Below, one piece after another: positions 1 through 64,000 of a stretch of 64,000 nt of DNA. The DNA is from Jiangella asiatica. Its GTDB lineage: Bacteria > Actinomycetota > Actinomycetes > Jiangellales > Jiangellaceae. Each line of letters begins with the position of its first letter. Position 1 is the stretch's first letter. A program made the position numbers and the translations under genes. The stretch lies in assembly GCF_004349065.1 (NCBI RefSeq), contig NZ_SMKZ01000026.1, positions 1 to 64,000 on the forward strand. Direction: 5' to 3'. The notes below the pieces were generated by a model, which worked only from the letters and a program-made list of their open reading frames with translations, did not search any database and had not been told where the DNA came from.

Positions 1-142
1 CTCGTAGCCTGAACAAGGGCCCGGCCCCGAGATCCCCGCCCCGGTCGTGGAGGAAGCGGCGCGCCGCTATCGGCTCATGTACGAGCGCATCACCGGCCGC
101 ACCTGGACCAGCTGACGGCCGGGCCCTGGTTCAGGCTACGAG
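1..142. repeat. 26-bp inverted repeat pair (1-26 and 117-142)
   Basis: Positions 1-26 and 117-142 are reverse complements with one mismatch (CTCGTAGCCTGAAC at the outer end, then AGGGCCCGGCC). The right arm contains the last codons and stop (L-V-A-stop) of the methyltransferase gene on the minus strand. The left arm reads the same L-V-A-stop on the plus strand at 1-12, so an inverted copy of that gene's 3' end, possibly a whole paralogue, may lie just left of the window. The 90 bp between the arms carries a purC-like fragment. Confidence 0.8.
8..115 (+). pseudogene. purC-like C-terminal remnant
   Basis: The frame ending in TGA at 113-115 reads EIPAPVVEEAARRYRLMYE followed by RITGRTWTS. This resembles the end of SAICAR synthetase (PurC), where an RY..(A/M)YE.ITGR pattern is usual. 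The same frame has a stop at 5-7, inside the inverted repeat, so only about 35 codons remain and no start is visible. It is probably a fragment trapped by the rearrangement that made the inverted repeat. The match is by eye on a short stretch. Confidence 0.45.
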
Positions 143-1246
143 CAGGCGGAGGCCGAGCTCGGCCGCGTCGAGGGCGACGATGTCACGGTTGCGCTCAGCC
201 CACCGGCCTGAGGAAAGGTCGTCGCCAAGTCTGTCCACTGCGCGTTGCTCGGCCTCAGGCCCGACTCTGGTCCACACCGATACCGCGCGGCGCACCTGTT
301 CGTCCAGGTACGCCTCGGGCCGGCGCCAGTAGGCCTCGAAGAAGCCGTCAGCGCAGTCCCACGGGACGAGCAACGGCTCCGCGTGGCCTCCGATCGCGCG
401 GGTCAGGTCGGCCAGTGAAGGCCAGCCGACGAGAAGGTCAGCGAACTCGGGCAGGTAATCGCGGGTGAGCCAGAACCGCTGTCGCCAGCCGGTGCCGCTG
501 GCGTCGTACGTGAACACCACCACGCGCCGGGCCACACGTCGCATCTCACGCAGCCCGGCGACCGGGTCCGGCCAGTGGTGAACGGTGCTGACCGCCATCG
601 CGGCGTCGAAGGACTGGTCCTCGAACGGGAGGCTCTCCGCGGCGGCGGCCACGCACGGCGCCGCGCCTGCGGGACGCTGCGCCCGCATGACCGCCGACGG
701 TTCCACCGCCGTGACGTCGCGGTCGGGGGGCTCGTAGGAGCCGGTGCCAGCCCCGACGTTCAATACCGTCCGTGCGTCCCCGAGTGCATCCCAGATCTTC
801 GCGGCGATCCGCGGCTCGGTACGCCGCGTCGCTGGGTAAGCGGACCCGATGACGTCGTACAACTGCGCGCCGAACACTTTCAGTTGTTCCTCTGGCGTCG
901 TCCTGATCCCCATCGCCCGTGCCTCCAGTTCCCTGTCGATCGCCGTCACCATGGCGGCAGCGCGGTCGTGCTGTTCCAGCAGCAGGCTGCGCAGCCGACG
1001 CAGGTGCGCGACCGCGTCGGTAGCCGGGTCGTCAACCAGATCCGCGATCTCGCGCAATCCGAAGCCCAGCCGTCGGTAGGCCAGCACCTCCCGCAGTCGC
1101 TCCACGTCGCCCGCTGAGTAGGCCCGGTACCCGGCCGCGGTCCGCGCGGACGGCAGCACGAGCCCGATCTCGTCATAGTGATGCAGCGTGCGGACGGTCA
1201 CGCCGGCCAGCTCGGCCAGACGTCCCACGGTCAGGTGCTCCTCCAC
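131..1246 (-). CDS. MerR-type regulator fused to SAM-dependent methyltransferase
   Basis: A protein of 371 residues. Residues about 5-75 are a MerR winged helix (TVGRLAELAGVTVRTLHHYDE, arginine-rich wing, GFGLREIADL) and about 78-112 are a helical linker. From about 155 there is a class I methyltransferase domain: motif I LNVGAGTGSYE near 162-172, acidic VEPS near 181 and AVSTVHHWPDP near 218. The methyl acceptor is unknown. An upstream GTG at 1273 is open, but a MerR-type promoter with its -10 at 1254-1259 lies inside that extension, so I place the start at GTG 1244-1246, giving an almost leaderless mRNA. The gene probably controls itself. An inducer or substrate sensed by the methyltransferase half is inference. 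Confidence 0.85.
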   Translation of the reverse strand: MEEHLTVGRLAELAGVTVRTLHHYDEIGLVLPSARTAAGYRAYSAGDVERLREVLAYRRLGFGLREIADLVDDPATDAVAHLRRLRSLLLEQHDRAAAMVTAIDRELEARAMGIRTTPEEQLKVFGAQLYDVIGSAYPATRRTEPRIAAKIWDALGDARTVLNVGAGTGSYEPPDRDVTAVEPSAVMRAQRPAGAAPCVAAAAESLPFEDQSFDAAMAVSTVHHWPDPVAGLREMRRVARRVVVFTYDASGTGWRQRFWLTRDYLPEFADLLVGWPSLADLTRAIGGHAEPLLVPWDCADGFFEAYWRRPEAYLDEQVRRAVSVWTRVGPEAEQRAVDRLGDDLSSGRWAERNRDIVALDAAELGLRLLVA

Positions 1247-1253
1247 GCCACCG

Positions 1254-1284
1254 ACTATGTGGCATGACGCCACGTGAGGGTCAA
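1254..1284 (-). promoter_or_regulatory. MerR-type promoter with 19-bp spacer and dyad
   Basis: On the minus strand TTGACC (1284-1279) and CATAGT (1259-1254) are 19 bp apart, the long spacer typical of MerR-activated promoters. The spacer region contains the dyad GTGGC-GTCAT-GCCAC (1273-1259). Transcription would begin close to the GTG at 1246. Confidence 0.6.
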
Positions 1285-1415
1285 ACGCTTCGCTCCTGAA
1301 AGCGCGTGTGGCTGAACGTAGGTGGGGCGGCCCGCGCTGTCATGTCAGTCGTTCGGGCGAGGTCGTGCGACCTGACCCTCGTGATCATCAACCGGTGGCG
1401 ACACCATGGCCTGCC

Positions 1416-1501
1416 CTTCCACGTCGAGGTGGCCAAGGTCATCCGCCGCGACGTCCTGCGCGGCGACCTCACCGACGCCGACGCCGGCCAGCTCGTGGAC
1501 G
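1416..1501 (+). pseudogene. PIN-toxin internal fragment
   Basis: Positions 1416-1500 are identical to 3598-3682, and nearly identical to the intact vapC at 7466-7867. They encode the FHVEVAKVIRRDVLRGD...GQLVD segment only. Sequence on both sides is unrelated to vapC. There is no start, antitoxin or C-terminal half. I see no gene in the rest of 1285-1799. Confidence 0.85.
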
Positions 1502-1799
1502 CTGGGGCGCGATCACAGTCCAACACCCACAAGTCGATCTGGCCCTCAGCGGCCCCACTCCCTAGCATCACAACCAGGTGGCCGCGGACCGCCACCTAGA
1601 GACCAAGGCCGACCGTCAAGGATCAGCCGACACAGAACCGTCAAGCATCAACCGCGTCAAGGCAGAGTGTGCTCAGAGTGTGTGCTCCGTCGGCTGATGT
1701 GCGACGTTGGTCCGCCAACTCATCCGCGACACCTCGAACCAGGCGGCCAGCGGCCGAGCCTGCAGGTGCTTCAGCGTGCGCGGTCGCTAGGGTCGCCAG

Positions 1800-2552
1800 A
1801 TGGGTCCGGGCGACGAGCATGACAAGGAGCAACCCTTGGCCGGCGGCCGTGTGACGGGTGGCGTGGTCCGGGTCGGAGACACGGTGCGCCGTTCCGCCTC
1901 GCCTGCGTCGCGTTTCGTGGCCCGGCTGCTGAGTCATCTCGCGAAGAGTGGTTTCGACGGCTGTCCCCAACACCTGGGTTGGGACCAATACGGTCGTGAC
2001 ATGTTGTCGTTCGTGCCTGGTTATGTTCCTCCACGATGGCAGCAGTTCACCGACGACCAGGTCGATTGCGCAGCGGCGCTGCTGCGACAACTGCATGACG
2101 CCACGCGAGACTTGGCGTCCGCCCTCGGGGCTGAGGTGGTCTGCCACCATGACCCCGGTCCGAACAACACAGTCTTCCGCGACGTCCGGCCTGTCGCGTT
2201 CATCGACTTCGACTTCGCGGCACCTGGCCACCCGTTGGAAGACGTGGGGTACATGGCGTGGGCATGGTGCATCTCGTCACGGCCCGACCGGGGACCCGCG
2301 ACAGAACAGGCCCGCCAGGTGCGGACTATGACTGATGCCTATGGCTTAAGCCCGACCGCCCGCGACCGCCTACCAGCCGCCATCCGCGAGCGCCTATGCC
2401 GCAACAAAGCGTTCTGGCGAGGCGTCCACGACCACGACGCGACCTCGATACCTCGCGCACGCTCTGCCGAGGTGCTCGCCTGGACCCGCCGCGAACTCGC
2501 CTATGTCGAAGCAAACCAGGAGACGTTCATAGCTGCACTTAATTCGGGATGA
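1800..2552 (+). CDS. APH-family small-molecule phosphotransferase
   Basis: A 250-residue protein of the aminoglycoside phosphotransferase/choline kinase fold. The catalytic loop is HHDPGPNN at about 116-123, followed by the metal-binding AFIDFDFA at about 133-140. The usual N-terminal ATP-binding lobe is very short (GGRVTGGVVRVGDTVRR at 15-31), so the protein resembles the short APH-like proteins common in actinobacterial islands rather than a proven resistance enzyme. The ATG start has no strong ribosome-binding site and may not be exact. The substrate is unknown. It lies alone between the PIN fragment and a P-loop kinase. Confidence 0.75.
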   Translation: MGPGDEHDKEQPLAGGRVTGGVVRVGDTVRRSASPASRFVARLLSHLAKSGFDGCPQHLGWDQYGRDMLSFVPGYVPPRWQQFTDDQVDCAAALLRQLHDATRDLASALGAEVVCHHDPGPNNTVFRDVRPVAFIDFDFAAPGHPLEDVGYMAWAWCISSRPDRGPATEQARQVRTMTDAYGLSPTARDRLPAAIRERLCRNKAFWRGVHDHDATSIPRARSAEVLAWTRRELAYVEANQETFIAALNSG

Positions 2553-2904
2553 CAGGACGTTTCGTCGGGTGCCGACCTGCTGCCGCTAGGTCGCTCGATC
2601 TGTCGCACATCAGGTGGCGGACAGATGTCGCGGATCTGTTATCGGATCACAGAGTGTGCCCAGCTGCTCACGTGGGTGTCTTGTGCCAGATGATCCGCAA
2701 CGGATCCGCGCCATCGGCGTCGACTTACCATCCGGGCACGGCGGTTACGCCCCCGCCTTTCACCTGGCCAGGATGACGGCGGCCCACACTCTCTCGCCGC
2801 CGGCCCGGTTATGCTGCCATCTGCGTCCAGCCGTTTGCCGTCCGGTCGACCAACCGCCTACTTCCCGTGCATCCGTGGCCGGATATCCTTCAGTTGGGAG
2901 GACG
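2553..2904. other. intergenic stretch, no gene seen
   Basis: About 350 bp between the phosphotransferase and the P-loop kinase. Open frames here are short and lack a ribosome-binding site or a recognisable product. The only clear signal is GGGAGG just before the kinase start. Confidence 0.5.
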
Positions 2905-3474
2905 ATGAAGAGAGTTGTCGTGATCAGCGGTGCGATGGGTGTCGGCAAGTCGGAAACCCTGAAGTCGATGCGAGAGACGCTCATCGACATGGTCGGGGAG
3001 ATTGCTGTGCTCGAATCCGACCAGTTCTACATGATGATCGATCCGCGCTGGACATGTCCACCGGATCGAGTCGATCACTACAATGCGGTGTCCGGATGGT
3101 TATTGCGGGAGACCGCTCTAGGATTCTTGCGTGCCGGTTTCGCCTGGGTGGCGATCGCGTCGAACGGGCACTGGAAGCAACGAAGCACGCGGGAGTTCGT
3201 ACGACCGTTTCTACTCGAAAACGTCTCCGTCCATCACATCACGCTGGATCCAGAAGAGGAAATCCTCCGTCAACGAATAGCGCAACGCTCAAAAGCAGCC
3301 GGCCTGGCCGTCGATGAGCAGAGAGCGGCGGAGGCAGTCGAGATGCTTTTCCAAGTCCGCCAAGCGCTCGGCACCTGGACGCACGTCGTGGACAACAGCC
3401 AGCTCACGCCGGAAGCGACCGTGCGAGCGATACACGACGCCATCGAACGTCGCCACGGGCTCATGCATCCTTAA
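2905..3474 (+). CDS. P-loop kinase-like ATPase (AAA_33/zeta-like)
   Basis: A 189-residue protein with Walker A GAMGVGKS at 9-16, an acidic ESDQFY at about 37-42 and an arginine-rich lid-like segment (RQRIAQRSK) in the C-terminal half. This is the layout of nucleoside/sugar kinases and zeta-toxin-like kinases in the AAA_33 group. The ATG at 2905 has GGGAGG at good spacing, so I use it rather than the longer open frame. The substrate cannot be read from the sequence. No antitoxin-like gene precedes it, so a zeta toxin is less likely than a small-molecule kinase. Confidence 0.75.
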   Translation: MKRVVVISGAMGVGKSETLKSMRETLIDMVGEIAVLESDQFYMMIDPRWTCPPDRVDHYNAVSGWLLRETALGFLRAGFAWVAIASNGHWKQRSTREFVRPFLLENVSVHHITLDPEEEILRQRIAQRSKAAGLAVDEQRAAEAVEMLFQVRQALGTWTHVVDNSQLTPEATVRAIHDAIERRHGLMHP

Positions 3475-3535
3475 GCCACAGGTCTATTGCTGGGTCAGCG
3501 CCTCCAGTAGATGACGCTGTAGTCGTCTTGCGCTC

Positions 3536-3880
3536 TTCCGCATGGCCCTGGCCGCACGCACCTATCGGGACGGCGTTGAAGAGTGGACTGTCGAACACTT
3601 CCACGTCGAGGTGGCCAAGGTCATCCGCCGCGACGTCCTGCGCGGCGACCTCACCGACGCCGACGCCGGCCAGCTCGTGGACGACCTCATTGAATGGCCA
3701 CTCAACGTCGTCAGGGTCACACCGCTACTGCGCGACGCATGGACGATGCGGAACACCATCACAATCCACGACGGCCTCTACGTCGCCCTGGCGCGCCACC
3801 TCGGCGCCACCCTCGTAACGGCGGAGGACCTGAAGCTCGCCAAGGCGCCAGGTACGAAGGTGCCCGTCATCGCACCTTGA
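3536..3880 (+). pseudogene. N-terminally truncated PIN toxin (vapC copy)
   Basis: From the ATG at 3542 this is a near-identical copy of the intact vapC at 7466-7867. It lacks the first 22 residues, including the first catalytic aspartate of the PIN fold (YVLDAS in the intact copy). Similarity starts abruptly at about 3540 and continues past the stop (GTCATCTGATCCGT in both copies). The C-terminus has diverged (AEDLKLAKAPGTK against ADKKLARAPGLN). There is no antitoxin gene upstream. It is probably inactive as a nuclease. Confidence 0.8.
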
Positions 3881-4060
3881 AGATGCACGTCATCTGATCC
3901 GTAGGCGGCTGGGGGTGCTCCGCCGGCGTCCACGATTGTCGGCTCGCCTGCGCCGTCGCGGCTGTGCTTGGTCCGTTGGTTTCGGTCTTGTCTGGCGGCG
4001 TCTACGGCTCGTGTTAGCACAGGCGTTAGCAGGCACTCGGTAAGGTCGGCTGCCGTGGCG

Positions 4061-4591
4061 ATGCTTGAGGTTAGACGGCACAGCATGCGCAAGAACACTG
4101 GTGGCTCGCAGTTGTCTCAGGCCGGAGTGGACCTGGCCCGGAGGCTTGGTGAGTCGATGGGCCCCTTCGCGATGGTGGCGACATCGGTAGTTCCCCGTGC
4201 TCGTGAGACTGCACTCGCGATGGGCTTCGCAGTTGACCATGAGCTGGTAACGCTGGCCTCTGATCCGGAGGTCTATGCCGAGTCCGAGGCATCGAAATGG
4301 TGGCTGGCCGATCATCCCTTCGTTGCGCTGGCGTCCGCCATCAAAACCGGTGGTGCCTACTACCGATACGCACACTCCCTGGCCGCGCTCTGGCGAGACC
4401 TGATCACGCCGCTGTCACACGACGACACCGCTCTGATGATCGGACACTCGGGTGAGTTGGAGACCGCGTTAGTTGCTTGCCTCCCAGATGCGGATCATTC
4501 GCGCTGGGGCGGGACCTTCGCTAGCTGCGAAGGCGCACGGCTCACGTTCACGAATCACTTCCGCGCCGTCGAGTTCCTTCGTCTGCCGTAG
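4061..4591 (+). CDS. histidine phosphatase superfamily protein
   Basis: A 176-residue protein with the start of the phosphoglycerate-mutase-like fold. RRHSMRKN (5-12) supplies the phospho-accepting histidine and first arginine, VPRARET (44-50) the second arginine, and GHSGELE (128-134) the second histidine and acid. It is shorter than metabolic mutases and resembles SixA/CobC-sized phosphatases. The start is ATG 4061 because it directly precedes the catalytic strand; GTG 4055 is an alternative. The substrate is unknown. A structured repeat element follows about 100 bp downstream. Confidence 0.8.
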   Translation: MLEVRRHSMRKNTGGSQLSQAGVDLARRLGESMGPFAMVATSVVPRARETALAMGFAVDHELVTLASDPEVYAESEASKWWLADHPFVALASAIKTGGAYYRYAHSLAALWRDLITPLSHDDTALMIGHSGELETALVACLPDADHSRWGGTFASCEGARLTFTNHFRAVEFLRLP

Positions 4592-4697
4592 CCCGAGCCG
4601 TCTTCTCCGTACAGCGCCAGCTTGGAAGTCTCGCCTGAGCAGTCCCGAGTGGCCCCGCATGTGGCCCGCCTCGTTCCGATTCCTGGCGGGCTGACGC

Positions 4698-4795
4698 GGC
4701 CCGGAACGGCCGACAGGCCGCACGCCCGGCCCGGAGGCCGGGCGGGCACGGCGCGCGCAGCGCGCCCCTTGATCGTGAAGAGGTCTGCCCGGCAA
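4698..4795. repeat. structured dispersed repeat, copy A
   Basis: A 98-bp sequence repeated at 10459-10558 with about 85-90% identity by eye. It contains a strong GC hairpin at 4720-4747 (GCACGCCCGGCC against GGCCGGGCGGGC, one mismatch) and a conserved tail CCTTGATC-TG-AGAGGTCT-CCGGCAA. Both copies lie just downstream of genes. The remainder of 4592-4934 shows no gene. Confidence 0.8.
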
Positions 4796-4934
4796 CGTCT
4801 CCGCACAGCAGCGGCCCGGCCCGGCACCGGACCAGCCTGCCACCTGCTGGCGGCGGGGGGTCAACGTATCGTGCACGGTGTACGCAGGTCGCGCATGGGT
4901 GTTGCTGCTGCGCACGGTGGGAGGGCACAAGCAG

Positions 4935-5792
4935 ATGGAGGCAGCGGTGGCGCGGCGTGCGGTGGATGCAGCGATATCGACGGTCTCATCGCTCGACTTG
5001 ACGGTCAATGACTCGGTCGTTCTCAGCGACTCCAACCGGCTCGTCGTCCGCCTGACGCCATGCGACATCGTCGCTCGAGTCACACCCATGACACATTTCG
5101 CGAGCGCAGAGCGAGAAGTCGAACTCGTGAAACGGCTCACGCAGACGGACAGCCCAGTTGCCGCGCTCGAGCCTCGCGTCCAGCCACGCGTCTTCGTGCG
5201 TGACGGCTTCAAAATCACCATGTGGACCCACTACGAGCCAGTGCAGGCTCGAGTGCTTCTGCCGGCCGATTACGCGCAGGCGCTCGAGCGTCTTCATGCT
5301 GGCCTTCGGCAACTTGATGTCACGACACCGCACTTCATGGATCGCATAGCGGCTACTCAACGAGACGTTGCGAGCCGTGACGTCACTCCCGGCATCGCCG
5401 ATGCGGATCGAGCGCTGCTCGCCAACACGCTGCGCGATCTGCGCCAGTCGATCGTCAACCGGCGCGCTCCCGAGCAGCTACTGCACGGCGAGCCGCACCC
5501 GGGGAACCTGCTCAACACGAAGAACGGGCCGCTCTTCATCGACTTCGAAAACACCGCCGAAGGGCCAGTCGAGTACGACATCGCGTGGGTGCCCAAAGAT
5601 GTCGGCAAGCGCTATCCGAACCTTGACGAAGACTTGGTGGGCGACTGCCGGGGCGTCGTTCTGGCGATCATCGCAACCCACCGCTGGAGCCGCGACGACC
5701 AACACCCCAGCGGGAGGCAATCAGGATTCGCGTTCCTCAACGCTCTGCGGGACGGTCCGCCGTGGCTGGCGCTCGACGATGTCGCCTGGTAG
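4935..5792 (+). CDS. APH/choline-kinase-family phosphotransferase
   Basis: A 285-residue phosphotransferase-fold protein. LLHGEPHPGNLL (about 183-193) is the catalytic loop and FIDFENTAEGPVEYDIAW (about 201-218) holds the metal-binding DFE motif. The loop has Glu where classical enzymes have Asp (HGE instead of HGD), a variant I recall from other actinobacterial APH-like proteins. The ATG at 4935 has GGGAGG about 10 nt upstream; the in-frame ATG at 4878 is possible. It is the last gene before the att remnant and could be cargo of a lost element. The substrate is unknown. Confidence 0.75.
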   Translation: MEAAVARRAVDAAISTVSSLDLTVNDSVVLSDSNRLVVRLTPCDIVARVTPMTHFASAEREVELVKRLTQTDSPVAALEPRVQPRVFVRDGFKITMWTHYEPVQARVLLPADYAQALERLHAGLRQLDVTTPHFMDRIAATQRDVASRDVTPGIADADRALLANTLRDLRQSIVNRRAPEQLLHGEPHPGNLLNTKNGPLFIDFENTAEGPVEYDIAWVPKDVGKRYPNLDEDLVGDCRGVVLAIIATHRWSRDDQHPSGRQSGFAFLNALRDGPPWLALDDVAW

Positions 5793-5943
5793 CGCCCCGC
5801 CGAATGGATCGCGCTGCGGTCGCACCCGGAGATGAGCACCTCTGCGCCAATCCGAGGCGGCAGACTTCATTGTCGGATGGGTGGGATCGGACCGCCCAAT
5901 CGCGATGAGCATTCGTTGACGCCACACTTCGAACCGCGTAACA

Positions 5944-6064
5944 GGCACGCGATATGGAAGCGACCCCACAACGACGACGGCCCAGTCCAACGACGCTGCC
6001 GTTGACTGGGCCGGAACCACGAGAGCGGGTGACGGGAATCGAACCCGCGTTGTCAGCTTGGGAA
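5944..6064. repeat. copy of an AICE right end (relic attachment region)
   Basis: This 121-bp stretch aligns with 20318-20439: GGCACGCG, AAGCGACCCCACAA, then a GGCCCAG...CTGGGCC hairpin, GCCGGAAC and the 43-bp tRNA half. The right-hand counterpart is the region just after the integrase stop. Finding it to the left of attL means a related element once ended here or the end was duplicated. No integrase remnant is visible before 5944. Confidence 0.75.
6022..6064. repeat. attL: 43-bp tRNA-Gly 3' half
   Basis: Identical to 20397-20439. It covers the tRNA-Gly 3' end through the T-arm to the anticodon loop (minus strand). After 6064 the sequence departs from tRNA (CCGGGCG instead of GCTGGAG), so this is a half gene. 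Confidence 0.9.
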
Positions 6065-6156
6065 CCGGGCGTTCTTCGGCGTTCTCCCAGCTAGTTGTGT
6101 TCTGGCCGATTTCTCGTCGCGGGCTTGTGCTGCGGTTATCCGCGGCTTCCTCCGCG

Positions 6157-6177
6157 ATCGGGCACGTAGCGGGCACG
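6157..6177 (+). repeat. candidate integrase arm-type site (left)
   Basis: The 21 bp ATC plus GGGCACGTAGCGGGCACG are identical to 20303-20323 at the other end. Each holds the direct repeat GGGCACG-TAGC-GGGCACG. In the circular form the two sites would flank the 43-bp core at about 93 and 74 bp, as arm-type sites do for tyrosine integrases. Confidence 0.55.
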
Positions 6178-6293
6178 GCGCGTGGGCCTCCTTGAGCTGG
6201 GATCGGCTTCATCCCATTAGGCGCCCCCGGCCGGTGTTGGAGCACCGGGCCGGGGACTTGATCTCCAACCTGAGCGAAGCAGGAGGAAGACCC

Positions 6294-6707
6294 ATGAGGA
6301 AGGTACCGGTTCGTGCGCCGGGTGTGGTCGCGTGGTCGTGGTTTGTCGAGGACACGCTCGGTCACATGGTTGTGCACGCCAGGCCCGGCCGTTGGCCGAT
6401 CATCTCGGCGCATCTACGCAACGACGGTCAGGAGGAAGTCTTCGACTTCACGATGACCGTGGACGACGGGCTCCGGTTGGCCGGACAGATCACCCAGATG
6501 GCACAGGCAGCTCGCCGGGCCGAGTGGACACCTGACGTGGTCCAGCACGTGAACGACACGTACCTGTTCGGCTGGTATGACGACAACGTCCTTGCCGAGC
6601 TGGAGAAGCTGGCGGACTACATCGATGCGGCGTCACTGCTGCAACCGGACGGAACGCTGACGCCGCTGGCGGATGCCGTGCTGAAGGCGAGGCACGGGCG
6701 GACATGA
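6294..6707 (+). CDS. hypothetical AICE protein
   Basis: A 137-residue protein I do not recognise. It starts at ATG 6294 after a strong AGGAGG. The N-terminal half is beta-rich and includes WPIISAHLRNDGQEEVFDF; the C-terminal half is helical and acidic. There are no signal peptide, membrane segments or cysteine motifs. It overlaps the next gene by ATGA and is the first gene inside attL, probably heading a short operon. Confidence 0.65.
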   Translation: MRKVPVRAPGVVAWSWFVEDTLGHMVVHARPGRWPIISAHLRNDGQEEVFDFTMTVDDGLRLAGQITQMAQAARRAEWTPDVVQHVNDTYLFGWYDDNVLAELEKLADYIDAASLLQPDGTLTPLADAVLKARHGRT

Positions 6708-6967
6708 GCTGCTTCATCACCTGGTGTGAGGAAGACTCCGAGCACACTATTCACCGTCGCTATCTGTCGTCGCTGGTGGTGTCGCAAGGGCGAGGGATCG
6801 TGGGCGTGAGCATCGTGAGCGTCGACCACGGGGACCTTGTGAACGTCGAGCTGACGGCCAGTGCACGCCTCGTTGACCCCGTGATCGTGATGATCACATC
6901 CGCTGAGGCTCGCGGCGTCGGTCGGGCGCTGCTGGAAGCAGCAGGTCAAGCTGACAAGAAGGGCTGA
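6704..6967 (+). CDS. hypothetical AICE protein
   Basis: An 87-residue protein of unknown function, coupled to the previous gene through an ATGA overlap. It begins MSCFITWCEEDSEHTIHRRY and ends in a helical, charged tail. Two cysteines near the N-terminus are not in a metal-site pattern. Confidence 0.55.
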   Translation: MSCFITWCEEDSEHTIHRRYLSSLVVSQGRGIVGVSIVSVDHGDLVNVELTASARLVDPVIVMITSAEARGVGRALLEAAGQADKKG

Positions 6968-6968
6968 T

Positions 6969-7181
6969 GTGTCCGACGTGGAGGCTTGGGAGGGGCGTTG
7001 GCGTATCTCGCCGGCGCACGAGTACCCCGGTCCCGAGGCGAGCATCCGGTTGGTTATCGAGGTGATGGACTCCGCGCCGCTCGGCGATGGTGTCGGGAGG
7101 TTGGTTCCGCCCGCCGTTGAGGGTCGTCGTTGTGCGATCTGGACCGGGGTTGGCCTGGTCGGGGCGCGAGATCGTCATTGA
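6969..7181 (+). CDS. hypothetical protein, probably frameshifted near 7161
   Basis: GTG 6969 lies 1 bp after the previous stop. The frame ends at 7181 as ...VGLVGARDRH. In the +1 frame the sequence continues sensibly as EIVIDLDWATLAGWVQAV and so on, to TAA 7252-7254, just before the vapB start. Removing one G from the GGGG run at 7161-7164 would join both parts into about 94 residues ending ELGKE. I infer a one-base insertion (mutation or sequencing error). Function is unknown. Confidence 0.5.
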   Translation: MSDVEAWEGRWRISPAHEYPGPEASIRLVIEVMDSAPLGDGVGRLVPPAVEGRRCAIWTGVGLVGARDRH

Positions 7182-7256
7182 TCTGGACTGGGCGACGCTG
7201 GCCGGTTGGGTTCAGGCCGTGACCGTTGGGCGTGCGGAGCTAGGAAAGGAGTAAAG

Positions 7257-7466
7257 ATGCAGCTAGGGGGCGTGCGGATGAGTCTTCGGTATGATGGGGG
7301 CATGACGGTTCCGGCGTTCAGCGATCCAGCCATCGAGGTGACTGCCTCGCCGGCTGACGCGCGGCGTGAACGTGCCGAGTGGTGGGCGCGGTGGTCGACG
7401 CGACCCACTGTCGAGCGTTCGCGTCCTGCGGCTGAGGTGCTCGCCGAAATCCGCGACGAAGACTAG
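7257..7466 (+). CDS. vapB: VapB-like antitoxin
   Basis: A 69-residue protein upstream of a PIN toxin with the TAGTG stop-start overlap typical of VapBC pairs. ATG 7257 has AAAGGAG at ideal spacing; ATG 7302 (MTVPAFSDPAIEV) is a second possibility. The C-terminal half is charged and helical (RERAEWWARWSTRPTVERSR, AAEVLAEIRDED), as expected for the toxin-binding tail. No clear RHH or AbrB DNA-binding motif is seen. The assignment rests mainly on position. Confidence 0.7.
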   Translation: MQLGGVRMSLRYDGGMTVPAFSDPAIEVTASPADARRERAEWWARWSTRPTVERSRPAAEVLAEIRDED

Positions 7467-7867
7467 TGCCACCACGTTATGTGCTCGACGCTTCCGCTGG
7501 TGTCGAGATCCTCAACCGCACGCCCGCAGGCATGGCCTTGGCCGCGCGCACCTATCGAGACGGCGTTGAAGAGTGGACCGTCGAACACTTCCACGTCGAG
7601 GTGTCCAAGGTCATCCGTCGCGACGTCCTGCGCGGCGACCTCACTGACGCCGACGCCGGCCAGCTCGTCGACGACCTCATTGAATGGCCGCTCAACGTCG
7701 TCAGGGTCACACCGCTGCTGCGCGACGCCTGGACGATGCGGAATACCATCACCATCCACGACGGCCTCTACGTCGCCCTGGCGCGCCACCTCGGTGCCAC
7801 CCTCGTTACCGCAGACAAGAAGCTCGCGAGAGCGCCAGGGCTGAACGTGTCGATCATCGATCCGTAG
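7466..7867 (+). CDS. vapC: VapC PIN-domain ribonuclease toxin
   Basis: A 133-residue PIN protein. YVLDASAGVEIL supplies the first catalytic Asp, EEWTVEHFHVEV the glutamate region, TITIHDGLYVALARHL the middle Asp and ATLVTADKKL the last Asp. VapC toxins cleave tRNA or rRNA when antitoxin is lost. The start is GTG, overlapping the vapB stop by 1 nt. This is the only complete one of three copies in the window (fragment at 1416, truncated copy at 3542). On a mobile element it may stabilise the element. Confidence 0.9.
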   Translation: MPPRYVLDASAGVEILNRTPAGMALAARTYRDGVEEWTVEHFHVEVSKVIRRDVLRGDLTDADAGQLVDDLIEWPLNVVRVTPLLRDAWTMRNTITIHDGLYVALARHLGATLVTADKKLARAPGLNVSIIDP

Positions 7868-8394
7868 CCAGCGGTGTCATCTGATCCGTTGGCCGATATG
7901 CCCTGTCTAGACGGGTAGGTGAGTGTCATCAGCCTCTGCTTGACCTGGCGCTTCGTGGCTGATCCCGATCGATGTCGTGCGGCCGTCCAGAGCGCATGTT
8001 TGCAACGGCGTTAGCATCAACGACGACCTTTGACCGCCTCATTACGAGTCCTATCCAGATGCGGCGTCTGCCGTCCGGCGCCTGATCACGAGCGGTGTAC
8101 ACCCTCGGCGGTCAGGGGCCGTTGACGGCCGTTCTTGCCACAGCGGGACACCTCGGGGACATGGACCTTGGCGGCGTGATCTACGGCTTACAAGGTCGTT
8201 CTCAGGTCCACCCGCGTCACGGAAGAAGAGCCCTCAGCAGCAACGATGGGTGATCTCGTGCTATGCGTGATGACCCTCGTTCGGACCGTCACCTGCCACA
8301 TACTGACCAGCGTGCCTGGCTCGACGACGGTTCTTGACAGCACAGACATTTCGGATCAAAGTAAATGATCAACTTGCGTGCAGGGGGGTACGGC
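7868..8394. other. intergenic stretch, no gene seen
   Basis: About 525 bp after vapC with no convincing reading frame. GTCATCTGATCCGT at about 7877 also follows the truncated vapC copy at about 3888. The last 60 bp before 8395 are AT-rich and probably hold the nuclease promoter, but I cannot define boxes with confidence. Confidence 0.5.
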
Positions 8395-10194
8395 ATGTCC
8401 AGAGAACCGTCGCAGTTTCGTCCGCCTCGGCTAGAGCGGTTGACCGTTAAGAACCTTCGCTCGATCGGCCAAGGGGGTGTCGCAATCGACTTGCCTCGAA
8501 GCGGCCCGCTCGTGCTTCTGGGGGAGAATAACGCGGGCAAGAGCAACATCGTTAAGAGTATCGAAATACTGTTCGGTGAAAGATGGCCGAAGAGCCACAA
8601 GGTCGAAGAGCATGACTTCTTTGGGCGTGATCCTGATGGTATATCCATCAGCATTGGAGCTTCCCTGAGTGCAGTTCGCTGCGATTGTGGCGGCACAGTT
8701 GCATATCTTAAATGGGAGTATTCAACTAGTACGGATGGTGATCCGTACCTGTACAAAAAGCGCTGCGATCATTGCACAAATTCATATCCGTCAAACAAGC
8801 TTCGCCAACAGCTATTCGCGATGATTATCGGTGCGGACCGCCGGCTCTCACAGCAGCTGTCCTATTATAGTCAGTACACGTTGCTGTCGCGGTTAATGCA
8901 TAGATTCCATGAACGTCTTACGTCCGATCCCGTCCGGCGCGAGGCTTTGAAGACCATCTTTCTAAGCTTGCTGGAGCAGTTCAAAGGTGTTCCTGAGTTC
9001 GACGACTTTAGCAAGCTACTCTCCGAGACTTCAGAGGAGCTGGGGCAGAGCCTGCCCTATCGACTCGATGTCGACTTTTCGGCATACGATCCGAGCAACT
9101 TCTTTCGGTCACTTCGAGTCTATCCCAGCTTAGACGGCGAGATAAAATCGTTCGATGAGCTTGGCACAGGGCAAGAGCAAATACTGGCACTGGCGTTCTC
9201 GATCGCATATGCGAAAGCGTTTGGCGATTACGAAGGATTGATTCTCGTAGTAGAAGAGCCGGAATCTCATCTTCACCCACTAGCGCAGATGTGGCTTGCC
9301 GCTAAGCTGGGTGATATAGCGGATTCGGGCCTGCAGGTTATAGTCACGACCCACAGTCCACATTTCGTTGACCTGAGCAAACCCGAGAACCTTGTCATAG
9401 TCAGCAAGCCGGATGCGGGTACGACCAGGACCGTCCAAACGTCTCGCGACGATCTAGTCGAGCACCTGATTGGGAAGGGAAGTGACCCTGCTCGGACCAC
9501 AAGCGAGTCCATCGGGGAGTTCTATTCATCTTCTGCGACGACACAGATCAAGAGTGCGTTGTTCTCTCGGCTGTGCGTGCTTGTTGAAGGGCCGTCTGAA
9601 GAACTCAGCTTCCCGACGCTACTCGGTCTGGTAGGTTTCGACGCGCTTCGAGAGGGCGTAGCTTTTGTGTCGGCGGAGGGAATAGCGAGTATTGCGAGAT
9701 GGGTTAGGCTATTCGACGCGTTCCAGGTTCCGACCTATTGCATCTTTGACACTGACTCCGATAAATCGGGGAAAGATGCACAGTCAGCGCAGGCAAGCCG
9801 TCAGGATATTTTCAGATCGCTTTCACTTGATCCGACGTATGCTCAATCCGCCGCGCTGAGCAACGAGCCGCTCCACGTGGAGAGTTCGTACGCCACTTTA
9901 GATGCAAACTTCGAGGACGCCATGGCCAAACTTCTCGGCGACGTTTGGAGTTCTGCGTATTTCGAGGCGTTTGAGGTTATTGGCGCTTCGAAGCCTCTCC
10001 GGGCGCGTTACGCTGCGAAGCTGGTTAACGAGAGAACCTCGAATCTGGATGGTCCGGGTGGTCAGGCGATCGGTCGCCTGGCGACTGCACTTCGACAGAA
10101 GCTCGGGGGGACTATTAGCCTGCCAGGCGGGGCACGTGACGTGGGTAAGGGAATCGTGGACGTACCGCGCGATTTGGAAGAGCCGCCATTCTGA
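8395..10194 (+). CDS. OLD-family ATPase-TOPRIM nuclease with Cys4 insertion
   Basis: A 599-residue protein. The N-terminal SMC/ABC-like ATPase has Walker A GENNAGKSN (43-51), signature LGTGQEQ (256-262), Walker B LILVVEEPESH (282-292) and TTHSPHF (318-324). The C-terminal TOPRIM domain has VEGPSEELSF (397-406) and FDTDSD (451-456). Between them a CDC...CDHC set (96-98, 124-127) suggests a zinc ribbon inserted into the ATPase. OLD nucleases (P2 Old, GajA) act in phage or plasmid defence. There is no GajB-like helicase next to it. ATG 8395 follows GGGGGG; ATG 8365 is weaker. Codon use is clearly less GC-rich than in its neighbours, a sign of recent transfer. Confidence 0.88.
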   Translation: MSREPSQFRPPRLERLTVKNLRSIGQGGVAIDLPRSGPLVLLGENNAGKSNIVKSIEILFGERWPKSHKVEEHDFFGRDPDGISISIGASLSAVRCDCGGTVAYLKWEYSTSTDGDPYLYKKRCDHCTNSYPSNKLRQQLFAMIIGADRRLSQQLSYYSQYTLLSRLMHRFHERLTSDPVRREALKTIFLSLLEQFKGVPEFDDFSKLLSETSEELGQSLPYRLDVDFSAYDPSNFFRSLRVYPSLDGEIKSFDELGTGQEQILALAFSIAYAKAFGDYEGLILVVEEPESHLHPLAQMWLAAKLGDIADSGLQVIVTTHSPHFVDLSKPENLVIVSKPDAGTTRTVQTSRDDLVEHLIGKGSDPARTTSESIGEFYSSSATTQIKSALFSRLCVLVEGPSEELSFPTLLGLVGFDALREGVAFVSAEGIASIARWVRLFDAFQVPTYCIFDTDSDKSGKDAQSAQASRQDIFRSLSLDPTYAQSAALSNEPLHVESSYATLDANFEDAMAKLLGDVWSSAYFEAFEVIGASKPLRARYAAKLVNERTSNLDGPGGQAIGRLATALRQKLGGTISLPGGARDVGKGIVDVPRDLEEPPF

Positions 10195-10458
10195 GGCGTC
10201 GTCCTCATAGCTGCCGGTCGTTGGCCGTCGTGGAGCGGGTCAAGGGTGGCGTAGCCATCGCGGAGCGACGGCATGATGTTTCGCCCCGGTTGTGGCGGTC
10301 CGCAGGCTGTGAGGTGGTCGTGGCGAAAGATCATGACGCCCTTGACGCGCGGAGCGGAGGCCAAAAGATGGGCGCTATGAGGGGGACGACTCCGCCGCGA
10401 GCAACGAGGACTCCTAAGTGGGTATCGGTGCTGCAGCTGGCGCACGCCGGCCGACGTA

Positions 10459-10558
10459 GGCCCGGAACGGCCGCCAGGCCGCACGCCCGGCCGGGAGGCC
10501 GGGCGTGCGCGGCGAGCGCAGCGTGCCGCCCTTGATCCTGGAGAGGTCTATCCGGCAA
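10459..10558. repeat. structured dispersed repeat, copy B
   Basis: The second copy of the 4698-4795 element. It contains a perfect 12-bp hairpin at 10481-10508 (GCACGCCCGGCC, loop GGGA, GGCCGGGCGTGC). It lies between the end of the nuclease gene and the end of a convergent membrane-protein gene, where a two-way terminator would fit. I see no gene in 10195-10598. Confidence 0.8.
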
Positions 10559-10598
10559 TGCGCCCGCCGCCCCGGTTGTCCCCGGTGAACCGGCATTG

Positions 10599-11402
10599 CT
10601 ACTGCGACGGGTCTTCAGGGGACGTGGAGTCGTCAGACGTTGCGCCCTCAGCGTCGGCCGGGGGAGTTGGACGAAGTCGCTCCATGAATTCCCTCTGTTG
10701 CCGCTCGCGCTCAACTCGCTCGTCGGCGAATCGCTGTTGCTGCTCGTCACGGGTCTCGATCGCCGCATCGACATCAACGGAACCGGAACGCTGGAGAATT
10801 GACGCGCTGCGTAACGTATTCGCGATCTTATCGAGTATCTTCGCGATGTCGTGAACTGTCTTTACATCGACAAACATAACGCCAGTCATCGCCTCGATGT
10901 CCAGTACACTGGTCTCCGTGTACGAGTTCTGCGAACTGTCCCTGTATGCAAGGGAGACCTGATGAGATGTCGGGAGGTCATCCCTCCCATTGCGATCCAG
11001 ATGGCTGTCATAGAAGGCGCGCATCTCTTGGCCGGGGGCAATCATGGCCACGGGGGTGTTAAGCATCTTGGCGTTGGCGATCTCGTGTCCAGGTGTTTCT
11101 TTAGCGCGGATCGGCGGAGGGTCGAGTTTAATCGAGACGTCCATTGCGGGTCGCTGCCCGATGTTCTTTACCACGAGGTCGAACAGGCGGCGGCTTGCGG
11201 CTGAAGGTTCGACGGTGACCACGACGTATGGACGGCTCGCCTCCAGTTGTGCCTTGCGCGTGTCGGCGGCCTGATCGCGGGCGATCGCCCACTGTTCCTT
11301 CGCGTACCAAGCCGCGACGCCGGCTCCGACAAGCAGGCCGAACGTAATCATGGTGTAGATGGCTGTCCACGCAGTCGCGGACATGCCCCAGAACTCATCC
11401 AC
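10599..11402 (-). CDS. single-pass membrane protein with C-terminal coiled coil
   Basis: A 267-residue protein. One transmembrane helix lies near residues 10-30 (TAIYTMITFGLLVGAGVAAW), followed by a beta-rich domain (RPYVVVTVEP, LVVKNIGQRPA) and a charged helical tail (ETRDEQQQRFADERVERERQ). The start is GTG 11402 after AAGGGGGG; the longer open frame is less likely. The VVKNIGxxPA pattern recalls membrane-anchored beta-sandwich proteins of unknown function in actinobacteria. It diverges from the beta-helix gene and converges on the nuclease. Role unknown. Confidence 0.7.
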   Translation of the reverse strand: MDEFWGMSATAWTAIYTMITFGLLVGAGVAAWYAKEQWAIARDQAADTRKAQLEASRPYVVVTVEPSAASRRLFDLVVKNIGQRPAMDVSIKLDPPPIRAKETPGHEIANAKMLNTPVAMIAPGQEMRAFYDSHLDRNGRDDLPTSHQVSLAYRDSSQNSYTETSVLDIEAMTGVMFVDVKTVHDIAKILDKIANTLRSASILQRSGSVDVDAAIETRDEQQQRFADERVERERQQREFMERLRPTPPADAEGATSDDSTSPEDPSQ

Positions 11403-11584
11403 GGAACCCCCCTTGGTCAGTAGTCGGTTGGAGCGTACAGCGGCCCTCGGACACATGTGGGAACGATGCGCGGTTTGTCGCTACTGAAGCGATTGCGACG
11501 GGGTGTCTCCTCCAATAAGCACGAGATCGGCGGATAATGACGTATCCGCGTAAGGACGCCCAGGCGATAATGGAGGTAACTGCG

Positions 11585-12046
11585 ATGCCTAGTTACGAAT
11601 ATCGGGATGGCCAGCTCGTCGAGGTTCCAGACCTCATCGTCCGCACGTCGGGTGACCTCCATGAGGAGGTGCACAGGACTCTTGTGATTGCGTCAGGCGT
11701 GGAACTGGCGGTGCACGGCGTGATTTCGGGCACTGTGAATGTGCAATCAGGTGCGGTTCTCGATGCCAGGAACGACGTCTACGGAACGGTTAATGTCGAG
11801 CCCGATGCACAGATGAGGGTACACAAGCACGCCAACGATACGTTGAATGTCCAACGGGGTGGAACAATCACTATCTTGCCCTCGGCTGTGGCCCTTGGAA
11901 CTATCCACGTCGAAGGCACCCTGATCAATGAAGGCACCCGCGGTACGCAGGTGCACGGTGCTGGCGCAATTGAGGACCGTGAGGGGTCGAGCGTGCGGCC
12001 GCCGGACGAAACGCGCGGTGATGGCGCGGTCGTCTACTACGGCTGA
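11585..12046 (+). CDS. bactofilin-like right-handed beta-helix protein
   Basis: A 153-residue protein with repeated beta-strand turns of about 18-24 residues (VISGTVNVQSGAVLD, VYGTVNVEPDAQMRV, NDTLNVQRGGTITI, ALGTIHVEGTLI). This is the look of a short beta-helix or bactofilin-like fold. ATG 11585 has GGAGGT upstream, so the open extension to 11537 is not used. There are no signal peptide or membrane segments. It diverges from the membrane-protein gene at 11402 and shares that 180-bp control region. Function unknown. Confidence 0.65.
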   Translation: MPSYEYRDGQLVEVPDLIVRTSGDLHEEVHRTLVIASGVELAVHGVISGTVNVQSGAVLDARNDVYGTVNVEPDAQMRVHKHANDTLNVQRGGTITILPSAVALGTIHVEGTLINEGTRGTQVHGAGAIEDREGSSVRPPDETRGDGAVVYYG

Positions 12047-12204
12047 TCGCCGGGCCGGTGCGGAGTACGTGCGTGTGGTGCTCGTAGCCTCCGTGAACAA
12101 GGTCGCTGGCTCGGATGGTGAGCAGGCCAGCAGGCCGCACCAGGAGTTGTTGGTACCTTCAGTGCTAGCCCGTACTTGTTGTGCGCCAATTGATGGGAGT
12201 CGCT

Positions 12205-12525
12205 GTGTTCGCTCTGGTGGTGCGGTTCGATCTGCGTGATGAGGATGCTGCTGCCGCGTTCGATGGGCTGGTGGCACGGACGGCTCCTGGTATCAGGGAG
12301 CTGGAGCCGGGGACCCTGGTCTACGCGACGCATGGCATTGAGGGTGAGCCGCTGGCGCGGGTGTTTTATGAGGTGTACGCCGACCGCGCGGCGTTCGAGG
12401 CGCATGAGGAGCAGCCTCACGTGAAGACGTTCCTGGCGGAGCGTGGTCAATACCTGGCCTCGACCCGCGTGGAGTTCCTGACGGACGGCCCGGCCAAGGG
12501 TTTGCCAGATGGAGCCAACGGGTGA
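12205..12525 (+). CDS. antibiotic biosynthesis monooxygenase-fold (ABM) protein
   Basis: A 106-residue dimeric alpha+beta barrel protein: FALVVRFDLRDEDAAAAFDGL, TLVYATHGIEGEPLARVFYEVYADRAAFEAH, PHVKTFLAERGQYL. The family includes small quinol monooxygenases and heme-degrading enzymes; the substrate is unknown. GTG 12205 has GGGAG at 12195-12199. GTG 12181 and ATG 12193 are in frame. Its end overlaps the next regulator by GTGA, so the two are co-translated. Confidence 0.75.
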   Translation: MFALVVRFDLRDEDAAAAFDGLVARTAPGIRELEPGTLVYATHGIEGEPLARVFYEVYADRAAFEAHEEQPHVKTFLAERGQYLASTRVEFLTDGPAKGLPDGANG

Positions 12526-13727
12526 CCGACGACGCCCAGGCATTAGGTCGCAGCGTCGCGCAGGCTAGGAAGCGTCGCGGTCTGTCGCAGCGGGAGCTAG
12601 CTGGCCTGCTTGACCGGTCCGAGACATGGCTGTCGCAGGTAGAGCGTGGCGTGCGGAAGATCGACCGCATGTCGGTGCTGGAACGTGTGGCCGCGGTGCT
12701 GGAAGTGCCGCTCGCGGAGTTGGCGCCGGATCGGCCTGTCGTCGCAGCGACGCACGAGCGGCCGGCACCTGCTGTCGACCTGACTTTGGCACTGAGTTCG
12801 AGCAACGCTCTTGCGGCGGTCCTCGCTGACCGTTCGTCGGCCAACGTGCAGGAGCTGGCCGGATCGGTTGATCAGGCATGGTCGCAGGTTCACGCGGCCG
12901 AGTACGAGCGGGTCAGCGAGCTGCTGACACGTCTTCTGCCAGCGCTAGAGTTCGCGGCTCGCGCATCGGACGGGGAAGTTCAGCAGACGGCCTATGCGAC
13001 GCTGGCCCGGGCCTACCACGCGTGTGCGGCCGTACTGTCGAAGCTTGGTGAGCCGTTTGCCGCCTGGGTCGCCGCTGACCGTGCCATCGCGGCCGCGGAA
13101 CGCTCAGGTGATGCACTACTGATGGCTGAAGGTGCCTTCCGTCTCGCGCTCGTGTTCCAGAGCGCACGGTTCTATGACCAGGTCGTCCAGACCGCCTCCA
13201 CTGCCGTCGACGCCCTCTCTGGTCGTGTTGAAGCCGGGGACGCTGCGGCCATCTCGCTGTCCGGCTCACTGCTCATGCAGATGGCCATCACCGAGGCCCG
13301 GCGCAACAACGCCGACCAGGCTTACGCGCACATGGGTGAGGCGGAACGGCTCGCACAACTTCTCGGCGCCGACCGCAACGACTACGGCACCGAGTTCGGT
13401 CCCGCGAACGTCACCCTCCACCAGGTCACTGTCGCCGTCGAGCTTGGCGACGCCGGCCGCGCTCTACGGATCGCCTCGGACTTCGATCCCACTGGCCTGT
13501 CTCCGGAGCGGCGGTCCCGCTATCACGTCGAGCTGGCCCGCGCCCACGCTCAACGCCGCGACGTTCCTGCCGCCGTGACCGCCATCCGTGAGGCGTATCA
13601 GATCGCGCCTGAGCTGGTCGTCAACCACCCGACCGTTCACGCGCTTCTGTCCGATCTCCTGCGTACTGAGGGCGGGCAGACGAGCGAGGTCCGCGCGTTG
13701 GCGAGGCAGGTTGGCATGACACTCTGA
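12522..13727 (+). CDS. XRE-family regulator with TPR-like C-terminal domain
   Basis: A 401-residue protein. Residues about 8-65 are an XRE/Cro helix-turn-helix (ARKRRGLSQRELAGLLDRSE, WLSQVERGVRKID). Residues about 100-400 are all helical with TPR-like pairs (YATLARAYHACAAVLSKLGE, AWVAADRAIAAAERSGDALL). Such large helical regulators often sense a peptide or small ligand. It is coupled to the ABM gene (GTGA) and lies just before the Pra-like gene, whose promoter holds a perfect palindrome. It is therefore a candidate controller of element excision and transfer. Confidence 0.82.
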   Translation: MTDDAQALGRSVAQARKRRGLSQRELAGLLDRSETWLSQVERGVRKIDRMSVLERVAAVLEVPLAELAPDRPVVAATHERPAPAVDLTLALSSSNALAAVLADRSSANVQELAGSVDQAWSQVHAAEYERVSELLTRLLPALEFAARASDGEVQQTAYATLARAYHACAAVLSKLGEPFAAWVAADRAIAAAERSGDALLMAEGAFRLALVFQSARFYDQVVQTASTAVDALSGRVEAGDAAAISLSGSLLMQMAITEARRNNADQAYAHMGEAERLAQLLGADRNDYGTEFGPANVTLHQVTVAVELGDAGRALRIASDFDPTGLSPERRSRYHVELARAHAQRRDVPAAVTAIREAYQIAPELVVNHPTVHALLSDLLRTEGGQTSEVRALARQVGMTL

Positions 13728-13750
13728 GTGCGTTAGTCGTACTTAGAGTA

Positions 13751-13779
13751 TTGACCCGTACTATTAGTACGGGTAGCCT
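13751..13779 (+). promoter_or_regulatory. promoter with 21-bp palindromic operator before pra-like gene
   Basis: TTGACC (13751-13756) and TAGCCT (13774-13779) are 17 bp apart. Between and over them lies the perfect palindrome ACCCGTACT-ATT-AGTACGGGT (13754-13774). A repressor bound here would cover the promoter. In pSAM2 the pra gene is repressed by KorSA; no GntR-type KorSA gene is in this element, so the XRE-TPR protein just upstream is the best candidate. Confidence 0.65.
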
Positions 13780-13835
13780 TCTGGTCATGAGGCATGCCGA
13801 GGAACGTCCTCGGCGCCACGTGAGGGAGGCCAGTC

Positions 13836-14309
13836 ATGGCGTTGATGAAGGGTCACCGGTTCCCGGTGGAGTTCGGTGAGGCGTTTCCGCGCGGTCTGGT
13901 GATGGTCGGTGAGATCGAGCCGGATCTGGAGTACCAGTCGCAGGAGGACCGAGCCCGCGGCAAGGAGCAGCGGCAGCGGATGGACGACGTCACGAAGCTG
14001 CGGCAGTGGAAGGCCACGGTGACGGACCCGGACGAGGCGAAGGCGAAGCGTGCCAGCTTCGAGGTGATCTTCCTCGCGGAGGTGCAGCCGGCGCCGCTGC
14101 CGGATGAGGTGCTGCCGGGGATGCGTCCGGTCGAGCTGGTGGGTGTGACGGCGTCGCCGAAGGTGATGGGTCAGGGCGAGTTCAAGTTCCTGGGTTACGA
14201 GTACCGGGCGACCGGGGTGAAGGCCCCGAACGCCGCGCCGCGCCCGCCCTCCGCTGCTGGTGCTCGTAGCCAGGGTGAGGCCAAGCAGGGCGAGCAGAAG
14301 GCCGGCTGA
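13836..14309 (+). CDS. Pra-like activator of replication, integration and excision
   Basis: A 157-residue protein of the type found at this place in AICEs. FPVEFGEAFPRGLVMVGEIEP and the later block PGMRPVELVGVTASPKV...YRATGV match my memory of the Pra-like family. Pra switches on rep, xis and int in pSAM2. The last 30 residues are a disordered Pro/Ala/Gln-rich tail. It sits behind the palindromic promoter and heads the run of conserved transfer genes. The assignment is by pattern and order only. Confidence 0.6.
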   Translation: MALMKGHRFPVEFGEAFPRGLVMVGEIEPDLEYQSQEDRARGKEQRQRMDDVTKLRQWKATVTDPDEAKAKRASFEVIFLAEVQPAPLPDEVLPGMRPVELVGVTASPKVMGQGEFKFLGYEYRATGVKAPNAAPRPPSAAGARSQGEAKQGEQKAG

Positions 14310-14311
14310 CG

Positions 14312-14617
14312 ATGCCCACCGAGCGTGAGGCCTACCTGAGCCTGAGCCTGCAGGTGGCCTTGTCGGCGTCCTGGTCGACTGAGCACGGCATCGTCAGCAT
14401 CCGCGGCAACCACGACACCTACCCGGCTCTGTCGCTGCACCTCACAGCCGAGCAGGGTGCGGAGCTGGCGGCGTCGCTGATCCGCTCCGTTCTGGCCAGC
14501 GACCCGGACGGGCTGTCTGCGCGGCTGGTGGACGCGGCGGGGGAGGCGTTGGCGCATCATTGGCGCGACGCCATCCCCGCCACCGACGAGCCGGTGCCGG
14601 TGGGTGCGTCGACATGA
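14312..14617 (+). CDS. hypothetical AICE protein
   Basis: A 101-residue protein two bases after the Pra-like gene. It has a beta-rich start (YLSLSLQVALSASWSTEHGI) and a helical middle (LTAEQGAELAASLIRSVL). Its end overlaps the next start by ATGA. I do not recognise a family. Confidence 0.6.
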   Translation: MPTEREAYLSLSLQVALSASWSTEHGIVSIRGNHDTYPALSLHLTAEQGAELAASLIRSVLASDPDGLSARLVDAAGEALAHHWRDAIPATDEPVPVGAST

Positions 14618-14937
14618 GGGCGACGGGTGAGCATGAGGCGTGGTGTGAGGACCAGGCGACCCGCCACGAGGGGCCGTGCCGGTTCTACGGCGACAGCCTG
14701 TCCGCGTCCGGTGTCGTGGTCACCTCGACCGCCGAGGCTATCGACGGTGGCGCGGTGGTGGTGTTGACGACGACCGGCCGCGATGGCCGTCTGGTGCGGC
14801 TCGAAGTGGCCTCGGCTGTGGCGTCGTCGTTTGGGCAGTCGCTGACGCGGCTGGGGTCGGCGTTCGAGGACCGTGCCCAGCGCCGCTCACCACTCATGAC
14901 GGCGACTGCCCGCGGTGGTGTTGTCGTCTCGCGATGA
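14614..14937 (+). CDS. hypothetical AICE protein
   Basis: A 107-residue protein coupled to the preceding gene by ATGA. It carries two cysteines near the N-terminus (EAWCEDQATRHEGPCRFYG) and then a beta-rich domain (GGAVVVLTTTGRDGRLVRLEV). The first part resembles a short zinc- or disulfide-stabilised region. Function is unknown. Confidence 0.55.
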   Translation: MRATGEHEAWCEDQATRHEGPCRFYGDSLSASGVVVTSTAEAIDGGAVVVLTTTGRDGRLVRLEVASAVASSFGQSLTRLGSAFEDRAQRRSPLMTATARGGVVVSR

Positions 14938-15024
14938 ATCCCCACCGGGGACGGGTGCAAGGCCTAGACAACCGTCCCCGTCCCCGGTGGCCCCAACCAC
15001 ACCCCCACGAGGGAGGGGATTGGT

Positions 15025-15189
15025 GTGCCCAAGCTTACGTTCTGGCGGCTCCCCGTCGCCCTGCTGGCCGTGCTCGCGGTCCTGGTGCTGACGGCCGCGC
15101 AGCTGGCGACCGCGACCACTGACGTCGAGGCCGAGCGCTCCGACGCGGCTAATGCGGCAGAGACGACGCGTTGTGGTGGTCGGTCGTGA
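15025..15189 (+). CDS. small membrane or secreted protein
   Basis: A 54-residue protein starting at GTG 15025 after GGGAGGGG. Residues about 8-30 are hydrophobic (LPVALLAVLAVLVLTAAQLA), followed by a short polar tail with one cysteine. It could be a membrane anchor or Spd-like spread protein, as AICEs often carry one at this place. Its stop overlaps the next start by GTGA. Confidence 0.55.
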   Translation: MPKLTFWRLPVALLAVLAVLVLTAAQLATATTDVEAERSDAANAAETTRCGGRS

Positions 15190-15368
15190 ACGGCGACCCG
15201 GTGCTGTTCGGGCTGCTGCCGCACGACACGACGACACGGGCGTATGCGTTCCGATGCCCGGTCTGCGACAAAGTCCGCTCGACCGCGCCGGACCAGCTGT
15301 GCCGGTACTGCGCCCGTGTGGTGAAACCGACCCGGCGGCGGACCACGAAGGGCCGTGGTTCCCGGTGA
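15186..15368 (+). CDS. small zinc-ribbon protein 1
   Basis: A 60-residue protein with CPVC and CRYC 17 residues apart and a basic tail (RRRTTKGRGSR). It is coupled on both sides by GTGA overlaps. It is the first of four consecutive tiny CxxC...CxxC proteins. DNA binding or assembly with the Tra/Rep machinery is possible but not shown. Confidence 0.6.
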   Translation: MNGDPVLFGLLPHDTTTRAYAFRCPVCDKVRSTAPDQLCRYCARVVKPTRRRTTKGRGSR

Positions 15369-15547
15369 CCCGGACGCGCGTGCTGTCCTGCGACGGCTGC
15401 GCCGCGACGACCGCTGATGACGGCACGGCGGGCGCCTGGTTCGTCTTCCACGACGGTGACGGTTCCGGCAACGCCCGCTGCCCGGACTGCCTGCCCGACC
15501 CGGCCCGCGATGACCGGTGCGGTCGTGATCTGTCGTGTCTGCGCTGA
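15365..15547 (+). CDS. small zinc-ribbon protein 2
   Basis: A 60-residue protein with CDGC and CPDC about 30 residues apart, plus two later cysteines. GTG overlaps the previous stop (GTGA). The middle (AWFVFHDGDGSGNARCPDC) looks like a beta hairpin between the two metal knuckles. Confidence 0.55.
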   Translation: MTRTRVLSCDGCAATTADDGTAGAWFVFHDGDGSGNARCPDCLPDPARDDRCGRDLSCLR

Positions 15548-15693
15548 CTCGCTGCTCGTCCTGTGGCGCCGCGGTAGATGCCGTGGAGGTGTGGTTCCAC
15601 CCCGGCACCGGCGAGGCCACCTGCCCTTCGTGTCATGAAGCTGTCCGGTCCCGGCATGCCCGGTTGACCGCGCTGAGAGGTGAGTACCGATGA
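15535..15693 (+). CDS. small zinc-ribbon protein 3
   Basis: A 52-residue protein starting at GTG 15535, overlapping the previous gene by 13 nt. It has CSSC and CPSC knuckles 21 residues apart and a basic helical tail (HEAVRSRHARLTALRGEYR). It is too short to be called by length alone, but it keeps the same layout and coupling as its neighbours. Confidence 0.5.
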   Translation: MSALTRCSSCGAAVDAVEVWFHPGTGEATCPSCHEAVRSRHARLTALRGEYR

Positions 15694-15887
15694 GAACACG
15701 TCCACGACTGCACACGAGGCACTGCAACCGCTGCGCCACGAGCTTGAAAGGTGCGGGGATGCCGTTGCACGGTGCTGGGACGTTGTGCCCGGCCTGCTGG
15801 GTCACCACCCGCACCGAGCGTTTCGAGGCTCGTGCCCGTGCCGCTGTCGCGGCCACGTTGGCCGACGAACAGATCGGCGGGTGGTGA
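15690..15887 (+). CDS. small zinc-ribbon protein 4
   Basis: A 65-residue protein coupled upstream by ATGA and downstream by GTGA. It has CNRC and CPAC 18 residues apart, a basic start and a C-terminal amphipathic helix (RFEARARAAVAATLADEQIG). It directly precedes the transfer ATPase. Confidence 0.58.
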   Translation: MRTRPRLHTRHCNRCATSLKGAGMPLHGAGTLCPACWVTTRTERFEARARAAVAATLADEQIGGW

Positions 15888-17359
15888 CGATGGCGAACGT
15901 CCTGCGCCTGGTGAAGATGCTGCTGAGCCTGCCGCGTAGGCGGGTGAACGGGGTTGCGTCGCTGCTGACCGGCTGGTGGCTTGTCCGGCTGCTCTGGCGA
16001 CTCAAGGCATTGGTTGCCGCGACGCTCGTCGTCGTGTTCGCGTACTCGACGTGGGGTTGGGTCGGCCTGATCCTGGTGGCGGTCGTGCCGCCGCTGGCGT
16101 CGTTGACGTGGCGGGCTGTGCATCCGCAGTCGCATGGGTGGTTCGTGAACCGGCTCCTGGCCCGGCACCGGCTTCGCCACCTCTACCGGGCGCGGTGGGA
16201 CGCCGTCATGGTCGCCTGCAACCTGCACCGGCCCCTGCCCGGCGGCGACCACCTCACCCCGCGGCTGGTGACGGTGTCGCTGGCTTCGGTGGGGGACGTG
16301 CTGCACGTCCGGTTGCTGGATGGGCAGGCGCCGGCCGACTTCACCCGCCAGGCCGACGAGCTGGCGCACGCGTTCGGCGTCCCCGACGTCCGCGTCGTCG
16401 CCGCCGGCCCTGGCCGGGTCGAGCTGGTCCTCGTGGAACGCGATGTGCTGGCCGAACCGGTCATCCTCGACGACGTGCCTGCGGTGACGGATCTGCGCAG
16501 GGTGCGGTTCGCGATCGGTGAGGACGGCCGCTGGCGCACCCGTGACTACGCGAACATCGCGGCCGAGGTCGGCGGTGGTGTCCCCGGCTCCGGCAAGACC
16601 GCCGGTGAGACGTCGCTGGCGTGCGGGCTGATCCAAAACCCCGCCGTGCAATACGTCGTGATCGACGGGAAGGGCGGCGAGGACTGGTCCTGGATCACGC
16701 CAAGGGCTGCCGCGTACTGCGCCGAGGACGAGAACCTCGAGGCGGTGCTGGCCGTCGTCGAACAGGTCCACGGGCTGATGCGGCACCGGCTCAAGACGCA
16801 GAAGCGCGAGCGGGGTGGAGCGAACTTCTGGAACCTGCCCCTCGACCCCGCCCATCCGGCCGTGTTCGTGGTCGTCGATGAGGTGCAGACGTTCACCGAC
16901 CCCAAGGGCATGGACAACGACACCAAGCAGCTCGCGTTCCAGATCACCGCCCGGTTGTCGGCGTTGGTGAAGAAGGGCCGCTCCGCAGGCATCATCACCC
17001 GCCTGCTCACGCAGAAGCCCACCAGCGACGCGCTGCCGACCGCGATCCGCGACAACGCCTCCGTGCGGACAGCGTGGCGGGTGGTGACCGACGACGCCGC
17101 CGAAGCCATCCTCGGGCCGGTCGTGCGCCGCTCGGACATCACCCCGGTCGACATCGGCGAGGAGATGCGCGGCGTGGCCGTGGTCGCCAACGCCGCTGGA
17201 CGGCTGGAACGGGTCCGGTTCCCCTACGTCGACGAGCACACCGCCGAGGCCATCGCCACCCGCGTGGCCGACCTGCGCCGCGAGCTGACCGACTTCGGCA
17301 CACCCACCACCGACGCCGGCGAGGGTGCGTCGGGCGAGACTGCGGGGGTGAAGGCGTGA
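15884..17359 (+). CDS. FtsK/SpoIIIE-type DNA translocase (AICE Tra protein)
   Basis: A 491-residue protein. Hydrophobic helices at about 30-75 anchor it in the membrane. The motor domain has Walker A GVPGSGKT near 232-240, Walker B VFVVVDEVQTF near 327-337 and the sensor block LLTQKPTSDALPTAIRDN. Relatives such as TraSA/TraB pump double-stranded plasmid DNA between mycelia as a hexamer. Start GTG 15884 overlaps the preceding stop; ATG 15890 is also possible. The stop overlaps the rep start by GTGA. Confidence 0.88.
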   Translation: MTMANVLRLVKMLLSLPRRRVNGVASLLTGWWLVRLLWRLKALVAATLVVVFAYSTWGWVGLILVAVVPPLASLTWRAVHPQSHGWFVNRLLARHRLRHLYRARWDAVMVACNLHRPLPGGDHLTPRLVTVSLASVGDVLHVRLLDGQAPADFTRQADELAHAFGVPDVRVVAAGPGRVELVLVERDVLAEPVILDDVPAVTDLRRVRFAIGEDGRWRTRDYANIAAEVGGGVPGSGKTAGETSLACGLIQNPAVQYVVIDGKGGEDWSWITPRAAAYCAEDENLEAVLAVVEQVHGLMRHRLKTQKRERGGANFWNLPLDPAHPAVFVVVDEVQTFTDPKGMDNDTKQLAFQITARLSALVKKGRSAGIITRLLTQKPTSDALPTAIRDNASVRTAWRVVTDDAAEAILGPVVRRSDITPVDIGEEMRGVAVVANAAGRLERVRFPYVDEHTAEAIATRVADLRRELTDFGTPTTDAGEGASGETAGVKA

Positions 17360-18924
17360 CCGTCACGCCACTGACCGCGGGTCTGCCGGACGACGCCACC
17401 CTGCGTGAGCTCGCCGCCGCGAAAGGCGTCTGTGTCCGGCCGATCCTGCAACACGTCACCGACACCATGACCGGAGCGTCGCGGACGGTGGTGATCCGGT
17501 GTGGGGCCACGCGCGCCAAGGTCTGCCCCTCGTGTGCCGACGCTGCCCGGCGTCTCAGGATTCAGCAGTGCCGCGAGGGCTGGCACCTCACCGACGACCC
17601 ACCCAGGCCCGAGACGGCCGACCCCGATGATCCGGCGGGCGACGGTGCGGACGACGACGGCGACCAAGCCGACGACGAGACTGGTCGGCGGGTGCGGTCG
17701 ACCCGGCGACGCCAGGACGCCCCGGACCTCCCGCGGCTGGCTGTCTCCGATCGGACGACGGGTCGCGTGTTCACCTCGCAGGATGGGAAGACCTACCGGC
17801 CGTCGATGTTCGTCACGCTCACGCTGCCGTCATACGGGCGCGTCACGGGTGAGGGTGTGCCGGTCGACCCGTCGAGTTACGACTATCGGCGGGCGGCGCT
17901 GGATGCGATGCACTTCCCGAAGCTAATGGACCGGTTCTGGCAGAACCTGCGCCGCGCCACCGGCTACAGCGTGCAGTACTTCGCCACCGTCGAGCCACAG
18001 CGCCGTCTCGCCCCTCACCTGCACGCCGCCATCCGCGGTGCCATCCCCAGGAAGTTGCTCAAGCAGGTGGTGGCGGCGACGTATCACCAAGTGTGGTGGC
18101 CGCAGCTCGACGACCCCGCCTACACCGATGTGCTGCCGGCGTGGGACGAGCTGGCCCACGCCTACGTCGACTCGCAGACGGGTGCCGTGCTGCCGTCGTG
18201 GGATGAGGCGCTGGACACCCTCGACGACGACCCCGACGCGACGCCGGCACACGTCATCCGCGCCGGCACTCAGGTCGACATCCAAGGCGTCATCGCCGGA
18301 ACCCCACAAGCCGACCGGGTCATCGGCTACCTCACCAAGTACCTCACGAAGTCCATCACCGACCCCCTCCACGACGACAACGACGGCGAGGCACCCATCT
18401 CGGCCGCGCGGCGTGCGCACATCGACCGGCTCGCCGACGAGGTCCGCTGGCTGCCCTGCTCACCCACCTGCGCGAACTGGCTGCGCTACGGCGTCCAACC
18501 CAAGGACGCAAAGGGCGGCATGGAGCCCGGCCGCTGCGGGTCCAAGGCCCACGACCGGGATCACCTCGGGCTCGGTGGCCGCCGCGTCCTCGTGTCCCGC
18601 CGCTGGACCGGGAAGACCCTCGACCAGCATCGCGCCGACAGGGCCGCCGTCGTCCGCGCCGTCCTCGCCGAAGCCGGGATCGAGATGGACGACCACGACG
18701 AGCTTCCGGCAACCGCCACCACCCCCGATGGCAGGCCGCGTTTCGTCTGGACCGTCACCCACCCCGGCGACGTCGACGGCCCCACCTACGCCCGCCTGAT
18801 CGCGCACGCCATCGCCCAGAGACAGCGGTGGCGAACGCAATACGAGAACGCCAAGACCCGCGCCGGACCGGCGTCGCCGGATCTTTCGGCAACCACAACC
18901 CAAGCCGCTGCCCCGGCGGCGTGA
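17356..18924 (+). CDS. RepSA-like rolling-circle replication initiator
   Basis: A 522-residue initiator. A CPSC knuckle is near residue 57, followed by an acidic low-complexity stretch. The HUH metal-binding motif (PHLHAAIRG) is near 219 and the YLTKYLTK motif with two candidate nucleophilic tyrosines is near 324-328. These are the marks of RepSA-type initiators of actinomycete elements, which nick the double-strand origin and start rolling-circle replication. The start is GTG, coupled to tra. The double-strand origin is not identified; in pSAM2 it lies within or next to rep. Confidence 0.87.
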   Translation: MTVTPLTAGLPDDATLRELAAAKGVCVRPILQHVTDTMTGASRTVVIRCGATRAKVCPSCADAARRLRIQQCREGWHLTDDPPRPETADPDDPAGDGADDDGDQADDETGRRVRSTRRRQDAPDLPRLAVSDRTTGRVFTSQDGKTYRPSMFVTLTLPSYGRVTGEGVPVDPSSYDYRRAALDAMHFPKLMDRFWQNLRRATGYSVQYFATVEPQRRLAPHLHAAIRGAIPRKLLKQVVAATYHQVWWPQLDDPAYTDVLPAWDELAHAYVDSQTGAVLPSWDEALDTLDDDPDATPAHVIRAGTQVDIQGVIAGTPQADRVIGYLTKYLTKSITDPLHDDNDGEAPISAARRAHIDRLADEVRWLPCSPTCANWLRYGVQPKDAKGGMEPGRCGSKAHDRDHLGLGGRRVLVSRRWTGKTLDQHRADRAAVVRAVLAEAGIEMDDHDELPATATTPDGRPRFVWTVTHPGDVDGPTYARLIAHAIAQRQRWRTQYENAKTRAGPASPDLSATTTQAAAPAA

Positions 18925-18942
18925 CAGAAGGGAACCACCATC

Positions 18943-19155
18943 ATGGATCGGCTGTTGACCGTCGATGAGGCTGCCGAGCTGCTCGGCACCACATCCCGGT
19001 TTCCCCGGCGGCTGATCGCCGAACGGCGAATCCAGTTCGTCAAGATCGGCCGGCACGTTCGCATCCCGGCCTCGGTCCTCGCCGCCTACATCAAGGACCG
19101 CACGGTCGAGGCGACGAGGCGCACCCGTCGTGACCCGTACGGGCGGGTGTTCTGA
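18943..19155 (+). CDS. xis: excisionase (Xis)
   Basis: A 70-residue protein with a MerR-like excisionase winged helix: LLTVDEAAELLGTTSRFPRR, then FVKIGRHVRIPASVLAAYIK. It directs the integrase towards excision. It lies 18 bp after rep behind GAAGGGA and overlaps the integrase start by one base (TGATG), the standard AICE order. Confidence 0.9.
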   Translation: MDRLLTVDEAAELLGTTSRFPRRLIAERRIQFVKIGRHVRIPASVLAAYIKDRTVEATRRTRRDPYGRVF

Positions 19156-20315
19156 TGGCGAAGAAGCGACGCTTTGGGCGAGTGCGCAAGCTGCCGTCGG
19201 GCCGGTTCCAGGCTCGGTATCACGGCCCAGACGGGACGGACCGACCCGCGCCGTACACATTCGCGACCAAGACCGACGCCAACGTGTGGCTGTCGGACAA
19301 GGAAGCGGAGATTCGACGCGGCGACTGGCTGGACCCCGAAGCCGGGATGATCCCGCTCGCCGAGTACGGAGGGGCTTGGATCGTCGAGCGGCCCAATCTT
19401 CGTCCGCGAACGGTCGCTCTCTACCAAGGCCTGTTCCGGTTGCATATCGAGCCGCAACTCGGAGCGCTCGGGCTGGCCGAGATCTCGCCGGGTCGGGTGC
19501 GGACCTGGCGGAAGGAGCGGCTCGACGCCGGCCTGAGTCCGGTGACGACCGCCAAGGCGTACCGGCTGCTCAAAACCATCATGGGAACCGCGGTCGAAGA
19601 CGGACTGATCCGGCGGAACCCGTGCCAGATCAGGGGAGCGGGCAACGAGGCGAGCCCGGAGCGACGGACCGCCACCCTGACCGAGGTGTTCGCCGTCGCC
19701 GACGCCATCGAACCGCGGTTCAAGGCCCTCGTGCTGCTCGCTGCGTTCGGAACGCTGCGTTGGGGCGAGCTGGTCGGTCTGCACCGTCCGGACATCGACC
19801 TGGACAACCGGACGGTGACAGTTCGCCGCGCCGTCCAGGAGGTCGAGGGCAAGGTCATCGTCTCCACGCCGAAGACCGCTGCAGGCCGCCGCACCGTCGC
19901 CATCCCGGCGTCGCTTGTACCGGACCTGCGCTGGCACCTGCGAGTGTTCGCCGAGCCCGGCCCGGACGGACGGGTGTTCGCCGGGCCGAAGGGCGCGACG
20001 CCTCGCCGGACTAACTTCCAGAAGCATTGGCAACGGGCCGTCACGAAGGCTGGCGTGCCGTGGCTGCACCTGCACGACCTGCGGCACACCGGAGCCACCT
20101 TGGCCGCCGGTACCGGCGCGAGTCTGCGGGAGCTGATGGAGCGACTCGGCCACGCCAGCCCGCGGGCCGCGCTGATCTACCAGCACGCGACCAAGGATCG
20201 TGACCGCGCCATCGCGGATGCTCTCGACGCGCTCGCTCAGGAGCACAAGACCAAGACCGAGCGCCGCGACGATGACGACGACCCGCCGCTCGTCGGCGCG
20301 CCATCGGGCACGTAG
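19155..20315 (+). CDS. int: tyrosine integrase
   Basis: A 386-residue recombinase. The N-terminal SAM-like arm-binding domain lies at about 50-170. Catalytic residues are Arg near 200 (TLRWGELVGL), His-x-x-Arg near 304-308 (HLHDLRHTG), LGHAS near 331 and the nucleophile Tyr342 (ALIYQH). It recombines attP with the tRNA-Gly 3' half. The stop codon lies inside the right candidate arm-type site. The length and all catalytic residues look intact. Confidence 0.94.
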   Translation: MAKKRRFGRVRKLPSGRFQARYHGPDGTDRPAPYTFATKTDANVWLSDKEAEIRRGDWLDPEAGMIPLAEYGGAWIVERPNLRPRTVALYQGLFRLHIEPQLGALGLAEISPGRVRTWRKERLDAGLSPVTTAKAYRLLKTIMGTAVEDGLIRRNPCQIRGAGNEASPERRTATLTEVFAVADAIEPRFKALVLLAAFGTLRWGELVGLHRPDIDLDNRTVTVRRAVQEVEGKVIVSTPKTAAGRRTVAIPASLVPDLRWHLRVFAEPGPDGRVFAGPKGATPRRTNFQKHWQRAVTKAGVPWLHLHDLRHTGATLAAGTGASLRELMERLGHASPRAALIYQHATKDRDRAIADALDALAQEHKTKTERRDDDDDPPLVGAPSGT

Positions 20316-20323
20316 CGGGCACG
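20303..20323 (+). repeat. candidate integrase arm-type site (right)
   Basis: Identical to 6157-6177, with two GGGCACG units 11 bp apart. It includes the last codons and stop of int and lies 74 bp from the att core. A degenerate third copy (GGCACGCG) follows at 20318. Confidence 0.55.
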
Positions 20324-20396
20324 CGCCATGCAAGCGACCCCACAAAGCAAGCGGCCCAGGTCGGCGGGACTGCCGTTGACCTGGGCCGGAACGTTC

Positions 20397-20439
20397 AGAG
20401 CGGGTGACGGGAATCGAACCCGCGTTGTCAGCTTGGGAA
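20397..20439. repeat. attR: 43-bp tRNA-Gly 3' half
   Basis: The core repeat shared with 6022-6064. Here it restores a complete tRNA-Gly gene, as the element supplies the 3' half. A GGCCCAG...CTGGGCC hairpin (20353-20387) between int and attR may end int transcription. Confidence 0.9.
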
Positions 20440-20469
20440 GCTGGAGTTCTACCATTGAACTACACCCGC
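20399..20469 (-). tRNA. tRNA-Gly (anticodon CCC)
   Basis: The minus strand reads GCGGGTGTAGTTCAATGG and so on. The acceptor stem GCGGGTG pairs with CACCCGC, the T-arm is GCGGGTTCGATTCCCGT, and the anticodon loop is TTCCCAA between CCAGC and GCTGA. The outer anticodon-stem pair is a C-A mismatch, otherwise the fold is regular. CCA is not encoded. It is the integration site of the element. Confidence 0.93.
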
Positions 20470-20575
20470 AGCTGCCGCCCACGGGGGCGGCAACGAGGCT
20501 GAGCATACCTGCTTCCCGCCGTGGCGTGCACCCGGGCCGCTTCCGGAACGTTGCTGTCGGCGACGTGTCCGGGAG

Positions 20576-20646
20576 CCTTTGCAATGAGCCCTATACGTAC
20601 CAACGGCCAGGCGCCCCCTGGTGCGTGTAGGTGCTCATTGCAAAGG
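20576..20646 (+). other. 71-bp long hairpin (candidate structured RNA or terminator)
   Basis: The outer arms CCTTTGCAATGAGC and GCTCATTGCAAAGG are perfect complements. The inner arms CCTATACGTACC and GGTGCGTGTAGG pair completely only if two U-G wobbles are allowed on plus-strand RNA. On the minus strand these would be A-C mismatches. It lies between the tRNA and the 3' end of the sensor kinase gene, both on the minus strand. Confidence 0.6.
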
Positions 20647-20685
20647 GGGGCGACGTGAAGTCCCGGCCAGGCCGACGCCCAAGCA

Positions 20686-22587
20686 TCACGCGGCCGGGAC
20701 CGGGGCGCGCACGGGCAGCCGGATCGTGAACGTCGACCCCGAGCCCTCGGTGCTGTCGACGGCGACGGTGCCGCCGTGCGCCTCGACCAGGTGTTTGGTG
20801 ATGGACAGGCCCAGCCCGCTGCCGCCCGTGGAGCGAGTGCGGGAGGTGTCGGTGCGGTAGAAGCGGTCGAAGAGGCGGTCCAGGTGCTCCGCGGCGATGC
20901 CGGGTCCGTCGTCGGTCACCGCCAGGACGACGTCGTCGCCGGTCCGCGAGACGCGCACCCGGACGCGCGCGCCCGGGCCCGAGTACTGCACGGCGTTGGA
21001 GACCAGGTTGCCGAGCGCCTGCCGCAGCCGGGTCGGGTCGGCGTCGACGACGACGCAGTCCGCTGCCTCGACGGTCAGGGACAGCTCGGCCGCGGCGGCC
21101 GACGCACCGTGGGCGGCGGCCACCTGCCGCGCCAGGTGCGCCACGTCGGTCTCCTCCGGATGCAACCGGAGCATCCCGGCGTCGGCCAGGGCGAGGTCCT
21201 GCAGGTCGTCGATGAGCCGCTGCAGCAGGCTGGACTCTTCCAGGAGTGACGAGACCAGCTCGCGGTCCAGCGGGACGACGCCGTCCTCCGCGGCTTCGAG
21301 GTAGCCGCGCACGTTGGCCAGCGGTGTGCGCAGCTCATGGGCGATGTCGCTCACCATCGCCTTGCGCTGTCGCTCGTTCTCCTCGATGGCCGACGCCATC
21401 GCGTTGAAAGCGTGGCCGAGCCGGGCCAACTCGTCCCGGCCGGTCACCCGGACCCTGGCGCCGCGTCCGCCACTGGCCATCCGCTGCGCGGCCGCGGTCA
21501 GGGTGCGGATCGGGTGGGTCAGGCGCCGGCCGGCGAGAACCGTCACGCCGGTGGCGGCTGCCAGGACGGCCAACCCGGTCAGGGCGGTGCGAAGCCACCC
21601 GCCGCCGGAGAACGCGTCGAAGCGGTCGGAGGAGCCGATGTAGAGCAGCGCCGGGTCGGCGAGGTGGGGCTCCATCGCCTGCTGCTGCGCTTCGGACGAA
21701 CACCTCGCCCAGGTGGCTTGGACCATGGGGTCGTCGTGGGCGGGCGGCTCGATGACGGGCAGCCCGTACCCGTCGAACGAGCGCTCGACCGGCACGCCGG
21801 CCTCGTCCATGCATGTGGCGGTGAGCGTGGCTTGGGTCTCGGCCACCTCCCGATCGGCCGCGCTGGGCGCGCTGAGCTCCACCGGAACGCACTCCAGGAC
21901 GTCGACAGTCGTGATCGCGCCCGCGGCGCCGCCCGGCTGTTTGGCGGCGTCCGGAGCTCCCGTGCTCTCCGGGCTCGCTGCCGTCGGTGACCGTGTCGGT
22001 TCCGGCGGGATCTTCGCCGGATCGCCGTACTTCACCGCGCCGTCCGCGCCGACGAACACGCTCGTGTCATCGGTCACCGCCTGCGCGCAGGCCGTCGCCT
22101 GGACGGCGAGGTCGGAGCGCACCTCGAGCTCGCCGGTGGTCAGCGGGAGCTCGGGCGTCGGGGACCAGACCATCGCGCCGTCGCCGGCCATCGACACCGT
22201 GGATGCCGACGCGACACCCATCAACTGCTGCGGCGCCAGCGGGTCGATGTCGGCGGTGGGGGTGGACGGCAGCGGCTCCCCGCCGTCATCGGAGAGAGCA
22301 GCGGAGTCGGCCAGCACCTCGCCGTCGGGGGTTGTCACGGCCACCCGGTTGCCCACCGTGTCGGCGAGCTGGCGCACCAGACTGTCGACATCGTCCCACG
22401 AGTCGTTGCTCTGCGCATAGAACAGCAGCTCCTGATAGACGAGGGTGTCGCTGCTCAGGGTGCGCTCGACCTCGTCGCGGAGCCGGTCGCTGGTGCTCGA
22501 GGTGGCGATCCATGCGGTGGCGGCGATGGAGAAGACCGCGACCCCGAGGAACAGCCCGAGCAGGCGGACGGACAGGTTACGACGCAT
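20686..22587 (-). CDS. sensor histidine kinase with large extracellular domain
   Basis: A 633-residue membrane kinase. TM1 is near 8-30 and TM2 near 336-358, enclosing about 300 extracellular residues. A HAMP domain follows, then HisKA with SDIAHELRTPLANVRGY (His near 417) and HATPase with N, G1 (VTDDGPGIA) and G2 (GGSGLGLSI) boxes. The sensor domain has several cysteines and a TCMDEAGV motif also found in the neighbouring lipoprotein. Its start overlaps the response-regulator end by 11 nt. The pair probably senses envelope stress or an antibiotic and controls the divergent efflux operon. Confidence 0.92.
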   Translation of the reverse strand: MRRNLSVRLLGLFLGVAVFSIAATAWIATSSTSDRLRDEVERTLSSDTLVYQELLFYAQSNDSWDDVDSLVRQLADTVGNRVAVTTPDGEVLADSAALSDDGGEPLPSTPTADIDPLAPQQLMGVASASTVSMAGDGAMVWSPTPELPLTTGELEVRSDLAVQATACAQAVTDDTSVFVGADGAVKYGDPAKIPPEPTRSPTAASPESTGAPDAAKQPGGAAGAITTVDVLECVPVELSAPSAADREVAETQATLTATCMDEAGVPVERSFDGYGLPVIEPPAHDDPMVQATWARCSSEAQQQAMEPHLADPALLYIGSSDRFDAFSGGGWLRTALTGLAVLAAATGVTVLAGRRLTHPIRTLTAAAQRMASGGRGARVRVTGRDELARLGHAFNAMASAIEENERQRKAMVSDIAHELRTPLANVRGYLEAAEDGVVPLDRELVSSLLEESSLLQRLIDDLQDLALADAGMLRLHPEETDVAHLARQVAAAHGASAAAAELSLTVEAADCVVVDADPTRLRQALGNLVSNAVQYSGPGARVRVRVSRTGDDVVLAVTDDGPGIAAEHLDRLFDRFYRTDTSRTRSTGGSGLGLSITKHLVEAHGGTVAVDSTEGSGSTFTIRLPVRAPVPAA

Positions 22588-23287
22588 CGCGCACCCCCGG
22601 GCGGTCGGCCATCTTGTAGCCGACGCCGTACACCGTCAGCAGGTACACGGGATCGGCCGGGTCGGCTTCGATCTTGCGGCGCAGGTTCATCACGTGCACG
22701 TCCACCGTCCGGTCCAGGGCGTAGTGGTCGAAGCCGAACGCCTGCTCCAGCAGCTTCTGCCGGGGGAATGCCCGCCCCGGCTCCGCGGCGAGGCACTCGA
22801 GGATCTTGAACTCGGCCGGCGTGACGTCGATGCGGCGGCCGTCCACGAGGACCTCGTGCCGGTCCGCGTCGACCACCACGGCACCGATGCGGTACGGGCC
22901 GGGCGTCGTGTGCTGCCGGCCGGCTCGCCGCAGGATCGTGCGCACCCGCGCCACCAGCTCGCGCGGGCTGTAGGGCTTGGTCAGGTAGTCGTCGGCTCCC
23001 AGGTCGAGGCCGAGCAGCAGGTCGTCCTCGGTGGAGCGGGCGGTCAGCATGATGATCGGCGTGTCGGACTCCGAGCGCAGGATGCGGCAGACGTCGAGGC
23101 CGTCGACCTTCGGCATCATCACGTCCAGCACCAGCAGGTCGGGCCGTCGGCGGCGCGCTTCGTCCAGCGCGGCGCGGCCATCGTGGGTGACGACGACGGA
23201 GTGGCCCTCGCGCTCGAGGTAACGGCGGACGAGCTCGGCCTGCTTGACGTCGTCCTCGGCAACGAGGATCCGGGCGCCCATGAGCAT
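22577..23287 (-). CDS. OmpR/PhoB-family response regulator
   Basis: A 236-residue regulator. The receiver has AEDD (acidic pocket), LVLDVMMP (phospho-Asp), TAR and KPYS; the C-terminal winged helix ends RTVDVHVMNLRRKIEADP..LLTVYGVGYKM. ATG 23287 (MLMGARIL) and ATG 23281 are both possible. It is co-transcribed with the kinase downstream. Tandem 11-bp direct repeats in the divergent region are likely binding sites. Confidence 0.93.
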   Translation of the reverse strand: MLMGARILVAEDDVKQAELVRRYLEREGHSVVVTHDGRAALDEARRRRPDLLVLDVMMPKVDGLDVCRILRSESDTPIIMLTARSTEDDLLLGLDLGADDYLTKPYSPRELVARVRTILRRAGRQHTTPGPYRIGAVVVDADRHEVLVDGRRIDVTPAEFKILECLAAEPGRAFPRQKLLEQAFGFDHYALDRTVDVHVMNLRRKIEADPADPVYLLTVYGVGYKMADRPGVRDAS

Positions 23288-23303
23288 CGAGTGTGGCAGG
23301 AAC

Positions 23304-23358
23304 CTGTCAGGAAGCTGTGAAGAGCGTGGATCTGACCGCTTCTTCACAGGTTCTTCAC
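23304..23358. promoter_or_regulatory. divergent control region with 11-bp-spaced direct repeats
   Basis: CTGTCAGGAAG-CTGTGAAGAGC (23304-23325) is one tandem pair and TTCTTCACAGG-TTCTTCAC (23340-23358) another in the opposite sense. CTGTGAAG and CTTCACAG form an inverted repeat. An 11-bp period is what OmpR-family dimers bind. The site lies between the regulator gene and the lipoprotein/efflux operon. Confidence 0.6.
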
Positions 23359-23382
23359 CGCCGCCTCCGCACCCTTCTCGGC

Positions 23383-24528
23383 ATGACGAATTGGCGAGCA
23401 CGGGCGCGGCTGCTGGCCTTCGCCTGCGTGACGGGGCTGGTGCTGACCGGATGCGGCGACGACGGCGGCCAGGCCGACGACCAGGTGAACGGCGCGGGGT
23501 CGGGCGAGACGGAAGGCGCTGAGGACCAGAGCCCGCTGGCGGAGTTCCTCGGCGAGGGCGCCGGTTTCGCGGCCACCGGCCGGATGGTGACGATGGCCTC
23601 TTCCGCGGGTGACCTGTCGGAGGAGGATCGGCAGAAGATGCGCCGGGTCGAGGAGCTCGTCGCGGAATGCATGCGGGAGCAGGGATTCGAGTACGTCCCG
23701 ATGGACCCGGCCGGTGGCGGTGACGCGGAGGATGACCCGTTCGCCGACGCGTTCTCGCTTCCGCCGGACGAGTTCGCCCGCGAGTACGGCTACGGCATCA
23801 GCACGCTGATGGGTGCCGAGGCGCCGGAGGGTGAGGCCGAGGACCCGAACCAGGAGATCCGCGAGGGCCTGTCCGAGTCGGCACGCGAGGCGTACGACCA
23901 GGCGCTGTGGGGCGACCTGGCCGAGGTCAGCGAGGGTGGTGGCGCGGTGTCGGTGCAGCCGTTGCCGTCCGAGGACGGTGCGGGCGCCGGCGAGCCGGGC
24001 TGCCACCAACAGGCCAGCGACGAGGTCCACGGCGAGCAGGAGGGAGCCGTGACCGGCCCGGACATGAGCGAGTTCGAGGGCCTGTTCGACGACATGGAGG
24101 CACTCCGGCAGCGGATCGAGAGCGACCCGCGGGTCACCGAGGCGACGGGGGCGTGGGCGGACTGCATGGCCGCGGCCGGGTACAGCGATGTCGAGACCAT
24201 CCACGATCCCGAGGACCAAGTGATGTCCCGGATGAGCGAGCTGTACGGCTGGGACACCCAGGGCGAGGGCGAGGAGGGCCAGACCAACGTCATTGCCGGC
24301 CCGGAGGAGCCCGACGTCGACGAGGCCGCCCTTCGGGAGCTGCAGGACTTCGAGATCGCCATCGCCACCGCGGACTACGAGTGTGAGCAGGAGCACTACG
24401 CGGACGTCCAGCGTGAGGTCGCGGTGGCGATGGAGGAGCAGTTCGTCGAGGAGCACCGCGCCGAGCTGGAGCGCTACCGCGACGCCATGGCCGAAGGGCC
24501 GGCAGGGCACGCCGGTGGCCTCGGGTGA
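23383..24528 (+). CDS. secreted lipoprotein
   Basis: A 381-residue acidic lipoprotein. The signal peptide ends in LVLTGC with the lipidated cysteine at about 24. The mature part is helical and holds cysteines in repeated C-M-x-x-x-G contexts (AECMREQGFEY, ADCMAAAGYSD), a pattern I know from other actinobacterial lipoproteins. It heads an operon with a membrane-fusion protein and MacB-like transporter through a GTGA overlap. It may act as periplasmic partner or as a ligand for the sensor kinase, which shares the C-M-x-x-x-G motif. Confidence 0.8.
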   Translation: MTNWRARARLLAFACVTGLVLTGCGDDGGQADDQVNGAGSGETEGAEDQSPLAEFLGEGAGFAATGRMVTMASSAGDLSEEDRQKMRRVEELVAECMREQGFEYVPMDPAGGGDAEDDPFADAFSLPPDEFAREYGYGISTLMGAEAPEGEAEDPNQEIREGLSESAREAYDQALWGDLAEVSEGGGAVSVQPLPSEDGAGAGEPGCHQQASDEVHGEQEGAVTGPDMSEFEGLFDDMEALRQRIESDPRVTEATGAWADCMAAAGYSDVETIHDPEDQVMSRMSELYGWDTQGEGEEGQTNVIAGPEEPDVDEAALRELQDFEIAIATADYECEQEHYADVQREVAVAMEEQFVEEHRAELERYRDAMAEGPAGHAGGLG

Positions 24529-25871
24529 GCCGGGCACGCAGCCGGACCCTGCTCGTCGTCGGCGGCGTTGCCGTCATCGCCCTCGGTGCCGGCATCTTCG
24601 CCGGAACACGCATCACCTCACCCGCCGATGCCGCCGCGCGCGCGGCACCGCCTGAGGCGTCCGAGGTCACCGTCCCGGTCGAGCTGCGGACCTTGAACAG
24701 CGAGGTCGTCACCCGCGGCGACGTCTCGGCCGCGGGCGCGGTCGACGTCGTGCCCGAGGTCGGCGGGCTGGAGACGCCGCCGGTGGTGACCGGGCAGGTG
24801 CCCACGGTCGGCGCCGAGGTCACAGAAGGCACGGCACTGCTGGAGATCGTCGGGCGGCCGCTGGTCGTGCTTGCCGGCGAGCTGCCGATGTACCGGTCGC
24901 TGCGGCCGGGGATGAGCGGTCCGGACGTCGAGCAGCTCGAGGTGACGCTGCAGCGGCTCGGCCTGGACCCCGGCGACGTCGACGACGAGTACACGGCCAC
25001 GACGGGGGACGCGGTGGCCGAGCTGTTCGAGCGCATCGGCTACGAGCCGCCGGCGCCGGACCCGCAGGTCGAGGCCGAGCTCGAAGCCGCGAACGACCAG
25101 CTCGATCAGGCCGAGGACCTGGTCGAGGATGCCGAGGAGGCAATCGAGGACGCGGAGGACGCGGCACCGGATGCACCGGTCGACGAGGACGCGCTGGAGG
25201 ATGCCCTCGACGACGCCCGCGAGCAGCTCGTGGACGCGCGGGCCACCCGCGACGAGGCCGCTGCCGCCGCCGGCACCCCGCTGCCGGCGTCGGAGGTGGT
25301 CTTCGTGCCCAGCCTGCCGCGGCGGGTCGACGAGGTGCAGGTGCGCCGCGGCGGCCAGGTGAGCGGCGCGGTCATGTCGGTCAGCGGCGCCACGCTGGTC
25401 GTCACAGCGAACGTCGACGACGCCGCCCGCGAGCTGCTGGCCGCGGAGATGCCGGTGACGATCGAGTTGCCCAGCGGCGACGAGGTCGCCGGCACAATCA
25501 CCGCCATCGCTGAGGCCGAGGGCGAGGGTGCCACCGGGCACGACGTCACCATCGCGCCGGGGGAGCTCACCGCCGAGCAGGTCGAGGAGCTGCGCGGCGC
25601 GAACGTCCGGGTCACCGTCCCGGTCGAGAGCACCGACGGCGACGTCCTCGCGGTCCCGCTGGCGGCGCTGACCGCCGGGCCGGGCGGCGAGAGCCGGGTC
25701 GAGGTCATGCGCGACGGAGCGACCGAGCTGGTCGAGGTGGAGGTCGGGTTGACCGCGGAGGGCTACGCCGAGGTGACGGCCGTCGAGGGCGAGCTGGGCG
25801 AGGGCGACCTCGTCGTCGTCGGGGAGTCGTCGGACGCGAGCGCCGACGACGACGCGGAGGGGGACACGTGA
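24525..25871 (+). CDS. membrane-fusion-like adaptor with peptidoglycan-binding domain
   Basis: A 448-residue protein. One N-terminal membrane helix is at about 8-28, followed by a beta-barrel region. A peptidoglycan-binding-1-type domain is near 120-170 (LRPGMSGPDVEQLEVTLQRLGL), an acidic coiled coil near 185-245, then HlyD/MacA-like barrel strands. Such proteins link ABC permeases to the cell wall in Gram-positive bacteria. It is coupled to both neighbours by GTGA overlaps. Confidence 0.82.
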   Translation: MSRARSRTLLVVGGVAVIALGAGIFAGTRITSPADAAARAAPPEASEVTVPVELRTLNSEVVTRGDVSAAGAVDVVPEVGGLETPPVVTGQVPTVGAEVTEGTALLEIVGRPLVVLAGELPMYRSLRPGMSGPDVEQLEVTLQRLGLDPGDVDDEYTATTGDAVAELFERIGYEPPAPDPQVEAELEAANDQLDQAEDLVEDAEEAIEDAEDAAPDAPVDEDALEDALDDAREQLVDARATRDEAAAAAGTPLPASEVVFVPSLPRRVDEVQVRRGGQVSGAVMSVSGATLVVTANVDDAARELLAAEMPVTIELPSGDEVAGTITAIAEAEGEGATGHDVTIAPGELTAEQVEELRGANVRVTVPVESTDGDVLAVPLAALTAGPGGESRVEVMRDGATELVEVEVGLTAEGYAEVTAVEGELGEGDLVVVGESSDASADDDAEGDT

Positions 25872-26566
25872 CGCCGCCGGTCGTGGAGATGACGGGAGTG
25901 GGCCGGGTCTTCCCTGGCCCACCGGCAGTAGAGGCGGTCCGCGACGTCGACCTGACGATCCAGGCCGGCGAGTACGTGTCGATCGTCGGGCCGTCGGGGT
26001 CGGGCAAGTCGACGCTGCTCCACTTGCTGGGTCTGCTGGACCGGCCGACGCACGGTGTCTACCGGCTGGACGGCGTGGATGTGAGCACCATGCGCGAGCG
26101 GCGGCGCACCCGCCTGCGCGGCGAGCGGATCGGCTTCGTCTTCCAGGCGTTCCACCTGCTGCCGCACCGCAGCGTGCTGGAGAACGTGGAGCTGTCGATG
26201 ATCTACCTGCGCGTTCCGCGCCGGGAGCGCACCGCGCGGGCGCGCGCCACGCTGGAGCGCGTCGGTCTCGGACATCGGGTCGACTTCGACCCGTTGCTGC
26301 TGTCCGGCGGCGAGCGGCAGCGGGTCGCGATCGCCCGGGCGCTGGTGGCGCGGCCGAGCCTGCTGTTGGCCGACGAGCCGACCGGGAACCTCGACACCGG
26401 CAATGCCGCGTCGGTCCTGGCACTCTTCGACGAGCTGCACGCCGACGGGCTCACGCTCGCCGTCATCACCCACGACGACGGGGTCAGCGCGCGGGCCGAG
26501 CGGCGGGTGCGGATCGTCGACGGAACGGTGCGCCACGCCGTTGATGCGCAGGAGGTCCGACGGTGA
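25868..26566 (+). CDS. MacB-type ABC transporter ATPase
   Basis: A 232-residue ATPase with Walker A GPSGSGKS, Q-loop (VFQAFHLLPHRS), signature LSGGERQRVAIARAL, Walker B LLLADEPTGNLD and H-loop ITHDD. This is the LolD/MacB subgroup that drives mechanotransmission exporters. It starts at GTG coupled to the adaptor and overlaps the permease start. Confidence 0.93.
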   Translation: MTPPVVEMTGVGRVFPGPPAVEAVRDVDLTIQAGEYVSIVGPSGSGKSTLLHLLGLLDRPTHGVYRLDGVDVSTMRERRRTRLRGERIGFVFQAFHLLPHRSVLENVELSMIYLRVPRRERTARARATLERVGLGHRVDFDPLLLSGGERQRVAIARALVARPSLLLADEPTGNLDTGNAASVLALFDELHADGLTLAVITHDDGVSARAERRVRIVDGTVRHAVDAQEVRR

Positions 26567-27837
26567 GGCGACGGCGCACCGGTCGGCGTGGTCTTCGCTG
26601 GTCGCGTTGGGTGCGGGCGCCGCGAGAGCTGCCGCGCGGGCGTCGGATGACGGTGCCCGACCTGCTCGGGGAGGCGTTGGCCGGCGTGGCGGCGAGGCCG
26701 TCGCGGCTGGCGCTCACGACGCTGGGCACCGTGTTGGGCATCGCGGCGCTGGTCGCGACACTGGGCCTCGGGCAGACGGCCGCGGGGCAGATCAACGACC
26801 AGTTCGACCGGATCGCCGCGGTTCGGGTCGTCATCGAGTCGGGCGAGACCGACGGGCCCGACGGGGAGGTAGCGCTGACCCAGCTGCCGTGGGACGCGCC
26901 GGAGCGGCTGGGTCGGCTGGCCGGGGTCGAGGCGGCCGGGACCTTCGCCAGCGTGGACGTCGCCGGCGCGCCGGTCCGCGGTGTCCCGTACGGCACGATC
27001 GAGCAGACAGTTCCGGTGGCCGGCGCGTCGCCGGGTCTGTTCGACGCGCTCGGCGCGCGGCTCGCTGGCGGCCGCTTCTTCGACGGGGGGCACGAACAGC
27101 GAGCCGACCCCGTCGTCGTCCTCGGCCGCTACGCGGCGGAACGGCTGGGCATCAGCCGGGTGGACTCGCAGCCGTCCATCTTCATCGGCGACCGTTCGTT
27201 CACGGTCATCGGCATCCTCGACGCCGTCGACTACCGGTCGGAGGTGCAGGATTCGGTGATCATCCCGATGGGCACGGCACGCGCCCTCTACGGGCTGGAG
27301 GCACCCGAGGCAGTCGAGATCCGCACCGCACTCGGAGCGGCGCAGCTGATCGGCGAGCAGGCGCCCATTGCCGTCGACCCCAACGAGCCCGACCTGCTCG
27401 ACGTGACGGCACCGCCCCCGCCGGGTTCGCTGCGCGACACGGTCTCCGCCGACGTCAATGGCCTGTTCCTGGCGCTGGGCGGGCTGTCGCTGCTGGTCGG
27501 CGGGCTCGGGATCGCCAACGTGACGCTGCTGTCGGTGCTGGAGCGCATCTCCGAGATCGGCCTGCGCCGGGCGGTCGGTGCTGGCGGGCTGCACGTGGCC
27601 GGACAGTTCCTGGTGGAGAGCGGGATCGTGGGCTTCCTGGGCGGGCTGATCGGCTCGACCATCGGGGTGCTGGCGACGGTCGGCGTCTCGGTGGTCCGCG
27701 ACTGGACGCCGCTGCTGGACATCCGGCTGGCGCTTGCGGCGCCGCTGCTCGGCGGACTGATCGGCCTGGTGGCGGGGACCTACCCCGCCTGGCGGGCGTC
27801 GGCGGTCGAGCCGATCACGGCGCTGCGCACGGCGTGA
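26563..27837 (+). CDS. MacB/FtsX-type ABC permease
   Basis: A 424-residue permease with the four-helix MacB layout. TM1 is near 45-70, then a large extracytoplasmic domain, then three helices near 300-325, 345-370 and 385-410. The conserved VGGLGIANVTLLSVLERISEIG and PAWRASAVEPITALR are present. With the ATPase and adaptor it forms a tripartite-like exporter, probably for an antimicrobial or lipid substrate sensed by the adjacent two-component system. Confidence 0.92.
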   Translation: MRRRRTGRRGLRWSRWVRAPRELPRGRRMTVPDLLGEALAGVAARPSRLALTTLGTVLGIAALVATLGLGQTAAGQINDQFDRIAAVRVVIESGETDGPDGEVALTQLPWDAPERLGRLAGVEAAGTFASVDVAGAPVRGVPYGTIEQTVPVAGASPGLFDALGARLAGGRFFDGGHEQRADPVVVLGRYAAERLGISRVDSQPSIFIGDRSFTVIGILDAVDYRSEVQDSVIIPMGTARALYGLEAPEAVEIRTALGAAQLIGEQAPIAVDPNEPDLLDVTAPPPPGSLRDTVSADVNGLFLALGGLSLLVGGLGIANVTLLSVLERISEIGLRRAVGAGGLHVAGQFLVESGIVGFLGGLIGSTIGVLATVGVSVVRDWTPLLDIRLALAAPLLGGLIGLVAGTYPAWRASAVEPITALRTA

Positions 27838-27845
27838 GCGGCAGA

Positions 27846-27864
27846 TAGTCCGCATGCTGGACTA
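27846..27864 (+). terminator. short hairpin after the efflux operon
   Basis: TAGTCC and GGACTA form a perfect 6-bp stem with a 7-nt loop 8 bp after the permease stop. There is no strong U-tract, so its strength is uncertain. Confidence 0.4.
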
Positions 27865-28158
27865 GTCCTGTCTCAACAGGTAACCATCTGGCGTTGCAAT
27901 CATCACAATCGCGCAGCTCCCGAGGCTCTGGATTCGCACCGGCCCGATCGGGTCCGCTAGCGTCACGGACGACCGAACCCCAGACAGGTGCGGTTGGGCT
28001 GTGGCCGACGAGGCGGGCTTGGGTGCCCGCGTGCCACGTTCATCCCGCTCGCGCCGCTTCGTCGCGTGGCTCACCGGTTGCTCCCGTAGGGAGCTGCCTG
28101 GCGTAGCCCCCGCCCGGTTCACCGGTGCGTCGCGTGGCTGACGAACGAAAGGTGAGGC
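27865..28158. other. leader region of the betaine operon
   Basis: About 290 bp of non-coding sequence before the ProV-like gene. GTCGCGTGGCT occurs twice (near 28062 and 28131) next to CACCGGT. I searched by eye for riboswitch patterns, including the ydaO/c-di-AMP type expected for osmolyte transport, and found no convincing match. Confidence 0.4.
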
Positions 28159-29409
28159 GTGACCGCCGTACGCGCGGAAGGACTGTTCAAGGTCTTCGGC
28201 AAGAAGACCGACGATGCCGTACGACGGCTCCGGGACGGCGCGAGCCGGGCCGAGGTCGTCGCGACCGGCGCCACCCCTGCGGTGATCGATGCCAGCTTCG
28301 ACGTACGGCCCGGCGAGATCTTCGTCGTCATGGGACTGTCCGGTTCCGGGAAGTCGACTCTGATCAGGATGCTCAACGGGCTGCTCGAGCCCACGGCCGG
28401 CCGGGTGTTCGTCGACGGTGTAGACATCTTCGCCATCGACGAGGCCGAGCTGCGCCGGGTGCGACAACAACGGATCGGCATGGTGTTCCAGCACTTCGCC
28501 CTGCTGCCGCACCGGACTGTCGCCGAGAACGCCGCCTACGCCCTGGACATCCAGGGAGTGCCGAAGAAGGAGCGGCTGGACCGGGCGGCCGAAGCGCTGG
28601 AGCTCGTCGGCCTGGGTGGCTGGGAGGACCGATATCCCGCCCAGCTGTCCGGGGGCATGAAACAGCGGGTGGGTCTCGCCCGCGCCCTCGCCGCCGGCAG
28701 CGACATCATGCTCATGGACGAGGCGTTCTCCGCGCTGGACCCGCTGATCCGCCGCGAGATGCAGGACCAGCTGATCGACCTGCAGGCAAGGCTCGGCAAG
28801 ACCGTCGTGTTCATCACCCACGACCTCAACGAGGCGATGCGCCTCGGCGACCGCATCGCGGTCATGCGCGACGGCCGGATCGTGCAGATCGGCACGGCCG
28901 AGGAGGTGTTGAAAGATCCGGCCAACGATTACGTCGCCCAGTTCGTGGCCGACGTCGACCGCACCCGCGTCCTCACCGCTGCCAGCGTCATGGAGCCGGC
29001 CCAGCTGGAGGTCAGCGCCACGGGCGGCCCTCGGGTCGCGCTGCACGGCATGCGGGAGAAGCAGATGAGCGCCGCGTTCGTCGTCGCCCGCGATCGCACC
29101 TTGCGCGGCGTGGTCCGCGACCAGGACGTCGTCGCCGCCGTCAACCGGGGCGACTCGACGCTGGACGGCATCGTCGGCGACGACTTCACGTCGGTGCACG
29201 CCGACGCGTACCTCGCCGAGCTGTTCGCGCCGTCGGCGGAGTCGCCACTGCCACTGGCCGTGCTCGACGACGCCGGCCGGTTGGTCGGCGTCGTCCCTCG
29301 GGTCACGCTGCTGGCCGCGATGGCCAGCATCGTCGAGGCCCTGCCCGACGCCGAGCAGGACGCCGAGCATGGCGCCGAGCCGGCTCGCGTCGAAGGAGGT
29401 GTGCGATGA
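28159..29409 (+). CDS. glycine betaine/proline ABC transporter ATPase (ProV/OpuAA-like)
   Basis: A 416-residue ATPase. It has Walker A GLSGSGKS, MVFQHFALLPHRTV, signature LSGGMKQRVGLARAL, Walker B IMLMDEAFSALDP, and a C-terminal pair of CBS-like domains from about 270. The long N-terminal insertion (KKTDDAVRRLRDGASRAEVV) is typical of the ProV/OpuAA group. It energises uptake of compatible solutes under osmotic stress. The start is GTG after AAAGGTGAGG. Its end overlaps the permease start (ATGA). Confidence 0.93.
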   Translation: MTAVRAEGLFKVFGKKTDDAVRRLRDGASRAEVVATGATPAVIDASFDVRPGEIFVVMGLSGSGKSTLIRMLNGLLEPTAGRVFVDGVDIFAIDEAELRRVRQQRIGMVFQHFALLPHRTVAENAAYALDIQGVPKKERLDRAAEALELVGLGGWEDRYPAQLSGGMKQRVGLARALAAGSDIMLMDEAFSALDPLIRREMQDQLIDLQARLGKTVVFITHDLNEAMRLGDRIAVMRDGRIVQIGTAEEVLKDPANDYVAQFVADVDRTRVLTAASVMEPAQLEVSATGGPRVALHGMREKQMSAAFVVARDRTLRGVVRDQDVVAAVNRGDSTLDGIVGDDFTSVHADAYLAELFAPSAESPLPLAVLDDAGRLVGVVPRVTLLAAMASIVEALPDAEQDAEHGAEPARVEGGVR

Positions 29410-30284
29410 GCGACGAAGCGTTCGACCCGCTGGACCCGAGGCTGGACGTCGGCGAGTGGGTCTCCGACGCGTTCGACTGGTTCACCGAGACGTTCCAGCC
29501 GGTCCTGGACGTCGTCGAGACGGTGCTCCAGGGCCTGTACGACGGGCTCTACGAGGTGCTGAGCGCACCGCCGTTCCTGGTCATGATCGCGCTGTTCGCC
29601 GCGCTGGGCTGGGTGGTCCGGTCGTGGAAGTTCGCGGTGTTCACCGTCGCCGGGTTCTACCTCGTCGCCTCGATGGACCGGTGGGACGCGGCGATGGAGA
29701 CGCTGTCACTCGTCGTGGTGGCGGCGGCGCTGGCGACGTTGATCTCGGTGCCGCTGGGCATCTGGGCGGCGAAGTCGCAGGCGGTGAGCAACGCGCTGCG
29801 CCCTGTCCTCGACTTCATGCAGACCATGCCGGCGATGGTCTACCTGATACCCACCCTTTTCGCCTTCGGCATCGGGGTGGTCCCCGGCATGATCTCGACG
29901 ATCGTCTTCGCGATGCCGCCCGGTGTGCGGTTCACCGAGCTCGCCATCCGCCAGGTCGATCCCGAGGTCGTGGAGGCCGGCCAGGCCTTCGGATCGTCGC
30001 CGACGCGCATCCTGCGGCAAATCCAGCTGCCACTAGCGCTGCCGACGATCATGGCCGGCATCAACCAGGTGATCATGCTGTCGCTGTCCATGGTCGTGCT
30101 CGCCGCCATGGTGGGCGCCGCCGGTCTCGGCCTGGACGTCGTCTCCGGCCTGCAGTCGCTGCGGGTCGCGACCGGCGTCGAGGCAGGTCTGGCGGTCGTC
30201 GTGCTCGCCATCTATCTGGACCGCATCGTCTCGGCACTGGCCGACCGCGCCCCCGTGGCGCGGGCAACGAAGCTCCGCACCTGA
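29406..30284 (+). CDS. glycine betaine/proline ABC permease (ProW-like)
   Basis: A 292-residue permease. An acidic N-terminal region and an amphipathic segment precede six membrane helices. The BPD-type permease loop (EAGQAFGSSPTRILRQIQLP) near 190 contacts the ATPase. MISTIVFAMPPGVRFTELAIR matches the ProW/OpuAB group. ATG 29406 follows GAAGGAGGTG. Confidence 0.93.
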   Translation: MSDEAFDPLDPRLDVGEWVSDAFDWFTETFQPVLDVVETVLQGLYDGLYEVLSAPPFLVMIALFAALGWVVRSWKFAVFTVAGFYLVASMDRWDAAMETLSLVVVAAALATLISVPLGIWAAKSQAVSNALRPVLDFMQTMPAMVYLIPTLFAFGIGVVPGMISTIVFAMPPGVRFTELAIRQVDPEVVEAGQAFGSSPTRILRQIQLPLALPTIMAGINQVIMLSLSMVVLAAMVGAAGLGLDVVSGLQSLRVATGVEAGLAVVVLAIYLDRIVSALADRAPVARATKLRT

Positions 30285-30346
30285 CACCCACAACCAGCTA
30301 AGTCCTCGAACCAAGAGTGCACGGTAGATCGACACGGAGGAGAAAC

Positions 30347-31357
30347 ATGCGCAAGTCCACGCTCACGCTCCTGGCCGGCCTGTGTGCCGGCGGCCTGGTC
30401 CTCGCCGGCTGCGGCGATGACGACGGCGGCGGTGAGACCACCAGCGACGGCGGCGGCGACACCACCGAGGTGCAGACCATCGGTGACGTCGAGACCGGGT
30501 CGTGCGATCCGGCCGAGGGCAACGCCGAGATGCCGGACCCGGAAGGCACCGGTGACGACGAGACCGAGATCACCATCGGCGTCTTCAGCGGCTGGGACGA
30601 GAACTACGTCGTCGCCGAGCTGGCCAAGGTCGCGCTGGAGGAGCAGGGCTACACCGTCGAGTTCGAGGAGCTGGAGGCCGGTCCCGCGTACACGGGCGTG
30701 GCACAGGGCGACATCGACGTGCTGATGGACGCGTGGCTGCCCAACACCCATGCGCAGTACGTCGAGCAGTTCGGCGACGACCTCGAAGATGCCGGCTGCT
30801 GGTTCGACGAGGGCTACCTGACGATCGCGGTCAACGCCGACTCGCCGGCCCAGTCGCTGGACGAGCTGGCCGACAACGCCGACGCGTACGGCAGCCGGCT
30901 CGTCGGCATCGAGCCCGGCGCCGGGCTGACGGCAACCACCCAGGAGGAGGTCATCCCGACCTACGGCCTGGACGACTGGGACTTCCCGACGTCGTCCTCG
31001 CCGGCGATGCTGGCCGAGCTGGACAACGCCATGTCGGCCGGTGACGACATCGCCGTCACCCTGTGGCACCCGCACTGGGCGTACGCCGCCTACGACATCC
31101 GCGACCTGGAGGACCCCGAGGGCGCCCTCGGCGAAGCCGAGCGCCTGTACAGCCTGGCCCGGCCGGGCTTCCACGAGGACTTCCCGAATGCCGCGCAGCT
31201 GATCCAGAACCTCTACCTCTCCAATGAGCAGCTGCTGGAGATCGAGGACATCATGGTGGTCGAGAACGGGCGCGAGGACAACGCCGGCTCGGTCGCGCAG
31301 TGGCTCGACGCCAACCCGGAGTTCGTCGCGGACTGGCGCGCCGGCACCCTGCTCTGA
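30347..31357 (+). CDS. glycine betaine-binding lipoprotein (ProX/OpuAC-like)
   Basis: A 336-residue substrate-binding lipoprotein. The lipobox VLAGC has Cys at about 22, followed by a short Gly/Asp-rich linker and an OpuAC fold (GVFSGWDENYVVAELAKVALEEQGY, DVLMDAWLPNTH, VTLWHPHWAY). The tryptophans in these last motifs fit the aromatic box that binds quaternary amines. It starts after GGAGGAG, 60 bp behind the permease, and completes the operon. Confidence 0.93.
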   Translation: MRKSTLTLLAGLCAGGLVLAGCGDDDGGGETTSDGGGDTTEVQTIGDVETGSCDPAEGNAEMPDPEGTGDDETEITIGVFSGWDENYVVAELAKVALEEQGYTVEFEELEAGPAYTGVAQGDIDVLMDAWLPNTHAQYVEQFGDDLEDAGCWFDEGYLTIAVNADSPAQSLDELADNADAYGSRLVGIEPGAGLTATTQEEVIPTYGLDDWDFPTSSSPAMLAELDNAMSAGDDIAVTLWHPHWAYAAYDIRDLEDPEGALGEAERLYSLARPGFHEDFPNAAQLIQNLYLSNEQLLEIEDIMVVENGREDNAGSVAQWLDANPEFVADWRAGTLL

Positions 31358-31387
31358 TGCCGGCCCTGGATCGCTGAGTCACGCCGG

Positions 31388-31786
31388 TCACGCCGCCGGG
31401 GTCGCGAACGAGCATCGCGGCCCCGGCGTGGCGGCCAGCCGGTTGTCGAGCGTGGCCAGGGCACAGCCGAGATGCTCCGCGAGCGCGACGTACCAGGCGT
31501 CGTAGCTCGTGACGTTGTCGCGGAGCTCCCAGGCCCGCTCCGCGAACGGGGCATAAGAGAACAGATCGAGGGGCAACGCGACGAGGTCCGCATGGGCCAT
31601 GGCCGCCGTATCGCCCGAGATGAGGCCGGCCGTTGCCGAACGGCGCAGGATGTTAGCCGCTTCCACCGGCATCAGGTGGGGTGCGGCGAGCGGTTGGGTG
31701 GCGAGCAGGCTGTCGGCCCAGGCGCCGTCGGCGCCACTGTCGACGAGCGCGGACACCACCAGAGACGCGTCGACGACGAGTGTCAC
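31388..31786 (-). CDS. vapC: VapC-type PIN toxin
   Basis: A 132-residue PIN ribonuclease with VVDASLVVSAL, PVEAANILRR, YDAWYVALAEHL and ATLDNRL giving the acidic catalytic set. It differs from the PIN family in the AICE. It starts at GTG overlapping the antitoxin stop by 4 nt, a complete module. Confidence 0.9.
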   Translation of the reverse strand: MTLVVDASLVVSALVDSGADGAWADSLLATQPLAAPHLMPVEAANILRRSATAGLISGDTAAMAHADLVALPLDLFSYAPFAERAWELRDNVTSYDAWYVALAEHLGCALATLDNRLAATPGPRCSFATPAA

Positions 31787-32016
31787 CGGCGGTCGGCGTC
31801 CCGGTGTGCCAGGATATCGGCCTTGGACAGCCGGCTACCCGTGCGCGCCTTACGGTCGCGGATGTGTCCGACCAGCTCCTCCGGATCGGGTCGGTTGGCG
31901 ATCTCCACGAGCTTGATCCGAACGTACTCCTGCAGCGACCGGCCGCTGCGCGATGCGCGGGCCGCGAGCTCGTCTCGGGTCGCGTCGGGAACGTCTCGCA
32001 CCGTAATCGCAGCCAT
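31783..32016 (-). CDS. vapB: VapB/FitA-type antitoxin
   Basis: A 77-residue antitoxin with an RHH domain (AAITVRDVPDATRDELAARA, SGRSLQEYVRIKL) and a basic/acidic tail (RTGSRLSKADILAHRDADRR) for toxin binding. It probably represses its own promoter in 32017-32112. It is upstream of and overlapping vapC. Confidence 0.88.
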   Translation of the reverse strand: MAAITVRDVPDATRDELAARASRSGRSLQEYVRIKLVEIANRPDPEELVGHIRDRKARTGSRLSKADILAHRDADRR

Positions 32017-32112
32017 AGCAGCATTATGCTGCTAGGGCTGCTGATCTTCAACGTAGCGGCGGCGGGGACGGCCGCGTGGTCGGTGATCTCGCGGGGTCGG
32101 TAGTGTCCCCAC

Positions 32113-32703
32113 ATGCTGCTCTCCGACCGCGACATCCGGGCCGCCGTCGAGTCCAAGCGGGTCCAGCTGGACCCGTACGACCCCGAGATGGTGCAACCGT
32201 CGAGCATCGACGTGCGGCTCGACCGGTACTTCCGGGTGTTCGAGAACCACCGCTATCCGCACATCGACCCGGCGGAGGAGCAGCCCGACCTCACCCGCAT
32301 GGTCGAGCCGCATGGTGGCGAGCCGTTCGTGCTGCACCCGGGCGAGTTCGTGCTGGCCTCCACGTATGAGACGGTGACGCTGGGCGACGACGTCGCCGCA
32401 CGGCTGGAGGGCAAGTCGAGCCTGGGTCGGCTGGGCCTGCTCACGCACTCGACGGCGGGCTTCATCGACCCGGGCTTCACCGGCCACGTCACGCTGGAGC
32501 TGTCCAACGTCGCGACGCTGCCCATCAAGCTGTGGCCGGGCATGAAGATCGGCCAGCTGTGCTTCTTCGCGCTCACGTCGCCGGCCGAGGAGCCCTACGG
32601 TGCGCAGCGTCACGGCTCGCGCTATCAAGGCCAGCGCGGTCCCACGCCGAGCCGGTCCTACCTGAACTTCCACCGCACCCACGTGGAGAGTGGGCAGCCA
32701 TAG
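32113..32703 (+). CDS. dcd: dCTP deaminase (probably dUMP-forming)
   Basis: A 196-residue trimeric nucleotide enzyme. [48 protein letters not shown] and [18 protein letters not shown] are the Dcd signature blocks. Actinobacterial forms usually have both deaminase and dUTPase activity and make dUMP directly for thymidylate synthesis. The length is normal. It stands alone on the plus strand. Confidence 0.95.
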
Positions 32704-32776
32704 TTACCCATGGGTAATATGTAGGGGTGCCCGCGCGAGCGGGTAAGCCCGACTCGGCGGTAAGGAGCCGGACGCC

Positions 32777-34930
32777 ATGCAGTACGTCGCCATCGTTGTC
32801 GCGCTGGGTGTCACCGTGTTGACCCTGGTGGTGCTGACGGATGCCGCGGTGCGGATGGTCCGGGTGATCCGGCTCGGACAGCCGGCACCGGGTCGCAAGA
32901 ACGACCCGGGTTCGCGCACCCGGACGTTGGTGCGTGAGTTCCTCGGACACACGAGGATGGCCAAACGCCCGGTCGTCGCCGCGGCGCACTGGTTCGTCAT
33001 GATCGGCTTCTTCGCGCTGTTCTTCACGTTGGTGACGGCGTACGGGCAGCTGTTCGACGCGTACTGGGCGCTGCCGCTGATCGGGCACTGGGCGCCGTTC
33101 GAGTGGTTCACCGAGGCGATCGCGTGGTTGACGCTGGCGGGCATCGCGACGCTGACGGTGATCCGGCAGCTGTCGCACCCGCGCCGGAGCGGGCGAAGGT
33201 CACGCTTCTTCGGGTCGGCGTTCTGGCAGGCGTATTACGTGGAGTTCACCATCGCGACGATCGCGGTGAGCATCCTGGTGTTGCGCGGGCTGGAGTACCG
33301 GCTGTTCGGGGACATGCTGCACTTCCCGCTGACGGCCTTCATAGGGTCCTGGTTCGACGGCGTTGCCACCGACGACGTCGAACTGGCCGTGCACGTGGTG
33401 GCCGGCGTGAAGATCACCGTGTCGTGGGTGTTCTTCACCGTGCTGGCCTGGAACCTGACCATGGGGGTCGGCTGGCACCGTGCGCTGGCGTTCTTCAACA
33501 TCTACTACAAGCGCGAGGCCGACGGCGGGCCGGCGCTGGGTGCGGCCAAGCCGCTCACCGTCGGCGGCGAGCCGGTCGACTTCGAGAAGCTCGACGACCT
33601 GGACGAGGACGCCTCGCTCGGCGTGGGCAAGGTCGAGGACTTCTCGTGGAAGGCGCTGCTGGACTTCTCCACCTGCACCGAGTGCGGGCGGTGTCAGTCG
33701 CAGTGCCCGGCGTGGCACACCGACAAGCCGCTGTCGCCGAAGCTGTTCGTCCTGAACCTGCGCGACCACGCCTACGCCAAGGCGCCGTACCTGCTGGCCG
33801 GTGACGGCGACGGCGCGGACGTGCCGGTCGAGGCGCGCGCGGAGGCCGACCGTGCCATCGTCGGCGACGCCGAGCACGGCGGTGTGATCGACCCGGACGT
33901 GCTGTGGTCCTGCACCACCTGCGGCGCCTGTGTGGAGCAGTGCCCGGTCGACATCGAGCACGTCGACCACATCCTGGATTTGCGCCGCTACCAGACGCTG
34001 ATCGAGACCGAGTTCCCGAGCGAGCTGGGCGGGTTGTTCCGCAACCTGGAGAAGGCCGGCAACCCGTGGGGCGTCAACGCCTCCAAGCGGATGGACTGGG
34101 CCAAGGACCTCCCATTCCCGGTCCAGCAGGTCGGGGTCGACGTGGAGTCCCTCGACGAGGTCGACTGGCTGTTCTGGATCGGCTGCGCCGGCGCGTTCGA
34201 GGACCGGGCGAAGAAGACGACCCAGGCGGTCGCGGAGCTGCTGCACGCCGCCGGGGTCTCCTTCGCGGTGCTCGGTGACGGTGAGACGTGCACGGGCGAC
34301 CCGGCCCGCCGGTCGGGCAACGAGTTCCTCTACCAGCAGCTGGCCGCGCAGAACATCGACGTGCTGCGCGAGACCAAGGCGGTACGGGTGGTCTCCACCT
34401 GCGCGCACTGCTTCAACACCATCAAGAACGAGTACGCCCAGCTCGGCCTCGAGCTGGAGGTCGTGCACCACACGCAGCTGCTCAACCGGCTGGTGCGCGA
34501 GGGTCGGCTCACCCCGGTCGCCCCGGCCGACGACGCCGTGGCCGGGCGCCCGGTCACCTACCACGACCCCTGCTACCTGGGCCGGCACAACCAGGTCTAC
34601 GAGCCGCCCCGCGAGCTGGTCGGCTCGCTGCCGGGCGTGGAACTGCGCGAGATGCCGCGCAGCCGGTCCACCTCGTTCTGCTGCGGCGCCGGTGGCGCAC
34701 GCATGTGGATGGAGGAACGCATCGGCACCCGCATCAACGCCGACCGCACCGCCGAGGCCCTCGCCACCGGCGCCGACGCCATCGCCGTCGGCTGCCCGTT
34801 CTGCCGCGTCATGCTCTCCGACGGCCTCACCCAGGCCCAGTCCGAGGGCGCGGGCGAGGGCGTCGAGGTCGTCGACGTCGCCCAGCTGCTGCTCTCCGCC
34901 GTCAGACGCGGCGCCCCCGCCACCCGGTGA
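32777..34930 (+). CDS. (Fe-S)-binding heterodisulfide-reductase-related membrane protein
   Basis: A 717-residue fusion. The N-terminal 250 residues have about five membrane helices of the NarI-like cytochrome b type. A 4Fe-4S ferredoxin-like part follows (CTECGRCQSQCPAW near 299-312, CTTCGACVEQCPVD near 378-391). The C-terminus has two CCG cysteine-rich domains (CTGDPARR, CAHCFNTIKNEY, YHDPCYLGRHN, FCCGAGG). The family is common in actinobacteria and is thought to move electrons between the quinone pool and an unknown partner. ATG follows TAAGGAG. It is a single-gene unit. Confidence 0.88.
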   Translation: MQYVAIVVALGVTVLTLVVLTDAAVRMVRVIRLGQPAPGRKNDPGSRTRTLVREFLGHTRMAKRPVVAAAHWFVMIGFFALFFTLVTAYGQLFDAYWALPLIGHWAPFEWFTEAIAWLTLAGIATLTVIRQLSHPRRSGRRSRFFGSAFWQAYYVEFTIATIAVSILVLRGLEYRLFGDMLHFPLTAFIGSWFDGVATDDVELAVHVVAGVKITVSWVFFTVLAWNLTMGVGWHRALAFFNIYYKREADGGPALGAAKPLTVGGEPVDFEKLDDLDEDASLGVGKVEDFSWKALLDFSTCTECGRCQSQCPAWHTDKPLSPKLFVLNLRDHAYAKAPYLLAGDGDGADVPVEARAEADRAIVGDAEHGGVIDPDVLWSCTTCGACVEQCPVDIEHVDHILDLRRYQTLIETEFPSELGGLFRNLEKAGNPWGVNASKRMDWAKDLPFPVQQVGVDVESLDEVDWLFWIGCAGAFEDRAKKTTQAVAELLHAAGVSFAVLGDGETCTGDPARRSGNEFLYQQLAAQNIDVLRETKAVRVVSTCAHCFNTIKNEYAQLGLELEVVHHTQLLNRLVREGRLTPVAPADDAVAGRPVTYHDPCYLGRHNQVYEPPRELVGSLPGVELREMPRSRSTSFCCGAGGARMWMEERIGTRINADRTAEALATGADAIAVGCPFCRVMLSDGLTQAQSEGAGEGVEVVDVAQLLLSAVRRGAPATR

Positions 34931-34950
34931 TCATCCGTCGCGGGTCGGCG

Positions 34951-35021
34951 CCTTGGCACGCCTGGTTGGCGCTGCGGCCGGGGGATCTGTCCGAATCCCG
35001 GAGCGACTCGGCGTGCCAAGG
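34951..35021 (+). terminator. 12-bp inverted repeat after the Fe-S gene
   Basis: CCTTGGCACGCC (34951-34962) and GGCGTGCCAAGG (35010-35021) are perfect complements 47 bp apart, just after the stop at 34930. A terminator is likely, although the loop is long. No gene is present in 34931-35247. Confidence 0.5.
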
Positions 35022-35055
35022 CACGCCGGGCTGGCGGGGCGTGTTGCGGCGAGGG

Positions 35056-35248
35056 TGATGGCGTGGCGCCACGGAGGCGTCACGTGGCGTCATCATGGCG
35101 CCCGCCCACCATTGGTGCGTACGAGCAGGTCATCTGCCTGTTTTCGCTGCTGGCCGTCAGCCCTGGAAGGGACACCGTCGCCTGTTGATCACACGATGGC
35201 GTCGTGTGACGCTTGACTTGACGCCATAATGGCGCCACCATGGCGTCA
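35056..35248 (+). promoter_or_regulatory. cluster of TGGCGTCA/TGACGCCA operator-like repeats
   Basis: The motif or its half recurs at 35055-35070 (ATGGCGTGGCGCCA), 35076-35082, 35085-35092 (TGGCGTCA), 35095-35102, 35197-35203, 35219-35226 (TGACGCCA), 35230-35237 (TGGCGCCA) and 35241-35248 (TGGCGTCA, ending at the start codon). CATAAT at 35225-35230 could be a -10 box. Several spaced half-sites suit an RHH protein, which the next gene encodes. Confidence 0.65.
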
Positions 35249-35739
35249 TGGAACTCACGCCCTATGTCGAGGCACTGCGCCGTTCGCTCGCCGCGGCCGG
35301 CCAGGCCGCCGCCGACGACGTGCGTGCCGCGGCGGAACGGCTCTCCTACGCCGTCGAGCCGTCGCTGCGGCTGACGCTGCTCGAGGCGCTCGGCGATGCC
35401 GCGGCCGAGGTCACCAGCCAGCTCGACGGTGTCGCCGTCGAGGTCCGGCTGCGCGGCGGCGACCCTGAGCTCGTCGCGGCGGAGCTCGCCCCGCCGCAGC
35501 CACCTACCCCGCCGCAGCCGCCGACGCCGCCCACGCATCCGGAGCCCGACGAGGGCACGTCCCGCGTGTCGCTGCGCCTTCCCGAGACGCTCAAGGTCCG
35601 GGTCGAGGAGGCCGCGGCGGCGGACGGCATGTCCGTCAACGCCTGGCTGATCCGGGCGGTCCTCCAGACCCTCGAACCCAACCGGTCGTCGTCGGTGCGC
35701 ATCAACATCGGCCGCAACATCTCCGGCTGGGTCCGCTGA
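35248..35739 (+). CDS. ribbon-helix-helix (CopG/Arc-type) regulator
   Basis: A 163-residue protein. An N-terminal helical domain (about 1-75) is followed by a Pro/Thr linker (PPQPPTPPQPPTPPTHPEPD) and a C-terminal RHH fold (SRVSLRLPETLKVRVEEAAA, GMSVNAWLIRAVLQTL), then a basic tail. The start codon lies inside the last operator-like repeat, so it probably represses itself. It heads an operon with a DUF4097 protein and a small helical protein. Confidence 0.8.
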   Translation: MELTPYVEALRRSLAAAGQAAADDVRAAAERLSYAVEPSLRLTLLEALGDAAAEVTSQLDGVAVEVRLRGGDPELVAAELAPPQPPTPPQPPTPPTHPEPDEGTSRVSLRLPETLKVRVEEAAAADGMSVNAWLIRAVLQTLEPNRSSSVRINIGRNISGWVR

Positions 35740-35762
35740 CTCTTCGCGAACGGGAGAACCTC

Positions 35763-36608
35763 ATGTCCGACATCATCACCAAGACATTCCCGGCCGACGG
35801 GCCGATCAGGCTCTCGATCGAGCAGCGCTCCGGCGACGTCGAGGTCACCGCCGCCGACACCGCGGAGGTGACGGTGCGGCTGCACCCGTCCGGGCCGGGT
35901 GGCGACGAGCTGGCCGACCGCACCACGGTGGAGTACCGTCCCGGCGCCCTGCGCGTCGAGGTGCCGCGCTCCACGTCGCTGATCGGCAGGTCGCCGTCGG
36001 TCGACATCGTCGTCACCGTGCCCGCCGGCAGCGCCGCCTCGGTACAGTCCGGCTCCGGTGACATCCGGCTGCTGGGCCCGCTCGCCGACGTCTCCGGCAA
36101 GGCCGGCTCCGGCGCCGTGTCGGTCCAGTCCGCCGCCGACGTCCGGCTCACCACCGGCAGCGGCGACGTCACCGTCGATGACTGCGCCGGCGCAGCGGTC
36201 CGCACCGGCTCCGGCGACATCCGGATCCGCCGGCTCAGCGGCTCGGTCGACCTGGAGTCCGGCTCCGGCGCCATCGACGTCGACGGCACGGTCGGCGACG
36301 GCCGGATGTCGGCCGCCTCGGGTGACGTCACCATCGGCAGTGTCGCCGGCCGGGTCGGCGTGACCACCGCCTCCGGCGACATCACCGTCCGCGAGGCGGT
36401 CGAGGGCGACATCACGGCGGGCACCGCCAGCGGCGGCGTGACCGTCGGCCTGGCCGCCGGCACGGCCGCGAAGCTCGACGTCTCCAGCATCACCGGCTCC
36501 GTCCGCTCCGACCTCGACCCTGCCGACGCGCCGGCCGAAACCGACCGCACGCTGCTGCTGGCCGTCACTACCGTCAGCGGATCCATCCGATTGCACCGGG
36601 CCGGTTGA
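35763..36608 (+). CDS. DUF4097-family beta-strand repeat protein
   Basis: A 281-residue protein built from short beta repeats of the form SGSGDIRLLG, TGSGDVTVDDC, TASGDITVREA. This is the DUF4097 solenoid found in adhesin-like and stress proteins. There is no signal peptide or membrane segment, so it is probably cytoplasmic. It is 24 bp after the RHH gene with its own GGGAGAA. Function is unknown; similar pairs are common in actinobacteria. Confidence 0.85.
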   Translation: MSDIITKTFPADGPIRLSIEQRSGDVEVTAADTAEVTVRLHPSGPGGDELADRTTVEYRPGALRVEVPRSTSLIGRSPSVDIVVTVPAGSAASVQSGSGDIRLLGPLADVSGKAGSGAVSVQSAADVRLTTGSGDVTVDDCAGAAVRTGSGDIRIRRLSGSVDLESGSGAIDVDGTVGDGRMSAASGDVTIGSVAGRVGVTTASGDITVREAVEGDITAGTASGGVTVGLAAGTAAKLDVSSITGSVRSDLDPADAPAETDRTLLLAVTTVSGSIRLHRAG

Positions 36609-36636
36609 GGCCGGTCCGATCCCGGGAGACGTGATC

Positions 36637-36825
36637 ATGAGCATCGACTACTACGAAGCGCTCCATCGTCACCGAGCCGAACAGTTCGAGCACGAGGCCA
36701 GGGTCGTCGACACCACCCGGCGGCTGCGCCGGGCGCGGCGGTTGGAGGACGCCGCGTCCCGCCTGCAAGGGCTCGCCCGCCGGCTGGAGGCCCGGGCCCG
36801 GCTCAGCCGGGCCCGGCTGCTCTGA
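36637..36825 (+). CDS. small arginine-rich helical protein
   Basis: A 62-residue protein, almost wholly helical and very rich in Arg, Ala and Leu (TTRRLRRARRLEDAASRLQG). ATG 36637 has GGGAG at 8 nt; GTG 36631 is too close to it. It is the third gene of the RHH/DUF4097 unit. No family is recognised. Confidence 0.55.
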   Translation: MSIDYYEALHRHRAEQFEHEARVVDTTRRLRRARRLEDAASRLQGLARRLEARARLSRARLL

Positions 36826-36854
36826 GCCAGGCCCGGCCGGCTGCGACTCGGGGC

Positions 36855-37955
36855 CTACTCGTGCCCGCCGCGGCGGTACCGCAGCCGCTGGCCCATCCGG
36901 ACCAACGTGGCCTGCTTGTCCGCGGCCTTGTCCAGCTGCCGGGTGTCGCGCGGCGGTAGCTGGATTTCCTCTTCGGCAGGCATCCCGGCCTGCAGCTGCC
37001 GGGCCCGTTCGGTCTCGGCGTCGAACTCGGCGCCGAACAGCAGGGCCAGGTTGGTGAGCCACAGCCACAGCAGGAAGACGATCACACCGGCCAACGACCC
37101 GTACGTCCGGTTGTAGCTGCCGAAGTTCGCGACGTAGAACGCGAAGCCGGCCGAACCCAGGGCCCACGCCACGATGGCGATGAACGCTCCCATGCTGATC
37201 CACCGGAACTTCGGCTGGCGGACGTTGGGCGTCGACCAGTAGAGGATCGCGATGATCATCGCGACGACGAACACCATGACCGGCCACTTGGCGATGTCCC
37301 AGACCGTCACCGCGGTGCCGCCGACACCGATGGCGTCACCGATGGCGCGCGCCACCGGCCCGCTGACCACCAGCATCACCGCTACGGCCAGCACCAGCAC
37401 CATCACCAGCAGCGTGATGCCGAGCACGAGCGGACGCAGCTTCCAGAACGGCCGCCCCTCGCCGATGTCGTAGACGCGGTTCATCGCGCGGCCGAAGGCG
37501 CTGACGTAGGCCGACGCCGACCACACCGCCGCGACCAGGCCGATCACCAGCGTCAGGCCGGCGCCGGGCGCGTTGGTGAGCTGGTTGATCGGGCCTTCGA
37601 GGTCGGAGGCCGCCGCCGACGGCGCGATGTCCTGGACGATCGACACCAGCTGGTCCGTCGTCTGCTGCCCCTGGCCGATCAGCGCCGGCAGCGACACCAG
37701 GGCGACCAGGGCGGGGAACAGCGAGAGCACCGAATAGTAGGTCAGTGCCGCCGCCAGGTCGGTGCACTCGTCGTCCATGAACTCCCGGACGGTGCGCCGC
37801 CCCACGTAGGCCCAGGACGGGCGGCTCAGCTGCGTCGGGCCGTCCGGCTTGCGTTCGTCGTCCGGATCGGGCCGGGCGCCCGCCGGTCCAGCCGGGGCAG
37901 CTTCCGGCTGGACGTCGTCGGAATCGGTGCGGTGGCCGTGCCGGTGCGTTGCCAT
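36855..37955 (-). CDS. YihY/BrkB-family inner membrane protein
   Basis: A 366-residue protein. A polar N-terminal 50 residues precedes the YihY core: DLAAALTYYSVLSLFPALVA, then six membrane helices (FRWISMGAFIAIVAWALGSA, SLAGVIVFLLWLWLTNLALL). Formerly misnamed RNase BN, the family has no proven activity. ATG 37955 has CCAGGTG upstream. It lies with three small envelope proteins in the same direction. Confidence 0.92.
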   Translation of the reverse strand: MATHRHGHRTDSDDVQPEAAPAGPAGARPDPDDERKPDGPTQLSRPSWAYVGRRTVREFMDDECTDLAAALTYYSVLSLFPALVALVSLPALIGQGQQTTDQLVSIVQDIAPSAAASDLEGPINQLTNAPGAGLTLVIGLVAAVWSASAYVSAFGRAMNRVYDIGEGRPFWKLRPLVLGITLLVMVLVLAVAVMLVVSGPVARAIGDAIGVGGTAVTVWDIAKWPVMVFVVAMIIAILYWSTPNVRQPKFRWISMGAFIAIVAWALGSAGFAFYVANFGSYNRTYGSLAGVIVFLLWLWLTNLALLFGAEFDAETERARQLQAGMPAEEEIQLPPRDTRQLDKAADKQATLVRMGQRLRYRRGGHE

Positions 37956-37974
37956 GCGATCACCTGGCGACCGG

Positions 37975-38274
37975 TCAGTGCCGGCGCTTCCACGCCACGG
38001 CACCGGCCACGGCGGCCACCACCGCCGTCCCGCCGGCCACCATCATGGTCATCGGGCGCATCGCCAGCATCTTGAGCCGTCGGCCCACGGAGCCGGCGCG
38101 GTCGCGGGCCATCCCGAGCTTCTCCTGTGCCTGGCTCTTGACGTCGAGCTTGTGCGACAGGGCCTCGATGGTGCTGCCGAGGTCACGACGGGTCTGCTCG
38201 ATGTGCTGCTCGATCTCTTCCGGTTTGGCGCCCTTCGGCGGTTCCTTCGTCGTGCTCTTCGCCGTGCTGCTCAT
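37975..38274 (-). CDS. DUF3618 membrane protein
   Basis: A 99-residue protein with the DUF3618 block EEIEQHIEQTRRDLGSTIEA, a charged coiled-coil middle and a C-terminal membrane helix (MTMMVAGGTAVVAAVAGAVA). It is co-transcribed with the holin-like protein (4-nt overlap at 38271-38274). Confidence 0.85.
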   Translation of the reverse strand: MSSTAKSTTKEPPKGAKPEEIEQHIEQTRRDLGSTIEALSHKLDVKSQAQEKLGMARDRAGSVGRRLKMLAMRPMTMMVAGGTAVVAAVAGAVAWKRRH

Positions 38275-38678
38275 CGGTGCCTCTCCTTCAGCTCCCCGAC
38301 GTCACGCTTGACGTTCTCGACCGTCCGCTCCGGCTTGGGCGAGGCCTGCTTCGTCTGGCCGCGACCCAGCATGGCTACGACACCGGCCAGCAGGAAGAGG
38401 GCGCCGGCGACGATCAGCGCGGCTGCCCACACCTCAAGCTCCAGCGACAGTGCCGCGATGGCGCAAGTCACGAGCGCGCCCACGCCGAAGAACGCCAACA
38501 GCCCGGCGCCACCGAACAGGCCCATCCCAGCACCGGCGTGCTTGGCCTTTCGCGACATCTCGGCCTGAGCCAGCCGCATCTCGTCCCGGATCAGGTGGGA
38601 GGTCTGCTCGGAGAACTGGCGGACCAGCTCGGCTACGGACCGGTCATCCTGGCTGGGGGTAATGCCCGTTGTGGCCAT
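38271..38678 (-). CDS. holin-X/phage-holin-family membrane protein
   Basis: A 135-residue protein with an N-terminal amphipathic region (VAELVRQFSEQTSHLIRDEM) and two membrane helices (GLFGGAGLLAFFGVGALVTC, AAALIVAGALFLLAGVVAML). It is the chromosomal holin-X-type family usually found next to DUF3618 genes, and is not evidence of a prophage. ATG 38678 is used; 38684 is possible. Confidence 0.85.
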   Translation of the reverse strand: MATTGITPSQDDRSVAELVRQFSEQTSHLIRDEMRLAQAEMSRKAKHAGAGMGLFGGAGLLAFFGVGALVTCAIAALSLELEVWAAALIVAGALFLLAGVVAMLGRGQTKQASPKPERTVENVKRDVGELKERHR

Positions 38679-38952
38679 GGGCACCCACCTCCGTGGGGTC
38701 TGGGTCGTGGCGCTGCATCGTCGACTTGACCTTGTCGGTCGCCTTGGACGCTGCCTCCGTCAGCTTCTCCTGGATCTCCGGAGCCTTGGCCATGACGGCA
38801 TGCTGGGCCTCGGAAACCTTCTCCTGGACCTTCGGGTCGTGCCACATGGTGCCGGCGCGGCCCTTGATCTGTTCGTACCGCTGGCGCCCGGCCCGCGTAC
38901 CGAGGACGTACCCGACCGCAGCTCCCGCCAGGAGTAGCAGCTTGCCTCTCAT
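38644..38952 (-). CDS. YtxH-like small envelope protein
   Basis: A 102-residue protein. It has a short membrane helix (LLLLAGAAVGYVLGTRAGRQ), then a coiled-coil stress-protein-like helix (VQEKVSEAQHAVMAKAPEIQ). It overlaps the start of the holin-like gene by about 35 nt, so the group of four genes on this strand is one operon. An alternative start is at 38958. Confidence 0.75.
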   Translation of the reverse strand: MRGKLLLLAGAAVGYVLGTRAGRQRYEQIKGRAGTMWHDPKVQEKVSEAQHAVMAKAPEIQEKLTEAASKATDKVKSTMQRHDPDPTEVGAHGHNGHYPQPG

Positions 38953-39080
38953 GATCACTCCCTTGGGCTCGCAGATGTTCGGCAGTTACCCGAATGTACG
39001 CCGGGCATGCAGGCACACGCGGGCGTGAACCAGCAGGTCACGAACGCGAAGAAGGCGAGGTATGCGAGGCGTGCGGTGCG

Positions 39081-41174
39081 TCAGGCAGTGGTGGCGTCGA
39101 TGATGAAGGCGAGCGTGAAGGCCTCGTCGCGCCAGGCGTCGTACCGGCCGGATGGCCCGCCGTGGCCGGCGCCCATCTCCGTCTTGAGCACCAGTGGCCG
39201 CGCGCCCGTCGCCGTCGCCCGCAGGCGGGCGACCCACTTGGCCGGCTCGTGGTAGCTGACCCGCGGGTCGTTGAGACCGGCGGTGGCGAGGATGGCCGGG
39301 TAGTCGCGGGCCTGGACGTTCTCGTACGGCGTGTACGACTTCATGTACGCATAGACCTCGGCCGACTCCAGCGGGTTGCCCCACTCCTCCCACTCGACCA
39401 CGGTCAGCGGCATCGACGGGTCGAGGATGGTCTCGAGCGCGTCGACGAACGGCACCTCGCCCACCAGCGCGGCGAACGTGGTGGGCGCGAGGTTGGCGAC
39501 GGCGCCGATGAGCAGCCCGCCGGCGCTGCCGCCGCGACCGGCCAGGCGGTCGCGCGAGGTCCAGCCGCCGGCCGCCAGGTGCTCGCCGCAGGCGACGAAG
39601 TCGGTGAAGGTGTTTCTCTTGGACAGTAGCTTGCCGTCCTCGTACCAGCGCCGGCCGAGCTCGCCGCCGCCACGCACGTGTGCGATGGCGAAGACGAAGC
39701 CGCGGTCCAGCAGCGACAGTCGCGGGATCGAGAACCACGGGTCCCGCGAGTTCTCGTACGCGCCGTACCCGTACAGGACGCAGGGCGCGGTGCCGTCACG
39801 CGGAGTGTCGCGCCGTTTGACCAGCGAGATGGGGACCCGGGTGCCGTCCGGAGCGGTGGCCCACTCGCGCGCCGACTCGTAGGCGCTCAGGTCGACGTCG
39901 CCGAGCACGGGCTGCCGTTTGCGCAGGCGCAGCTCGCCGGTGACGACGTCGTAGTCGTAGACCGACGTCGGTGTGGTCAGTGAGCCGTAGCCGAGGCGGA
40001 ACACCGACGTGTCGAACTCGGCGTTCGCGGCGGGCTGGACGGTGCGGACCGGTTCGACGAACTCGATGTCGCGGCCCTGCCCCGACGCACCGTCGACCAG
40101 TGGCACGACGTGCAGTTCCGTGCGTCCGTCGCGGCGCAGGGAGACGACCAGGTGGCCGGCGAACGCGTCGACACCGGTGACCCGGACGCCTGGGGTGTGC
40201 GGCAGCACCGGCCGCCAGTTGGCCCGTCCGGGTGCGGCGGCGGGCGCGACCACCAGCTCGAAGTCGAGAGCGTCGTGGTTGTGCACGATGTAGAACGCGT
40301 CGCCGGTGTGGTCGACGGAGTACTCCACGCCCTGCTCGCGCGGCTCCACGACGCTGAACTCGCCCAACGGATCGGCAGCCGGGAGCATCCGGACCTCGCT
40401 GGTGATCATGCTGCCGAGTTCGATGAGGACGTACTGCTCGCTGCGGGTCAGCCCGACTGTGGCGAAGAACCGCTCGTCGGTCTCCTCGTGCACGACGGTG
40501 TCCGCGGCGGCCTCGGTGCCCAGAACGTGGCGCCAGACACGGTATGGGCGCATGGCCTCGTCGACCGTGCTGTAGAAGAGCACCGAACCGTCGGCGGACC
40601 AGGCCGAGCCGTAGTAGGTGCCGGGCACCTCGTCCGGCAGGGTCGCGCCGGTGTCGAGGTCTTTGAAGCGCAGGGTGTACTTCTCGCTGCCGTCGTAGTC
40701 GGTGGAGTACGCCAGCAGCCGGCCGTCCGGGCTGACGTCGAGTGTGCCGACGGCGAAGTACGGGGAGTCGCCGGCCAGCTCGTTCTGGTCGAGCATGACC
40801 TGCTCGTCCGCGGGGGCGGCGATCGGCTCGGCGGGGTCGGCCGGCAGCGTCGGTTCGGTGCGCGAGCGGCAGTTGATGAGGTACTGGCTGCCCTCGACCG
40901 TGCGCGTGTAGTACCACCAGCCGTGGTGGAGGGTCGGCACCGAGAGATCGGTCTCGAGTGTTCGGCTCTTGATCTCGTCGAAGATCTCGTCCTGCAGCGC
41001 CTTCGTGTGCGCGGTGGCGGTTGCCGCGTAGGCGTTCTCGGCCTCCAGGTACGCGATGGTGTCTGGGTCGTCGCGGTCCTTCAACCAGGCGTAAGGGTCG
41101 ACGACGGTGTCGCCGTGCACCGTCCGCTCGTGAGGAATCTGCTTCGCGACCGGAGGGCGGGAGATCTCGGACAT
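39081..41174 (-). CDS. ptrB: oligopeptidase B (S9 family serine peptidase)
   Basis: A 697-residue peptidase. An N-terminal beta-propeller domain (about 70-420) gates a C-terminal alpha/beta-hydrolase with GRGGSAGG (Ser near 550), NDPRV (Asp near 637) and GAGHGG (His near 668). ARGGGELG is the usual HVRGGGELG here. It cleaves short peptides after basic residues in the cytoplasm. It is monocistronic; its promoter lies in the 41175-41243 gap that it shares with the divergent GntR gene. Confidence 0.92.
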   Translation of the reverse strand: MSEISRPPVAKQIPHERTVHGDTVVDPYAWLKDRDDPDTIAYLEAENAYAATATAHTKALQDEIFDEIKSRTLETDLSVPTLHHGWWYYTRTVEGSQYLINCRSRTEPTLPADPAEPIAAPADEQVMLDQNELAGDSPYFAVGTLDVSPDGRLLAYSTDYDGSEKYTLRFKDLDTGATLPDEVPGTYYGSAWSADGSVLFYSTVDEAMRPYRVWRHVLGTEAAADTVVHEETDERFFATVGLTRSEQYVLIELGSMITSEVRMLPAADPLGEFSVVEPREQGVEYSVDHTGDAFYIVHNHDALDFELVVAPAAAPGRANWRPVLPHTPGVRVTGVDAFAGHLVVSLRRDGRTELHVVPLVDGASGQGRDIEFVEPVRTVQPAANAEFDTSVFRLGYGSLTTPTSVYDYDVVTGELRLRKRQPVLGDVDLSAYESAREWATAPDGTRVPISLVKRRDTPRDGTAPCVLYGYGAYENSRDPWFSIPRLSLLDRGFVFAIAHVRGGGELGRRWYEDGKLLSKRNTFTDFVACGEHLAAGGWTSRDRLAGRGGSAGGLLIGAVANLAPTTFAALVGEVPFVDALETILDPSMPLTVVEWEEWGNPLESAEVYAYMKSYTPYENVQARDYPAILATAGLNDPRVSYHEPAKWVARLRATATGARPLVLKTEMGAGHGGPSGRYDAWRDEAFTLAFIIDATTA

Positions 41175-41208
41175 GGGGTGACGCTATCTCAGCGCCGCGA
41201 AGGCCAAT

Positions 41209-41231
41209 TTGTTCCATTAGAACTAGAACAA
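41209..41231. promoter_or_regulatory. inverted repeat upstream of the GntR regulator
   Basis: TTGTTC (41209-41214) and GAACAA (41226-41231) form an inverted repeat, with a further GAAC at 41220-41223. It lies 13 bp before the GntR start and between two divergent genes. It is a plausible operator for autoregulation. Confidence 0.45.
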
Positions 41232-41243
41232 CAGACTGGCACT

Positions 41244-41597
41244 GTGCTCATCAGGTTGAACCCGGGTTCGCCCGAGCCGTTGTTCGCCCAGCTGGCCGCC
41301 GCCGTCCGTGGCGCGCTGGCCCGGGGTGAGCTGCGGGCGGGCGAACGGCTGCCGGCCGCGCGGGAGCTCGCTGACTCCCTGGGCCTGAACGTGCACACCG
41401 TCCTGCACGGCTTCCAGCTGCTGCGCGACGAGGGCCTGCTCGAGCTGCGGCGCGGCCGCGGCGCCGTCATCACCGCCGAGGCTGTGGGCGGGCTCGCGGC
41501 TTTGCGGCAAGCGGTCGCCGAGGTCAGCGCGGTCGCGCACCGGCTGGGCCTGAGCGCCGACGAGCTCGTCGAGCTGATACGAGAGGAGTACCGATGA
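41244..41597 (+). CDS. GntR-family regulator (YtrA subgroup)
   Basis: A 117-residue protein: a GntR winged helix (PLFAQLAAAVRGALARGELR, GERLPAARELADSLGLNVHT, LLRDEGLLELRRGRGAVI) with only a short helical dimerisation tail. This is the size of the YtrA subgroup, which usually controls ABC transporters. The start is GTG 41244, with no strong ribosome-binding site. A DUF1648-like partner may have been lost. Confidence 0.87.
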   Translation: MLIRLNPGSPEPLFAQLAAAVRGALARGELRAGERLPAARELADSLGLNVHTVLHGFQLLRDEGLLELRRGRGAVITAEAVGGLAALRQAVAEVSAVAHRLGLSADELVELIREEYR

Positions 41598-41678
41598 CCG
41601 ACCGGACTGTCCGACCCGGTCCACGAGTCGTCGCCGGACGGTGCTGGCCGTCGCCCCCTGCGCTGAGCCCCACCCCTT

Positions 41679-41738
41679 CCCCTTGATCATCAACGATCTC
41701 GGGTCCTATGACCCCCGAGATCGTTGATGATCAAGGGG
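41679..41738. terminator. 25-bp perfect inverted repeat terminator
   Basis: Arms 41679-41703 (CCCCTTGATCATCAACGATC and so on) and 41714-41738 are perfect complements with a 10-nt loop. It lies between the end of the GntR transcript and the end of the convergent nitroreductase gene and should work both ways. The nitroreductase reading frame runs into it and stops in the loop. Confidence 0.85.
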
Positions 41739-42347
41739 GCCGCCCCAGTGACCTCGGTGCACGACGTCGTCGAGGCCGCGCCGGCCGCGCTTCAGTGACG
41801 GCGAGCGGCGGTCGGGTGCGCGATGGCCGACCGTGATGGCCCCGATGGGGTCGAACGTGGCGGGCACGCCGAAGGCCTCGCGGAAAGCCGGTACCCGCTC
41901 CGGCGGGATGCCGAAGAAGCAGGCACCGAGGTCCTCGTCGACCACGGTCAGCAGTATCAGCAGGCTGGCCATGCCCGTGTCGATGTCCCAGTAGGGCGCC
42001 GGCCAGCGTTTCTCGTCGCGGTCGGTCCAGCCCTTGTCCGGCTCGGCGTAACGGTCCAGGTAGGCCTGCTTGGACGACATCGGGACGATCACGACGGGCG
42101 CTCGCCGCAGTCCTTCGGACCAGGCATCGACGCCCTGGCCCGGCGGTGTCGACGCGGCCCAAAACCTGGCGACGTCGTCGGCGGTGTCCAACCGCAAGAA
42201 CGCCCAGCCCTGGCTGAAGCCGGCGCTGGGCGCGTGCAGCGCGTTCTCGAGCATGCGGTCGACGGCGGCCGGGTCGACCGGGCGCTCGTCGTAGTTTCGG
42301 ATCATGCGGCGGCGGCGGACCAGGTCGGCGAACTCCATGCGCTGCAT
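41706..42347 (-). CDS. nitroreductase-family protein
   Basis: A 213-residue FMN-dependent nitroreductase-fold protein: EFADLVRRRRMIRNYDERPV, NALHAPSAGFSQGWAFLRLD, GMASLLILLTVVDEDLGACFF, and GHRAPDRRSPSLKRGRRGLDDVVHRGHW. The last block is the usual end; here about 11 extra codons read through the terminator stem to a stop in its loop, so the original stop seems lost. ATG 42347 follows GGGGGGATG. The substrate is unknown. Confidence 0.85.
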   Translation of the reverse strand: MQRMEFADLVRRRRMIRNYDERPVDPAAVDRMLENALHAPSAGFSQGWAFLRLDTADDVARFWAASTPPGQGVDAWSEGLRRAPVVIVPMSSKQAYLDRYAEPDKGWTDRDEKRWPAPYWDIDTGMASLLILLTVVDEDLGACFFGIPPERVPAFREAFGVPATFDPIGAITVGHRAPDRRSPSLKRGRRGLDDVVHRGHWGGPLDHQRSRGS

Positions 42348-42415
42348 GATGACGCATCCCCCCGCCGGGCGGTGCCGTGCGGGACCGGTACCGGCACCGC
42401 CCGGTCCACTCGTTT

Positions 42416-42844
42416 CTAGACGCGGCTGCGGCGCATGCCGCTGGACATCATCGCCAGGGCGCACAGAATCGCGACCGCTCCGGTGATGATGTTGCTGACG
42501 ACGGCCGATGTGTCGGGTGTGTCGCCGGCGACCACCCATGGTGCGACGATGGCCCAGGCGCCGAGGATCGGCGCGACCCAGGCCAGGCCGTGCAGGTGGC
42601 CGTAGGAGGCCACGAAGCCCGCCGCCAACAGAGCGATGGCGAGGCCGGTGACCAGGTTGGTGACGGTGAGTGCGGAGTGCTCGGTGAACCCGACCACCCA
42701 TGGTGACGTCGCCAGATAGAGACCGGCCAGGAAGGCGAGACCGTCGGCGGACTGGGCCACGGGGGTCTCGGCGATCTGGTCGTACCTGTTCCTCATGACG
42801 GCAACGTCGGGATGCTGCTCGATGTCGGGACTGGGCATGGACAT
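42416..42844 (-). CDS. SPW-repeat membrane protein
   Basis: A 142-residue membrane protein with two SPW repeats (ATSPWVVGFTEHSALTVTNL and IVAPWVVAGDTPDTSAVVSN), each followed by membrane helices. ATG 42844 has GGAGGTGGGG upstream. A far longer open frame on this strand through 44380 is only a shadow of the plus-strand DUF695 gene. Function unknown. Confidence 0.88.
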   Translation of the reverse strand: MSMPSPDIEQHPDVAVMRNRYDQIAETPVAQSADGLAFLAGLYLATSPWVVGFTEHSALTVTNLVTGLAIALLAAGFVASYGHLHGLAWVAPILGAWAIVAPWVVAGDTPDTSAVVSNIITGAVAILCALAMMSSGMRRSRV

Positions 42845-42946
42845 GACCCCACCTCCTCGGAGGACTCGGGTCGATCCCGCACTCTCTATGATGCTCCTGT
42901 CGACGCCCGATCGTCGAAGCCGCCGCCGCTGAAGAGACGAGCTGAC

Positions 42947-44023
42947 ATGGCGTTCTTCCGCCGCAAGTCCCGTGTGCCCGACGACCCCCGTCCGGCCATC
43001 GCCCAGTTCTGGGCGTGGTGGGCCGAGCACCGCGGCGACGTCCTGGCCGCGACCGAGGTGCGTTTCTCGGCCGACGACGCCGACGTGGCGGCGGACGACA
43101 GGCGCTCGGACGACCTCATCGCCCTGTTGCGCCCGGCGATCGCGGCGATCGACCCGTCGCTCAACTGGGAGCTGGCGCGCAGTACGACCAAGCGGTTCAC
43201 GCTCGTGGTGTCCAGCGGCGGCAAGGCGGAGCTGCGCGCGCTGGCCGAGCGGTGGGCGCTCGCGGCGCCGGACGACCCCGACGTCGAGTTCGCGCCGGTG
43301 CGACGGGCCGACCCGTCGCTGTTCGAGTCGGCCGTCATGAAGGTCGACGACTACGACGTCGAGCTGCGCGAGCTGGTCGCCGGCACCCGGGTCGACGTCC
43401 AGCACGGCGTGCTCGACGTCGTCATCCACCATCCCCTGTTCCCGCTGCTCGACCGGGAGCATCGGCTGTCGGTCGCGTTCCTGGGCCTGGACGCCGCACT
43501 GGGCGAGGACGACGCCGAGCGGTGGATCGGCGAGGTCGAGGTCTCCGCCGACGCCCCCATCGACGCCATCCCGGTCGCGGTGCTGGGCACCGTCGTCGAC
43601 CAGCTGCGCCCGGCCGGGGGGCAGTGGGCGGTGCTGCGCGGCACCAGCCGGTCCGGCCCGATCGTCGCCCTGGTCCGCCGTCCCCTGGACCGGGTGGAGC
43701 GGCCGCTCGCCGACACCCATGTGGCCGTCGTACTCGACTACGAGGCCATGCCCGACGGCCAGCCGCGCGAGCCCGCGATCGTCGACGAGGCCGAGAAGCT
43801 CGGCGAGCAGGTGCTGGCCGAGCTCGGCGGCGACGGTCCGCGGGTCATTCACGTCGGCCGGGTCACCGGTGGCGGGCAGATCGTCGTGCACTACTACGTC
43901 GACGGCCTCGAGGTCGACGCGTCGCGGGTCGGACCCGTCCTGGAGGGGTGGACGCACGGGACGGCCGCCGTGCAGGCGAGGCCCGACCCGGGCTGGAAGG
44001 CGGTCGCGCCCCTGCTGCGCTGA
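42947..44023 (+). CDS. DUF695-like protein
   Basis: A 358-residue soluble protein. The first half (PAIAQFWAWWAEHRGDVLAA...VEFAPVRRADP) resembles the DUF695 fold; the second half is a separate alpha+beta domain ending in YYVDGLEVDASRVGPVLEGW. No active site is known for the family. It follows a short upstream region and has no coupled partner. Confidence 0.7.
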   Translation: MAFFRRKSRVPDDPRPAIAQFWAWWAEHRGDVLAATEVRFSADDADVAADDRRSDDLIALLRPAIAAIDPSLNWELARSTTKRFTLVVSSGGKAELRALAERWALAAPDDPDVEFAPVRRADPSLFESAVMKVDDYDVELRELVAGTRVDVQHGVLDVVIHHPLFPLLDREHRLSVAFLGLDAALGEDDAERWIGEVEVSADAPIDAIPVAVLGTVVDQLRPAGGQWAVLRGTSRSGPIVALVRRPLDRVERPLADTHVAVVLDYEAMPDGQPREPAIVDEAEKLGEQVLAELGGDGPRVIHVGRVTGGGQIVVHYYVDGLEVDASRVGPVLEGWTHGTAAVQARPDPGWKAVAPLLR

Positions 44024-44207
44024 CCGCACCGCGGGCCGCCCGGAGTGACGGTTCACACGTCTCCGCGTGCTGCACGCGGTGAATTTCGGCTGTGGAATGT
44101 CAGCCGCGTCTGGCACAGTTGTTGATGGCGACATCCGCGCCGTCGACGCCGCGGTCCTGGTCCGTCTGACACCCCCGCACTCACCTCTGGAACGAGGTCC
44201 TGCCTCC

Positions 44208-45752
44208 ATGCCTGCGCGCGCTCGCTCCGCGACCGAAGCCGCCCTCGACCCGGCCCCCGACACCGCCACCGAATCAGCCACCGAATCTGCTACCGAATCA
44301 GCTACCGCGTCGTCCCGCCAGCAGATGATCCGCCGGGTGCTCGTGCTCGGTGCCCTGACCGCGCTCGGCCCGCTGACCATCGACCTCTACCTGCCCGCGT
44401 TCCCGGCCATCTCCGGCGACCTCGGCGCGTCGGAGTCACAGGTGCAGCTGACCCTGACCGGCACGCTGCTCGGCTTCGCCGTCGGCCAGCTGATCCTCGG
44501 ACCGCTGTCCGACGCCGTCGGCCGTCGCCGTCCGCTCATGGCGGCCGCCGCCGTGCACGTCCTCGCCTCGCTGCTGTGCGCACTGGCACCGAACATCGCG
44601 ACGCTGGGCGCCTTCCGCGTGCTGCAGGGCATGGCGGCCGCCGCGGGCGCCGTTGTGTCGATGGCCGTGGTCCGCGACCTGTACACCGGCCTGCCGGCGG
44701 TGCAGCTGCTGTCGCGGCTCATGTTGGTAACCGGTGTTGCGCCGGTGCTGGCGCCGACCCTGGGCGGCCAGGTGCTGCGGTTCACCGACTGGCGAGGCGT
44801 GTTCTGGGTGCTCGGTGCTCTGGGCGTCGGTCTGCTGGCCGTGGTCGTGTTCGGCCTGAAGGAGACGCTGCCGGTGGAGCGGCGCCGGTCCGGAGGCGTC
44901 GCCGGCACCGTGCGCACCTACGGGTCGATCCTGCGCGAGCGGACCTTCGTCGGGCTCATGCTGACCGGCGGGCTGATGATGGCGGCGCTGTTCGGCTACA
45001 TCGCCGGCTCGTCGTTCGTCTTCCAGGACGTGTACGGGCTGTCCGAGCAGTCCTACGGCATCGTGTTCGGCGTCAACTCCGCCGGCCTCATCCTCGCCAC
45101 GCAGCTCAACGCACGGCTCGTCCGGCGGGTCAGGTCGCAGTGGGTGCTGTCCGGTGCCCTGGTGGTCGCGTCGTCGTCCGCGGCGTTGATGCTCGTGTTC
45201 GCGGTGACCGGCCTGTTCGGCATCTACGGCGTGGCGGTGCCGCTGTTCGCGATCCTGACCACGGTCGGTTTCACCATGCCCAACATCCCGGCGCTCGCCC
45301 TGGCCAGCCACGGTCGCTCGGCCGGCACCGCGGCGGCTCTGCTCGGCGCGATGAACTTCCTGGTCGGCGCGGTCAGTGCACCGTTGGTGGGCGCGTTCGG
45401 CACCGGCTCGTCGGTGCCGATGGCCGGGGTCATGCTGGCCATGTCGGCGCTGGCGGTGGCCGCGATGTTCCTCGTCGCCCGGCCGGCCCGGATCGGCGGG
45501 CTGGAGCCGGACCCGCCCATCACGGTCGCGGTCGAGCCGGAGGCGCCGGTGCCGGCCGCCGACCCGCACCTGGCCGGCGAAGGGCCCCGGCGGGGTCGCC
45601 GTCGCGCGGCGCGGCTGACCACTCGCCGGCACGGCCGCCACGCCGTCGCGCACGATGCCGCCCCGGCCGGTCGGCGCCGGGTCACCGCCGCTACAGGCAC
45701 CCGCCGAACCCGTCGACAGGGAGCCCTGCGCAAGCCCAACCACCAGGGCTGA
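44208..45752 (+). CDS. Bcr/CflA-type MFS drug efflux transporter
   Basis: A 514-residue transporter with 12 predicted helices. It opens with the Bcr/CflA signature TALGPLTIDLYLPAFPAIS, with LGFAVGQLILGPLSDAVGRRRPL after it. The N-terminal tail contains a threefold TESATESATESA repeat, and the C-terminal 80 residues are basic and disordered. ATG 44208 lies after GAACGAGG. The substrates are probably drugs such as chloramphenicol or bicyclomycin, by family only. Confidence 0.9.
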   Translation: MPARARSATEAALDPAPDTATESATESATESATASSRQQMIRRVLVLGALTALGPLTIDLYLPAFPAISGDLGASESQVQLTLTGTLLGFAVGQLILGPLSDAVGRRRPLMAAAAVHVLASLLCALAPNIATLGAFRVLQGMAAAAGAVVSMAVVRDLYTGLPAVQLLSRLMLVTGVAPVLAPTLGGQVLRFTDWRGVFWVLGALGVGLLAVVVFGLKETLPVERRRSGGVAGTVRTYGSILRERTFVGLMLTGGLMMAALFGYIAGSSFVFQDVYGLSEQSYGIVFGVNSAGLILATQLNARLVRRVRSQWVLSGALVVASSSAALMLVFAVTGLFGIYGVAVPLFAILTTVGFTMPNIPALALASHGRSAGTAAALLGAMNFLVGAVSAPLVGAFGTGSSVPMAGVMLAMSALAVAAMFLVARPARIGGLEPDPPITVAVEPEAPVPAADPHLAGEGPRRGRRRAARLTTRRHGRHAVAHDAAPAGRRRVTAATGTRRTRRQGALRKPNHQG

Positions 45753-45791
45753 GGCCTGCACGGGTGGGGCCAGCGGTGGTATCACCCGTCC

Positions 45792-45967
45792 GTGGAGAAG
45801 ACGACCAGCTACCTGCCGGACGACCTGAGGGCAGCGGTCAAATGGGTGGCGCCTGGGAGCTCCCCGCGATTGGTCCGGACGAGCTCGGCCAGGTCGCGAC
45901 CCTCGATCGCCGTCACTTCGAGGTGCTGCGGCCGTTGGGCGGCGGGCGCTTCCGGCTCGTGCCGTGA
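45792..45967 (+). pseudogene. collapsed VapBC remnant
   Basis: From GTG 45792 one frame reads MEKTTSYLPDDLRAAVKWVA, the start of a CopG/RHH-type antitoxin. In another frame the stretch ending at TGA 45965-45967 reads ELGQVATLDRRHFEVLRPLG followed by GGRFRLVP, the end of a PIN toxin including its last aspartate. The antitoxin tail and most of the toxin are gone. I read this as an internal deletion of a third, different VapBC module. Confidence 0.6.
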
Positions 45968-45999
45968 AGCAGCTGCATCGTCACCAGTGATCCGTGGTG

Positions 46000-47019
46000 T
46001 CAGGCGAAGAGGATGCTCGCCGGGCTGGGGGTCTCGAGGACGGGGTCGCGGCGCTCCGGCACGCCGGTCTCGGGGTCCAGCCGGAACGTCACGAGCGCGT
46101 CTGAGAACTGGTTTGCCACGTAGAGGTAGCGCCCGGAGGGGTCGACCTCCAGGTCGCGCGGGTGCGTGCCGCCGCACGGGACCGTGGCCACCAGAGAGAC
46201 GTCGGGCCCGTCGACGGTGAGTGCGGCTACCTCGTCGGGACCGCGGTTGGCGACGTAGAGGAACCGGCCGGTGGGGTCGAGGCGGATGGCCGACGGCTGG
46301 CTCCCGCCACGGTCGGTGCCAGGGTGAGTCGGCACGTCGGCCACCACCGCCGGGGCCGTGAGGTCGATGACCGAGATGGTGGAGCTCAGCTCGTTGACGA
46401 CGTACGCATGGTCGCCGGCGAGGACGAGGTGCCGAGGGCCGGAGCCGGCGGCGACCCGGATCTCGTCGGCGAGAGCGAGCCGGCCGGTCGACTCGTCGAA
46501 GTCGTAGCGGTACACGGTGTCGGTGCCGAGGTCCGTGGCCAGGACGTGGCCGCGGACCGGGTCGGTCACGATCATGTGCGCGTGCGGGCCGTCCTGACGA
46601 GTGCCGTTGGGGCCGCTGCCGGAGTGCTGCACTACGTGCGTCGCGTCGTCGAGGGCTCCGTCGGCGAGGATCCGGTGCACGCTGATGGAGCCGGAGCCGT
46701 AGTCGGCGGTGAGCACGAACCGGCCGCTGGGATGCACCGACAGGTGGCAGGGGCCGGAGCCGCCGGTCGGGCGCGGCACGCCGAGAGGGGTGAGGGTGTC
46801 GCCGTCGACAGCCCAGGCGCTGACCCGTCCCTCGGCCACCTCGTGCACGGTGAACAGCACCCGTCCGTCAGCGGACCGTGCCACGTACATGGGGTTGTCG
46901 ACGCCCTGGGCGCCAACACCGATCGGCTTCACCCAGCCGTCGTCGACGTCGGCGACGGTGATCCCAGCCGCGCTACTGCCTCCGCCGCCCGTCGTGGCGG
47001 CCCCGATGTATGCACGCAT
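46000..47019 (-). CDS. lactonase-family seven-bladed beta-propeller protein
   Basis: A 339-residue protein of the YkgB/Pgl-like lactonase family. It has blade repeats such as NPMYVARSADGRVLFTVHEV, PCHLSVHPSGRFVLTADYGS, PSAIRLDPTGRFLYVANRGP and PRDLEVDPSGRYLYVANQFS. 6-phosphogluconolactonase activity is possible; other members act on cyclic muconates. ATG 47019 is chosen; GTG 47025 is in frame. Single gene. Confidence 0.88.
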   Translation of the reverse strand: MRAYIGAATTGGGGSSAAGITVADVDDGWVKPIGVGAQGVDNPMYVARSADGRVLFTVHEVAEGRVSAWAVDGDTLTPLGVPRPTGGSGPCHLSVHPSGRFVLTADYGSGSISVHRILADGALDDATHVVQHSGSGPNGTRQDGPHAHMIVTDPVRGHVLATDLGTDTVYRYDFDESTGRLALADEIRVAAGSGPRHLVLAGDHAYVVNELSSTISVIDLTAPAVVADVPTHPGTDRGGSQPSAIRLDPTGRFLYVANRGPDEVAALTVDGPDVSLVATVPCGGTHPRDLEVDPSGRYLYVANQFSDALVTFRLDPETGVPERRDPVLETPSPASILFA

Positions 47020-47049
47020 GCGCACATCATTCCGTACCCGGCGACGGCG

Positions 47050-48417
47050 TCACAGGGTGGTCGACGGTGGCTCCAGCTGGCTAGGCAGCTCGGCGGGACG
47101 TGACTGCACGTCAGCGTCGGAGCCACCCAGCCGGACGGTGTTGCGGCCGGAGTTCTTGGCCGCGTAGAGGGCGGTGTCGGCCGCCAGCAGCAGCTCGTCG
47201 ATGGTGCCGATGCCCTCGGACGGGTAGATGGCGCCGCCCACCGACGCGGTGATCGAGGTGTGGGCTCCGACAGGGGCACCGTCGGGCGGATCGACGACGA
47301 TGGTCTGGACGCGGCGGCGGATGCGCTCGGCGACGTTGCGGAGGTTCTGGCGGGTGCCGACCTCCGGCAGCACCACGACGAACTCCTCTCCGCCCCAGCG
47401 GCCGCAGGCGTCCTGGTCGCGGATCTCGGCGATGAGCTCCTGAGCGACCGCCTTGAGCACCAGGTCGCCGTGTGGGTGGCCGAAGGTGTCGTTCAGCCTC
47501 TTGAAGTGGTCGAGGTCGACGATCAGCAAGCCGAGGGTTTCGCCGTGGTCCTGTGCCCGGGCCAGGGAGCGCTCGGCGAAGTCGTGCCACCAGCCCGCTG
47601 TGGCCAGGCCGGTCTTGGCGTCGATGCGCGACGCCTGTTGGTACTGGTTGAGCAGGATGCCGCGGTGCAGCGCCACCATGGCGACGACGATGCCGGGCAG
47701 CACGAACGGGTTGCTGACGACGACAGCCGCGGCCACGAGGCCGAGGCCGATGGCGCCGGCCTCGAGGAGCTGCTCACCGAAGTTGGCGAACATGTCGCGA
47801 GCGGTGGTGGTGGGCTTGGACAGTGCGATGGCCGCCATGACCAGACCCACGTTGATGGCCCACCGAGCCACGGCCGCACAGGCCACGACGCCGAGCTCCA
47901 GCAGGCCGTTCAGCGAGGCACCGCCCGGTGCGCCGGGATAGCCCGGCATGCCGAGCGCGAGGACTGCCACCGCTGCCTGGGTGCCGACCAGGACGGTCGC
48001 GCACGAGAACACCCAGCGGTATGGCAGCTTCTGCGCGTGCGGCTTCACCCGCGACCACGCCAGTGCGTAGGTGAAGATGACCATGGCCGAGGCGAAGACC
48101 GGCGGCAGCACGATGACCGCCGCGAAGCTCCAGACCGACTTGGTATCGATGTACGGTGCGGCACTGGTGCGCGCGTACTCTCGGCGGCGTTCGAAGTGGC
48201 GGGTCAGCTCGATGGCGACCGTGGCGCACACTGCGAGAACCCCGAACCGCAGGGCGTCCGTCGTGGTGACGGGCATGAGGAACGTGGTGGCCGTGGTCAC
48301 GAAGGCGCCGACGGCGACGACGATCAGGACCAGCGCGATGACAGCTCTGGGCGCTGCCCAGAGCGCCCAGCCGGCGACCCAGGAACGGGATCTTCGATAC
48401 AAGCCGTGCACTCGCAT
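47050..48417 (-). CDS. membrane-bound GGDEF diguanylate cyclase
   Basis: A 455-residue protein. About eight membrane helices fill residues 15-270, and a GGDEF domain follows with DLDHFKRLNDTFGH and the active-site motif RWGGEEF near 341. GGEEF is an active variant, so it should make c-di-GMP. The membrane part resembles MHYT/MASE-like sensors but I cannot name it. It diverges from the micro-gene array, and is one of two c-di-GMP genes near bldD. Confidence 0.9.
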   Translation of the reverse strand: MRVHGLYRRSRSWVAGWALWAAPRAVIALVLIVVAVGAFVTTATTFLMPVTTTDALRFGVLAVCATVAIELTRHFERRREYARTSAAPYIDTKSVWSFAAVIVLPPVFASAMVIFTYALAWSRVKPHAQKLPYRWVFSCATVLVGTQAAVAVLALGMPGYPGAPGGASLNGLLELGVVACAAVARWAINVGLVMAAIALSKPTTTARDMFANFGEQLLEAGAIGLGLVAAAVVVSNPFVLPGIVVAMVALHRGILLNQYQQASRIDAKTGLATAGWWHDFAERSLARAQDHGETLGLLIVDLDHFKRLNDTFGHPHGDLVLKAVAQELIAEIRDQDACGRWGGEEFVVVLPEVGTRQNLRNVAERIRRRVQTIVVDPPDGAPVGAHTSITASVGGAIYPSEGIGTIDELLLAADTALYAAKNSGRNTVRLGGSDADVQSRPAELPSQLEPPSTTL

Positions 48418-48602
48418 TCACCTGCGCAAATAGCCGTACCCCGTGAGTCGTGACGCACATACTAACCGAAAACGGGCGATCCTTGCGTGGCAGGGTGCTT
48501 CCTGATGATGGGGAGAATGAAAGCGCAATCGGACCTAACTGGTGCATACGGACATCGGTTGGCCGCCGGCCGGAAGGGGAAGCGGCAGGGAGGTGTGTCG
48601 TC

Positions 48603-48626
48603 ATGCGTGACAGCAACTGGACGTGA
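48603..48626 (+). CDS. micro-gene 1, peptide MRDSNWT
   Basis: ATG, six further codons and TGA, preceded by GGGAGGTG at 48588-48594. It is the first of five tandem micro-genes spaced 72-78 bp apart. Copies differ at synonymous positions (CGT/CGC for Arg, ACG/ACC for Thr) and by conservative Ser/Thr changes, while Met-Arg-Asp, Asn and Trp are invariant. That pattern supports translation on this strand. The possible roles are peptide precursors for an adjacent ThiF-type enzyme, secreted signals, or leader peptides. It lies alone between a divergent GGDEF gene and a convergent MFS gene; 48418-48602 should hold the promoter. Confidence 0.55.
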   Translation: MRDSNWT

Positions 48627-48675
48627 GCGAGGAGTGGGCACGGTAAGGCTCGAGCGGTGACGGGAGGTGTGCTCG

Positions 48676-48699
48676 ATGCGCGACAGCAACTGGACGTGA
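48676..48699 (+). CDS. micro-gene 2, peptide MRDSNWT
   Basis: Same peptide as copy 1 with Arg encoded by CGC instead of CGT. GGAGGTG lies at 48663-48669. The spacer before it shares CTCGAGCGG with the spacer before copy 3 (TTCGAGCGG). Confidence 0.55.
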   Translation: MRDSNWT

Positions 48700-48747
48700 C
48701 GGTGAGACCTGGTGGCGACGGTTCGAGCGGCGAAGGAGGTGCCGGCG

Positions 48748-48774
48748 ATGCGTGACACGAACTGGAACGGCTGA
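48748..48774 (+). CDS. micro-gene 3, peptide MRDTNWNG
   Basis: Eight residues; Ser is replaced by Thr and the end by Asn-Gly. GGAGGTG is at 48735-48741, 6 nt from ATG. Confidence 0.55.
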   Translation: MRDTNWNG

Positions 48775-48825
48775 GACGTCAGGAGATCGTCGATGGGCAC
48801 GAGGTGAAGAGAGGGGGCGCCGGCG

Positions 48826-48852
48826 ATGCGTGACACGAACTGGAACGGCTGA
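48826..48852 (+). CDS. micro-gene 4, peptide MRDTNWNG
   Basis: The same coding sequence as copy 3. The ribosome-binding site is GAGGGGG (48811-48817), slightly weaker than in the other copies. The flank GCGCCGGCG just before ATG nearly matches that of copy 3. Confidence 0.52.
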   Translation: MRDTNWNG

Positions 48853-48903
48853 GCGTGACCGGGGGCGTCCGTGACCGCGAGGAAGCAGAAGGAGGTGCCC
48901 GCG

Positions 48904-48930
48904 ATGCGCGACACCAACTGGAGCGAGTGA
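48904..48930 (+). CDS. micro-gene 5, peptide MRDTNWSE
   Basis: The last copy, with Thr encoded by ACC and a Ser-Glu end. GGAGGTG is at 48891-48897. It stops 22 bp before the end of the convergent MFS gene. Confidence 0.55.
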   Translation: MRDTNWSE

Positions 48931-48952
48931 CATTCGATCGAGGCCCGGCAAA

Positions 48953-50230
48953 TCACGGCTGGGCGCGTAGGTCATCGGCCTCGTCCGGCGGGATGGACAG
49001 AGTGGGGGACGAGGCCGCGCGTCGCCACCTGACGGTGGCGACCGCTGCCGCCACGGTGCCGAGAGCAGCCGCGGCGGCGATGATCGCCGACGGTGCCAGG
49101 AACTGGGCCGCGATACCGGCGAGCACGATGGCCAGACCCTGCGCTGCCCGCAGCGCGGCGATGGCGACACCGACCGCCTGACCGCGCCGGTGTGCGGGTA
49201 CCGACGCGACGTAGGCGGACTGGGTGATCATGTCGTGCGCCGAGAACACGCCGCTGAGCGTCCACAGGACGACCGAGACGGCCAGCCCGGGTGCCCACCC
49301 GGACGGCAGCAGGACCGCGCTCGTCGCGATGGCGAGCGGTCCCATGAGCGCCAGCCGGCGGTCGGGCCGGAAGCGTCGCAGCAGCAGCATGCCGATGACC
49401 GTTCCGACGGGGTTGGCGGCCAGCAGCCAGCCGACGGCGACGGTGCCGGCGTCGATCTGCCCGGCGTACGGCACGGCGAGCCCTTCGGGCACGACGTAGA
49501 AGCCCGAGCAGCAGGCGATGGCCAGCAGGGTCCGTAGCCGCGCGTCGTGGGCCACCACGCGCCAGCCGGCCCGGATGGTCTGCCACTGCCCGCCGGGCGG
49601 CACGCCATCGAGGTCGTCGGCGTCCCCAGGCAGGGACTCCCGGGGGCGGTGCGCGTTCAGCCCGTAGGCGATCAGGGCGGCCGACACCACGAACGTCATG
49701 GCGTTGATCACCAGTGCGGTGGACGTGCCGAGCTCGGCCACCAGCGCCGCACCTGCGCCGAACCCGGCCACGAGCCCGGCCTGGTAGGTGATGGAGATGA
49801 CGCCCAGCCCGAGCGTGAGCCGGTCGCCGACCAGCATGTCGGCCAGCGCGGCCTGCCGGGCGGCCGAGAATGGAGCCGCGAGCAACTGGACCAGCGCGAG
49901 CAGAGCCACCTGTCCGGCGAGCGGGACGACCGGGACGGCCATCACCACCACTAGTGCGGCCCGCGCGAGGTCGGTGACGACCATCACATCTCGGCGCGGG
50001 TAGCGATCGGCCAGTCCGGCCAGGGTGGCACCGCCGACCAGATCGGGCAGGTAGGTCAGGGCGTACGTGAGCGCCGCGAGCCCGGCGGACTCCGTGCGAT
50101 CGAACACCAGCAGCGTGAGCGCCACCCTGGCCAGCTGGTCGCCGATCACCGAGAGCGCGTGCGCGAGCCACAGCCAGCGGAACTCCGTGGCTGCGAAGAC
50201 GTCACGATAGGTGGCCGGGGAACCAGACAT
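48953..50230 (-). CDS. MFS exporter (EntS/enterobactin-exporter-like)
   Basis: A 425-residue transporter with 12 predicted helices. FRWLWLAHALSVIGDQLARV, the motif-A loop LADRYPRRDVM and a matching second half place it with the MFS_3/EntS group that exports siderophores, macrolides and peptides. It converges on the micro-gene array from the right, 22 bp away, and diverges from the acyltransferase-like gene. In microcin C7, an MFS protein (MccC) exports the modified heptapeptide; a similar role here is inference. Confidence 0.88.
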   Translation of the reverse strand: MSGSPATYRDVFAATEFRWLWLAHALSVIGDQLARVALTLLVFDRTESAGLAALTYALTYLPDLVGGATLAGLADRYPRRDVMVVTDLARAALVVVMAVPVVPLAGQVALLALVQLLAAPFSAARQAALADMLVGDRLTLGLGVISITYQAGLVAGFGAGAALVAELGTSTALVINAMTFVVSAALIAYGLNAHRPRESLPGDADDLDGVPPGGQWQTIRAGWRVVAHDARLRTLLAIACCSGFYVVPEGLAVPYAGQIDAGTVAVGWLLAANPVGTVIGMLLLRRFRPDRRLALMGPLAIATSAVLLPSGWAPGLAVSVVLWTLSGVFSAHDMITQSAYVASVPAHRRGQAVGVAIAALRAAQGLAIVLAGIAAQFLAPSAIIAAAAALGTVAAAVATVRWRRAASSPTLSIPPDEADDLRAQP

Positions 50231-50935
50231 ACAGGGAGAGTCTTACCGCTTCGTTGACGCGCGGCAAGGACGGGGTCTCCGATGCGTCACGCCGCCCACG
50301 GCCGACAGAACTCGCAGGCTGTGCCGCTCGTGCAATTCCAAAAGCGCCGTTGAAAGGCGCCCGCTCGGGGTTGTCGGCATTACTTCTCGGGCCGCTGTTA
50401 TTCGACTCGGCGGACTAGGCGCCGTTCCGTCACGCTGAGCGACGGTGTTGGTAAAACGTGACGTAGAGTGAGGTGTTGATCACTGTGTGTCACCCGCTTG
50501 ACCGCTACTCTGAGTTACTTTTTGTGACGCAAAGTAGTTGTTGCGCGATCCCTTTCCGCTGTCTATTCTCTAACCATTCGCACCGGCAATTACGTGTCTC
50601 GGCCCCAATTCGAAAGGATTGGATAGCCACGAGGGACGGGGACGTCGTGAGTAGTCGCGGCAACCTCGGGGTTCACCGAGGCACGTGGTGCGTATCACGG
50701 CTTCGGCCGTGACCCTGGACCGGTACGGCCCTCCGCCCTGCACAGGCCGTGCCGTGAAAAGGGAACGTGGTGCGCGCGTCCGGGGACGTGCGCACCACGT
50801 TCCAAACGGGGCGGCGACGGGTTTCCGCGGGCTGGTCTCGTCGCCGCATTGGTGGAGGCGCGGCGGGTCTGTTGGGGGGCAGGCACCCGTCGCGTTCTCC
50901 ATTTCGGCGTCTTCTTCGCGCCGCGGTCGGGCATT
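50231..50935. other. 705-bp non-coding region with repeated motif
   Basis: No convincing gene. GTGACGTAGAGTGAG (50458-50472) and GTGACGCAAAGTAG (50524-50537) are imperfect direct repeats. The stretch 50450-50620 is clearly richer in A and T than its surroundings and could hold promoters for both directions. GTGGTGCGTATC and similar words recur near 50690-50800 but without a clear structure. Confidence 0.45.
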
Positions 50936-50951
50936 ATGGAACATCTAGAGC

Positions 50952-50999
50952 ATGAACGGCGCATACGGTACAGAGATCACAGACCGGACGGAGCCGTGA
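50952..50999 (+). CDS. 15-codon upstream reading frame MNGAYGTEITDRTEP
   Basis: ATG 50952 opens a 15-residue frame whose stop overlaps the GTG at 50996 as GTGA. This is the same coupling used between real genes here. Its ribosome-binding site is weak (TAGAG). It may be a leader peptide for the next gene, or chance. Confidence 0.25.
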   Translation: MNGAYGTEITDRTEP

Positions 51000-51748
51000 A
51001 GCTAGGTGTTGATCTGATGACGAGTATCGGCCCCCGCAGTACCGCCGCTCACCCGCGCGCAGAGACCTCCGCGCTGTACCAGTTCCGTGACGAGCCGTCC
51101 CAGACCTGGCTGCGCTTCTACACCCCCGCGCGCCGGTTCGACCTCTGGGACGAGTACGTCGCGGGCGCCAGGCGGACCTATCAGCGCTACCGGGTCGAGA
51201 GCGCACTCAAGATCCCGCCGGCCACGGCGGACTCGCCCGGCCCCTTCTACGCCGTCGCCTCGGACGACGATGGCGTGGTGCGGGGCGGCTGGTACACCAA
51301 CGGCCGCCTCGACTCCGTCACGAGCGCGCATGCGCCGTCGGAGTTCGCCAGTCAGCCGTACTCGGCGGCGATGGTGGCCGACTGGATCGACGGCGTGCTC
51401 GACACCGGTGTCATGGAGATGAAGGGCGCCTGGGTCGACCCCGCCTCTGAACACAAGTCCGCGCTGGCCGACCTGCTGGCCCGCTCGTACCTGCACGCCC
51501 TGCACGTCGTCGGGGTGGCCTACGCGTTCGGGACGGCGGCCGAGCACGCCGCGCCGCGCTGGGGACAGTCCGGTGCGCGGTCGCTCGACGGCCTCGTCCT
51601 CGCGACCTACCCGGACGAGCGGTACCGCACCACGTTCCTCTGGTGGCACGTCGATGGGTCGCCGGAGCTGTGCGCGCCGGAGCAGCGGGAGCTGTACGAG
51701 GCCGAGCGCCGGCAAGCCCTCGGGCGGGACCCCGAGGCGCGCCCATGA
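50996..51748 (+). CDS. acyltransferase-like (GNAT/FeeM-type) protein, tentative
   Basis: A 250-residue protein. The layout suggests a GNAT or N-acyl-amino-acid-synthase fold: VVRGGWYTNGRLDSVTSAHA, GVMEMKGAWVDPASEHKSAL, ARSYLHALHVVGVAYAFGTA, then YRTTFLWWHV. No motif is strong enough for certainty. GTG 50996 has GGAG two bases upstream; ATG 51017 and ATG 50936 are in frame. Its stop overlaps the ThiF-nitroreductase start by ATGA, so the two products probably work together. Confidence 0.5.
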   Translation: MKLGVDLMTSIGPRSTAAHPRAETSALYQFRDEPSQTWLRFYTPARRFDLWDEYVAGARRTYQRYRVESALKIPPATADSPGPFYAVASDDDGVVRGGWYTNGRLDSVTSAHAPSEFASQPYSAAMVADWIDGVLDTGVMEMKGAWVDPASEHKSALADLLARSYLHALHVVGVAYAFGTAAEHAAPRWGQSGARSLDGLVLATYPDERYRTTFLWWHVDGSPELCAPEQRELYEAERRQALGRDPEARP

Positions 51749-53898
51749 CGGAGGACCCTGCCCCAGAAGCAGCGTGGCGACCGGTCCACGTCGACGATCC
51801 CGAGAAGCTGGCCGACCTGCGCCGCAATCCGGGGGTCGCTGTCATCGACACGATCGACCAGCAGCGGCGCGACCTGGCCCGGATGCTGCCGTCGCCGGTT
51901 CCTGCCCACCTCGACGAGCCCAGCCGCTGGTACCACTACCCGTGGCGGCGAGCCGTCGTGCACGTTCTCGGTCCGGGCGGCTTCCAGGCGCTGCGGTCCG
52001 ACCGCAACCGCAACAAGATCACCGCCGAGGAGCAGCGACGCCTGCGCGAGCTCACGATCGGAGTGGTCGGGCTGAGCGTCGGCCACGCCATCGCACACAC
52101 GCTGGCGCTCGAGGGCGTCTGCGGACGCATCCGGCTGGCCGACTTCGACCACATCGAGCTGTCGAACCTCAACCGCATCCCGGGCACGGTCTTCGACCTC
52201 GGCCTCAACAAGGCGGTCGTGCTCGCCCGCCGCATCGCCGAGCTCGACCCATACATCGACGTCGAGATCGAGCCGCGTGGCCTGGACCTGGACACCGCCG
52301 ACGCGTTCATGACCGGCCTGGACATCGTGGTCGAGGAGTGTGACGCGTTCGACCTCAAGGTCGCCGTGCGCGACGCCGCGCGCCGGCACGGGGTGCCGCT
52401 GGTCATGGAGACCAACGAGCGCGGCCTGCTGGACATCGAACGGTACGACCTGGAGCCGGACCGGCCGATGTTCCACGGCCTGCTCGGCGATGTCGAGCCG
52501 AAGCGGTTGATCGGCCTGTCGACGCACGACAAGGTCCCCTACGTCCTGCGGGTCCTGGAACCCGACGAGCTCACCGCGGTCATGGCCGCCTCGATGACCG
52601 AGGTCGACGAGACGCTGAGCACCTGGCCGCAGCTGGGCGGAGACGTCAGCCTCGGCGCGGCGACGGTGGCCGCCGCGGTCCGGGCGCTCGGTCTCGGCCG
52701 GGCGCTGCCGTCGGGCCGGGTGCGGGTGGATGTCGAGGCGCTGCTCGGCAAGGTCGCCGAGCCGCCCCGGCCGCCGGACCTGGTCTCCGCCGCCGCGCGC
52801 GAGGTCGCGCCGGAGCAGCCACCGGCGGGGGCCTGGGACGCCGTGGCGCACGCCGCACGGATGGCACCGTCGGGCGGCAACACCCAACCGTGGCGCTTCG
52901 CAGTCGACGAGACCGGTCTGGACATCCTGCTCGACCCGGCGCAGACCTCGACCCTCGACGTCGCGTTCCGCGGCAGCTACGTGGCCATCGGCGCGGCGCT
53001 GTTCAACGCCAGGGTCGCCGCGGCCCGGCACGGCCTCCTGGGCGTGGTCGAGATCTTTCCGGGCGGCGGGGCTCGCGCGGGCCGGCCGGACGGCGCCGAC
53101 GACGACGCACCGGCGGCGCGGCTGCGCTTCGGCGGCGATGCCCCGCAGGAGCTGGCCGGACTCTACGAGTCGATGCTCGACCGGGTGTCCAACCGACACC
53201 TCAACCGGCCCGGAGCACTACCCGGCGACGTGGCGCCGGCGCTGGTGCGGGTGGCCCGGGCGGAGGGCGGCGACGCGGTCGTGGTCACCGACCGCGACAC
53301 GCTCACCGAGCTGGGCGAGCTGATGGGCGAGTCGGACCGGCTGCGCTACCTCACCCCGCACCTGCACCGCGAGATGATGCGCGAGCTGCGCTGGCCCGGC
53401 ACCGACGACCTGGCGTGGGGCCTGGACGTGCGGACGCTCGAGCTCGACGACTCCGACCTGGCGAAGCTGGCGGTGGCGCGGCGCGCGGACGTGATGGGCG
53501 TGCTGGCCGAGCAGGATCTGGGCCGGGCGCTAGGGGAGCCGACCCGCGACCGCGTCGGCGGGGCCGCCGGGCTGGTGGTGGTGACCGCCGACGGCACCCG
53601 GCCAGCCGACTACGTCCGTGCCGGGCAGGCCGTCGAGCGCGTCTGGATCGAGGCCGAACGGCACGGCTTGGCGGTGCAGGCGATGTCGCCGGTGTTCATC
53701 TTCGCCGTGGACGACTCCGACTACGAGGAGCTGTCACCGCGATACGCGCCGCGTTTACGGCAGCTTCGCCGGGTATTCGCCGATCTGAGCGGAACGACCG
53801 ACCGGGCCATCGCCCTCGTGATGCGTATCGGATACGCTCCGTCGATCAGCGTCCGAAGCCGCCGCCTGCCTGCAGACCGAACCGTACGGACGCGTTGA
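51745..53898 (+). CDS. ThiF/E1-like adenylating enzyme fused to nitroreductase (Rv1355c-type)
   Basis: A 717-residue protein. Residues about 100-320 are an E1/ThiF domain: GVVGLSVGHAIAHTLALEGV (nucleotide loop), RLADFDHIELSNLNR (Asp and Arg), LGLNKAVV (Lys) and EECDAFDLK (Asp). No CxxC zinc pairs are seen. Residues about 390-700 are an FMN nitroreductase fold (ARMAPSGGNTQPWRF). Rv1355c of M. tuberculosis has the same fusion and also lies next to a GGDEF-EAL gene. E1 enzymes adenylate a C-terminal carboxylate; the substrate here is unknown. ATG 51745 overlaps the previous stop. Confidence 0.82.
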   Translation: MTEDPAPEAAWRPVHVDDPEKLADLRRNPGVAVIDTIDQQRRDLARMLPSPVPAHLDEPSRWYHYPWRRAVVHVLGPGGFQALRSDRNRNKITAEEQRRLRELTIGVVGLSVGHAIAHTLALEGVCGRIRLADFDHIELSNLNRIPGTVFDLGLNKAVVLARRIAELDPYIDVEIEPRGLDLDTADAFMTGLDIVVEECDAFDLKVAVRDAARRHGVPLVMETNERGLLDIERYDLEPDRPMFHGLLGDVEPKRLIGLSTHDKVPYVLRVLEPDELTAVMAASMTEVDETLSTWPQLGGDVSLGAATVAAAVRALGLGRALPSGRVRVDVEALLGKVAEPPRPPDLVSAAAREVAPEQPPAGAWDAVAHAARMAPSGGNTQPWRFAVDETGLDILLDPAQTSTLDVAFRGSYVAIGAALFNARVAAARHGLLGVVEIFPGGGARAGRPDGADDDAPAARLRFGGDAPQELAGLYESMLDRVSNRHLNRPGALPGDVAPALVRVARAEGGDAVVVTDRDTLTELGELMGESDRLRYLTPHLHREMMRELRWPGTDDLAWGLDVRTLELDDSDLAKLAVARRADVMGVLAEQDLGRALGEPTRDRVGGAAGLVVVTADGTRPADYVRAGQAVERVWIEAERHGLAVQAMSPVFIFAVDDSDYEELSPRYAPRLRQLRRVFADLSGTTDRAIALVMRIGYAPSISVRSRRLPADRTVRTR

Positions 53899-53917
53899 GG
53901 GCCACGGAGACCGACCT

Positions 53918-56152
53918 ATGAAGATGGACCCCGAGACCATCCAGCCCCTGCTGAAAGCGTTGGCAGAGGCCACGGACAGCATCTCCGCCGACGTGCTGGC
54001 CGTCGGGGGCGGCATGCCGCTGGTGTCCTGGGGGAGCGCGACGACGGCCGGGGTGTCGGGCAGTGCGTTGACCGAGATGCGCGAGGCGATCCGCGGCATC
54101 ACCGCCCGGGTCGTCCAGCACGGCGACGACGGCGTGGTCGAGACCGATCAGACCGTCGGCCACCAGCTGCTCGCCACCGGGCTGAGCTATCACGACTTCC
54201 ACGGAGCGGTGTGCCTGGTCCGCGGCCTCGACCGTCCGTGGCGCGCCAACGACCGCACGCTGCTGGCGATGGCGGGCGCGTTGTGCGCCGCCGTCATGGA
54301 GGCCGGTGAGGTGCCCGGCCAGTACGGCCGCCTCGACGCGCTCGTCACTTATGTCGCCTCCGAGCTGATGGGCGTCTCCACCACCGACCGGGCCGAGACC
54401 ACCCACCGGGTGCTGGGCGAGCTCGGCCGCTACTTCGGCGCCGACACGTGCGTCCTGCGGCACAACGACCCGGAGAAGCGGGCCAGCATCCTCATCGACG
54501 AGTGGCCGCGCCGGGAGCACATCCCCGACCCCGACCCGCTGGGCGAGGTGCCGTGGGACACCGACGATCCCATCTTCGCCATGATCAAGGACTTGCGCGA
54601 GCCGTTCATCCTCCGCCCCGGCGACGGCCAGCACGACTACCAGGAACGGGTCGAAGCGGGCTCGGGCGTCCCCGAGGTGTCAATGGCCACCGTCCCCCTG
54701 ATCGAGGGTGACGTCACCCGTGGCGTGCTCGGTCTCATCCATTTCGGCGACCGCATCTGGACCCGTGCCGAGGTTCGTGCGCTGCGCGCCATCGCCTCGC
54801 TGTTCGTGCAGCTCGACGGGCGGGTCACGGCCGAGGAGAGCCTCCACCACCAGGCGTACCACGACGAGCTGACCGGCCTGTGGAACCGCCGGGCCTTCGT
54901 CGAGCACCTGAGCACCGTGCTGACCAATGACCCGCAGGCTCCGCTGGCGGTGCTGTTCGCGGACATGGATCGGCTCAAGACCGTCAACGACGTCCTCGGC
55001 CACGCCATCGGCGACAGCTTCATCCGGCAGGTGGCGCAGCGGCTGCGCGAGTCGGTGCGGCCGCACGACGTGGTCGCCCGGCTGGCCGGCGACGAATTCG
55101 TCATCGTGCTCCACGGCATAGGCTCGGTCGCAGCCGCCGAGCGGGCCGCCCGGCGCATCCTCGACCGGGTGGCCGAGCCGCTCGAGGTGGGCGGGCACTC
55201 GATCAGCCGTAGCGCCAGCATCGGCCTGGTGGTCAGCGGCGACATCGCCAGCACCGCCGATGAGCTGCTGAGCAATGCCGATGTCGCTCTCCTGGAGGCG
55301 AAGGATCGGGGTGGTGACTCCGTGGTCACGTTCAACGACGAGCTGCGGTCCAAGCTGCTCAACCGAGCTGATCTCGAACTACGGCTGCGCACCGCCATCA
55401 GCGACAACCAGATGCGGTTGTACTTCCAGCCCGAGTTCGACCTGCGCGACGGGCGGCTGACGGCGGTCGAGGCGCTGGTGCGCTGGCAGCACCCCGAGCG
55501 CGGACTGCTCGCCGCGGAGTCGTTCGTCTCCGTCGTGGAGGAGATCAACCTCGCGGCGGAGCTGGGCCGCTGGGTTCTGGAGGAGGCCTGCCGGCAGCTG
55601 TCGGTCTGGAAGAGCACATCGTCGGTGCCGCCGCCGGTCGTGCGGGTCAACATCTCCGCCGGAGAGCTGATCAGCGCGGACTTCGTCGGGTTCGTCGCCA
55701 CGTTGCTGAGCAGGTACGGCCTGGCGCCGGCCGAGCTGGGCATCGAGATCACCGAGGGCACGGTGATGCGTGAGCTCGACGACGTGCAGGCCACGCTCAA
55801 CGGGCTTCGCGGCCTCGGCGTCACGCTGGCCATCGACGACTTCGGCACCGGTTACAGCTCGCTGGCCCAGCTCAAGCAGCTGCCGGTCGACATCCTGAAG
55901 ATCGACCGCAGTTTCGTCTCGGCGCTGGCCGAGAGCAGCGGGGATCGCGCCATCGTCGCCGCGATCGTCCGGCTGGCCGAGGCGTTCAACCTGACGACAG
56001 TCGCGGAGGGGGTGGAGGATCCGGCCGCGGTGACGACCCTGCTGGACCTGGGTTGCTACCGGGCGCAGGGCTTCTTCATGTCGAAACCGCTGCCGGCACA
56101 GGTGGTTCTGGAGCAGGCGCGGAATCCCGGCGTTCCGCTGCGGATGGCGTGA
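53918..56152 (+). CDS. GAF-like/GGDEF/EAL c-di-GMP enzyme (Rv1354c-type)
   Basis: A 744-residue protein. A GAF-like sensor lies at about 140-290, then GGDEF (DMDRLKTVNDVLGH, motif AGDEF near 390), then EAL (AVEALVRWQHP near 516, FGTGYSSLAQLKQLPVDILKID, EGVEDPA). Both motifs look competent, so it may make and degrade c-di-GMP. It is 19 bp after the ThiF-nitroreductase gene, as in mycobacteria. bldD, which encodes a c-di-GMP effector, is the next gene. Confidence 0.9.
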   Translation: MKMDPETIQPLLKALAEATDSISADVLAVGGGMPLVSWGSATTAGVSGSALTEMREAIRGITARVVQHGDDGVVETDQTVGHQLLATGLSYHDFHGAVCLVRGLDRPWRANDRTLLAMAGALCAAVMEAGEVPGQYGRLDALVTYVASELMGVSTTDRAETTHRVLGELGRYFGADTCVLRHNDPEKRASILIDEWPRREHIPDPDPLGEVPWDTDDPIFAMIKDLREPFILRPGDGQHDYQERVEAGSGVPEVSMATVPLIEGDVTRGVLGLIHFGDRIWTRAEVRALRAIASLFVQLDGRVTAEESLHHQAYHDELTGLWNRRAFVEHLSTVLTNDPQAPLAVLFADMDRLKTVNDVLGHAIGDSFIRQVAQRLRESVRPHDVVARLAGDEFVIVLHGIGSVAAAERAARRILDRVAEPLEVGGHSISRSASIGLVVSGDIASTADELLSNADVALLEAKDRGGDSVVTFNDELRSKLLNRADLELRLRTAISDNQMRLYFQPEFDLRDGRLTAVEALVRWQHPERGLLAAESFVSVVEEINLAAELGRWVLEEACRQLSVWKSTSSVPPPVVRVNISAGELISADFVGFVATLLSRYGLAPAELGIEITEGTVMRELDDVQATLNGLRGLGVTLAIDDFGTGYSSLAQLKQLPVDILKIDRSFVSALAESSGDRAIVAAIVRLAEAFNLTTVAEGVEDPAAVTTLLDLGCYRAQGFFMSKPLPAQVVLEQARNPGVPLRMA

Positions 56153-56167
56153 CGAGTGAGACAAACG

Positions 56168-56197
56168 TTGGCCTTTGCCTTGCGAAACACCTAGCAT
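56168..56197 (+). promoter_or_regulatory. possible bldD promoter
   Basis: TTGGCC (56168-56173) and TAGCAT (56192-56197) are 18 bp apart, 170 bp before the bldD start. This is only a consensus match, and a BldD-binding site was not identified with confidence. Confidence 0.3.
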
Positions 56198-56364
56198 GCG
56201 GGCTGAACAGGTAGCGGACAGTCGGTGATCAATAGGCGACGATTGCCCGGTATTCTCTGGATTGTCCCGGGTACGTATCCGGGGCCTGCCAAGGGGGGCG
56301 CGGCGCAGGCGTGCTGGTGAGGGCGAATCAGTACGGAGGACGAGGCACCTTGGGGAGCTCGACG

Positions 56365-56862
56365 ATGAACGACGGCAGTCCGGACTCGACCGAGGAGGAC
56401 TTCGCTAAGGTCGTGGGCGCGCGGCTGCGGGCGCTGCGCAAGCGCCGGCGGCTGTCGCTGCAGGCTGTGGAGGAGAAGTCCGGTGGCCGGTTGCGCGCGG
56501 TCGTGGTCGGCTCGTACGAGCGCGGCGACCGGGTCGCATCGATCCGCCGCATCGCCGAGCTCGCGGAGTTCTACGGTGTACCGGTCGACACGCTCGTCTC
56601 CGACGGCGCACGGTCCAGGATCCCGGCGCAAGAGGGGAAGCTGGTCATCGACCTCGACGCGCTACGCAACGCGCCGCCCGAGGCCGAGCGGCTGGCCACC
56701 TTCGTGGCCTCGATCCAGCGCCAGCGCAACGACTTCGGCAGCCCGGTTCTGACCATCCGGGCCGAGGACATCTCGCTCGCGGCACTGCTCTACGAGATCC
56801 CGCCGGCGGAGCTGCGCGAGAAGCTCGTGACGTGGGGCGTGCTGGCCCCGCGCGGCACCTGA
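56365..56862 (+). CDS. bldD: BldD developmental regulator
   Basis: A 165-residue BldD orthologue. The N-terminal XRE domain reads [32 protein letters not shown] and [13 protein letters not shown]. The C-terminal c-di-GMP domain has RND (121-123), eight residues, then RAED (132-135), which keeps the R-x-D-x8-R-x-x-D binding signature although Streptomyces has RGD and RQDD. In Streptomyces a c-di-GMP tetramer holds BldD as a dimer to repress sporulation genes. ATG 56365 has GGGGAG at 8 nt. Confidence 0.92.
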
Positions 56863-56905
56863 CCCGCGGCGCTCGCGCCCATCCCGCGCTGCGGTCCACC
56901 TGCCC

Positions 56906-58084
56906 GTGGTCACCACACTGCTCGACCGGATCGGTCTGCTGGTCACCAATGACCCCACCCTCGGCGACGGCTCCGCGCTGGGGCAGCTCGCCGACGCCGC
57001 GCTGGTCGTCGATGCCCGCGGCACGGTGAGCTGGGCCGGCCCGTCGGCGCAGGCGCCCGCCGCCGACGTCCGCCTCGACGCCGGCGGTCGCTGCGTGGTC
57101 CCCGGCTTCGTCGACAGCCACGCCCACCTGGTCTTCGCCGGTGACCGCGCGGCCGAGTTCACCGCCCGGATGAGCGGCCAGCCCTACGCCGCCGGCGGTA
57201 TCCGCACCACCGTCGCCGCGACCCGGGACGCACCCGACGAGGTGCTGGCGGCCAACCTCGCCCGCCTGGTCGCCGAGCTGCGCCGGCAGGGCACCACCAC
57301 GGTCGAGATCAAGAGCGGTTACGGGCTGACCGTGCACGACGAGTCCCGGGCACTCGCGCTGGCGCGCGCGCACACCGACGAGACGACGTTCCTCGGCGCG
57401 CACGTCGTGCCGCCGGAGTACGCCGACGACCCTTCCGCCTACGTCGACCTGGTCACCGGGCCGATGCTCGACGCCTGTGGCCCGTACGCCCGCTGGATCG
57501 ACGTCTTCTGCGAGGACGGCGCGTTCGACTCCGACGCCGCCAGGGCCGTGCTCACCGCCGGGCTGGCCCGGGGTTTGGGGGCCCGGGTCCATGCCAACCA
57601 GCTCGGCCCTGGTCCCGGCGTCCAGCTGGCCTGCGAGCTGGGTGCGGCCAGCGCCGACCACTGCACCCACCTGGACGACGTCGACGTCGCGGCGCTGGCC
57701 GACTCCGCGACAGTGGCCACGCTGCTGCCGGGGGTGGAGTTCTCGACCCGTTCGCCCTACCCCGACGCCCGCCGCCTCCTCGCCGCCGGCGTCACCGTCG
57801 CCCTCGCCACCGATTGCAACCCGGGGTCCTGTTACACCTCCTCAATGCCGTTCTGCATCGCGCTGGCCGTTCGCGAGATGCGGATGACCCCGGCGGAGGC
57901 GCTGTGGGCGGCCACCGCCGGCGGCGCGGCGGCACTGCGGCGCACCGATGTGGGCCGGCTGGCTCCGGGCTCCCGAGCCGACCTGGTGCTGCTCGACGCG
58001 CCGTCGTACGTGCACCTGGCCTACCGACCCGGCGTGCCGCTGGTCACGGACGTCTGGGCGGGTCGACCGCCCGCTACTCGCTGA
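56906..58084 (+). CDS. hutI: imidazolonepropionase
   Basis: A 392-residue amidohydrolase that opens the imidazolone ring in histidine breakdown. [20 protein letters not shown] carries the HxH metal ligands, [16 protein letters not shown] and [17 protein letters not shown] follow, and [13 protein letters not shown] is the HutI-specific end block. The start is GTG. Other hut genes are not in the window on this side. It overlaps the convergent E1 beta gene by 11 nt. Confidence 0.93.
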
Positions 58085-59096
58085 CGAGCTGCCGCAGGCT
58101 CGCCGTGATGTCGGCCACCTGCGGGATCACGGCCTGCTGCAGGTGCGGGGCCGCCGGGATGCGCAGGTCCGGGGTTGCGACCCGCCTCGGTGCCGCGTCG
58201 AGGTCGCCCAGGCACCGCTCGGCCACCCTGGCCACCAGCTCGCCGCCGAACCCTCCGGTGAGGTTCGCCTCGTGCACGACGGCGAAGCGTGAGGTCTTGC
58301 GCACGCTGGCGAACACGGTGGCCTCGTCCAGGGGGTTGAGCCAACGCAGATCGATGACCTCGATCTCGATACCCTCGCCGGAGAGCTCGTCGGCAGCGGC
58401 CAGAACCTCGGCGAGAACGGCGGACCAGGCGACCACGGTCGCGTCGCTGCCGGCGCGCCGGACCGCCGCGGCGCCGATGGGCTGCACCGGGCCGTTCACG
58501 GCGACCGGTACGCGCTCCCGGAAGTACAGGCTGCGGTTCTCGATGATGAGCACAGGGTCGTCGCAGTGCACGGCGGACAGCAGCATGTCGTAGGCGTCCT
58601 GCGTGGTGTACGGCAGCCCGACGCGCAGCCCTGGTGTGTGGGCGAACATGGCTTCGAGGTTCTGCGCGTGCTGAGCGCATGCCCCGGGCAGGTGGCCCTG
58701 CTGGGTCCTGATCACGAGAGGGGCCCGCCATCGGCCCCGGGACACGTACGCGGTGTTCGCGATCTGGTTGACGATCTGGTCGAGCGCGACGAGCGCGAAG
58801 TCGATCCACATGATCTCGACGACCGGGCGGCGCCCCAGCATGGCCGCTCCCAGTGCGCTACCGAGAATGGCGCTCTCGCTGATCGGCGTGTCGAAGACCC
58901 GATCACCGAAGGCGCTGGCAAGTCCTCGGGTGGCGCCGAAGATACCGCCACCCTTCGCGACGTCCTCACCGTAGAGAATCACCTCGGGAACCTCGTCCAG
59001 GGCACGGCGCAGGGCGGCGTTGACGGCCAGGACGTAGCTCAGGTCGGCGGTCTCCGCGGTGACCGGACGATGCTCGTTGTGCTCAGTGATCGACAT
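58074..59096 (-). CDS. thiamine-diphosphate dehydrogenase E1 beta subunit
   Basis: A 340-residue transketolase-like beta subunit (pyrimidine domain). [40 protein letters not shown] and [20 protein letters not shown] are the conserved blocks. It pairs with the alpha subunit directly upstream (14-nt overlap). No E2 or E3 gene is in the window, so this resembles acetoin-dehydrogenase-type or stand-alone E1 pairs. The substrate is uncertain. Confidence 0.92.
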
Positions 59097-60060
59097 ACAT
59101 GTGCTCCCTGACGGTGGACGACTGGCTCAGCTCGGCGTCTCGCGCGGTCGCCGTGGCCGCGTCGACCTCGTCGCGCGCGCCCCGCTCGACGTCGTCGACG
59201 TCGGCGTCGGACACCCCGAGCTCCCGTAGCCGCTGACGCGACCGGACGAGCGGCTCCCTGGTCAGGGCGGCTTCCACCTCGCCAGGACGTCGGTACAGCT
59301 CGTGGTCACCGATGTAGTGGCCGGCTATCCGTTCGGTCATCGCCTCGACCAGAGAGGGGCCGCCGCCGGCGCGGGCTCGCTCCACCGCCTCCCGGACGGC
59401 GGTCCGGACCGCCACGGGATCGTTGCCGTCGATGCGCACGCCGGGCAAACCGAAACCGCCGGCGCGTCGCCACAGCTGGTCGTCGGCAACCATCTCGTCG
59501 ATCCGGGTGAGCTCGGAGAGCCCGTTGTTCTCGCACACGAACACGACAGGAAGGGCGAAGGCAGCGGCGAAGTTGAACGCCTCGCTCACCGAGCCCTGGT
59601 TGATGGCGCCGTCGCCGAACACTGTCAGCGATACCCGGCCCGAGCCGTCGTAGCGACTGGCCAGCGCCGGGCCCAGCGCGATGGGCGCGCCCGCACCCAC
59701 GATGCTGTTCTCCCCGAGGAACAGGTGGTCCGCTGACGACAGGTACGCCGAGCCACCGCGGCCGCCGTTGGTCCCGATCTCCTTACCCAGCAACTCGGCC
59801 AGGATGGCGACCACCGGCACGCCCTTGGCCGCGGCCCAGCCGTGCCCGCGGTAGGTGGCCGTCAGGGTGTCGATCGGTGCGAGCGCCGCGCAGGCGCCCA
59901 CTGCGACCGCTTCCTGCCCGAGCGCCAAGTGCACCGAGCCCCGGACCTCCTCGGCCAGCCGCAGTTCCTTGACGCGTTCTTCGAGGAACCGCAGGACCGC
60001 CATCATCCGGTGCAGCTCACGAAGGTCGTCGGCATCGAACGTTTCCCTGGGTTCGCTCAC
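59083..60060 (-). CDS. thiamine-diphosphate dehydrogenase E1 alpha subunit
   Basis: A 325-residue alpha subunit. The ThDP motif is GDGAINQGSVSEAFNFAAAF with CENNGLSELTRIDEM; GGRGGSAYLSSADHLFLGENS precedes it. GTG 60060 has AGGAG four bases upstream, better than ATG 60072. With E1 beta it decarboxylates a 2-oxo acid or acetoin-like substrate. Of the pyruvate and acetoin families it looks closer to AcoA by length. Confidence 0.92.
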   Translation of the reverse strand: MSEPRETFDADDLRELHRMMAVLRFLEERVKELRLAEEVRGSVHLALGQEAVAVGACAALAPIDTLTATYRGHGWAAAKGVPVVAILAELLGKEIGTNGGRGGSAYLSSADHLFLGENSIVGAGAPIALGPALASRYDGSGRVSLTVFGDGAINQGSVSEAFNFAAAFALPVVFVCENNGLSELTRIDEMVADDQLWRRAGGFGLPGVRIDGNDPVAVRTAVREAVERARAGGGPSLVEAMTERIAGHYIGDHELYRRPGEVEAALTREPLVRSRQRLRELGVSDADVDDVERGARDEVDAATATARDAELSQSSTVREHMYVDH

Positions 60061-60166
60061 GGTGCTCCTCATGTCGTTCTCGTCGGGGACAGCTCGTGGG
60101 GATATACGACGGAGCGATCGCCGGTCTTGGCTGTCCCGAACGTCTCGCCGCTCCCGTGGCTCTGCT

Positions 60167-61471
60167 TCAGCCGATGGCCGCTTCGGCGTCGGCGTAGGCT
60201 GTCTCCGCGGCCTCGGTCGGGGTCATGGCGCCCGACGCGACGTTCTCGTTGGCGCTGGCGATGATCGTCTCGACCTCCTGGCCACCCCGCGGCCGGGGCG
60301 AGCCGAGCTCGGCGATCTTCTCGGCCTCGTGCCCGTACTCCAGGAGGGCCGTGAGCGCCTCGTCGGCGCCTTCGGAGATCTGGTCGGACACCAGCTGCGA
60401 CGCCGGTGAACCGAATTCGGCGCCGAACAGGTCGATGGCCTCGGAATCGTTGACCCAGTGGTTCAACAGGCCGACGGCGGCCTCCGGGTTGCTGGTGTCC
60501 GCGGAGACCGACATGAAGGTGCCGATGATCATCAGAACGTTCTTGGTGCCTCCCTGCGGCGCGGGCGCGAGACCCAAGGGTGCGTCCATGAAGCCCTGGA
60601 AGTTCGGCAGCTGGTTGTGGCTGGTGTAGAACATCGCCACCTTGTCGGTCCCGAACAGAGAGCTCTCGAAGGTGAGTGAGCTGGTCTCGACCGTGACGTC
60701 GCCGGGGGGAGTGGCGCCGGCCTGCCGCAGGTCCTCCCAGAGCTGGAGCCAGTCTTCGAGGTCCTGGACGTCGAAGTTCAGTTCGCTGCCCTCGAAGAGG
60801 GACTTCTCGCGCTGGAGCAGGAAGTTCTCGAACAGGGTGCCGATGCCGCCGCTGTCCTGAGCGCCCCACCGTCCGTCACCGAGCTTCTGCGTGAGCTGGA
60901 CCGCCGTGTCCTTGAAGTCCTCCCACGTCCAGTCACCCTCCGGTACCGGAATCCCGGCCTCCTCGAAGAGCACCTGGTTGTACTGGACCGTCGGGTAGGT
61001 CGCGCCGACGGGCATCATCTTGAGCTCGTCGTCGTACTTTCCGCTCTCGATATAGGTGTCGCTGAAGCTGCTCAGGTCCAGTTCACCGCTGTCGACGTAG
61101 GACTGCAGGTCGAGCAGGGCGGGCGCAAAGTCGGCGATCTGCCGCTCGGTGATGAACATGACGTCGGGGAGGTTCTTGCCGGCCGCCTGGGTGGACATCC
61201 TCGGCCAGTACTGGTCGAAGCCGGCGAACTCGGTCTTGAACGTGACTTCTCCGTCGAGCTGTGCCTCGTAGCCGTCGACGATCTGATCGAACCGCTCGGC
61301 TCGTGCCTCGCCGCCCCACCAGGCCGCGCGCAGCTGGGAACCACCGCCCTCGCCGGAGGTGCCGGTGCCGCCGCCGCAGGCGGTGGCGAGCGCCAGAGCC
61401 CCGGCAAGGAAGGCCGGACCCGCCGCGCGCCGTGCCCTCGTCCTGATTCTCGTCCTGGTCGCGGACGTCAT
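60167..61471 (-). CDS. orphan sugar-type ABC solute-binding lipoprotein
   Basis: A 434-residue family 1 solute-binding protein. It has a twin-basic start and a lipobox with Cys near 32 (LATACGGG). QLRAAWWGGEARAERFDQIV, ATYPTVQYNQVLFEEAGIPV and GDWTWEDFKDTAVQL are typical of carbohydrate-binding members. ATG 61471 has AAAGGTGG upstream. No permease or ATPase gene is nearby; the E1 pair follows on the same strand. The ligand is unknown. Confidence 0.9.
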   Translation of the reverse strand: MTSATRTRIRTRARRAAGPAFLAGALALATACGGGTGTSGEGGGSQLRAAWWGGEARAERFDQIVDGYEAQLDGEVTFKTEFAGFDQYWPRMSTQAAGKNLPDVMFITERQIADFAPALLDLQSYVDSGELDLSSFSDTYIESGKYDDELKMMPVGATYPTVQYNQVLFEEAGIPVPEGDWTWEDFKDTAVQLTQKLGDGRWGAQDSGGIGTLFENFLLQREKSLFEGSELNFDVQDLEDWLQLWEDLRQAGATPPGDVTVETSSLTFESSLFGTDKVAMFYTSHNQLPNFQGFMDAPLGLAPAPQGGTKNVLMIIGTFMSVSADTSNPEAAVGLLNHWVNDSEAIDLFGAEFGSPASQLVSDQISEGADEALTALLEYGHEAEKIAELGSPRPRGGQEVETIIASANENVASGAMTPTEAAETAYADAEAAIG

Positions 61472-61693
61472 TGTCGTACCACCTTTCGGAAACGGACCGA
61501 ATGCCAGGGCGTCGCGTGGCGCGGTGTTGCCCCGAGGGCCGTCCACGCCGGATCTTCGGCGGTCGTCCGGGCTTCATCTGTGCGGCGCTGTGCCGGTGTA
61601 TCGCACAGCCCGCGATGGTGTCGCGGTCCCGGAGACGACCCGACGCGACCGGCGTCGGCAGCGTAGGGAGAGTCTGGGGAACGGATGCACGAT

Positions 61694-61729
61694 TGTCAAC
61701 TATCTGAATAAGATCCAGGATTATTGACA
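61694..61729. promoter_or_regulatory. AT-rich divergent control region with inverted repeat
   Basis: TGTCAA (61694-61699) and TTGACA (61724-61729) form an inverted repeat in the only AT-rich part of 61472-61788. On the minus strand TTGACA lies 17 bp from CAGACT, a possible promoter for the solute-binding gene. No gene is seen elsewhere in this gap. Confidence 0.35.
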
Positions 61730-61788
61730 GAGCGTTACGTGGGCGAGAGACTTCATCCCGACACCGAAGAGAAAGTGACAGCGACGTC

Positions 61789-62676
61789 ATGGCACTTCAA
61801 CGGCATACAGGTGACGGTCCGGACACGGGCGCCACGTTCGACCCGGATGAAGCCGCGCGCGCAGAGCGCGGAGCGCACGCACTGGTGGCGCTGCCCGCCG
61901 AGCCCTCGGACGACCCGCAGGTCCGTGCAGTTCTCGGTGAGATCCCCGGCCGCCTCGGCGTCTCCTTCGTCAGCCCGATCTTCACCGCGCTCGCTCATTG
62001 GGGCGAGTTCCTGATCGGCGCGTGGCGTGCCTACGCACCACTCATGGAAACCGACGGGTACCGGGCGGCACTGGACCAGATAACCGTCCCACAGTCCCTG
62101 CTTCCCGCTGCCGATGCCGGTCTGGCCGGCCAGACCGATGACCTCGACGCCCTGCGCGAGCATTTATGGGGGCAGCAACGCCTGTTGCCGCAGCTCCTCC
62201 TGCTGGCCTCGGCGTGGTACCAGTCGGCCGATGGCGTCGACCAGTCGCGTCCCGGTCCGCCGGTGCCGGCCTCGCGCGGGTCCGTTGCGCCGGCGCCGGC
62301 AGCAGCCGGCGCCGGCGACGCTGCCCTGGAATCCGTCTACCGCCGGGTGACGGAGCTGCACGGCCATCCGCGCGTCCTGAGCGTGTACCGAGGCCTGGGC
62401 CGGTGGCCCGAGTTCCTCCTCGGTGCCGCCCCGGTGCTCTATGACCGCATCCTCAGCCCGGCTTACCGTCCGGCGAAGACCGCGCTCGCCGGCCGCGCGA
62501 TGGCGGCTGCCGAGACGTTGGGCATGCCTGCGTCGACGGCCGTCCAGACCGAGGGCCCAGCGCAGATCCTCGCGCTGTTCCGGACCAGGCTCATCCCCAC
62601 CCTCGTCCTCGACACGGCTGTGCTGCTCGCGCTCGTCGACCCCACCTTCCCCGACACCCAAGGGGGCAACGGCTGA
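61789..62676 (+). CDS. DehI-like halocarboxylic acid dehalogenase-family protein
   Basis: A 295-residue all-helical protein with two similar halves. VRAVLGEIPGRLGVSFVSPI...HWGEFLIGAWRAYAPLM resembles VYRRVTELHGHPRVLSVYRG...RWPEFLLGAAPVLYD. This internal duplication is typical of the DehI family, whose known members hydrolyse 2-haloacids. Function in this protein is not proven. It overlaps the SDR gene by one base and leads a catabolic cluster. Confidence 0.65.
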   Translation: MALQRHTGDGPDTGATFDPDEAARAERGAHALVALPAEPSDDPQVRAVLGEIPGRLGVSFVSPIFTALAHWGEFLIGAWRAYAPLMETDGYRAALDQITVPQSLLPAADAGLAGQTDDLDALREHLWGQQRLLPQLLLLASAWYQSADGVDQSRPGPPVPASRGSVAPAPAAAGAGDAALESVYRRVTELHGHPRVLSVYRGLGRWPEFLLGAAPVLYDRILSPAYRPAKTALAGRAMAAAETLGMPASTAVQTEGPAQILALFRTRLIPTLVLDTAVLLALVDPTFPDTQGGNG

Positions 62677-63473
62677 TGGCGTCGCGTTACCGCGACCTGT
62701 TCGACCTCACCGGGCGGATCGCCGTCGTGATGGGAGCCGCGTCCGGCCTCGGCGAGGCATCGGCCCGCTTCCTCGCCGGCATGGGCGCGAGGGTGGTCTG
62801 TGCGGACATCGACGGCGAGGGCGTCACCGCGACCGCCCGGCGCATCGCGGACGAGGGCGGCACGGCGCTGTCCGTCCGCGCCGACCTCACCCGCACCGAC
62901 GAGGTGCGCGCAGCGGTCGCGACCGCGGTCGACACCTACGGACGCCTCGACATCGGCGTCACCACGCCGGGCATCAACATCCGCAAGCGGGTCGCCACGT
63001 ACACCGAGGAGGAGTTCGACCGGATCGTCCGGCTGAACCTCAAGGGCACGTTCGACTTCCTCAAGCAAGCCAGCGAGGTGATGGTGGCCCAGGGCTCGGG
63101 CAGCCTCGTCGCCTGCTCCTCGATGCGCGCCAACCTGGTCGAGCCGGGTCTGGCCGTGTACGCCTCCACGAAGGCGGCGATCCAGCAGCTGGTGCGCGGG
63201 CTCGCCAGCGAGGTCGGGCTGTCCGGCGTGCGGGTGAACACGATCGCTCCGGGTGTCATCGACACGCCACTGACGCGGCCACTGCGCGACCGGCCGGACG
63301 TGCTGAAGGCCTACGACGAACACACCATCCTCGGACGCTGGGGCAGCGCCGACGAGGTGGCCGCCGCCGTGGCCTTCCTGGCCTCGGACGCCGCCTCGTA
63401 CATCACCGGCACCAATCTCCCGGTCGATGCCGGCTGGACCGTCATCGACGGCCGCTTCGACGCCCAGCACTGA
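62676..63473 (+). CDS. SDR-family NAD(P)-dependent oxidoreductase
   Basis: A 265-residue classical SDR: GAASGLGEASA (cofactor), VCADIDGEGV (acidic residue favouring NAD), NLKGTFDFL, the catalytic Ser in SLVACSSMRAN, YASTK (Tyr and Lys), and APGVIDTPLT. It is co-transcribed with the DehI-like gene and 22 bp before the Dabb gene. Confidence 0.93.
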   Translation: MASRYRDLFDLTGRIAVVMGAASGLGEASARFLAGMGARVVCADIDGEGVTATARRIADEGGTALSVRADLTRTDEVRAAVATAVDTYGRLDIGVTTPGINIRKRVATYTEEEFDRIVRLNLKGTFDFLKQASEVMVAQGSGSLVACSSMRANLVEPGLAVYASTKAAIQQLVRGLASEVGLSGVRVNTIAPGVIDTPLTRPLRDRPDVLKAYDEHTILGRWGSADEVAAAVAFLASDAASYITGTNLPVDAGWTVIDGRFDAQH

Positions 63474-63495
63474 CCGCCACGACAGAGGAGATCCG

Positions 63496-63789
63496 ATGAT
63501 CCGGCACATTGCGCTGTTCCGCTGGAAGGACGGCGTCACCGCCGACCAGGTCGACCACCTGTGCACGGTGCTGGACGGATTCCCGGCGACCGTGCCGGAC
63601 ATCAAGGCGTACAGCTTCGGTGCGGACGCGCTCGGCGAACCGGGTAACCACGACTTCGCCATCGTGGCCGAGTTCGACGACGCCGACGGGTACCGCCGCT
63701 ACCGAGACGACGCCGGGCACAAGGAGATCCAGACCACGGTCCTGCGTCCGCTGATTGCCGAGCGAGTGGCCGTCCAAGTCGCGTTCTGA
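63496..63789 (+). CDS. Dabb-family stress-responsive barrel protein
   Basis: A 97-residue dimeric alpha+beta barrel protein: MIRHIALFRWKDGVTADQVD, YSFGADALGEPGNHDFAIVA, GYRRYRDDAGHKEI. Members include olivetolic acid cyclase-like and decarboxylase-like enzymes; function here is unknown. ATG 63496 has GAGGAG. It is the last gene of the cluster on this strand. Confidence 0.9.
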   Translation: MIRHIALFRWKDGVTADQVDHLCTVLDGFPATVPDIKAYSFGADALGEPGNHDFAIVAEFDDADGYRRYRDDAGHKEIQTTVLRPLIAERVAVQVAF

Positions 63790-63812
63790 CTCCGGCCAGT
63801 GCCCGACCCAGC

Positions 63813-64000
63813 TCAGCCGAGTCCGAGCAGCCGAGCCAACGTGTTCCCAGCGATGAGCTCGCGGCCGGGGCAGGCGGTCGCGCCGGACGGCTCCAATACG
63901 TCACGAGCCTGAGTGTAGGTCGCGCGCTGCCGGTAGGCGGGGAAGTCCGAGCCCCAGACGAGCCTGCCCGGGCCGAGCCGGGCGAGCAACGGCTCCACGA
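63813..64000 (-). CDS. amidohydrolase-2-family protein, C-terminal part
   Basis: The 3' end of a gene that enters from the right edge. The visible part includes LLARLGPGRLVWGSDFPAYR, in which the WGSDFP aspartate binds metal, and ends ELIAGNTLARLLGLG. This is the C-terminus of the ACMSD/TIM-barrel amidohydrolase-2 family. It converges on the Dabb gene and likely belongs to the same catabolic function. Confidence 0.85.
   Translation of the reverse strand, partial: VEPLLARLGPGRLVWGSDFPAYRQRATYTQARDVLEPSGATACPGRELIAGNTLARLLGLG

Follow-up and report, generated by a model that had tools for sequence, protein, structure and literature searches.

Five short tandem units on a contig of Jiangella asiatica raise the question of whether they encode peptides or form a DNA repeat, and, if peptides, what products of this size might do. 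The window analyzed is the whole stretch of 64,000 nucleotides. The units are as follows:

48603..48626, plus strand, micro-ORF 1, MRDSNWT, Shine-Dalgarno (SD) sequence GGAGGTG at 48589-48595
48676..48699, plus strand, micro-ORF 2, MRDSNWT, SD at 48663-48669
48748..48774, plus strand, micro-ORF 3, MRDTNWNG, SD at 48735-48741
48826..48852, plus strand, micro-ORF 4, MRDTNWNG, weaker SD GGGGGCG at 48813-48819
48904..48930, plus strand, micro-ORF 5, MRDTNWSE, SD at 48891-48897

The start codons are spaced by 73, 72, 78, and 78 nt. The first-pass annotation described an array of five micro-genes at 48603-48930, each with an SD, an ATG, and a stop, and this description holds in its coordinates and peptides, with matches far above chance. 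The pattern ATGCGNGAYNNNAAYTGG has five matches in the window when up to one mismatch is allowed, compared with 0.06 expected, and 0 of 100 shuffles reach five. Without a mismatch, the array is its sole occurrence in the 7.03 Mb genome. GGAGGTG was stated to precede four of the five units, which is correct; copy 4 differs, carrying GGGGGCG. The statement that copies differ only by synonymous or Ser/Thr changes is partly right. It is true of M-R-D-[ST]-N-W and false for residues 7 and 8, which vary non-synonymously (T, NG, or SE), so the constant part is restricted to M-R-D-[ST]-N-W.

The codon pattern was searched for in 60 relatives. Besides the window genome (G000), matches are present in G005, G007, G012, G021, and G037. 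Arrays occur in two of 11 same-genus genomes, with eight copies of MRDNNWN in G005 and four copies reading MRDVNWT or MRDSNWT in G007. Phytoactinopolyspora alkaliphila (G021) contains an array and P. halophila (G012) a single copy. The match in G037 (L010) lacks a nearby stop and was rejected as chance. A scan of genome contigs for an SD and core returned 14 records, 12 from Amycolatopsis and two from Phytoactinopolyspora.

The copies carry marks of translation. Among 438 copies collected at the DNA level, ATG, GTG, or TTG is in place in 406 and an SD in 423; the seeds had a start and an SD, the copies were exempt from either, and many come from related genomes. In 37 arrays, 45 of 185 columns at the third codon position are variable, compared with nine of 185 at the first and 13 of 185 at the second; the excess at third positions over the other two combined has a Fisher p of 1.6e-9. 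The variable codons comprise 37 synonymous and 14 non-synonymous cases, and about 85% of columns vary in the flanks up- and downstream of the copies. The copies in these arrays were chosen by at least three of four core residues, a choice that favors synonymous change. Start codons are ATG (148), GTG (62), and TTG (2), and are mixed within 20 of the 37 arrays. The ATG/GTG swaps and the third-position variation, along with ORFs containing two to seven cores, indicate selection on the peptide.

RNA of the array folds less well than its own shuffles (z +2.25), giving no sign of conserved RNA structure. At the gathering threshold, Rfam lists only a tRNA in the window and no match for the array. 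With no Rfam match besides tRNA and folding below shuffles, the reading of the array as an RNA element was rejected. The first-pass annotation had read the units as selected peptides, not a DNA repeat. It proposed to look in relatives for SD, start, core, and stop and to compare codon positions, and held that RNA pairing conserved instead of codons would refute the reading. The claim stands: SD, start, core, and stop are retained in relatives; variation is greater at third than at first and second positions, as the peptide reading predicts; and neither folding nor Rfam gives a sign of RNA structure. Judged from sequence alone, and without expression data, the micro-ORF products are almost certainly selected, translated peptides.

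The array belongs to a three-part module of micro-ORFs, a divergent membrane GGDEF protein, and a major facilitator superfamily (MFS) transporter, established here from sequence alone. The receptor and transporter were absent from the earlier annotation, as was the fact that cores fall into many types (62 as assigned here), with MRDSNW being just one. The other features of the window module are:

47050..48417, minus strand, proposed cognate receptor, Pfam GGDEF 2.7e-37, divergent to the array
48953..50230, minus strand, MFS transporter, proposed peptide exporter, Pfam MFS_1
48455..48519, no strand assigned, candidate divergent promoters in the interval between receptor start and array

The last block is partly conserved in 12 same-genus loci and contains the motifs CACATA.TA..GAA and GACAATG (GAGAATG in the window); its function is unsupported by any test. 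No sigma-70 promoter or intrinsic terminator was found by consensus in 48300-49100.

Neighborhoods of 19-20 kb were compared for 14 loci, the window and 13 relatives. The membrane GGDEF protein divergently adjoins the array in all 14, and the array ends against an MFS gene in 13, the exception being P. halophila (L043), which lacks the MFS. Up to 15 core matches are found at one locus. No gene families other than the receptor and the MFS are common to at least three loci each of the window's family and Amycolatopsis; therefore, no peptidase or modifying enzyme is linked. As a control, the window and 13 loci were cut into 818 tiles, which gave 15 matches. Fourteen are the arrays themselves, and the remaining one is a 60-nt tandem repeat in L044. 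In P. alkaliphila, an assembly gap (N) falls within the first receptor's array, and a second receptor lies beyond the MFS (L042:11182-12522, minus strand) with no array found upstream.

Is the pairing also found when the search starts from the receptor? A sensor-domain profile was built and genomes were searched without using the peptide. The sensor is present in 75 of 393 sampled genomes of the class, spread over 35 of 137 genera, in all 80 genomes of the genus of A. jejuensis, and in 106 of 397 genomes of its order. The window genome contains a single receptor of this type. Matches covering fewer than 180 model positions were left out, and near-identical sensors with the same core segment were merged, leaving 183 (152 at the stage of the lax and strict array counts). 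The upstream regions of these 183 distinct sensors represent part of all sensor matches. Receptors with too little upstream DNA were left out: seven of 183 for the Trp-6 count, seven of 168 newly found, and seven of 152 for the lax-rule count.

An automatic array, a micro-ORF with Trp at residue 6 (Trp-6), or a repeated-core ORF is present on the divergent strand of 118 of 161 receptors and on the other strand of none. This count covers receptors with 700 nt upstream and excludes the 15 receptors of the 14 loci found through the peptide. The MASE9 controls (n = 26, after four of 30 loci were dropped) have none on the divergent strand and two on the other. Strict tandem arrays occur in 87 of 145 divergent regions vs. 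0 of 145 on the other strand, and in 29 of 57 testable clusters after clustering at 60% identity. A Trp-6 micro-ORF alone is found in 97 of 176 divergent regions; the opposite strand gives 0 of 176, and shuffles give 8 of 1760. A lax rule, satisfied by a strict array or by any 4-mer repeated within an ORF of up to 75 codons, gave matches in 108 of 145 divergent regions, but also in 10 of 145 regions of the opposite strand and in 65 of 1450 shuffles. It was given up for the stricter rules because of this noise on the other strand and in shuffles.

A single micro-ORF or a whole array is often present on a receptor's divergent strand. Of 183 receptors, 159 received a core, in part through visual assignment, and these cores comprise 62 tetrapeptide types, 53 with a terminal Trp and nine without. 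Rules determined the assignments apart from 17 non-Trp cores and roughly ten corrections made by eye. Support is weak for 45 of the 159, which rest on one copy, a non-Trp match, or visual assignment. The rules gave no core for 24 of 183 receptors, three of which have an MFS. At these three (L117, L130, and L189), receptor and MFS are accompanied by no recognizable micro-ORF, perhaps due to loss of the peptides or to cores missed by the rules.

The repertoire varies with lineage. The window's family has MRDNTWT, MRDTTWS, MRDNKWSR, MRGNSWD, and MRANSWD, and Amycolatopsis has MRENNW, MRNKDW, MRDKGW, MRGQNW, and MRNRES, as well as multi-core ORFs such as MSNARGNEWTRLPGNEWTRFLGNEW... Other genomes of the order contain MNNHGW, MLDNWRWP, MRNRDN, VNSNSW, VSDRDF, and an ORF with seven NQGW. 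More distant members of the class have MSSGVQWI, MLRGVTWT, MRGVNWV, and similar peptides, mostly as single copies. Single ORFs hold two to seven cores, including PTDW ×5, GNEW ×6, STDW ×6, and NQGW ×7. Cores that come either as separate genes or in tandem within one ORF are hard to reconcile with a DNA or RNA function, and a peptide accounts for them best. One genome may carry different cores, such as DNNW, NKDW, and NKDL in G068, DNNW, PTEW, and GNEW in G414, and DNTW and GNSW in G003 (loci L058 and L080). Mixed cores are also seen at single loci. A single ORF upstream at L197 contains DSNW ×3 and DAHW ×2, and DKIW and DRTW lie side by side at L192. These may possibly be intermediate steps of a specificity change.

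If peptide and receptor are partners, the core should change with the sensor. Over 1504 receptor pairs, core difference correlates with sensor identity at r −0.68 and with GGDEF identity at −0.44. The partial correlation with the sensor is −0.585 at constant GGDEF identity, and that with GGDEF is 0.02 at constant sensor identity. A Mantel test gives rho 0.50 (p 5e-4). Eleven of 248 sensor columns exceed r 0.2, vs. 0 of 171 GGDEF columns. Six of them lie at residues 80-97, and the others are 120, 185, 223, 224, and 246. The pairs are not independent, the GGDEF half is more conserved, and the permutations leave phylogeny in. Shared descent is nonetheless no simple explanation of the contrast, since both halves belong to one gene. 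For the MFS, the partial correlation of identity with core difference, sensor constant, is positive (+0.33), giving no sign that the pump matches the peptide.

The best NCBIfam match of the MFS is TIGR00900, below cut-off, and EntS is also weak. Of 108 receptors that have an MFS upstream, 107 have it on their own strand, and the presence of a core and of an upstream MFS is associated (69/11 vs. 3/7, p 3.5e-4). An MFS is missing from 11 of 80 core-bearing receptors, including P. halophila (L043). This number is an upper bound, because tblastn finds MFS sequence in five loci (L118, L191, L195, L199, and L211).

The receptor is composed of a membrane sensor (approximately residues 1-260) followed by a GGDEF domain with the motif GGEEF. 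It is inferred from this domain and motif to be a diguanylate cyclase, and its synthesis of c-di-GMP is likewise an inference. Pfam GGDEF is found in 30 of 30 receptors scanned and the motif GG[DE]EF in 116 of 123 representatives. Seven lack the motif, five of them being the GNEW group, so cyclase activity may not be universal. The receptors of the GNEW group (L125, L126, L127, L129, and L132) have no standard GG[DE]EF, and could conceivably be inactive cyclases that keep cognate multi-core peptides.

Pfam lists no match for the sensor half of the window protein at E up to 10, and PF20972 (MASE9) has no match in G000 at 1e-5. PF20972 matches three of 30 receptors of relatives, with a best E of 5.3e-5. 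The sensor is thus at most a remote MASE9 relative, with the window domain below cut-off. An AlphaFold2 model made with 28 sequences gives the sensor a mean pLDDT of 90.3. Among 998 PDB chains aligned with VIA-align, the ten best rows are energy-coupling factor (ECF) S components for small ligands or CbiM, with Z of 9.0-12.5 and rmsd of 3.4-4.3, followed by MreD (Z 8.2) and then 6.1. Helical models can reach a Z of about 13 by chance. Foldseek gave no significant match (best E 0.18; TmRibU at E 0.22, probability 0.97). The model thus predicts an S-component-like fold, which is likely but not proven, because helical models reach such Z by chance and Foldseek is non-significant.

Loop charges are +1.1 at residues 69-92, +2.9 at 122-133, and +0.8 at 198-212, and about zero or below at 43-50, 154-166, and 232-240. 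From hydropathy and charge, the loops matching S-component loops 1, 3, and 5 are inferred to lie on the GGDEF-bearing, cytosolic side. The loop orientation of S components in transporters is the reverse of this. If the specificity loops are indeed cytosolic, sensing may take place within the cell, either before the ligand is exported or once it has been taken up again. Such a face, inferred from the same two properties, sits badly with a simple extracellular pheromone.

We propose that the array makes several copies of a very short peptide with the core D-S/T-N-W, which would be the genetically encoded cognate ligand of the neighboring membrane diguanylate cyclase. The S-component-like sensor would bind the core, with the usual Trp as a common anchor and residues 1-3 determining specificity, and binding would change the GGDEF domain's synthesis of c-di-GMP. 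Export of the peptide would most likely be the task of the MFS pump, and the system would then signal cell density or act between cells. Where one genome holds paralogous modules with different cores, these would be parallel channels. Selection on peptides with translation marks, the three-gene module, and the covariation of core and sensor are shown by sequence; ligand binding, c-di-GMP control, export, and secretion are inferred, and no expression, binding, or enzyme data exist. Taken as a whole, the cognate-ligand explanation has a slight edge over its being wrong. A bolder reading adds a large family of encoded tetrapeptide signals, mostly xxxW, that occurs in several actinomycete families and tunes c-di-GMP via membrane cyclases of the S-component-like kind, with parallel channels per genome and possible sensing at the cytosolic face. 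As a joint claim, it is only marginally more likely to hold than to fail.

Three rivals are unlikely, and a fourth is weaker still. In the first, the peptides are minimal RiPP precursors of a biarylitide-like product, which the MFS exports, and the cyclase only regulates the cluster. An M-R leader followed by a core, multi-copy precursors, and an adjoining MFS resemble minimal RiPP clusters. However, the core and the cyclase's sensor domain covary, only the receptor and MFS are common to at least three loci of both groups, and no P450 is present in the scanned window neighbors or the Amycolatopsis families, although a modifying enzyme elsewhere in the genome remains possible. The scans detected no P450 or peptidase as a linked partner. 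P450 is absent from 14 window ORFs within about 10 kb, picked by codon bias so that a gene could be missed, and from ten families common to the Amycolatopsis loci; a further family of 1838 aa was outside the scan.

In the second, the peptides act only within the cell, as a short-lived reporter of translation or efflux state that binds the cyclase on its cytosolic side, and the MFS clears them; there is no cell-cell signal. The specificity positions lie mostly on the positively charged, GGDEF-bearing side, the micro-ORFs are too short for a secretion signal, and there are several gene copies. Against this, the topology rests on charge and hydropathy alone, and secreted signals usually come with a linked pump and with ligand-receptor pairs that diverge.

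In the third, linkage alone produces the peptide-sensor correlation, and the peptides serve, for example, in cell-wall or membrane binding. The genes are adjacent and co-inherited, and permutations do not remove phylogeny, but with the sensor held constant, neither the GGDEF half nor the linked MFS accounts for changes in the core. The last, that the repeats are DNA or RNA elements (operators, or decoy or leader ORFs) controlling the divergent receptor gene, draws on their position beside the receptor start and on the commonness of repeated short sites as operators by regulated genes, but is very unlikely given start swaps with kept frame, stop, and SD, synonymous variation, multi-core single ORFs, RNA folding below shuffles, and flanks that are about 85% variable.

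Returning to the cognate-ligand reading, several known systems share parts of it. Biarylitide precursors have five residues and an 18-bp gene, bytA (PMC13417212). They share with the present peptides a tiny ORF, a two-residue leader, an aromatic core residue, and an actinomycete origin (PMC13417212). They differ in being M-x-Y-x-H/W precursors with two aromatic cross-link positions, whereas the window peptides have seven or eight residues and one Trp; here, the scanned neighbors contain no P450, the Trp is usually single, and a membrane GGDEF protein is the constant partner. Gram-positive pheromone systems (RRNPP, with Phr, PapR, and PrgX; ComRS; Agr) place a ribosomal peptide beside its receptor in diverging pairs. 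The present modules likewise encode a short ribosomal peptide beside a dedicated receptor, with diverging specificity pairs, but the proposed receptor is a membrane GGDEF protein and not a TPR regulator or histidine kinase, and the precursors have 6-15 residues or are multi-core ORFs of fewer than 75 residues. No TPR was found in Pfam scans of the window neighbors and 30 receptors. MASE9-GGDEF proteins (PF20972), a remote match, also place an N-terminal membrane sensor ahead of the output domain, but other actinobacterial MASE9 lack divergent-strand micro-ORFs (0 of 26). ECF S components (RibU, BioY, and ThiT) resemble the predicted sensor fold, with Z of 9.0-12.5 where chance may give about 13, but the sensor has an extra hydrophobic helix at each end, a GGDEF fusion, and a membrane-inverted orientation by charge. 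No EcfT or EcfA is present among the 14 window neighbors scanned.

GGDEF, MFS, the S-component fold, and very short ORFs are known parts. New within the literature searched is a family of micro-ORF peptides that pair and covary with a GGDEF protein's sensor. The open-access literature searched contains no description of the system, and the claim that no such family is described holds to that extent; a subscription report or preprint could exist. To our knowledge, and in that literature, no diguanylate cyclase has a peptide ligand encoded by a gene, and the signals detected by membrane sensors of this type are for the most part not known. Quorum sensing was reported in only 25 of 342 actinobacterial genera in a 2016 review (PMC4748050). 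If the proposal is true, this is an undescribed peptide-signaling system in actinomycetes with genes among the shortest known, and gene order suggests which peptide belongs to which receptor. The system would be invisible in annotation, because standard gene finders probably overlook genes of 21-27 bp.

Other genes of the window are of possible relevance. A prolyl oligopeptidase (39081-41174, minus strand) lies about 8 kb from the array. A trimming role for it is unsupported, because it has no relative in the other 13 loci. On the plus strand, a GAF-GGDEF-EAL protein (53918-56152) lies about 5 kb from the array, and a BldD-like regulator (56311-56862) about 7 kb. A Rv1355c-family protein is encoded at 51643-53898, and the pair it forms with the GAF-GGDEF-EAL protein resembles the mycobacterial Rv1354c-Rv1355c neighborhood. 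BldD is a c-di-GMP-controlled regulator of Streptomyces development, and with these two genes close by, the read-out may be encoded nearby. The BldD-like protein matches Pfam BldD-like_C (1.8e-19) and, in the PDB, 2ewt, 4oaz, and others. Its C-terminal domain reads RND...RAED, which we take to be at the position of the c-di-GMP motif of Streptomyces BldD. The BldD-like family is also found near the arrays of two same-genus genomes.
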